Below, piece after piece: positions 1 to 23,442 of a stretch of 23,442 nucleotides of DNA (positions are counted from its first letter, which is position 1; every line of letters begins with the position of its first letter). Made by a program: the position numbers and the translations under genes. The DNA is from a virus, in the IMG/VR virus record IMGVR_UViG_3300041583_000337, positions 1 to 23,442 of that record, one strand, 5' to 3'. The notes below the pieces were generated by a model that saw nothing but the letters and a program-made list of their open reading frames with translations, made no database searches and had not been told where the DNA came from.

Positions 1-420
1 TGCTGGTGCTGTGGTCTGGTGCTGGCGCTGGTGCTGTGGTCTGGTGCTGGTGCTGTGGTCTGGTGCTGTGGTCTGGCGCTGTGGTCTGGTGCTGTGGTCT
101 GGTGCTGGTGCTGTGGTCTGGTGCTGGTGCTGTGGTCTGGTGCTGGTGCTGTGGTCTGGTGCTGTGGTCTGGTGCTGGTGCTGTGGTCTGGTGCTGGTGC
201 TGTGGTCTGGTGCTGGCGCTGGTGCTGTGGTCTGGTGCTGGTGCTGTGGTCTGGTGCTGTGGTCTGGCGCTGGTGCTGTGGTCTGGCGCTGGTGCTGTGG
301 TCTGGTGCTGGTGCTGGTGCTGTGGTCTGGTGCTGTGGTCTGGCGCTGTGGTCTGGTGCTGTGGTCTGGCGCTGTGGTCTGGCGCTGTGGTCTGGTGCTG
401 TGGTCTGGTGCTGGTGCTGG
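1..420. repeat. Two-unit (6 bp + 13 bp) tandem array, truncated at window edge
   Basis: The whole stretch can be read without a single leftover base as 42 consecutive units: 18 copies of a 6-bp unit YGCTGG and 24 copies of a 13-bp unit YGCTGTGGTCTGG, where Y is T in 34 copies and C in 8. The long unit looks like the short one with a 7-bp insertion. Short units occur singly or in pairs; long units occur in runs of one to seven. The top strand contains no A at all, so no stop codon is possible in any of the six frames; the long apparent reading frames here are artefacts of composition. The array ends sharply at 420 and may continue upstream of the window. It lies just before the terminase genes, where lambda-like phages carry their cos region, but no cos function is shown. 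It could also be an assembly edge or a host minisatellite. Confidence 0.95.
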
Positions 421-658
421 TGCCGACTCGGAATCTATCGATCGAACCGGAACGACCGGGGGACCCTGGCCACCCGGCGCTACGTAGGGGGGCAGAGAGG
501 CACCCCGCTCGAGAGTTTTTCGGCTTGACAACCTTGAATGGGAAAATACCGCCCCTTCGCCAAGCCCCCTGCCCACAGACCCTGCTCGGCGAAATTCGCA
601 CCTGGGCCCGGGATCGGCGACAATGCAGTCACAACCCATAGCCAACCGAAATACAAGC
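421..658. other. Non-coding leader before the terminase genes
   Basis: No convincing gene is seen between the repeat array and the small terminase gene. The stretch holds an 8-bp palindrome TCGATCGA (438-445), a perfect -35-like TTGACA (525-530) without a -10 box at proper distance, and GC-rich patches. In cos phages the cohesive-end site lies in this position upstream of the small terminase gene, so this stretch is the natural place to look for it. That is inference from position only; no known cos sequence was recognised. Confidence 0.5.
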
Positions 659-1087
659 ATGAACGTCTCAGGCCACGGAGGATCTCGCGAAGGCGCCGGG
701 CGAAAACCCGCCGATTACAAACCGCCGCCGGCCAAGGCCGATCTGGATACCGCGAAGGCGCGCAACGAGGCGGCGAAAGCCGACCTGGCCGAACTTGAAT
801 TGCGGATTAAATCCGGGGATTACGTCGCCCGTTCCGAGGTACGGGAGATCGCGGCCACCGCCCTGGCGGTCTTGTCGCAGTCGCTGCGCTCGGTGCCCGA
901 CAACTTGGAGCGCCGCCTGGGCACCAACCCGGAGCTCGCGGCCGAGGTTGGGAGCCTGATTGACTCGGCCCTGGATGAGGTGGCTGACGCCTTTGAGCTG
1001 ATGTCGGATGTCCCCGATAGGCAGGGCGACGACGTGGCGCCGCGCGGTGGCGTGGAGGGCGCGGATGGCAACGAAGACCTGCTTTGA
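659..1087 (+). CDS. terS: Terminase small subunit
   Basis: Predicted 142-residue DNA-recognition subunit of the packaging motor. It would bind the packaging site and hand the DNA to the large subunit. The N-terminus carries the GGSREGAGRKP signature typical of many small terminase subunits (a basic Gly/Arg segment), followed by a charged helical stretch (KARNEAAKADLAELELRIKSG) and a helical region containing SVPDNLERRLG and a hydrophobic C-terminal helix. Its 3' end overlaps the start of the large subunit gene by 23 nt, the usual pairing. The start is uncertain: ATG at 659 puts the signature at the N-terminus as in relatives, but an in-frame ATG at 623 would add 12 residues; neither has a strong Shine-Dalgarno. 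Family call rests on the signature, size and position. Confidence 0.8.
   Translation: MNVSGHGGSREGAGRKPADYKPPPAKADLDTAKARNEAAKADLAELELRIKSGDYVARSEVREIAATALAVLSQSLRSVPDNLERRLGTNPELAAEVGSLIDSALDEVADAFELMSDVPDRQGDDVAPRGGVEGADGNEDLL
1054..1059 (+). promoter_or_regulatory. Ribosome binding site of the large terminase gene
   Basis: GGAGGG lies 5 nt before the ATG at 1065, inside the end of the small subunit gene. It decides for this start over the in-frame ATG at 1008. Confidence 0.65.
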
Positions 1088-3200
1088 CCCGGACCTGCAC
1101 CGCGCCAAGGCGCGGGGCGACATCATGGGCGGTGCCTCGGCGGCGCTGCGACCCCCGCGCCGGGTGAGCGTGGCGCAAGGCGCGGCCGACGCATTGGTGA
1201 TCAAGCAGCCAGGCGGCTACACCGGCAACTGGTCCGCCGACGAAACGCCCTACATGGTCGAGCCCATGAACTTGCTGGCCAGCCGAGCGCACGAAGCGGT
1301 GTGCTTTGTCGGGCCGGCCCGAACCGGCAAAACGATGGGCCTTTTGGAGGGGTGGATGGCGCACGCGGTCACCAACGACCCAGGCGACATGCTCATCGTG
1401 CAGATGACGCAGGACAAAGCCCGCGAATACAGCAAGACCCGAATCGACCGCGCCATTCGGCACAGCCCAAAGATCCACGAATTCAAAAGCGCCTCGAGCC
1501 AGCACGACAACACGCACGACAAGATGTTCAAGCACGGGATGTGGCTGCGCATCGCCTGGCCCACCGTGTCGAACCTGTCGTCCTCGGACTACCGCTACGT
1601 CGGCCTCACCGACTACGACCGAATGCCCGACGACATCGACGGCGAGGGCGCGGGCTTCTCCTTGGGGCTGAAGCGGACCACCACGTTCCTGAGTCGGGGC
1701 ATGTGCATGGTCGAGTCCAGCCCCGGCCGAGACGTGATCGACCCGCGCTGGGTGCCGGTGACCGCGCACGAAGCGCCTCCCACCGGCGGGGTGCTGGGCA
1801 TCTACAACCGATCCGACCGGCGCCGCTGGTACTGGAAATGCCCCGACTGCTCCGAGTATTTCGAGTGCGCCCCGGGCCTGGGCCTGTTCAACCTGCCGCC
1901 CGACAAAGACCTGCTTGAGCTGGTGCGCGAGGCCGATCTGCCCGCGATGGCCGAGCAGTACAACAGGGTGGTGTGCCCGCATTGCGGCACGCTGATCCCG
2001 CCCAAGGCCAAGCACGGCCTGAACCAAACCGGTGTGTGGCTGCGCGACGGTGAAAAGATGAAGCCTGACGGCAGCCGCTACGGCACGCCGACCACCAGCA
2101 CGATCGCGGGCTACTGGCTGGGCGGGTGTGCGGCCGCGTACCAAAACTGGAAGTCCCTGGTGCTGCGCTACCTGCAGGGCCTGCGCGACTACGCGCTGAC
2201 GGGCCAAGAACTCGCGCTGAAGACCACGGTGAACACCGATCAGGGCATGCCCTACACCAGCATGGCGCTGGTCGAGGCGGCGGCCAACGGCGGCGCGGTG
2301 CAGACCGAGGCGTGGCTGGAGCGGTACATGGTGCCCGACGAAACCCGGTTCCTGGCCGCCTCGGTGGACGTGCAGGGTGGCTCCAACGCCCGCTTTGTGG
2401 TGCAAGTGCACGCGGTGGGCCCCTATTTCGAGCAGTGGCTGGTCGACCGTTTCGAGATCAAGCTGTCCAAACGCGAGGGAATGGGCTCCGAATTTGCGCC
2501 GATCGACCCTGCTGCCTACGTCGAAGACTGGCAATTGCTCACCGAAAAGGTGGTCACGGCCACCTACAAAACGTCGATTTCAGGGCGCGAACTGCGCATC
2601 CTGGCCACCGCGGTCGACTCCGGCGGCGAAGATGGGGTGACCGCCAACGCCTACGCCTGGTGGCGCAGCCTGAAAGCGGCCAACCTGCACAGCCGCGTGC
2701 TGCTGGTGAAGGGCGCGTCGGCCAAGAACGCCCCGATGATCCGCCACACCTTGGTGGGCAATCGCAGCACCAAGGAAAAGGGCGACGTGTCCCTGTACCT
2801 GCTGAACCCCAACTTGCTCAAAGATGCGGTGCACGCCGGCCTGCGCCGGAGCACCCCTGGCCCAGGCTACCTGCACCTGCCTGACTGGTTGCCCAAGGCG
2901 TTCCACGACGAGCTCTACAACGCCGAGGTGCGAACCAAAGACGGGACGTGGTCGCAGATCCGCAAGCGCAACGAAGCCTTCGACTTGGCCTGCTACATCC
3001 GCGCCATCTGCCTGCGCCTGGGTGTGGACAAGATCGCAGACTGGGAGCGCGCGCCGCCCTGGGCCGCGCCGCTGGCCACCAACCGCGAAATGGTCGACGC
3101 CGAGCAGCGCCGGGAGGAGAAAGCCGAGGCTGCGGCATCAACAGCGGTCGCCATCCGCAAACCCACACGCACGCGGCGCGTGGCCGCCGCCAGCCTCTGA
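1065..3200 (+). CDS. terL: Terminase large subunit, lambda GpA family
   Basis: 711-residue packaging ATPase and nuclease that pumps DNA through the portal and cuts the concatemer. Visible parts in order: Walker A GPARTGKT at about residues 83-90; Walker B region GLTDYDRMP around Asp183; a zinc-binding pair CPDC (Cys259, Cys262) and CPHC (Cys304, Cys307); then an RNase-H-like nuclease half with acidic residues in SVDVQGG (Asp435) and AVDSGGEDG (Asp518), candidates for metal binding. Lambda gpA is 641 residues, so this is somewhat longer. GpA-type terminases are normally found in cos-packaging phages. The Walker B segment has Tyr where many relatives have DE (DEIDRYP-like); I believe the DYDRMP form also occurs in other phages, so it is probably functional. 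The C-terminus is rich in Ala/Arg/Glu and probably contacts the portal. Confidence 0.96.
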   Translation: MATKTCFDPDLHRAKARGDIMGGASAALRPPRRVSVAQGAADALVIKQPGGYTGNWSADETPYMVEPMNLLASRAHEAVCFVGPARTGKTMGLLEGWMAHAVTNDPGDMLIVQMTQDKAREYSKTRIDRAIRHSPKIHEFKSASSQHDNTHDKMFKHGMWLRIAWPTVSNLSSSDYRYVGLTDYDRMPDDIDGEGAGFSLGLKRTTTFLSRGMCMVESSPGRDVIDPRWVPVTAHEAPPTGGVLGIYNRSDRRRWYWKCPDCSEYFECAPGLGLFNLPPDKDLLELVREADLPAMAEQYNRVVCPHCGTLIPPKAKHGLNQTGVWLRDGEKMKPDGSRYGTPTTSTIAGYWLGGCAAAYQNWKSLVLRYLQGLRDYALTGQELALKTTVNTDQGMPYTSMALVEAAANGGAVQTEAWLERYMVPDETRFLAASVDVQGGSNARFVVQVHAVGPYFEQWLVDRFEIKLSKREGMGSEFAPIDPAAYVEDWQLLTEKVVTATYKTSISGRELRILATAVDSGGEDGVTANAYAWWRSLKAANLHSRVLLVKGASAKNAPMIRHTLVGNRSTKEKGDVSLYLLNPNLLKDAVHAGLRRSTPGPGYLHLPDWLPKAFHDELYNAEVRTKDGTWSQIRKRNEAFDLACYIRAICLRLGVDKIADWERAPPWAAPLATNREMVDAEQRREEKAEAAASTAVAIRKPTRTRRVAAASL

Positions 3201-3228
3201 GGACAGCGGCCCGCAGGCGCGCTGCGGG
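3201..3228 (+). repeat. Gene-end repeat copy 1 with hairpin
   Basis: Begins at the base after the large terminase stop codon: GGACAGCGGCCCGCAGGCGC (3201-3220). Within it and beyond, CCCGCAG (3210-3216) pairs perfectly with CTGCGGG (3222-3228) around a 5-nt loop. There is no T tract, so this is not an intrinsic terminator; it may shield or modulate the mRNA between terminase and connector genes. Near-identical sequence recurs at 8504-8521 and 12476-12495. Confidence 0.6.
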
Positions 3229-3271
3229 GGGATTGAAGACACTCTTGCGGACTACCAACACCCGCAAGACC

Positions 3272-3481
3272 ATGCCCGTATCCCAAGACGACATCGATCG
3301 ACTCAACGCCGCAATCGCGTCTGAGGAGCGTGTCGTCATGCTCAACGGGCAGAGCGTGACCTACCGGTCCACGGCCGATCTGATCACCGCGCGCAACGAC
3401 ATCCAGACACAGCTGGACCGGGCCAGCCCGACGCCCCGGCGCAAGCAGACCTACGCTTACTTCAGCGGGCGGGGGTACTGA
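3272..3481 (+). CDS. gpW-like head-tail connector protein
   Basis: 69-residue protein, close to the 68 residues of lambda gpW. In lambda, gpW joins the filled head just before the FII protein and tail are added. The sequence begins MPVSQDDIDRLNAAI, has a short beta hairpin region (ERVVMLNGQSVTYRS), a helix (DLITARNDIQTQLDR) and ends with a basic segment plus aromatic tail (PRRKQTYAYFSGRGY), which matches the helix-hairpin-helix layout and RRRGPAGFYV-like end of gpW. The position between large terminase and portal is the lambda position. Its stop TGA shares its A with the portal ATG (TGATG), so the two are translationally coupled. No strong ribosome site is seen before its own ATG. Confidence 0.85.
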   Translation: MPVSQDDIDRLNAAIASEERVVMLNGQSVTYRSTADLITARNDIQTQLDRASPTPRRKQTYAYFSGRGY

Positions 3482-5028
3482 TGGCCCGGCGCAAAGCCCG
3501 GCCGGCCAAGCAATCGGCGGTCGCTGCGGCGGTGCAGACCGTCACCGGCGGCCAGGCGTTGCAGGTCAAAAACCGCTACGACGCGGCCGGCACCGGTCGG
3601 CGCATGCGCGGCTGGAACCCACCGAACAGCGGCCCCAACGTCGCCATCGTCGGCCTGGAGAACATCCGCAAGCGCTCGCGCGACGCCGGCCGAAACGACT
3701 GGGCGGGCGCCGCAGCAACCCAGCGCTGGGTCACGAACCTCATCGGCGTGGGCATCACGCCCCGGCTGCCGACGACCCTGACCAAGAAGCGTCGCAAGGA
3801 AATCACCGACCTGTGGGACCGCTGGGTTGCGGAGTCCGACGCCGACGGCGTGCTGGACTTCTACGGCCAGCAGACCCTCGCGGTGCGCTGCTGGCTCGAC
3901 TCCGGCGAAGTCTTTGTGCGCCAGCGCAAAAGGCGCGTGGAAGACGGCATCGAGGTGCCGGTGCAGATCCAGCTGATCGAGCCCGAGTTCGTGCCCATGC
4001 TCGACGCCGACACCTACCCGTTTTTGCCGGTGGGCAACAAGATCCGCAGCGGCATCGAGTTCGACCGGCGCGGCCAGCGCATCGCCTACTGGATGCACCG
4101 CGAGCACCCAGGCGACGGCCACCAAAACATGGGCAACGCCAGCTTGCTGCGCGTGCTCGCCTCGGAGGTCAGCCATGTCTTCGAGCCGCTGCGCCCCGGC
4201 CAGCTGCGCGGCGTGCCCGGCCTGGCCCCGGTGCTTGCGCGCCTGCGCAACGTGGCCGACTTCGACGACACAGTGCTTGAGCGCCAAAAACTGGCCAACT
4301 TGTTCGTGGCGTTTCTCACACGCAACGCGGGCTCCGATCTGGACCAGCTCACCGGCGGCGCCGTGGAGTTCGACGGCGCGCAGCCGCTGGCACCCATGCA
4401 GCCGGGCCTGATGCAAGAACTGGGCCTGGGCGAAGATGTGAAGTTCTCCAACCCGCCCGAGGCCGGCGTGAGTTTCTCCGACTACATGCGAACCCAGCAC
4501 CTCGGCACCGCCGCCGGCGCGGGCCTGCCCTACGAAATCATGTCGGGCGACATCAAAGAAGTCAGCGACCGCACCCTGCGCGTGATGATCAACGAGTTCC
4601 GCCGCTTCGCCGAGTCGCGCCAGTGGCAGATCGTGATCCCCATGTTCTGCAAGCGCGTGCGCAAGTGGTGGGCCGAAACCGCACTGCTGGCCGGCCACAT
4701 CACCGCTGACGAGCTCAACGACGTGATGCTGGTCAAGTGGTCACCGCACGGCTGGGCGCACATCCACCCGGTGCAAGACCCAACGGGCAAAAAAGTCGAA
4801 GTCGACGCGGGATTCCGCAGCCGATCTTCTGTGATCGGTGAGCGCGGCGACGACCCGGAGGAAGTGGACGACGAGCGCGCGGCCGACGTGCAGCGCGAGA
4901 AAGACCTCAACCTGTGGGTCGACCCCAACCCGGCACCCGCCGCGCCCGGTGCCGATCCCACAGACCCTGAAGATCCCGAGGATCTCAAGGACCCTGCGGG
5001 CCCACAGCCCCAACCAGAGACGCTCTAA
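3481..5028 (+). CDS. Portal protein, lambda gpB family
   Basis: 515-residue portal that forms the dodecameric ring at one head vertex, serving as docking site for terminase, DNA channel and tail attachment point. Typical features of the lambda-type family are visible: the GRRMRGWNPPNSGPN segment near residues 40-55, the RSRDAGRNDWAGAAATQRWVTNLIGVGI stretch (read in pieces around residues 65-95), the DSGEVFVRQR and QLIEPEFVP motifs in the clip/wing region, and the GLPYEIMSGDIKEVSDRTLRV... segment in the crown/stem part (around residues 347-365). The C-terminus is a disordered acidic, proline-rich tail (PAAPGADPTDPEDPEDLKD). Lambda gpB is 533 residues. The gene starts on the A of the connector stop codon. 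In lambda the next gene is the protease; here 3.5 kb of other genes intervene. Confidence 0.96.
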   Translation: MARRKARPAKQSAVAAAVQTVTGGQALQVKNRYDAAGTGRRMRGWNPPNSGPNVAIVGLENIRKRSRDAGRNDWAGAAATQRWVTNLIGVGITPRLPTTLTKKRRKEITDLWDRWVAESDADGVLDFYGQQTLAVRCWLDSGEVFVRQRKRRVEDGIEVPVQIQLIEPEFVPMLDADTYPFLPVGNKIRSGIEFDRRGQRIAYWMHREHPGDGHQNMGNASLLRVLASEVSHVFEPLRPGQLRGVPGLAPVLARLRNVADFDDTVLERQKLANLFVAFLTRNAGSDLDQLTGGAVEFDGAQPLAPMQPGLMQELGLGEDVKFSNPPEAGVSFSDYMRTQHLGTAAGAGLPYEIMSGDIKEVSDRTLRVMINEFRRFAESRQWQIVIPMFCKRVRKWWAETALLAGHITADELNDVMLVKWSPHGWAHIHPVQDPTGKKVEVDAGFRSRSSVIGERGDDPEEVDDERAADVQREKDLNLWVDPNPAPAAPGADPTDPEDPEDLKDPAGPQPQPETL

Positions 5029-5031
5029 CCC

Positions 5032-5514
5032 ATGACCGCATTCTTCAACTCCCCCGACGGCCAAACCCCCCAGGGCGTCTTTGTCTTGAACCCAGCAACG
5101 GGCCAGCCCAGCGCCGCCCCCACCCCCGGCCTGACCGACACCCAACTGCGCGCCACCGCCGTACCCGTTGCAGGCCCACTCACCAACACCCAGCTTCGAG
5201 CAACTCCCGTGCCCGTCAGCGTCCCCGCGCGCACCTGTCTCGGCACCGCGCGCCTGACCATCCCCGTCACCTCGGTCACCCTGGCCGGTGCCACGGGTGG
5301 CATCGCCATCCCAGCCGGTGCAGTCACGGCAGAGATTCAAGCCGACGGCGGCGCCGTGCGAATGCGCCGCGACGGCAGCACACCCACGGCGACGCTGGGC
5401 TACCGGCTCGAGGACGGCCTGGAGAAAGTGGTCGACAGCACGCTGGCTGATGTGCGCCTGATCGCGCAAGGCGGGGCCTGCTTCGTGAACGTGGCCTATT
5501 TCAATCAGGTCTGA
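5032..5514 (+). CDS. Virion-type protein with TQLRATxVPV repeats, unknown role
   Basis: 160 residues, no assigned function. The N-terminal third holds two copies of a motif: LTDTQLRATAVPVAGP and LTNTQLRATPVPVS (about residues 34-63). Motifs of the form LTDxQLRAxPVPV are, to my knowledge, a recurring element in phage structural proteins, often as linkers or fibre stalk repeats; this is recalled, not searched. The C-terminal part looks like a small beta domain (IPVTSVTLAGATGGIAIPAGAVTAEIQADGG... VRMRRDGSTPTATLGYRL), similar in style to small domains that cap virion proteins. It starts 3 nt after the portal stop and ends 2 nt before the next ATG, so it is part of the same operon. Being between portal and protease, it may be a head fibre or decoration protein, but this is a guess. 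Confidence 0.7.
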   Translation: MTAFFNSPDGQTPQGVFVLNPATGQPSAAPTPGLTDTQLRATAVPVAGPLTNTQLRATPVPVSVPARTCLGTARLTIPVTSVTLAGATGGIAIPAGAVTAEIQADGGAVRMRRDGSTPTATLGYRLEDGLEKVVDSTLADVRLIAQGGACFVNVAYFNQV

Positions 5515-5516
5515 GC

Positions 5517-6452
5517 ATGAGCAGGACCGTTCGCAACCTGCGCACCCGGTTCGCGCCGTCACAGCGCACCGACATCTACCGAGCCATCTACGGCCAAACA
5601 ACCCCAGGCGCACGCTGGCACATTGACGAAGCGATTCGCGCGAACCAAGCCGCTGGCGTGTGGGGCATGGCATCGGGCTGGACTGCCGAGCAGCTCTCCA
5701 GCTGCATGATCTTCCAAGACAGCGCGGGCACCCTGCCTGTGTTTGCGCTTGAGCAGCCAATTGGATTGGTGCTTGATTGCCGGTATGCGCCGGGTAGCCG
5801 GGGACCGGAGTTGGTGGTCAATGGTGGGTTTGATGTTGATACGGCTGGCTGGTTTATCAATGATGGCGGCTGGACTTGGGCCGAAGGAAGGGCATCACTT
5901 GCCGGAAATAGCACACCTCAAACTCTTCAGCAAAGTGGACGATTTGTTTTAGGCAAGCTATACGAAATCGGGTTTGATGTAACCAGTAGTGGCGGGGCGA
6001 TTGGACTAGAGCGAGCAGACGGCATAGTTTTTTCGTCAGGTTCAGCGGGAAGGGTAACAACTAGATTTTTTGCTGATCGCACGAATTTAGCGTTCAAACG
6101 CGCCAGTGGCGTAGTAAACGGAACTATCGACAACGTCTCAGTCCGAGAAATCCCCGGCCTGCCGCTCACGCAATCCAGCACGATGGCCCGGCCTGCTGCG
6201 AGCGCACGAATAAACAGGCTTCTTGCAACCGATGTCCTATCGACGCAGGCCGTGACGGTGGTTGCCGCCCCTCATGTTCTTTCGTTCACAGGCACAGGGA
6301 CTATCACGCTGTCCGGTGCATCAACTGCCGGGCCACTTGTGGGGAGTGGCGCAAGCAATCGTGTATCCATCACGTTTACACCAACAGCAGGGAGCCTGAC
6401 ATTAACGGTCAGCGGCTCAGTGCTGATGGGGCAGTTGGAGTTGGCGCTATGA
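5517..6452 (+). pseudogene. N-terminal half of a split CBM/LamG-like virion protein
   Basis: 311 residues. A basic N-terminus (MSRTVRNLRTRF) is followed by a segment common in phage LamG-type proteins (WTAEQLSSCMIFQDSAGTLPVFALEQPIGLVLD), then a jelly-roll, carbohydrate-binding-like domain at about residues 98-212 with the usual opening NGGFDVDTAGW and closing TIDNVSVREI, then a second beta-rich part ending ...LMGQLELAL. In related phage proteins a QLEL strand like this is normally followed directly by a YQ-containing linker and a concanavalin/LamG-like domain; that continuation is found here only after the HNH gene, at 7046. So the gene appears interrupted, although both halves have intact frames and may still be made as two proteins. 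Base composition drops in G+C from about 5760 on. Likely virion surface or receptor-binding role (inference). Confidence 0.75.
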
Positions 6453-6454
6453 GC

Positions 6455-6952
6455 CTAGATCGTGCAAGTGCTGTGCAGCACACGCTTGGCCGCGAGATAG
6501 GCTTGATGGGCTTCTTCCGGCGTATTGAAGTTCCCAAGGTTCTTGTTCATGCCGTTGGTCTGAATAGCGGCTCTCCACTTCCCTTGGTTGTAGTAAGCGC
6601 CGAGAAGGCCGGATCGACTCCCGGCCTGAGCGCGCTTCTGATTCTGCAAGTTCGACGCCTTAGATACGTCACGAAGGTTCTCGATCCTGTTGTCGCGGCG
6701 GTTGCCGTTAATGTGGTCAACCTCACCAGCAGGAAACTGGCCTTTAACGTAAAGCCAGGCGAGCCTGTGCACCCCGTAGGTTTTCATGTCAACACGGGCT
6801 CGAACGTAGCCTTCTTGGTCGACGGTCCCGCAAACTTGCCCAACGGCAATTCCCGGCCCAGGCTTCTTTCGGGTGAAGACGCCGGTTTCCGGGTCGTAGT
6901 GCAAAAGCTCTTGGATGCGCGCTTGTGTGATTGTAGAATTGGCCTTAGCCAT
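6455..6952 (-). CDS. HNH homing endonuclease with AP2 DNA-binding domain
   Basis: 165-residue endonuclease and the only gene on the - strand. The HNH core runs from His62-Arg63 (GVHRLAWLYVKGQ) through VDHINGNRRDNRIENLR (Asp79, His80, Asn82, Asp87-Asn88, Asn92) to SNLQNQ. A C-terminal AP2-type domain follows at about residues 115-160 (GLLGAYYNQGKWRAAI, LGNFNTPEEAHQAY, AKRVLH). This HNH-AP2 pairing is typical of phage homing enzymes that cut an uninterrupted allele and are copied into it by repair. The start at 6952 is chosen because AAGGA (6961-6965, - strand) lies 8 nt upstream; the frame remains open further up to 7153 but that part overlaps the start of the downstream gene. An extended -10-like TGTTAAAAT sits at 7023-7031. 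It lies exactly in the gap between the halves of a virion gene. Confidence 0.93.
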   Translation of the reverse strand: MAKANSTITQARIQELLHYDPETGVFTRKKPGPGIAVGQVCGTVDQEGYVRARVDMKTYGVHRLAWLYVKGQFPAGEVDHINGNRRDNRIENLRDVSKASNLQNQKRAQAGSRSGLLGAYYNQGKWRAAIQTNGMNKNLGNFNTPEEAHQAYLAAKRVLHSTCTI

Positions 6953-6960
6953 GCTGTTGT

Positions 6961-6965
6961 TCCTT
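6961..6965 (-). promoter_or_regulatory. Ribosome binding site of the HNH gene
   Basis: AAGGA on the - strand, 8 nt before the ATG at 6952. It decides for the 165-residue form over longer in-frame starts. Confidence 0.6.
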
Positions 6966-7022
6966 GTAAACAATGGTTTGGTCAGAAGCCTGCAAGTGTT
7001 GATAGCGCTTGTGGGCTTCGCT

Positions 7023-7031
7023 ATTTTAACA
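7023..7031 (-). promoter_or_regulatory. Possible extended -10 promoter of the HNH gene
   Basis: On the - strand TGTTAAAAT matches an extended -10 element (TGn plus a TATAAT-like hexamer), about 70 nt upstream of the HNH start, in the most AT-rich part of the insert. No good -35 is seen, which extended -10 promoters can do without. An opposite-strand gene in a late operon needs its own promoter, which favours this reading. Confidence 0.35.
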
Positions 7032-7045
7032 TAGGAGTTGCTTAA

Positions 7046-7636
7046 ATGGCTGAACCAACACGCTATCAATCGGTGGTATCGCCTACAAGCTACGACACAG
7101 CCGGATTCCCGTTCAAAGCGACATTCAACGGCACAAACCAATGGATGCAGCACGCCGCGCTGGATATGACAAGCACGGATGAGGTGACGCTTTGGGCGAG
7201 TTTGTTGAAGGAGAGTGATGCTGCTCTCGGTATTTTGTACGAAATAAGCACTGCGGCGTCGGCTCTTGATATTTCAGTTAACGCCCCTGGTGGAGCTAAC
7301 AATTCCAGTCTTAGGGCTAACACCCGAGTGGGTGGGCCGGTGTCTGACATAACTGTCACCGGATACCCCGCGCCTGCCAAAGCTGGGCTAATTGCAAGAT
7401 TCAAAGTGTCAACCGATACTGTCAACCTGTCAATTGCAGGCGTACAAGTAGGCAGCAACGGCACAGATCAGGGCACAGGAAATTACCGCAATAACCCTGG
7501 GTGGATCGGCGCAAGAACAGGCACATCGCTGTTCTTCAAAGGCGAAATCTTCGAGCTTGGCATTGCCGGGCGCGTCATCACAGACGGCCAACTGCAAAGC
7601 CTCAACGCACGCATGACACGGAGCGCCAAGATATGA
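7046..7636 (+). pseudogene. C-terminal half of the split protein: concanavalin/LamG-like domain
   Basis: 196 residues, a beta-sandwich lectin-like domain: YQSVVSPTSYDTAGFPFKATFNGTNQWM at the front (seen in pieces from residue 7), then DEVTLWASL, LIARFKVSTDTVNLSIAG and the closing FFKGEIFELGIAGRVITDGQLQSLNARM typical of LamG domains in phage proteins. In relatives this domain continues from a QLEL-type strand in the same chain, which here ends at 6452 upstream of the HNH gene. It now has its own ATG with AGGAG (7033-7037) 8 nt upstream, so it may be translated as a separate subunit that could still pair with the upstream half. Reading frame is shifted relative to the upstream half (insert length 2 modulo 3). 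Its stop overlaps the next start (ATGA). Confidence 0.72.
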
Positions 7637-8031
7637 GCTACCAGCACCGGACAATCATCGCGCCTGCTGCTGTCATTGCAGCAGTGCGGACGTTGGCGGG
7701 TGTGTTTCCTGGCACGGGTGGCGAGCTGTTCTTGCCGCGTGCAATGTCACCCACAGGCCAGCCACCAGCAACGCACTACGGGGCAAGCGGCTTTGTCGGC
7801 ATTGAGTTCTCGGACGTGCTGCCGGTCACCCACATCGACCCGGAAACAGGCGCTGTCACGCGGGACGCAATCGACGCTGCCCCCTTGGCTTCGATGGCTG
7901 CGGACATGGGCATGGTCGTACCAGCGGCACACATCGCCGCGCTGCTGGGTGCGTGTGTCGTGACTGAGCGGAGTTTCGATGCCGAGCTTGACCGGCTGGG
8001 TCTGGTGCTGCTTGACGGGGAGGCCGAATGA
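7633..8031 (+). CDS. Small protein of unknown function
   Basis: 132 residues; not recognised. The start is the ATG overlapping the stop of the LamG-like gene (ATGA), and its own stop overlaps the next start in the same way, so it is tightly coupled in the operon. The chain begins MSYQHRTIIAPAAVIAAVRTLAGVFPGTGGELFLPRAMSP (in part), has no signal peptide or membrane helix, and contains a segment SGFVGIEFSDVLPVTHIDPETGAV that looks like beta strands. No catalytic motif is seen. Small proteins placed after a LamG/fibre-type gene are sometimes assembly factors, but nothing in the sequence proves this. Confidence 0.65.
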   Translation: MSYQHRTIIAPAAVIAAVRTLAGVFPGTGGELFLPRAMSPTGQPPATHYGASGFVGIEFSDVLPVTHIDPETGAVTRDAIDAAPLASMAADMGMVVPAAHIAALLGACVVTERSFDAELDRLGLVLLDGEAE

Positions 8032-8561
8032 GAAACGCCGTCCTTTGCTGCATCCTTTTTTGGGTGGCCGTCATCACTGCCGGGTGCGCGACGATGGACT
8101 CGGAAGACCGTGCCCTAGCCGGGCAAGCCGCTGACATCAGCTCTACCGCGATCGGTCTGTCCATCGGCGCGGCCGAGGCCAACCCGCTGGGCATTGGCTT
8201 GCTCGCGGTCAAGGCCATCGCTTACGGGCGCATCAAAGCCGCCCCGCCTGAGCAACAGCCAGCGATGTGGAGCGCGTTCGGTGCATTGGGCTGGGGCGCT
8301 GCGGCCAACAACGCTTGTGTGATCGCGCTGATCGTCACCGGGGCCACAGCGGTTGCTCTATGCCCGGTCCTTGGGCTTGTCACCGGGATTGGCACTTACG
8401 TCCAAGCCGCACCGCTGCGCGAGCGTGCGACGTTCGACGCTGTGTGTGCGCAGGCTCGGGCGGAGCGGCCTGGGCTGGTGTGCGTGTATGAGAAGGCCCC
8501 GCAGGACAGCAGCCCGCAGGCAACAAAACCCACATTTGCCCACACTCGGGCGGAACAGTGA
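8028..8561 (+). CDS. Putative phage lipoprotein
   Basis: 177 residues. The N-terminus has a short positive start (MRN), a hydrophobic core (AVLCCILFWVAVI) and a lipobox ITAGC with Cys20, so it should be exported and lipid-anchored. A second hydrophobic segment lies at about residues 88-120 (AANNACVIALIVTGATAVALCPVLGLVTGIG, in part), which could be a membrane helix pair. The C-terminal region has two further cysteines (DAVCAQ, LVCVYEK) that could form a disulfide outside the cytoplasm. The start overlaps the stop of the previous gene (ATGA). A lipoprotein inside a head operon is unexpected; possible roles are superinfection exclusion or host-envelope modification (inference). It is too long and wrongly placed for an Rz1 spanin. 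Confidence 0.68.
   Translation: MRNAVLCCILFWVAVITAGCATMDSEDRALAGQAADISSTAIGLSIGAAEANPLGIGLLAVKAIAYGRIKAAPPEQQPAMWSAFGALGWGAAANNACVIALIVTGATAVALCPVLGLVTGIGTYVQAAPLRERATFDAVCAQARAERPGLVCVYEKAPQDSSPQATKPTFAHTRAEQ
8504..8521 (+). repeat. Gene-end repeat copy 2
   Basis: GGACAGCAGCCCGCAGGC lies within the last 20 codons of the lipoprotein gene. It matches the copy at 3201 in 17 of 18 bases and the copy at 12476 in all 18. No clear hairpin is seen here. Confidence 0.5.
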
Positions 8562-8571
8562 GAGCACACCC

Positions 8572-9621
8572 ATGAAGACTTGGTTCAACGTCGGAAAAAC
8601 GCCCGAGGCGCCTGTAGCGATCTTCGACGAGATCGGTGCCTACGGCGTTTCCGCGAAATCCTTCCTGTCTGCTGTGGGCGAGCTCAAAGGCAGCACGATC
8701 AATCTGGAGATCAACTCCCCAGGCGGCGACGTTTTCGCGGGCATCGCGATGTACAACGGCCTGCGCGCCACCGGCAAGACGATCAACGTGAAAGTGCTCG
8801 GCATTGCCGCCAGCGCAGCCTCGCTCGTCGCGATGGCTGGCGACACGATCGACATGCCTGAGAACAGCATGATGATGGTGCACAACCCTTGGAGCTTCGC
8901 GATGGGCGATGCCGAGGAGATGCGCGCCGCCGCCGACGTGCTCGACAAGATCCAGATGAGCCTCGTTGCGACCTACGCCAAGCGCACCGGCCGCAAAGAT
9001 GAAGACATCATCGAGATGCTCAACAAGGAAACGTGGATGACAGCCGACGAGGCTGTCGCTGCGGGCTTTGCCACCCGCGTGAGCGACCGGGTGGCTGCTC
9101 AGGCATCTTTCGACGTGGACCGTTTGCCCGAAGCCGCCAAAGCAGCCTGGGCGAAAGCCTCGGCCCCGGTAGAAGGCGAACTGCCTGTCGAACCCCCAGC
9201 CAATCCGGTTGCTGCCGAGCCCGCTGCCGAGCCCGCTGCCGTCGTCTTCGAGGAGACCCTGGCCGAGCAGATCGACGCGGTGGCCAAGGCTGCAGGCATG
9301 GGCGACTACGTGGCCCATTGGGTTGCGGACGCCTCAATCCTCGACAAAGAAGCCGCGGTGGCCCGCGCCACGGCAGCGCGCGAGATCAACGCGTTGTGCG
9401 TGTTCGCCAAGTGCCCCCAGCAGGCTGCGGGCCTGATCCTCGCGAACAAATCACTGGCCGACGCCCGCGCCGCCGTGCTTGCCCACCTGAGCAAAGACGA
9501 CGAGCACATCGACACGACCGCGCCGATCAAGAACACCCCAGTGCCGGGCTCCGCGCAGCCCACGGCAGTGAAAGGCTCTGACATCTGGGCTGCGCGAAAC
9601 GCCAAACTTTCCAAACGATAG
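8572..9621 (+). CDS. Head maturation protease (ClpP-like) with probable scaffold tail
   Basis: 349 residues. The first ~175 residues are a ClpP-like serine protease: INSPGGDVFAGIAMYN (oxyanion strand region, residues 47-62), the nucleophile in GIAASAAS (Ser81 expected) and MMVHNPW (His104 expected); Glu153 in NKETWMT aligns with the third triad position as far as can be judged by eye. A linker around residues 195-225 contains a tandem 12-bp duplication (9211-9234, AAEPAAEP). The C-terminal part (about 225-349) is helical and charged and probably serves as the scaffold, as lambda makes gpC and the nested scaffold Nu3 from one region. Whether an internal start makes a separate scaffold is not evident; no good internal ribosome site was seen. 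It acts in the prohead before DNA entry. Confidence 0.9.
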   Translation: MKTWFNVGKTPEAPVAIFDEIGAYGVSAKSFLSAVGELKGSTINLEINSPGGDVFAGIAMYNGLRATGKTINVKVLGIAASAASLVAMAGDTIDMPENSMMMVHNPWSFAMGDAEEMRAAADVLDKIQMSLVATYAKRTGRKDEDIIEMLNKETWMTADEAVAAGFATRVSDRVAAQASFDVDRLPEAAKAAWAKASAPVEGELPVEPPANPVAAEPAAEPAAVVFEETLAEQIDAVAKAAGMGDYVAHWVADASILDKEAAVARATAAREINALCVFAKCPQQAAGLILANKSLADARAAVLAHLSKDDEHIDTTAPIKNTPVPGSAQPTAVKGSDIWAARNAKLSKR

Positions 9622-9630
9622 GAGTCACTG

Positions 9631-9978
9631 ATGACCACGCTCACCGAAGGCACCCACGCCGCTGAATTTCTCCTGTCGGAGGCCCCGGGCTTCCGCAGTC
9701 GCGAAGCCGTCGTGCTCGCGCCCAACGCCGCCGTCCTGAAAGCCGGCCAGCTGCTGGGCCGGGTCACCGTCGGCGGCGCTTTCGCCCCTTACGCCAACGA
9801 CGCCACGAACGGCACCGAGGTGGTCGCGGGCGTGCTGTACGCCCCCGCTGACATCTCTGCTGCGGCCCGCGAAGTCACCATCATCGCTCGCGACGCGGAG
9901 GTGATTACCGCCGCGCTGACCGGCCTGGACACCCCCGGCCGCGCCGACTTGGCCCCGCTCGGCATCAGCCTGCGCTAA
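9631..9978 (+). CDS. Head decoration protein, lambda gpD-like
   Basis: 115 residues, close to the 110 of lambda gpD. The protein trimer is expected to clamp the expanded capsid shell. Family features include an N-terminal HAAEFLLSEAPGFRSRE segment, KAGQLLGRVTVGGAFAPY, a repeat of small beta strands (VVAGVLYAPADISA, REVTIIARDAEV) and a C-terminal LAPLGISLR that is typical of this family. AGGAG at 9620-9624, partly within the protease stop, lies 6 nt before the ATG, so it should be well translated. It sits between protease and major capsid gene as in lambda. Confidence 0.93.
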   Translation: MTTLTEGTHAAEFLLSEAPGFRSREAVVLAPNAAVLKAGQLLGRVTVGGAFAPYANDATNGTEVVAGVLYAPADISAAAREVTIIARDAEVITAALTGLDTPGRADLAPLGISLR

Positions 9979-10007
9979 CCCCTCTTCAATTTTTCAGGAG
10001 CACTCAA

Positions 10008-11006
10008 ATGCACATGGACATTTTCAACGACGACGCTTTCAGCGTGGTCTCCCTCACCAAGGCCATCGAAGACATGCCTTCGGTGCCCGGCCGAATCGGC
10101 CAGCTTGGCCTGTTCACCGAAGAGGCTATCTCGACCACCTCGGTGAGTATCGAGAAGCAAGGCAACGCGCTGACCCTGGTGGGCTCCGCACCCCGGGGTT
10201 CGGCTGGCCAGACCGCTGCGCGCGAGAAGCGCCAGATGCTGACCCTCAACTGCATCCACCTGCCACAGTACGACAGCGTCAACGCCGATGAGATCCAGAA
10301 CGTCCGCGCCTTTGGCAGCGAGACCGATGTGGAGACCATCCAGCGCGTGACCAACAAGCGCTTGACCCGCATGCGTCGCGACCTCGACGTGACCCTGGAA
10401 TTCCAGCGCATGGGCGCCATCAAGGGCATCGTGCTGGACTCCGACGGCACAACCGTGCTGGAGAACCTGCACACCCGCTTCGGCACCACGCCTGCCACCA
10501 AGAACATGATCTTGGGCACGGCCGGCACCAACATCAAGCAGAAAGTGGTCGAGGCCAAGCGCCAGATGCGCGACGCCCTGGGCGGCCTGTCCATCAGCGG
10601 TTACCGCGCGATGTGCTCCACGACGTTCTTCGACGCGCTGGTGGCCCATGCCAAAGTTGAAGCTGCGTACGACCGCTGGATGAACGGCGAGTTCCTGCGC
10701 TCCGACCAGACCGAACTGGGCTTCTACTTCGCAGGCGTCTTCTGGGAAGAGTACGACGGCTCGGTGGGTGCGCAGGAGTTCATCGCGCCAGGCACCGCGC
10801 AGATGATCCCGGAGGGCGTGCCCGACCTGTTCGTGACGCACTTCGCGCCAGCCGACTACATGGAGACGGTCAACACGATGGGCCAGGCGTACTACGCCAA
10901 GCAGTGGGCCAAGGACGGCAACAAGGGCATCCACATCGAGTCGCAGTCCAACCCGATCCACATCTGCACCCGTCCCCAGGTGCCGATCACCCTGTTGGCA
11001 GCCTAA
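10008..11006 (+). CDS. Major capsid protein, lambda gpE family
   Basis: 332 residues (lambda gpE 341). It forms the icosahedral shell in an HK97-like fold. Family marks: the N-terminal MDIFNDDAFSVVSLTKAIE, VPGRIGQLGLF, a KRQMLTLNCIHLPQYDSV strand, IQNVRAFG and the long helix QRVTNKRLTRMRRDLDVTLE; later GYRAMCSTTFFDALVAH and the C-terminal VPDLFVTHFAPADYMETVNTMG. AGGAG at 9996-10000 lies 7 nt before the ATG at 10008; an ATG two codons further on is an alternative. The stop TAA shares its last A with the next ATG, and two hairpins including a strong terminator follow within 70 nt, which fits the need for a high dose of this protein relative to downstream genes. Confidence 0.96.
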   Translation: MHMDIFNDDAFSVVSLTKAIEDMPSVPGRIGQLGLFTEEAISTTSVSIEKQGNALTLVGSAPRGSAGQTAAREKRQMLTLNCIHLPQYDSVNADEIQNVRAFGSETDVETIQRVTNKRLTRMRRDLDVTLEFQRMGAIKGIVLDSDGTTVLENLHTRFGTTPATKNMILGTAGTNIKQKVVEAKRQMRDALGGLSISGYRAMCSTTFFDALVAHAKVEAAYDRWMNGEFLRSDQTELGFYFAGVFWEEYDGSVGAQEFIAPGTAQMIPEGVPDLFVTHFAPADYMETVNTMGQAYYAKQWAKDGNKGIHIESQSNPIHICTRPQVPITLLAA

Positions 11007-11308
11007 TGCAACGCGCCTTCGGGCGCCTTGCGAAAAGCGTCTTGCGCCACCTCGGTCAAGACGCTTTTTTGCTCTCAGGCGCAAACACCACGCCCTGCCG
11101 GGTCAACCTCGAGTACGGGGTGCAGACCTCTGGCCCGTTCAACGACGCGGTGCTTGAGCGCACGATCGCAAGCTTCGACCTGGGCGTGGTGGACCCGAAG
11201 ATCGGCGACGTGCTGAACCACCCCGACGGCACCTTCAAGCTCGACGGCAAGCTGCAGGACGCGGGCTACTACACCCGGTTCACGGTGCAGCCCACCACAC
11301 GGCCATGA
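11006..11308 (+). CDS. Head-tail attachment protein, lambda FII-like
   Basis: 100 residues; lambda gpFII is 117. In lambda this protein completes the head connector and gives the tail its docking surface. The sequence (GRLAKSVLRHLGQDAFL, RVNLEYGVQTSG, IASFDLGVVDPKIGDVL, LQDAGYYTRFTVQP) has the small beta-barrel character and the YxxxRFxVQP-like ending of this group, and its place between capsid and gpZ-like genes fits. The ATG at 11006 uses the last A of the capsid stop (TAATG), so translation would depend on reinitiation; no Shine-Dalgarno is seen. Notably, codons 3-22 of this gene are a terminator-like hairpin with a T run. The N-terminal helix it encodes looks like genuine protein sequence, so the start is kept; a later start cannot be excluded. 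Confidence 0.75.
   Translation: MQRAFGRLAKSVLRHLGQDAFLLSGANTTPCRVNLEYGVQTSGPFNDAVLERTIASFDLGVVDPKIGDVLNHPDGTFKLDGKLQDAGYYTRFTVQPTTRP
11008..11031 (+). other. UUCG-capped hairpin at capsid gene end
   Basis: GCAACGCGCC (11008-11017) pairs with GGCGCCTTGC (11022-11031) with one C-C mismatch around a TTCG loop closed by C-G, the very stable tetraloop type. It begins 2 nt after the capsid stop codon and directly precedes the terminator at 11033-11070. It may protect the capsid mRNA 3' end. Confidence 0.6.
11033..11070 (+). terminator. Intrinsic terminator after the major capsid gene
   Basis: AAAAGCGTCTTG (11033-11044) pairs perfectly with CAAGACGCTTTT (11057-11068) around a 12-nt loop and ends in a run of six T (11065-11070). 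This is a textbook rho-independent structure. It lies inside codons 10-22 of the next gene, so it must be leaky, antiterminated or disrupted by ribosomes. The four A at the left foot could give weak activity on the - strand as well. Confidence 0.85.
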
Positions 11309-12015
11309 CAACCACGCTTATCTCGAACGACTTCAGCGCGGCGCAGGCCCTGGTCACCGCGCTGCGGGTGCTGGACGGGCAGACGCTCTCCGACATGCGG
11401 CGCAACACGGTGCAGGCCACGTCAGAGACGGTGCGCCGCAAGGCCATCGCCCAGGTGCGCCAGGAGCTCAACCTGTCCGAGCAATACGTCACCTCTCGGC
11501 TGGAGCAGATCGAGGGCCGCGCCCAAGGCGCCGGTACTTGGGTGGGCGGGGTGCGCTCGCCTTTCGAGGGCACCACGATGCAGCGCTTCGGCAGCGGCCC
11601 GAGCCAGCTGACCAAGCCCGTCAACTGGGACAACAACTACATCAACAGCAAGCAGGCCGCCAACATCGGTGCCTGGGTCGACGGCAAGTGGACGCTGCGC
11701 ACGGGCGACAGCTCGCGCGGCATCCCGGCCAACCAAAAGCAAAACGGCGTGATGGTGGCCATCAAGCGCAGCGCGCCCAAACGCATCGCCACCGGCTTCA
11801 CGATGCCGCTGCGCCGGGGCGGTGCTGCCGGGGGCAACGGCCTGGGCGTGTTCCGGCGCAACCTCACCACCGGCAGGCTTGAACACCTCAAAGGCCCCAG
11901 CGTCTACCAAGTGTTTCGCCGCTACATCCGCGAAAACGAACAGCGCATCGCCGACGACTTGCGCGACGAGTTTGCGGTGCGGCTGGATCTTGCGACTCGA
12001 GGACTTACCACATGA
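11305..12015 (+). CDS. Minor tail protein Z-like (tail completion)
   Basis: 236 residues (lambda gpZ 192). In lambda, gpZ helps connect the finished tail to the head and position DNA in the connector. The chain has an N-terminal helical part (VTALRVLDGQTLSDMRRNTV, RRKAIAQVRQELNLSEQYVTSRL), a central glycine-rich beta part (RGIPANQKQNGVMVAIKRSAPKRIATGFTMPL in pieces) and the hallmark KGPSVYQVFRRY near residue 200, followed by a helix of the C-terminus. These match the Minor_tail_Z type. The start overlaps the previous stop (ATGA at 11305) and its own stop overlaps the next start in the same manner (12012). Confidence 0.88.
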   Translation: MTTTLISNDFSAAQALVTALRVLDGQTLSDMRRNTVQATSETVRRKAIAQVRQELNLSEQYVTSRLEQIEGRAQGAGTWVGGVRSPFEGTTMQRFGSGPSQLTKPVNWDNNYINSKQAANIGAWVDGKWTLRTGDSSRGIPANQKQNGVMVAIKRSAPKRIATGFTMPLRRGGAAGGNGLGVFRRNLTTGRLEHLKGPSVYQVFRRYIRENEQRIADDLRDEFAVRLDLATRGLTT

Positions 12016-12473
12016 CAGAACTGCTCACACGCGCCAGCGGCATCGCTGCCAACCTCCAGGCCCGTTTGGAGCTGTGCAACGGCGCCGCACCCTACGAGAC
12101 CGATATTGGCGCTCGGGTCTACCGAGGCCGGCGCAACGTCGGTGAAGAAGTCGTGCCCTGCACCGTGCTGCTGGAGGGCGCGGACACGGCAGAGAGCACG
12201 GTCGGGCGCAGCGGGGTGACCGCCAAGATCGTGCAGCGATACACCATCGGCGCCTACCTGCAGTGCGACCCCGACCACCCCAACGACGCGGCGCACGCGG
12301 CCATCCGCGACATCAAGCGCGCGGTGTTCGGCGACGGAGGCCGGTTGGGCGGCGCGGTGCACACCGTGACCTACAAGGGCCGCGACATTGGTGCGCGGGC
12401 GGACGGCGTGGCGATCGTTTTCGTCACGGTCGACATCGATGTGACCTACGTCGAGAACCTCTCGGCGCCGTGA
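12012..12473 (+). CDS. Tail terminator protein, gpU-like
   Basis: 153 residues (lambda gpU 131). Tail terminators cap the tube when it reaches tape-measure length and bind the head connector. The fold pattern is alpha-beta: N-terminal helix (LLTRASGIAANLQARLELC), strands RVYRGRRNV, TAKIVQRYTIGAYLQC, helix HAAIRDIKRAVFG, then VHTVTYKGRDIGAR and the closing strand VAIVFVTVDIDVTYVENL, which is the usual C-terminal strand of this group. Its location between the Z-like gene and the tail tube gene is the lambda gene order Z-U-V. It starts with an ATGA overlap and is followed by a 105-nt gap that holds a hairpin. Confidence 0.82.
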   Translation: MTELLTRASGIAANLQARLELCNGAAPYETDIGARVYRGRRNVGEEVVPCTVLLEGADTAESTVGRSGVTAKIVQRYTIGAYLQCDPDHPNDAAHAAIRDIKRAVFGDGGRLGGAVHTVTYKGRDIGARADGVAIVFVTVDIDVTYVENLSAP

Positions 12474-12475
12474 GC

Positions 12476-12495
12476 GGACAGCAGCCCGCAGGCGC
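12476..12495 (+). repeat. Gene-end repeat copy 3
   Basis: GGACAGCAGCCCGCAGGCGC begins 3 nt after the tail-terminator gene's stop codon. It matches the copy at 3201-3220 in 19 of 20 bases. Shorter relatives are at 8504 (18 of 18 identical) and 17701 (GGCCCGCAGGCG core). Confidence 0.6.
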
Positions 12496-12511
12496 TGTTT
12501 GCAGCGCTTGC
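12488..12511 (+). other. Hairpin before the tail tube gene
   Basis: GCAGGCGCTG (12488-12497) pairs with CAGCGCTTGC (12502-12511), ten pairs with one G-U, around loop TTTG. No T run follows, so it is not a classic terminator. It overlaps the third gene-end repeat and may stabilise or punctuate the message upstream of the highly expressed tube gene. Confidence 0.5.
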
Positions 12512-12578
12512 GCACACTGCTTGCATTAGGCAATCCCTGTTTTCTTCCGGCCCACGGGCCTCTTGACGGAGTTTCAAT

Positions 12579-13346
12579 ATGAGCGCTCGTGGCTTCCTCG
12601 GCGGTGGTGATTTGTACATCAACCGCTACGACCCTTCCCTCGGTGCCTTTCGAGGCTTTGAAGGCCCCTTCGAGGCATCGAAGTTTGAAATTAAGCCCAA
12701 CGTGGAGATCAAAAACCTCCCGTCGCGCGGCCGCTCGACCTACGGCCAGAACATCGAGACCGTGACGCTGCCCCAGCCGTCGGACTTCACCGTCGAACTG
12801 CCCGAAGTGAACAAGGCCACCCTGGCCATCGCTTTGCTCGGCGACGCCGTGGCGCTGAACCAGGGCGCAGGCACGATGGCCGCCCAACCGTTCACTGCCA
12901 TCCGCAAGGAAGTCTGGTTGGACCTGGGCCACCGCAACATCGTGGCAGCGGGCTTCAGCATCACCAACGAACCCGGCACCACGACGTACGTGATGGGCGT
13001 TGACTACGTGGTCAACTACCGCATGGGCTGGGTCAAGATTCTGGAAGCCTCGGCCATCGCCCCGGGCGCGGTGCTGGAAGCCTCGGGCAGCTACAACGCT
13101 GTGACCGGCACCACAATTCGCGGCGCCACCCAGACCCAGGTGCGCGCTCAGTTCCGCCTGGAAGGCATCAACTTCGCCGACCAGCTGCCGGTGATTGTCG
13201 ACGTGTGGGAAGCGGTGATCGCGGCCGACAGCGCCTTCGACTTCCTGGCTTCCGACTTCAACACCGTGAGCTTGCCCGGCTCTCTGAAGACGCCGGTCGG
13301 CAAGACCGAGCCCTTCACTGTCGAGCTGCAGGACAACGCACTCTGA
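12579..13346 (+). CDS. Major tail (tube) protein
   Basis: 255 residues (lambda gpV 246). It polymerises as hexameric rings to form the tail tube. The N-terminal part (GGGDLYINRYDPSLGAFRGFEGPFEASKFEIKP in pieces) and the following TVELPEVNKATLAIALLGDAVAL resemble tail tube proteins in which a beta sandwich is joined to a helix facing the ring neighbours. Further strands are TYVMGVDYVVNYRMGWVKIL and VRAQFRLEGINFADQLPVIVDVWEAVI, the latter typical of tube proteins of GC-rich phages. GGAG at 12568-12571, 7 nt before the ATG, supports the start. A strong terminator follows at 13375-13399, as expected for a protein needed in many copies. Confidence 0.88.
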   Translation: MSARGFLGGGDLYINRYDPSLGAFRGFEGPFEASKFEIKPNVEIKNLPSRGRSTYGQNIETVTLPQPSDFTVELPEVNKATLAIALLGDAVALNQGAGTMAAQPFTAIRKEVWLDLGHRNIVAAGFSITNEPGTTTYVMGVDYVVNYRMGWVKILEASAIAPGAVLEASGSYNAVTGTTIRGATQTQVRAQFRLEGINFADQLPVIVDVWEAVIAADSAFDFLASDFNTVSLPGSLKTPVGKTEPFTVELQDNAL

Positions 13347-13374
13347 TTTTCCGATCTCCTTGGGGTTGACATTT

Positions 13375-13399
13375 GTGGGCGCTCGCGCCCACTTTTTTT
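13375..13399 (+). terminator. Intrinsic terminator between tail tube and tape measure genes
   Basis: GTGGGCG (13375-13381) pairs perfectly with CGCCCAC (13386-13392) around loop CTCG, followed at once by seven T (13393-13399). It lies 29 nt after the tail-tube stop and 13 nt before the tape-measure start. It should lower expression of the tape measure and tip genes relative to the tube protein. Confidence 0.92.
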
Positions 13400-13404
13400 G
13401 AGGG
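13400..13404 (+). promoter_or_regulatory. Ribosome binding site of the tape measure gene
   Basis: GAGGG directly after the terminator's T run and 8 nt before the GTG at 13413. It decides for the GTG start; the nearest in-frame ATG is far downstream, inside the coiled-coil region. Confidence 0.6.
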
Positions 13405-13412
13405 TTTGAAGA

Positions 13413-16400
13413 GTGGCTACAAGCGCGCGACGGGACATCGAACTCGCCCTGTCGGTCACAACGACCAACACCGAAAGCCTCAAGGCCCTGCGCGACGACG
13501 TGCAGGCGCTCGCGAAGCAGGGCGGCGACGCCGCGCCGGAGTTTACCCGGCTGGCCGCCGAGCTCGACAAGCTCGCGCGCCAAGCGAAAGAACTTGAGAG
13601 CCTGGACGGCCTGACGACCAGTCTGCGCCAGCAGGCCGACGCACAGCGCGCCCTGGCCCAGACCTCGGGTGTTCTGACGCAGGACTATGCGCAGCTGGGC
13701 ACGGCCACCAAGACCGCCCGGGACGCGCTCGCGGCCACGGCTGCCGAACTCGCCACCCAGCGGCGCGAGGTCACGGCCCTGGGCTTGGCGCTCAAGCAGC
13801 GGCGCAACGACGCCGACGCCGACACCAAGAAAACCCGAGAGTACCGGGACGAGATGCGGGCGACCACCGCCGCGCAGATCGCCGCGAAGGCCGAGGTGCT
13901 TCGCCTTAGCACGGTGCTCGACGCCAACCGCGCGGCAGTGCAGAGCGCGGCCGCCGCGCAAACCGCCCTGGCCGGTTCCGTGCGCCAAGCGGACGAAGCG
14001 ACGGGCCGGGCCTCGGCCGGCTTGGCCGAGATCCAAGCCGATTACGACAGGCTCGCGCAGCGGCTGCGCGACGCCGGGGTGCAGACCCTCGCCGCCGCGG
14101 ATGCCCAGCGGGAGCTGCAGGCGGCTCTGGGCCGCACCCAGGCAGCGGTGCGCGAGGCGGCCGCGCAGCAAGAACGTGCCACCGCAGCCGAGCGCGAGGC
14201 CATGCGCGAGAACACGCGGCTGGCAGGCATTCAGGAAGCAACGCGCCAGCGCCTGGCAGCGCAAGCGCGCGCCGAGGCCGACGGTGTGCTGCGCGACATC
14301 GCCCGCATCGAGGCGGCCCAGCGCGCGGCCGCACTCACCGCCCAGCGGGCCGCAGACGCACAGGTGCAAGCACAGCGCGACGCCGCGCGCGCCGCGCAAC
14401 GGGCCGCAGACGAGATCAACGCCGCCCTGCGACTCACCGGGGCCAACGCCGCGCGCGACTTGCGCGACGAGATCCAGCGGGTGCGCAACGCGATGACCCT
14501 GCTGGGCAACTCGGGCACCCTGGCTGGCGACGAGCTTGACCGCGCCATGCGCACCGGCGCCGCCCGCATCGACGACCTCGAGCGCCAGCTGCGCGCGGCC
14601 ACGGGCCAACTGAACGGGATGGACCGCGCGGCGAGCCTGCTCGGCAGCACGCTGGGCAAGCTGGCGGTGTTCGTCTCGTTTGTCGAGATCGTGCAGCGCC
14701 TGGGCCAGGCGTTCATCAATGCCACCAAGCAGATTGAGAATCTGCGCCTGGGCCTGGGCCAGATCTTCGGCAGTGCCGAGATCGCTGCGAAGCAGATCGA
14801 CCTGTTGCGGCGATCGGCCGATCTCGCCGGTGTGTCGGTGGCGGATATTTCGGCGTCGTTCGTGAAGTTCTCGGCCTCGATGGTCACCTCCGGCATTCCG
14901 TTGCAGGAGTCCAACGAGTTGTTCACCGCGTTGACCCGGGCGGCGGGCACGCTGGGTTTGTCTACAGTCAAGACCAACCAGGCGCTGGAAGCGCTTTCGC
15001 AGATCGCCAGCAAGGGCGTCGTGTCGATGGAAGAGCTGCGTCAACAGCTGGGTGACGCCATCCCCGGCGCGACCGCGCTCGCGGCCAAGGGCCTGGGCAT
15101 CACCAACGCCGAACTGTTCAAGCTGGTGGAGTCGGGCCAGTTGGCTTCGAAGGATTTTTTCCCAGCATTTCGGAACAGCCTAGGCGGCCTGACCGGGGAG
15201 GTCAACACCTTGGGCGCTGCCTGGGCGCGCCTCGGAAACGCTTTCACCATTGGCTTGCAAGCGCTGGGCGATTCGGGCCTGGTTACGCTGCTGAAAGGGG
15301 CTTTGGCCGGGCTGACCATCACGGTTCAGGGCACCGTTCTGGCGTTCACTTTTCTGGCCGAATTGTTCTTTACTCTCGGGCGCCAAGCGGGCGCTTTCGC
15401 AGGCACCTTGGCGGGTGGTGGGGGCCTTATCGCGGCGTTCAAAGCGGCGGGGGAAGAGAGCGATGCGGCCCGCGCCCGGATAGATGCGTTGGGGGCGAGC
15501 TTCAGTAAAAGCAACGCCGAAACCAAAGGCGCCACCGAGCAAACAAGCGCCCTGGCCACGGAACTGGCCCGCCTCTCGGGCGACGCGGGGGCGGCCGAGG
15601 CTGCGGTCACCCAAGGCGCCAGCGCCTGGGTCAGCTACAACCTGGCCGCGATCAAGAACATCGAGATCCTTGAGACCCGCGTCAAAGTGGCCGAGAAAGA
15701 AGTGCAGGCCGCCGAGGTGCAAGCGCAGACCATCCGGGCGATTGGCCAGCTGACCGGCGACGCCAACGCACAGCTCGAGGCAAATCAGAAAGCCACCCTG
15801 ATCGCCTCCGAAGCCTCGGCCAAACTGAACGCCGCGCGCCAAGCCGAAGCCAAAGCGGTCAGCGATCTGTACGAGGGCAACAAGCTGCTGATCGAGTCCG
15901 AGGGGGATCTGGACGGCTCCTACACCGCGGTGAACAAGGGGATCGAAGAGCGTGTGCGGTTGCGCGCCGCCGACGCCGAGCGCACCAAGCAGCAGGCCGA
16001 AGCCTCGGCATTCGCCGCGCAGGAGGCCCGCATTGAGGCCGAGGCGTACAAGGACAACAGTGCGAATGTGCTGCTGCTGGCCGAGGCTTACGAGACCGCC
16101 AAGGACACGCTGGAGCGCCTGAACGCGGCAAAGGCCGCAGGTTCTCTCACCTTCGGGCGGGAGGCAGAACAAACGCTGGTGGTGGCCGAGGCCCTGCGCC
16201 TGTACCGTGACGGCTTGTCGGACCTGACCGCAACGCTCGAGGCGAACAACAAAGTCAAAGTGATCGCGTTCAGCATCGACGAGTCGGGCTTGAAACTGCA
16301 ACTGGCCCAGGCCAAGACCTCGGAGAAACTGGCGTTGCTCGCCGGCAACGAGTACACCGCCAGGCTTGCGGTGCTCAAGCAAAAAGAGATCGAGATCAAG

Positions 16401-17255
16401 ATCATCCAGCTGCAGGTGCGCGCCTTGGAGTCCGAGGCGGCCGCGATCATCCGGTCCACCCAGCTCAAGATAGTCGAACTCGACGTTGCCGGGCAGCTCA
16501 CGGCGTCCAAGCGTGCGGAGCTGGAGGCGGTGATCAGCGCCGCGCAGATCAAGATGGACGAGGCCAAGATCCGGGGCGAGAACATCACGCTGATGGAAGA
16601 GGAACTTCGCCTGCTCCGCCTGGGCAAGGGGGACCGGGACAACGGCAACTCGTCGTTGAGCACCGAGAACAACCTGCGCACGATAAACAACAAGCTTATC
16701 CGGGAGCGCTTGGGGTTGGGCGGCGGGGGCGGCGGAGGCGGCGGAGGCGGCGGAGGCGGCGGAGGCAAGGGCGGCGGGGGCGGCGGGCGGGACGACATGT
16801 ACAGCAGCCCTCTTGGCGAGGACAAATACGCGCGCGGCGGGCGGGGTGGTGCAGGCGGTGGGGACAAGCCTACAAGCAAGGCAGGCGCCGCAGTGGACAA
16901 CAGCTTGTCTTTCCTGCTGCGCGACAAGCTGAACGCGGGCACGATTACCGCTGCCGACCTTGAACTGCTCAAAACCGCAGCAGCAACCATCCGCGCCAAC
17001 CAGCGCGTTATCGACTCCATCTCGCCCGGGTTGAACAGCCTGGATGGGCTCAAAAGCGACCGCGAGCAGATGAACTTGGCAACACGTTTTGACGACGCAA
17101 TCCTGGAACTGACCACAGGGCAGGTTAAGGGCCGCCGGGTGACCATCGACATCAACACCGGTCGCGGCAAAGAGACGATTGAGACCGACGAGGACGGCGC
17201 CGGCGCGCTCATTCGCACCTTGCAGACCGCGGGCCTCAGTTCCACCCGCCGATAA
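13413..17255 (+). CDS. Tail tape measure protein
   Basis: 1280 residues, GTG start. It sets tail length and is later ejected ahead of the DNA. Residues 1 to about 430 are Ala/Arg/Gln/Glu-rich coiled coil. Residues about 440-590 form the conserved tape-measure N-terminal-type domain (LRLGLGQIFGSAEIA, VSVADISASFVKFSASM, GVVSMEELRQQLGDAIPGATALAAKGLG, ASKDFFPAFRNSLGG). A hydrophobic stretch at about 620-675 gives probable membrane-spanning segments. More coiled coil follows to about 1090, then a poly-Gly tract (residues 1103-1118, Lys1119, Gly1120-1125) leads to a C-terminal domain (NSLSFLLRDKLNAG, VTIDINTGRGKETIET). At the usual rule of about 0.15 nm per residue, a tail of roughly 190 nm is expected (inference). 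No separate tape-measure chaperone gene precedes it. Confidence 0.96.
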   Translation: MATSARRDIELALSVTTTNTESLKALRDDVQALAKQGGDAAPEFTRLAAELDKLARQAKELESLDGLTTSLRQQADAQRALAQTSGVLTQDYAQLGTATKTARDALAATAAELATQRREVTALGLALKQRRNDADADTKKTREYRDEMRATTAAQIAAKAEVLRLSTVLDANRAAVQSAAAAQTALAGSVRQADEATGRASAGLAEIQADYDRLAQRLRDAGVQTLAAADAQRELQAALGRTQAAVREAAAQQERATAAEREAMRENTRLAGIQEATRQRLAAQARAEADGVLRDIARIEAAQRAAALTAQRAADAQVQAQRDAARAAQRAADEINAALRLTGANAARDLRDEIQRVRNAMTLLGNSGTLAGDELDRAMRTGAARIDDLERQLRAATGQLNGMDRAASLLGSTLGKLAVFVSFVEIVQRLGQAFINATKQIENLRLGLGQIFGSAEIAAKQIDLLRRSADLAGVSVADISASFVKFSASMVTSGIPLQESNELFTALTRAAGTLGLSTVKTNQALEALSQIASKGVVSMEELRQQLGDAIPGATALAAKGLGITNAELFKLVESGQLASKDFFPAFRNSLGGLTGEVNTLGAAWARLGNAFTIGLQALGDSGLVTLLKGALAGLTITVQGTVLAFTFLAELFFTLGRQAGAFAGTLAGGGGLIAAFKAAGEESDAARARIDALGASFSKSNAETKGATEQTSALATELARLSGDAGAAEAAVTQGASAWVSYNLAAIKNIEILETRVKVAEKEVQAAEVQAQTIRAIGQLTGDANAQLEANQKATLIASEASAKLNAARQAEAKAVSDLYEGNKLLIESEGDLDGSYTAVNKGIEERVRLRAADAERTKQQAEASAFAAQEARIEAEAYKDNSANVLLLAEAYETAKDTLERLNAAKAAGSLTFGREAEQTLVVAEALRLYRDGLSDLTATLEANNKVKVIAFSIDESGLKLQLAQAKTSEKLALLAGNEYTARLAVLKQKEIEIKIIQLQVRALESEAAAIIRSTQLKIVELDVAGQLTASKRAELEAVISAAQIKMDEAKIRGENITLMEEELRLLRLGKGDRDNGNSSLSTENNLRTINNKLIRERLGLGGGGGGGGGGGGGGGGKGGGGGGRDDMYSSPLGEDKYARGGRGGAGGGDKPTSKAGAAVDNSLSFLLRDKLNAGTITAADLELLKTAAATIRANQRVIDSISPGLNSLDGLKSDREQMNLATRFDDAILELTTGQVKGRRVTIDINTGRGKETIETDEDGAGALIRTLQTAGLSSTRR
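16719..16787 (+). repeat. GGCGGCGGR 9-bp tandem coding for poly-Gly
   Basis: Five copies of the 9-bp unit GGCGGCGGR (16719-16763) plus GGC, one AAG codon, then two more copies (16770-16787). It codes for 16 Gly, Lys and 6 Gly in the tape measure protein. Units are multiples of three, so slippage would change length without breaking the frame. Confidence 0.9.
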
Positions 17256-17264
17256 GAGACACCC

Positions 17265-17687
17265 ATGCCCAGCAACATCACCCTCACCCACCCCACCGCA
17301 GGCCCGGGGGCCACGCCTCTGACGCTGGACTTGCCGCAGGATCTGCTGTGGACCGACGAGTTCGCCTGGAAAAAAGTCGAGCAGTCCCTGGAGTACAGCA
17401 CCACCGGTGCGCTGGTGATCGATGAGTGGACCAAACAGGCCGGGCGCCCGATCACCCTGGCCGGCACGGTCGATCGGGGGTGGTGCAAACGTGACACGCT
17501 CAAGGCGTTGAACACCTGGGCTGGCCAAGCCGGGATCACCCTGACCCTGCTGCACAACGGGGTGCCCTACAGCGTCCTGTGGGACCACAGCGCTGGCCCG
17601 ATCACGGCCGAGCCGATCGTTGAGTACCGCGAACCGGAAGACACAGACTTCTACAGCCTGACGTTGTATTTCATCCACCTCGGCTGA
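17265..17687 (+). CDS. Minor tail protein after the tape measure (tail-tip, unnamed family)
   Basis: 140 residues. Beta-rich with an N-terminal NITLTHPTAG and LTLDLPQDLLWTDEFAW, a central WTKQAGRPITLAGTVDRGWCKRDTLKALNTWAG and a C-terminal strand FYSLTLYFIHLG. The pattern (equation-like strand pair, W/D-rich turn, closing FYxLTLYFI strand) resembles small proteins that follow the tape measure gene in many long-tailed phages and form the first ring of the tail tip, comparable in place to lambda gpM or a distal tail protein. I cannot assign the exact family. The start ATG is 9 nt after the tape-measure stop, with a weak AAGAGA upstream. It is followed by a 55-nt gap containing a short hairpin. 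Confidence 0.75.
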   Translation: MPSNITLTHPTAGPGATPLTLDLPQDLLWTDEFAWKKVEQSLEYSTTGALVIDEWTKQAGRPITLAGTVDRGWCKRDTLKALNTWAGQAGITLTLLHNGVPYSVLWDHSAGPITAEPIVEYREPEDTDFYSLTLYFIHLG

Positions 17688-17700
17688 TCCCTCGGTCAAA

Positions 17701-17717
17701 GGCCCGCAGGCGGCGGG
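17701..17717 (+). other. Short hairpin with gene-end repeat core
   Basis: CCCGC (17703-17707) pairs with GCGGG (17713-17717) around AGGCG, within GGCCCGCAGGCG, the same core as the repeats at 3201 and 12476. It lies 13 nt after a stop codon and before the ribosome site AGGAG (17729-17733). Confidence 0.4.
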
Positions 17718-17742
17718 GCGCCAAACGTAGGAGCATCGCCGG

Positions 17743-20700
17743 ATGGCAATACTCACCGGCGACATCAAGCTCCTCAAGTCCTCTGTCATGGCCGACGTGC
17801 CCGAGGGCGGAGGTGCGCCCACGGGCATCACCATCGCAGACGGCGCGTCCAACGCGATCTTCCCGGACATCTCCGAACTCGACCGGGCTGGTGGCCGCGT
17901 CAACCTGCGCAAGACGTTTGTGGCCGTACAGACCGACGATGTGGACACGTATTTCGGTGGCAACGTGATCGTGGCCGAGCCACCCGCCGACCCGCGCGTG
18001 AGCGTCACGCTGTTCACGAACCGCAGCACGTTCGACAACCGCACCGAGGCCGCAGCCCGGGTGGAGAGCTACCTAAACAAAGGCCCGCTGTGGGGCGGTT
18101 TCCTCTACGAAAACCACATCACCGGGCAGCGCAGCGTGCAGTTGTTCCAGCGCCCCGAGGCCGAGTTGCCCGCCATTGGCCAGACGCTGGTGCTGATCCC
18201 CCGCGAGGGGTTCCCCGACCAGCAAGAGCAGTACGTCCGCTCCACGGCGGTGGAGTCTGTGACGCGCCAGTTCTTCGACCCCGATTCAGGCAAAGACTTC
18301 CCCGCCGCTGTGGTCACCATCAGCATCAGCGACGCCCTGCGGTTTGACCTGCCCGGCTCGCCAGCATCTCGCACGTTCACGCCTCTGGCAACCGCCACCC
18401 GGGTGCGCGACACCGTGGTGGCCGACGCAGGCACGTATGTGGGCGTGGTGCCCTTGGTCCGCGCCGCCGTGATCGGCGACTTCACGGTGGGCGCGCGCGA
18501 CATCTTCACCCAGCTTGTGCCCAGCGCCCAGACCGAGAGTCCCATCACCGACGTTCGCACCAACGGCCTGAGTGCTGCGCTGGTTGCCACGGGCACACCG
18601 ATCACACGCGTGATCAGCATGGGCTTCACCACCACCACCGCGATGCACGTGGGCGGCCCCATCTTGCCGGGCACCCTCAGCATCACCGCCGCCAGCGTCA
18701 CCGCCACCGACAAGGGTGGGCTGCTGGTGAACGGTGCCGCCGAGGTGGGGCAGGTGGACTATGACAACGGCATCGTCCGCCTGAGCGTCAACCTCTGGGG
18801 CGCAGGCGGCAACACATTCACCGTTACGTTCACGCCCGCAGCGGTGCCCGAGCTGGTGAGCAACAGCTATTCCCTCCCGGTCACTGCCGAAAGCCGGTCG
18901 CTCAACTACACGCGCGTTTTTGAAGAGATCCCGTTGCCGCGCACCATGAGCGTGAGCTACCTCGCGCAAGGCCGTTGGTATGTGCTGCGCGACAACGGCT
19001 CGGGCGTGCTCGCTGGCAACAGCAGCGGGGTCGGCGTGGGCACGCTCAACTACACCACCGGGGCAATGCAAGTTACGCTCGGCGCGCTGCCCGATGTGGG
19101 CAGCAGCATCTTGGTGCAGAGCTACAGCGAGGCCACCACGGTGCGCGCCAGCAACACGTTTTTGCAAAACGGCGGCAAGGCTTTCTTCCCGATCAACAGC
19201 GCGGGCGACATGACCACCGCCAAAGGCCCAAAGCCGTTCGCGCGCAACAGCCTCAGCATCACATGGCCCGACGGCGCGGGCACGAAAACCGCAACCGACA
19301 ACGGCGCAGGCGCGCTGACTGGCGACGCCACCGGGACCGTGATTTATGGCGATGGCGTGGTGTTGGTGAGCCCCAACACCTTGCCGCCGCCGGGCACGGT
19401 TTTCAGCGTGGCATCCAGCCAGCGCGGGGTGATCACGGATGCAGGCGTGGTGCTGGCTGGCGGCATGCTCGGCTCGGGTAGCGTGTCGCCGGGGAGCGTG
19501 TCGTTTACCGCACTCACGCAGTTGCGATACACCCTTGGCGGGGGGTTTCGCTTGGCGTTTTCCACCCGAGACGCGGTGGTCTCGGTGGTAGACGACGGCG
19601 CAGGCAACCTGCTGGGTTCCGGGCTGGGGCCAAACACGCTGCTGGTGGGCTCCATAAACTACGCCACCGGGCAAATCAACTTCACAGGGTTTGGCGCGTT
19701 CGACGGCGCTGGCGATCCCGCTGGACCTACCGTCAGCTTTGTTGGGTATCAAGGCAATTGGATGCCTGTAACGATCACACGGGCCTGGGCGTACATGCGC
19801 GGTTCCGGCACCGGCGTCACCTTCACCACCGCCACCTCCGCCAACATCACCTACAGCACCGCCCCCGGCGCGGGCGCTGTGGCAGACGTGGCCGTCAGCC
19901 AGTACTTGGTGCAAACGATGGGCGTGCCCGCGTACACGCTGCGCGGCGTGAGTTTCGAGCTGGGCAGCTCGCGCTACGGCTCGTTGACCGACGGCACGCT
20001 GCTGATTGACGTATCGCCCACCACAGGCGGTGGATCGCCAGCAGGCAGCGTGGCGGGCGCGTTGGGCTTGGTGTCGGTGTCGGCCTGGCCCGCCAACGCC
20101 CCGCCCACGGTGCAAAACTGGCGCGGCCTCATTGCCCCGCCATCGGTCGGTCCAAGCGCCCCATTCGCCGCCCTCAGCACCGTCTTCCGCACCGCCAGCA
20201 GCCCCCTGCGCCCCGGCAGCTTGAGCGTGCTCGGCGCCCTGCAAGACGGCACCACCTTCAACATCACCGCAGACAGCTCCGGCAAGATCGACGGTGCGCG
20301 CGTGAAAGGCCGGGTCGATTACCAGTTCGGTCTGGTCGAGCTGTATTTCGTCAACCCCGCAGGCGACCCGGCGTTCAACACCGACCTGTCGTTTTTGCAG
20401 ATCCCCGGCCTCACCAGCGCCCCCGCCGACCTCGGCATGCTGGGCACCCTGCGCTACAACGCTGTCGCCTTCAGCTACCTGCCGTTGGACGCCGAGCTGC
20501 TGGGCATCGACCCGGTGCGCCTTCCCAGTGACGGGCGCGTGCCGATCTTTCGCCCTGGTGGTTTCGCGGTTGTCGGCCACACGGGCCAGGTCACAGGCAC
20601 CGTGATCAACGGGCAGGTGGTGAACTGCAACCGCGTGCGTCTAAGCCGGGTGCGCGTGATCGGGTTCAACGGCGCGGTGATCAACACCGGGTTCACCACC

Positions 20701-21339
20701 GATCTGGAACTGGGCACGGTGACCTTCACCAACGTGGCGGGCTACAGCCAGCCCGTCACCGTGCAACACCGAATTGAAGACATGGGCGTGGTGCGAGACG
20801 TGCAGATCAGCGGCGAAGTGACGTTCACCCGCGCGGTTACGCACAACTACCCACTGGGCAGCTATCTTTCCAGTGCGCTGATCGCAGGCGACCTGTTCGC
20901 CCGCACCTCGGTGGTATTCGACCAAGCCACCTGGACCGGGGTGTTCTCTGACGCCCCCATCGGCAACAGCGCCACCGCCACATACAACAACGCGCAGTAC
21001 CCGATTGCAGTGACCAACCGGGGTGCGATTGCCGAGCGCTGGGCGCTTCGCTTTACCAACACCAACGCGTTTGAGGTGATCGGTGAAAACGTGGGCGTGA
21101 TCGCCACCGGCAACACTGCAACCCTTCTGTCCCCGATCAACCCCGCCACCGGCGCACCGTATTTCACGCTCAACCCGCTGGGCTGGGGGGCAGGCTGGGC
21201 AGCAGGCAACGTGCTGCGCATCAACACCGTGGGCGCGCAGTTCCCGGTGTGGGTGGTTCGCACGGTCCAGCAAGGCCCCGAGACCGTGACCGACGACAAG
21301 TTCACGCTGCTGATTCGCGGCGACGTTGACACCCCATAA
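17743..21339 (+). CDS. Large modular tail protein with ~100-residue beta repeats
   Basis: 1198 residues, family not recognised. The N-terminal ~300 residues form a unique domain (DISELDRAGGRVNLRKTF, FTNRSTFDNRTEAAARVESYL, GFLYENHITGQRSVQLFQRP). After that come repeated modules of about 100 residues, each with a pattern like D-N-G-x-G-x-L-x-G ... G-x-I-x-Y-x-T-G-x-V: acidic anchors at about Asp323, Asp417, Asp519, Asp617 and Asp844, with a degenerate copy near 740-790 and perhaps one near 970-1010. Each looks like a small beta sandwich. The C-terminal ~150 residues differ again (RWALRFTNTNAFEVIGENVGVIATG). AGGAG lies 9 nt before the ATG. Size, place after the tape measure and first tip protein, and beta modules suggest a baseplate/tip hub or long tip fibre; which one cannot be told. 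Confidence 0.75.
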   Translation: MAILTGDIKLLKSSVMADVPEGGGAPTGITIADGASNAIFPDISELDRAGGRVNLRKTFVAVQTDDVDTYFGGNVIVAEPPADPRVSVTLFTNRSTFDNRTEAAARVESYLNKGPLWGGFLYENHITGQRSVQLFQRPEAELPAIGQTLVLIPREGFPDQQEQYVRSTAVESVTRQFFDPDSGKDFPAAVVTISISDALRFDLPGSPASRTFTPLATATRVRDTVVADAGTYVGVVPLVRAAVIGDFTVGARDIFTQLVPSAQTESPITDVRTNGLSAALVATGTPITRVISMGFTTTTAMHVGGPILPGTLSITAASVTATDKGGLLVNGAAEVGQVDYDNGIVRLSVNLWGAGGNTFTVTFTPAAVPELVSNSYSLPVTAESRSLNYTRVFEEIPLPRTMSVSYLAQGRWYVLRDNGSGVLAGNSSGVGVGTLNYTTGAMQVTLGALPDVGSSILVQSYSEATTVRASNTFLQNGGKAFFPINSAGDMTTAKGPKPFARNSLSITWPDGAGTKTATDNGAGALTGDATGTVIYGDGVVLVSPNTLPPPGTVFSVASSQRGVITDAGVVLAGGMLGSGSVSPGSVSFTALTQLRYTLGGGFRLAFSTRDAVVSVVDDGAGNLLGSGLGPNTLLVGSINYATGQINFTGFGAFDGAGDPAGPTVSFVGYQGNWMPVTITRAWAYMRGSGTGVTFTTATSANITYSTAPGAGAVADVAVSQYLVQTMGVPAYTLRGVSFELGSSRYGSLTDGTLLIDVSPTTGGGSPAGSVAGALGLVSVSAWPANAPPTVQNWRGLIAPPSVGPSAPFAALSTVFRTASSPLRPGSLSVLGALQDGTTFNITADSSGKIDGARVKGRVDYQFGLVELYFVNPAGDPAFNTDLSFLQIPGLTSAPADLGMLGTLRYNAVAFSYLPLDAELLGIDPVRLPSDGRVPIFRPGGFAVVGHTGQVTGTVINGQVVNCNRVRLSRVRVIGFNGAVINTGFTTDLELGTVTFTNVAGYSQPVTVQHRIEDMGVVRDVQISGEVTFTRAVTHNYPLGSYLSSALIAGDLFARTSVVFDQATWTGVFSDAPIGNSATATYNNAQYPIAVTNRGAIAERWALRFTNTNAFEVIGENVGVIATGNTATLLSPINPATGAPYFTLNPLGWGAGWAAGNVLRINTVGAQFPVWVVRTVQQGPETVTDDKFTLLIRGDVDTP

Positions 21340-21359
21340 CCCCAACCGAGGCTTCCAAC

Positions 21360-22544
21360 ATGTCCTTCGATACCGTCAAACATTTCACCCACACGATGGC
21401 TGGTGCCCCGGTTCTCAGCCACGCGCCGGGCTCGCTGATCGCGGTGCTCGATGCGTGCCTGATCAACGGTTTTGATCTGCGCCCCGCACTCACGCTCACG
21501 GTCACCGCTGGTGTTGCCACGATGACTTTCTCCGGCATCTCAGCAGCCCGCCCGGACGCGGTGATTCTGATTGCGGGTGTGACCGGCCCCCTGGCGGCGA
21601 TCAATGGCGAGCGCAGGGTCTTGACTGCTGGGTCGGGTGTGCTGACGTTTGCCACCGCGCTGCCCAACGGGACCGCAACAGGGACCATTAACTTTCGCAT
21701 GGCTCCGCTGAACTGGCTCAACCCGTTCACGGGAACCGACCTGCGGGTTTACCGCAGCGCCGATCCGCTGAGCACCCGCCACTTCATGCGGGTAGACGAC
21801 ACCACTTCGCTGTTTGCCTCGGTGCGCGGGTTCGAGGGCATGACCGATGTGAACACCGGGACCGGCCCGTTTCCCAACGTGACTCAGCGAGGTGGGCAAG
21901 GGGCGGGCATCAACAAGGCAGTTAACACCGCCGTGACTTTCCCGGTCAAGTGGACCGTGGTGGGCAACGGGCGGTGCTTTCTGGTCAACATCGTCGGAAC
22001 CTCTAATTCCACATCAGCGCAATTTGCCGGTCGGTCCTGCTTTTATGGCGACTTCCCAGCGTTTCGACCCGCTGGCGACCCTTTTGCTTTTGGTGTTTCG
22101 GCGGGGTCGGCGTTATCTAATGCCGTAGATTCGTCAGGCAATGTGGATGGGGGGGCCGTGACCTCCATCTTTACGCCGCGTGACTTTCACGGGCTCGGGG
22201 GTTCTGACGAGTTTAGTTCTTTCACGGAGTCAGGCAGCACGATCATCTCCGGCACCGATACTACCGGCGGAATTTTCCCAAGCACGATCGATGGCTCGAT
22301 GCGCCTGAGCCGCCGCCTTTTCAAAAAAGCAGTCTCCGCCCCCGCCAGGGGTGCCGTGCCGGGTCTGTTTCACATCGCTCAATCCCAGGTCGGCACTGTC
22401 TACGACCAAGGGGTGTACCTCGGCGGCACCGGGCCGTTGACAGGCCGCAGATTGATCACGTTCGGCGCGGGGTATGTTTCGACCGCCTTCCCAGCCGCAA
22501 ACGGGGGCATCTCTTTGGTCGATGTCACCGGCCCGTGGGCTTGA
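21360..22544 (+). CDS. Beta-rich virion protein, probable tail tip component
   Basis: 394 residues. The opening HTMAGAPVLSHAPGSLIAVLDACLINGFDLRPALTLTV (in pieces) followed by WLNPFTGTDLRVYRSADPLSTRHFMRVDDT is a layout I recall from phage virion proteins of GC-rich hosts, where a short N-terminal segment is followed by a domain reading like a display of per-sample values; the biochemical role is not known to me. The middle is Gly/Thr/Ser-rich beta structure and the end carries GAVPGLFHIAQSQVGTVYDQGVYLGGTGPLTGRRLITFGAGY. GAGG at 21348-21351, 8 nt before ATG, supports the start. It sits between the modular tail protein and the next tip gene with 20-nt and 3-nt gaps, hence co-transcribed. Confidence 0.7.
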   Translation: MSFDTVKHFTHTMAGAPVLSHAPGSLIAVLDACLINGFDLRPALTLTVTAGVATMTFSGISAARPDAVILIAGVTGPLAAINGERRVLTAGSGVLTFATALPNGTATGTINFRMAPLNWLNPFTGTDLRVYRSADPLSTRHFMRVDDTTSLFASVRGFEGMTDVNTGTGPFPNVTQRGGQGAGINKAVNTAVTFPVKWTVVGNGRCFLVNIVGTSNSTSAQFAGRSCFYGDFPAFRPAGDPFAFGVSAGSALSNAVDSSGNVDGGAVTSIFTPRDFHGLGGSDEFSSFTESGSTIISGTDTTGGIFPSTIDGSMRLSRRLFKKAVSAPARGAVPGLFHIAQSQVGTVYDQGVYLGGTGPLTGRRLITFGAGYVSTAFPAANGGISLVDVTGPWA

Positions 22545-22547
22545 TCA

Positions 22548-23354
22548 ATGGCTGTCCACCGGTACTGGCGCGCCACCAGATTTGAGGCTTACGCAACAGG
22601 CGATCTGGAGCTTAGTGCGCTTCAGTTGATTGCAGGCGGGGTGCGGGTAGACGCCCCAGCAACCCTGACAGCCAATACTGCACCCGATGTGTCGGGGGCG
22701 CTGGCAAACCTGCAAGACACGGACCTGACCACCCTCGCCCGGTGGTCTGCCCAGGCAGCACGCACGTTGGCGATTGACTGGGACTTCGGGGCCAGTCCGC
22801 AAGACGTGACGACCCTGCGCCCGGCAGGCAACAGCCATTTCCGTTACCCCTTGTTTGCTCAATTGCAGTGGTCAGACGACGCGGTGGTCTGGGAGGTGCA
22901 AGACACCTATCTGGGCATTGCTTGGCCGGGCGCAGGCGTGCTGGCGCCGCTGGCGCTCAACACGCTACAGGGCCGAACCGATCTGGCAAACCCGCCCGTC
23001 ATGCTTCTGGCCCCGGTGCCTGCTGTCTATGGCGTGATGGAGTTGGCGCAGCCGCCTGTGTTGCGCGTGCAAGACGGGTTTGCCGACCGCATCACCGGTG
23101 TGCTGGGCACGGGCAGGGGCAGGGTTCAAGGCACTGTCAAAGTCACCCCCAACACGCCGGTCCAGCGCCGCGTGCGCTTGATTCGGGAAGTGGACGGCAT
23201 GGTGATCCGCGAGGGGTCCAGCGACCCAGTGACAGGGGCCTATGACTTTCAGTTTGTGGACGAGCTGCAAAAGTGGACCGTGGTCAGCTACGACTTTGAG
23301 AATCTGTTTCGCGCCGTGATTGCCGACAACCTCACAGCGGAGCTGATGCCATGA
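22548..23354 (+). CDS. Tail tip protein with discoidin-like N-terminus and Ig-like C-terminus
   Basis: 268 residues. The N-terminal two thirds look like an F5/8-type (discoidin) fold: HRYWRATRFEAYATGDLELSALQLIAGG, then LARWSAQAARTLAIDWDFGASPQDVTTLRP and LFAQLQWSDDAVVWEVQDTY, matching the usual order of YWR start, surface loops, D-x-G strand and the SDD-x-x-W pairing of that fold. The last third is a small beta sandwich of carboxypeptidase-regulatory style (GRVQGTVKVTPNTPVQRRVRLIREVDGMVIREGSSDPVTGAYDFQFV in pieces). Such domains bind glycans in other phages. The start is 3 nt after the previous stop; its stop overlaps the next start (ATGA). Assignment rests on pattern by eye. Confidence 0.65.
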   Translation: MAVHRYWRATRFEAYATGDLELSALQLIAGGVRVDAPATLTANTAPDVSGALANLQDTDLTTLARWSAQAARTLAIDWDFGASPQDVTTLRPAGNSHFRYPLFAQLQWSDDAVVWEVQDTYLGIAWPGAGVLAPLALNTLQGRTDLANPPVMLLAPVPAVYGVMELAQPPVLRVQDGFADRITGVLGTGRGRVQGTVKVTPNTPVQRRVRLIREVDGMVIREGSSDPVTGAYDFQFVDELQKWTVVSYDFENLFRAVIADNLTAELMP

Positions 23355-23442
23355 CGATCACGATCACAGCCGCACTCAACAACGCCCGCTTAAACGCTGT
23401 GCTCACGTTTTTGGACGCCGGGCCTGACAACGCCGCGATCCA
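23351..23442 (+). CDS. Start of a further tail operon gene, cut by window end
   Basis: Only about 30 codons are in the window: MTITITAALNNARLNAVLTFLDAGPDNAAI. The ATG overlaps the preceding stop (ATGA), and the reading frame is open to the edge. Openings of the form alternating Thr/Ile followed by a helix with LDAG-P occur, to my recollection, in small phage virion proteins, but too little is seen for a function. Confidence 0.6.
   Translation, partial: MTITITAALNNARLNAVLTFLDAGPDNAAI

Follow-up and report, generated by a model that had tools for sequence, protein, structure and literature searches.

In the available part of a review (PMC2988022), mobE in nrdA of Aeromonas phage Aeh1 and mobA in gene 60 of T4 are described as free-standing HNH homing endonuclease genes that split phage genes, the Aeh1 nrdA enzyme staying functional despite the mobE split, and the UAAUGA of nrdA/mobE is given as a case in which overlapping stop and start codons bring about translational coupling. 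The same source presents segD of T4 as an antisense free-standing endonuclease gene of the GIY-YIG type with terminators around it and, in the part available, mentions no open antisense frame for it (PMC2988022). In bacteria, asa of EHEC, an antisense overlapping ORF, has been studied as a protein-coding gene (PMC6294744, available in part).

Here we analysed a 23,442-base virus record, a single metagenomic fragment that is referred to as the window throughout, in which a virion gene is interrupted by an HNH-AP2 endonuclease gene. As in Aeh1 nrdA/mobE and T4 gene 60/mobA, the phage gene is present in two separately read parts, and uninterrupted homologues align across the junction, as for genes in pieces of the Aeh1 nrdA type. 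Whereas mobE and mobA are reportedly in sense with their host genes, the endonuclease gene in the window lies antisense, and its complement is an open frame, termed frame X, that bridges the insert. The overlapping or abutting stop-start junctions of frame X are of the same kind as that of nrdA/mobE, but the partner that would be coupled here is the antisense of a mobile gene, linking two host genes or gene halves. The locus shares with segD a free-standing endonuclease gene antisense to its neighbours, differing from it in being of the HNH and not the GIY-YIG type, and with asa a frame that is open antisense to a gene, differing from it in that the residues of X are not conserved. A description of an open antisense bridge across an endonuclease gene was not found in the literature searched, which consisted of one library including the available part of the review (PMC2988022). 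Gene splitting by a homing endonuclease is already known; the stop-free antisense endonuclease gene with tuned ends is, as far as the literature searched shows, new.

A virion gene split by an antisense endonuclease gene

The split gene lies in the head-tail region of a tailed phage, preceded by genes for terminase and portal and followed by those for head protease, decoration, capsid, major tail and tape-measure proteins. The coordinates originally given for both half-genes and for the antisense endonuclease gene were correct (Table 1). Two repeats were observed elsewhere in the window, a 13/19-nt unit in a tandem array at the left end of the record (3-423), where several frames are open, and a GGC-type repeat (16719-16786) that gives a glycine run in the tape-measure gene.

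Table 1. Features of the split virion gene and of its insert (positions in the window).
Feature	Position	Strand	Remarks
UP, half of the virion gene upstream of the insert	5517..6452	+	311 aa, ends MGQLELAL; homologous to continuous proteins
CAG TTG GAG (Gln-Leu-Glu), final shared codons ahead of the insert	6432..6440	+	TTGGAG is the same in G001 and L201
GGAG, 8 nt before the ATG of frame X	6437-6440	+	read from the sequence
Frame X, open across the whole insert	6449..7045	+	198 aa; codon for codon opposite the endonuclease gene
HNH-AP2 endonuclease gene	6455..6952	-	165 aa from the likely ATG; without TTA, CTA and TCA codons
Hairpin of 16 pairs in RNA of the operon strand, with ATTTTA after it	6985..7019	+	resembles a terminator; far weaker on the strand of the endonuclease gene
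TAAAAT, possible -10 box of a promoter of the endonuclease's own	7023..7028	-	several relatives have a similar TAAAAT upstream
GGAG ribosome site, 8 nt before the ATG of DN	7034..7037	+	read from the sequence
DN, downstream half	7046..7636	+	LamG-like, 196 aa; starts MAEPTRYQSVVSP, pattern M-x-x-P-T-x-Y-Q

Viral loci related to UP number 68. L001 and L029 carry relatives of both halves in one frame running through QLEIG...YQ, and in L088, L102 and L125 the last domain of UP is joined to a DN-like domain by QLE(L/T)GSTATAYQ; the relatives provide 24 distinct continuous junctions. The continuous QLEL...YQ linker that had been stated for relatives is thus real, in the form QLE-x-G...YQ, and the continuous homologues of both halves (L029, L088, L102, L125) support the view that one ancestral gene was split by insertion of the endonuclease gene. 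It had also been proposed that deletion of 605 nt (6443-7047) restores the frame on paper. The arithmetic is right and continuous homologues align across the junction, but the join is one residue short, the Met of DN aligning at the Gly of the relatives, and the flanking GGC copies are just three bases, meaningless by themselves. A homologue split at the linker without an endonuclease gene, which would speak against an insertion, was not found among the loci inspected; in this check L099 was cut by its contig end, and L137, a candidate for a DN gene standing by itself, resembles a read with a frame shift.

DN matched Laminin_G_3 with an E-value of 1.1e-4, below the cut-off of this family. With DN alone as query a search of viral contigs found no relative; a DN alignment (A1) was too diverse for searching, and a narrower one (A2) worked. 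In the phage collection six partial matches were obtained for UP and two for DN. For L088, one of the continuous homologues, the AlphaFold model was of poor quality, with a pLDDT of 41.6, and was set aside.

The endonuclease matched HNH_3 (PF13392) with an E-value of 7.6e-18, phrog_99 with 2.2e-61 and, below the curated cut-off, AP2 (PF00847) with 8.7e-4, the combination of an HNH domain and an AP2-like DNA-binding part being that of HNH-AP2 homing endonucleases. A longer version starting from a GTG at 7153 is possible. The site is occupied in three phages, and relatives carry empty alleles. Rfam families gave no match over the whole window, excluding known group I and II introns there and supporting the earlier statement that the insert is not a group I intron of normal size. 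Nor is the insert in frame and on the same strand as the host gene, as an intein would be, since the endonuclease gene is antisense and UP ends in a stop codon. An inverted repeat joining the insert ends, as in an insertion sequence, was not detected (seed 7, length 8), nor was a clear target duplication. By eye, only a 7-nt GGAGTTG is visible at each end of the insert, where the two copies double as ribosome sites.

The same split at the same codon was found in two further phages, G001 and L201, which argues for a stable arrangement and against a chance lesion. In G001 (the record of L002, L074 and L075) the UP-like part ends AQLERV and is followed by an antisense endonuclease gene and a DN-like gene that starts MSQPTAYQ; the contig ends match at 126 of 129 bases, and the record is probably circularly permuted, with its break within the endonuclease gene. 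When the right junction was searched for as a DNA pattern, 22 stretches were retrieved, 21 of them unrelated and the other one G001 again. In L201, AQLEETRE is followed by two antisense endonuclease modules in tandem, as read from the translation, and then by MSVPTSYQ. The endonucleases of the three split genes are 42-52% identical pairwise. A test of whether they form one clade gave a p-AU of 0.265, and the three splits may stem from one insertion or from several. All three downstream parts have a Pro before the Thr (M-x-x-P-T-x-Y-Q), which is present in none of the 24 continuous junctions, suggesting that the insert brings a ribosome site, an ATG and two to three codons with it and may in this way provide its own start module.

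Frame X and its junctions

Frame X, a plus-strand frame spanning the entire insert, had been missed in the original prediction, and the statement made there that the downstream half gained an ATG is incomplete, as the insert also carries this full-length frame fitted to both flanks. In the window the ATG of frame X overlaps the TGA of UP, and its TAA stands directly before the ATG of DN. Frame X of G001 has 197 aa and TAATG junctions at both ends; that of L201 has 296 aa, is open across both endonuclease modules and ends TAAATG. TTGGAG precedes the X start in all three split genes, these codons supplying frame X with a ribosome site, and GGAG is found at those codons in one of the 24 continuous homologues. 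At both ends of the insert in the window, overlapping or abutting stop and start codons are combined with a ribosome site, as in translational coupling.

As frame X runs codon for codon opposite the endonuclease gene, an X stop corresponds to an endonuclease codon TTA, CTA or TCA. For the window gene alone 2.2 X stops are expected, with a probability of 0.077 for none. This openness is unremarkable, and the case for frame X therefore builds on the endonuclease family.

The first base of an X codon pairs with the third base of an endonuclease codon, which is free to vary at fourfold-degenerate positions. Where two endonucleases share the residue at such a position, this base differed in a fraction of 0.69-0.70 of the open antisense pairs vs 0.72-0.73 of the sense pairs (35-55% identity; at 55-90% identity the sense pairs, seven, were too few for this comparison). 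The third bases, which set the residues of X, thus vary as in sense pairs, arguing that the X protein is not conserved and that only the absence of stops is.

The operon-strand hairpin of the window precedes the ribosome site of DN. One fold pairs this ribosome site with upstream bases, and in a slightly longer stretch the site is folded differently. On the strand opposite to the endonuclease gene, hairpins upstream of it are strong in the window (z about -4). A strong opposite-strand hairpin just upstream of the endonuclease start was also observed in L183, L202, L240 and L242 as well as in the sense-context L071, L311 and L234. We do not claim the hairpins for the bridge because they are present before some sense-context endonucleases, too. 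The TAAAAT in this region was not among the sites listed by a sigma-70 scan.

Antisense stop codons across the endonuclease family

Relatives of the endonuclease were collected from 80 loci and later from 80 more, 68 of these being new. Matching places in phage records number 5,177. Context was defined by the strand of the longest flanking ORFs, ORFs overlapping the endonuclease gene being left out, and annotation was used in 19 genes only; this rule replaced an earlier one that had included such ORFs and had given 22/36 antisense and 0/34 sense open. Expected X stops were derived from the A-ending rate of the other codons of the same gene. L245 (8 codons) was dropped. After genes of less than 110 codons and near-copies at 90% had been left out, 119 clusters at 90% identity were obtained, with 52 antisense to their neighbours, 54 sense and 13 of unclear context, which were dropped.

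X stops were absent from 34 of the 52 antisense clusters (45 stops seen vs 250 expected) and from none of the 54 sense clusters (307 seen vs 359 expected), giving a Fisher value of 6.7e-15 for the 106 clusters with clear context. Among clusters with 2 to 7 expected stops, 31/47 were open in antisense vs 0/29 in sense. The new clusters alone gave the same picture, as 10/15 antisense clusters were open, with 10 stops vs 76 expected, and 0/21 sense clusters, with 90 stops vs 127 expected, a comparison in which the null overshoots. The other two antisense frames were not depleted in the new clusters; their stops totalled 138 and 133 over the 15 antisense genes vs 143 and 144 over the 21 sense genes, so that stops per gene were at least as frequent in antisense as in sense genes. 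In the other 18 of all 52 antisense clusters, e.g. L184, L187 and L213, frame X does contain stops.

A single site, located before a gene like P22 gene 10 (the gp10 site), accounts for 22 of the 52 antisense clusters, 20 of which are open; without it 14 of 30 antisense clusters are open, with 43 stops seen vs 141 expected (Fisher 4.6e-8). In a tree built from 96 endonucleases, 15 changes are required to account for the open state, and well-supported branches force at least six of them. The comparison of independent pairs was limited to four pairs on supported branches, the deep branches being poorly supported.

Twenty annotated phage records were fetched and 19 were scored; L262 was dropped, its endonuclease gene not being one CDS. 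The 13 genes that are sense to both sides contained 62 stops vs 69.8 expected, one of them (L274, 2.6 expected) being open by chance, and three genes in mixed context contained 20 vs 16.9 expected. Antisense to both sides are the genes of Pseudomonas phage PSA04 (0 stops vs 5.0 expected), MW202483 (0 vs 5.3) and Kapi1 (4 vs 5.4). The Kapi1 gene sits between the antirepressor and tailspike genes, which may not be coupled. Selection for an open frame X is well supported by these sequence comparisons.

Frame X also fits the neighbouring genes. Among the 20 open cases with a scored start, 14 have the X stop at -1 to +4 nt relative to the downstream start, vs 0/20 and 1/20 for the other two frames; L188, L203 and L227, all open, had no scored start, and in L201 the start was mis-picked owing to the second endonuclease. 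A good start for frame X close to the upstream stop is lacking at several sites. In all six uninvaded phages fetched for the gp10 site the two genes overlap or are ≤2 nt apart, suggesting that the insertion took place between two tightly spaced and probably coupled genes and that frame X re-creates their junction.

A putative ribosome bridge and its alternatives

Frame X is probably a ribosome bridge that keeps the neighbouring genes translationally coupled across the insert. A free-standing HNH-AP2 endonuclease gene, presumably active in homing, would have inserted antisense after the Gln-Leu-Glu codons of the virion gene between the portal and head-protease genes, and its complementary strand would be held stop-free. 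Ribosomes ending UP would restart on X through the GGAG and the overlapping ATGA, traverse the insert, stop at the TAA next to the ATG of DN and restart on DN. This traffic would melt the hairpin that precedes DN and leave no bare RNA for Rho, so that the downstream half would not be separated, silenced or cut off by transcription termination through the insert. UP and DN are likely made as two chains, which would then assemble as such.

The gene in pieces could also do without frame X if DN, with its good GGAG at 8 nt, started independently from its own ribosome site and X were open by chance or codon bias, as the probability of 0.077 in the window alone and the 18 antisense clusters that are not open would allow. 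This explanation is unlikely and was already disfavoured by the openness of 34/52 antisense vs 0/54 sense clusters, which concerns one frame only and was repeated on new clusters, and by the tuning of the X stop to the downstream start in 14/20 cases. A long frame with a ribosome site, similar in length in the window and in G001, might alternatively be an overprinted gene whose protein has a function of its own and is selected for its amino acids. We consider this very unlikely, as the synonymous bases of the endonuclease that set the X residues are as free as in sense genes and X is present at unrelated sites, mostly ending at the start of the next gene.

Two further readings concern the insert as a whole. 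The window being a single metagenomic fragment, the split might be a recent lesion, with the virion gene dead and both halves decaying, but each half is still an open frame of full length, and the arrangement is shared by three phages with endonucleases of 42-52% identity, which renders a lesion highly improbable. Hardly credible is a spliced group I or II intron or an intein that restores one protein: a joined frame can be written on paper, yet there is no Rfam match in the window, the endonuclease gene is antisense to the split gene, and stops and starts stand at both insert ends in three phages.

We think that the stop-free antisense arrangement is general. It is likely that there is a widespread phage class of HNH-AP2 genes, two-faced homing genes, held codon by codon to a complementary start-to-stop ribosome track that would allow them to reside antisense in translationally coupled operons, or even to interrupt a virion gene, with no polar effects. 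Their antisense would be a selected non-product frame that extends across the hairpin preceding the next gene as well. If true, this would explain how a mobile gene in reverse orientation can occupy a tightly coupled operon or divide a gene and yet leave the sequence downstream of it unsilenced. The arrangement has a sequence signature, the lack of TTA, CTA and TCA codons together with stop-start tuning, that is searchable across all antisense mobile genes, and it predicts that silent changes in the endonuclease gene alter the expression of phage structural genes. It would also be a warning that long antisense ORFs can be selected without encoding a useful protein.

Follow-up and report, generated by a model that had tools for sequence, protein, structure and literature searches.

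A terminator-like hairpin encoded in the first codons of the head-tail connector gene that follows a phage capsid gene

We propose, with a probability of about 0.7, that the first 22 codons of the head-tail connector gene of this virus contain a post-capsid intrinsic terminator, similar to T-phi of T7, that lowers transcription of the genes downstream. The evidence consists of a stem and a U-tract, their conservation and covariation, a strand bias among related junctions and a swap with hairpins in noncoding gaps, all of which can be read directly from the sequences.

The window, by which we mean the whole stretch of DNA that was analysed, is a 23.4-kb virus record (23,442 nt) and is itself a fragment. 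The features around the capsid-connector junction are collected in Table 1. The very start of the record, positions 1 to 423, holds a long tandem array of CTGGTGCTGTGGT-like units, which may be genuine or may have arisen in assembly, and an HNH endonuclease ORF (PF13392, E = 1e-17) is found in the structural region at positions 6458 to 7153 on the minus strand, opposite to the late-operon ORFs.

Table 1. Coordinates of the capsid and connector genes and of the terminator-like elements in the window
Feature	Position	Strand	Basis or remark
Major capsid protein gene, lambda gpE type	10008..11006	+	Phage_cap_E, PF03864, E = 6e-102; gene upstream of the putative terminator
TAATG, overlap of capsid stop and connector start	11004..11008	+	No convincing Shine-Dalgarno, SD energy -1.8 kcal/mol
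FII-like head-tail connector/stopper gene, 100 aa	11006..11308	+	AlphaFold, Foldseek, PF05354 in relatives, PHROG_9610
Hairpin 1, UUCG loop, over codons 1-9	11008..11031	+	-14.0 kcal/mol, fold z -2.9
Putative terminator stem-loop, 12-bp stem and 12-nt loop	11033..11068	+	Fold, synonymous randomisation, covariation
Putative terminator U-tract, codons GCT TTT TTG	11065..11070	+	Rare codons here, wobble-T excess across relatives
Second intrinsic terminator-like site	13376..13399	+	GTGGGCGCTCGCGCCCAC then T run; sequence GTGGGCGCTCGCGCCCACTTTTTTT

A first-pass annotation of the window had reported a perfect 12-bp stem ending in a run of six T's, preceded by a UUCG hairpin, and both elements were confirmed at the same coordinates. 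The left arm of the stem, AAAAGCGTCTTG (11033-11044), is the exact reverse complement of the right arm, CAAGACGCTTTT (11057-11068), and together with the T run (TTTTTT) the stem spans connector codons 10 to 22. When folded in isolation, 11033-11070 reaches -19.2 kcal/mol with a z-score of -6.2 against dinucleotide shuffles, and the region 10990-11080 still gives a fold z of -4.6. Since four of the 12 pairs join A's to U's of the T run, the part of the stem closed by G/C pairs corresponds to 11037-11064, and the 12-nt loop contains an inner helix of 3 bp. The element has the form of an intrinsic (Rho-independent) terminator, with a G/C-rich stem followed directly by a U-tract, and a search of Rfam returned no RNA-family match at E≤1. 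Hairpin 1 folds as had been claimed, with the pairing GCAA-c-GCGCC-UUCG-GGCGC-c-UUGC. The T run is composed of codons that are rare in this phage, with usages of 0.08 for GCT, 0.20 for TTT and 0.14 for TTG.

The gene that hosts this element had been described as FII-like, and our data agree with this assignment. Matches of the connector ORF to PHROGs are weak (PHROG_9610, E = 4e-7), but 10 of 37 relatives match the head-tail attachment family Phage_attach (PF05354) at E≤0.01, and an AlphaFold model built with 37 sequences has a mean pLDDT of 87.6, residues 1-10 being less confident with a mean of 60. The best Foldseek matches of this model are neck chains of lambda (8k37) and the neck of phage Chi, and the match to the lambda neck chain 8k37_M (E = 4e-5, TM 0.69) identifies a gpFII-type fold. 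The model places a helix at residues 2-16 and a strand at residues 18-24, and the terminator codons encode the end of helix 1, a turn (G17) and the start of strand 1. We also considered a true connector start 3' of the T run and rejected it, given that relatives conserve the N-terminal helix and strand, both of which are also present in the model. In the record of Curvibacter phage PCA1, the connector is annotated from an internal ATG (L400 1191-1240), and an upstream GTG just past the capsid stop would yield the conserved N-terminal helix.

Relatives of this junction were gathered through capsid searches, which yielded 11 loci from genome contigs and several hundred from viral ones. Removal of identical junctions left 273 loci, of which 123 have a connector homologue adjoining the capsid gene, and the tested set comprised 59 lineages with a mutual identity below 80% and a connector start within 30 nt of the capsid stop. 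For each connector, the 45 nt around the motif (R/S)-(V/I)-L-A-x-L-G-(E/Q)-D-A were compared with 300 recodings that leave both the protein and the locus-specific codon usage unchanged. Against this null, in which codon usage comes from few genes per locus, the fold at the motif had a median z of -2.80 (below -2 in 38 lineages and below -3 in 24), compared to a median of -0.38 and only 1.3% below -3 for the 982 windows of the same capsid and connector genes that served as controls. The stem is thus stronger in relatives than codon choice predicts. Hairpin 1 is weakly conserved in the same kind of test, with a median z of -1.14 and p≤0.05 in 13 of 45 relatives.

Selection beyond the protein code extends to the U-tract. 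Numbering codons from the conserved glycine, the wobble position of codon G+4 (TTT in the window) is T in 27 of 45 distinct hairpin-bearing lineages, where 6.0 were expected, and the first base of codon G+5, usually Leu, is T in 25 of them against 8.7 expected. Across connector lineages the T run is, to judge from these codons, made of rare synonymous choices. Programmed frameshifting at T TTT TTG was rejected on inspection, since a T run is conserved (CTTTTG, ATTTTG, GTTTTG) but the heptamer is not, and since the hairpin lies upstream of the heptamer.

Could the resemblance to a terminator be accidental, the peptide (R/S)-(V/I)-L-A-x-L-G-E-D-A being self-complementary by chance? The peptide alone does yield a fair stem, and for the 45-nt fold of this window on its own, synonymous recoding with the codon usage of this phage gives only p 0.045. 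However, six T's in the tail have a p of 0.002 under the same null, fold and T run occurred jointly in 0 of 6,000 trials, and the synonymous excess among relatives, the covariation and the loss of the stem in gap-bearing homologues, both described below, make such a by-product extremely improbable.

A stem of at least 9 bp is present in 48 of the 59 lineages, and 30 of these also have at least four T's in the next seven bases, the U-tract being short or interrupted in some members (L012, L020 and L002). A stem more widely conserved than a strong U-tract is what could be expected of an element that mainly stabilises or processes the mRNA 3' end, shielding the capsid message from decay, and in lambda, too, the hairpin that follows E has just a weak T run. 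We nevertheless regard this explanation as unlikely, as the T run directly past the stem is under strong synonymous selection and would be unneeded for a simple exonuclease block.

The putative terminator is also found within the connector gene of two cultured phages, Curvibacter phage PCA1, with a perfect 16-bp stem and a short T run, and Acidovorax phage ACF1, with an 11+3-bp stem followed by TTTTG. No clear hairpin was seen in the Pseudomonas-type connector group. Rhizobiaceae-like phages (L005-L008, L056-L072) carry long in-gene hairpins at the start of a connector with an unrelated-looking N-terminus; their stems reach a z of -7.1 (L057), which is the best of eight windows and hence weaker evidence, and they may possibly represent a second origin of the embedded terminator.

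The two arms of the stem have changed together. Among 36 distinct ungapped sequences, both sides changed in 15 of 17 stem pairs, and the covariation score was 0.516 compared to 0.205 for shuffled alignments and ≤0.17 in slid registers; as the sequences are related, the shuffle counts are not probabilities, whereas the slid control retains the relatedness. The pairing reaches the protein. Residues G-5 and G+2 are mainly V-D, I-D, L-E, G-P and A-G, which are sense-antisense codon partners, and their mutual information is 1.17 against 0.46 for the null, with clearly raised values at the other two tested paired-codon pairs (these statistics ignore the tree) and a weak signal or none at neighbouring unpaired residue positions. 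The predicted RNA hairpin therefore visibly constrains which amino acids the connector uses there, and the double coding constraint suggested by the first-pass annotation is not only real but extends to amino acids. Taken with the synonymous-site results for stem and U-tract, the covariation argues that the element is terminator-like and selected as such.

The position of the element, directly 3' of the major capsid gene on the sense strand, is shared. In 178 distinct junctions, 42 terminator-like sites fall on the + strand in the 0-100 nt past the capsid stop and three on the minus strand, and the + strand peak is ∼25-fold, other + strand bins usually holding zero to four sites and two holding 7 and 10. 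These counts are lower bounds because the scan was ungapped and misses bulged sites such as that of the window itself, which has a one-base bulge. A smaller + strand peak of 10 sites lies ∼1000-1100 nt before the capsid stop, around the junction preceding the capsid gene.

Where a noncoding gap is available, the hairpin is found in the gap. In 17 gap-bearing homologues, defined by a best-scoring start more than 30 nt past the capsid stop, most have a strong gap hairpin of about 10 bp with a short T run (no clear one was seen for L105, L106 and L388 in the stretch folded), and there is no excess structure at the connector motif, with z from about -1 to +1.4 and a single exception, L087, at -2.4. 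At several gap-bearing loci (L091, L099, L103, L116-L122, L230 and L336), the outer part of the post-capsid hairpin, 0-60 nt past the capsid stop, pairs the connector Shine-Dalgarno (GGAG) with the bases right past that stop, and translational coupling would be expected from such pairing. In the PAK_P3 record, a putative terminator is annotated 3' of the capsid gene; the record also carries an RNA-seq-based annotation of an antisense RNA across the capsid 3' end and the putative terminator (L405 1368-2050).

Actual termination, its efficiency and its purpose in gene dosage are what we infer from these features, as follows. RNA polymerase, presumably that of the host, would leave the capsid gene and make the stem-loop and U-tract at 11033-11070, and the stem, just outside the stretch covered by a ribosome that has halted at the capsid stop codon, would be free to fold. 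A share of polymerases would then stop at ∼11070, producing many capsid mRNAs, and the remaining ones would continue into the genes for the connector, neck and tail. Since the connector gene spans the terminator, the connector itself would need this readthrough, and since its start overlaps the capsid stop, leaving no noncoding room, the terminator would have to be written in codons and be retained by selection through synonymous choice and paired amino acid changes. A second terminator past the major tail protein gene would repeat this logic. The site at 13376-13399 lies in the gap that separates the major tail protein gene from the tape measure gene, similar sites are seen at this junction in PCA1, in ACF1 and in most of the relatives where it could be read, and its placement would fit a dosage role for high-copy proteins. 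The attenuation of post-capsid genes put forward in the first-pass annotation would thus suit both the position of the element and this matching site.

Work in E. coli has shown that a ribosome at a stop codon no longer blocks a terminator (tR2) once the two are more than ∼27 nt apart, and that a terminator within the first 100 bp of an ORF retains most of its efficiency, with translation of the ORF costing ∼10% (PMC4824070). From the distance and these early-ORF data, the terminator described here should act on polymerase leaving the capsid gene. The points that count against this reading include the short or interrupted U-tracts of some members and the Pseudomonas-type connector group mentioned above. 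In addition, an mRNA ending at the T run would lack the stop codon of the connector ORF, which is a cost, and processive antitermination of late transcription, if it occurs as it does in lambda, would let polymerase pass the terminator.

The junction also invites explanations based on translation. In hairpin-bearing lineages the connector start either overlaps the capsid stop or lies close beside it, with an offset of -8 to +19 nt, and connector starts with an embedded terminator lack a Shine-Dalgarno (median -1.5 kcal/mol compared to -6.4 for gap-bearing homologues and -6.6 for capsid genes), so that connector initiation is probably coupled to capsid translation. The missing Shine-Dalgarno may simply reflect missing space, and it would also limit the ribosomes that enter non-stop mRNAs, a known cost of such an arrangement. 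The first-pass annotation went further and proposed a gate, in which ribosomes reinitiating at TAATG override the nascent stem and make connector transcription dependent on capsid translation. Terminator hairpins can indeed be blocked by ribosomes (PMC4824070). However, the stem begins a median of 31 nt past the capsid stop, beyond the ∼27-nt ribosome shadow (in the window, the G/C-closed stem begins 30 nt past it, or 26 nt when the A-tract is counted), the published effect of a translating ORF over an early terminator is only ∼10%, and no pause site or sensor was identified; nor was an alternative (antiterminator) fold found among the minimum-energy folds inspected. A gate of this kind is therefore rather unlikely, a little more so than the mRNA stabiliser considered above. 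The combined picture, of a terminator that steers the neck-protein sequence across dozens of lineages together with a translation-sensitive valve at TAATG that sets the capsid-to-neck ratio, we hold only as a tentative idea. Alternatively, the structure could act on translation itself, folding over the first codons to restrain connector synthesis. Hairpin 1 covers the start, and the absence of a Shine-Dalgarno is compatible with such restraint, but hairpin 1 is the poorly conserved one, and hairpin 2 begins ∼27 nt into the gene, with a T run under selection behind it, which makes a translational role improbable.

Transcription terminators have been described downstream of phage capsid genes, and when a terminator-like sequence turns up within a coding region it is usually regarded as an accident that has to be suppressed. 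In the present case, a terminator-like signal is conserved inside a structural gene, and its base-pair compensation can be seen in the protein as the residue pairs V-D, I-D, L-E and G-P, offering a clean natural experiment on the extent to which protein sequence can be shaped by an RNA signal. There is a practical warning as well, as replacing codons of such genes by synonyms could upset the gene dosage of the phage. Whether terminators work in early codons can be tested directly in the cultured phages. We found no description of an embedded post-capsid terminator in a literature search, which missed most subscription papers.

Leader-peptide attenuators such as pyrBI and trp also place a terminator in or near a short translated ORF where ribosome position can matter; those leaders are dispensable and stalling on them is regulated, whereas the product of the ORF here is structural, and neither a sensor nor, among the minimum-energy folds inspected, an alternative fold was seen. 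The head-tail joining protein gpFII of lambda (PF05354) has the same fold as the protein of the terminator-hosting gene, but in lambda FII follows FI, and after E there is just a short noncoding hairpin, with a UUCG loop and a weak T run between E and FI (L412 1160-1190). Transcript 3' ends inside ORFs of E. coli show that termination or processing occurs within coding sequence, although the available part of that report does not describe them as a deeply conserved terminator sharing codons with a conserved fold (PMC7815308). Within the same Phage_cap_E family, PAK_P3, C2-10_Ab02, AmM-1 and the L091/L103 group likewise have a terminator-like hairpin after the capsid gene, in a noncoding spacer rather than embedded in codons. 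The closest functional parallel we propose is with T7, where T-phi directly follows capsid gene 10 and genes 11 and 12 depend on readthrough, and with the counterpart after the capsid gene of LUZ100 (PMC5592923, PMC10134795). In all three cases the terminator, or putative terminator, sits right past the major capsid gene; in the T7-like phages it lies between genes and is met by a phage RNA polymerase, whereas here it would lie in the codons of the next gene and presumably be met by the RNA polymerase of the host.
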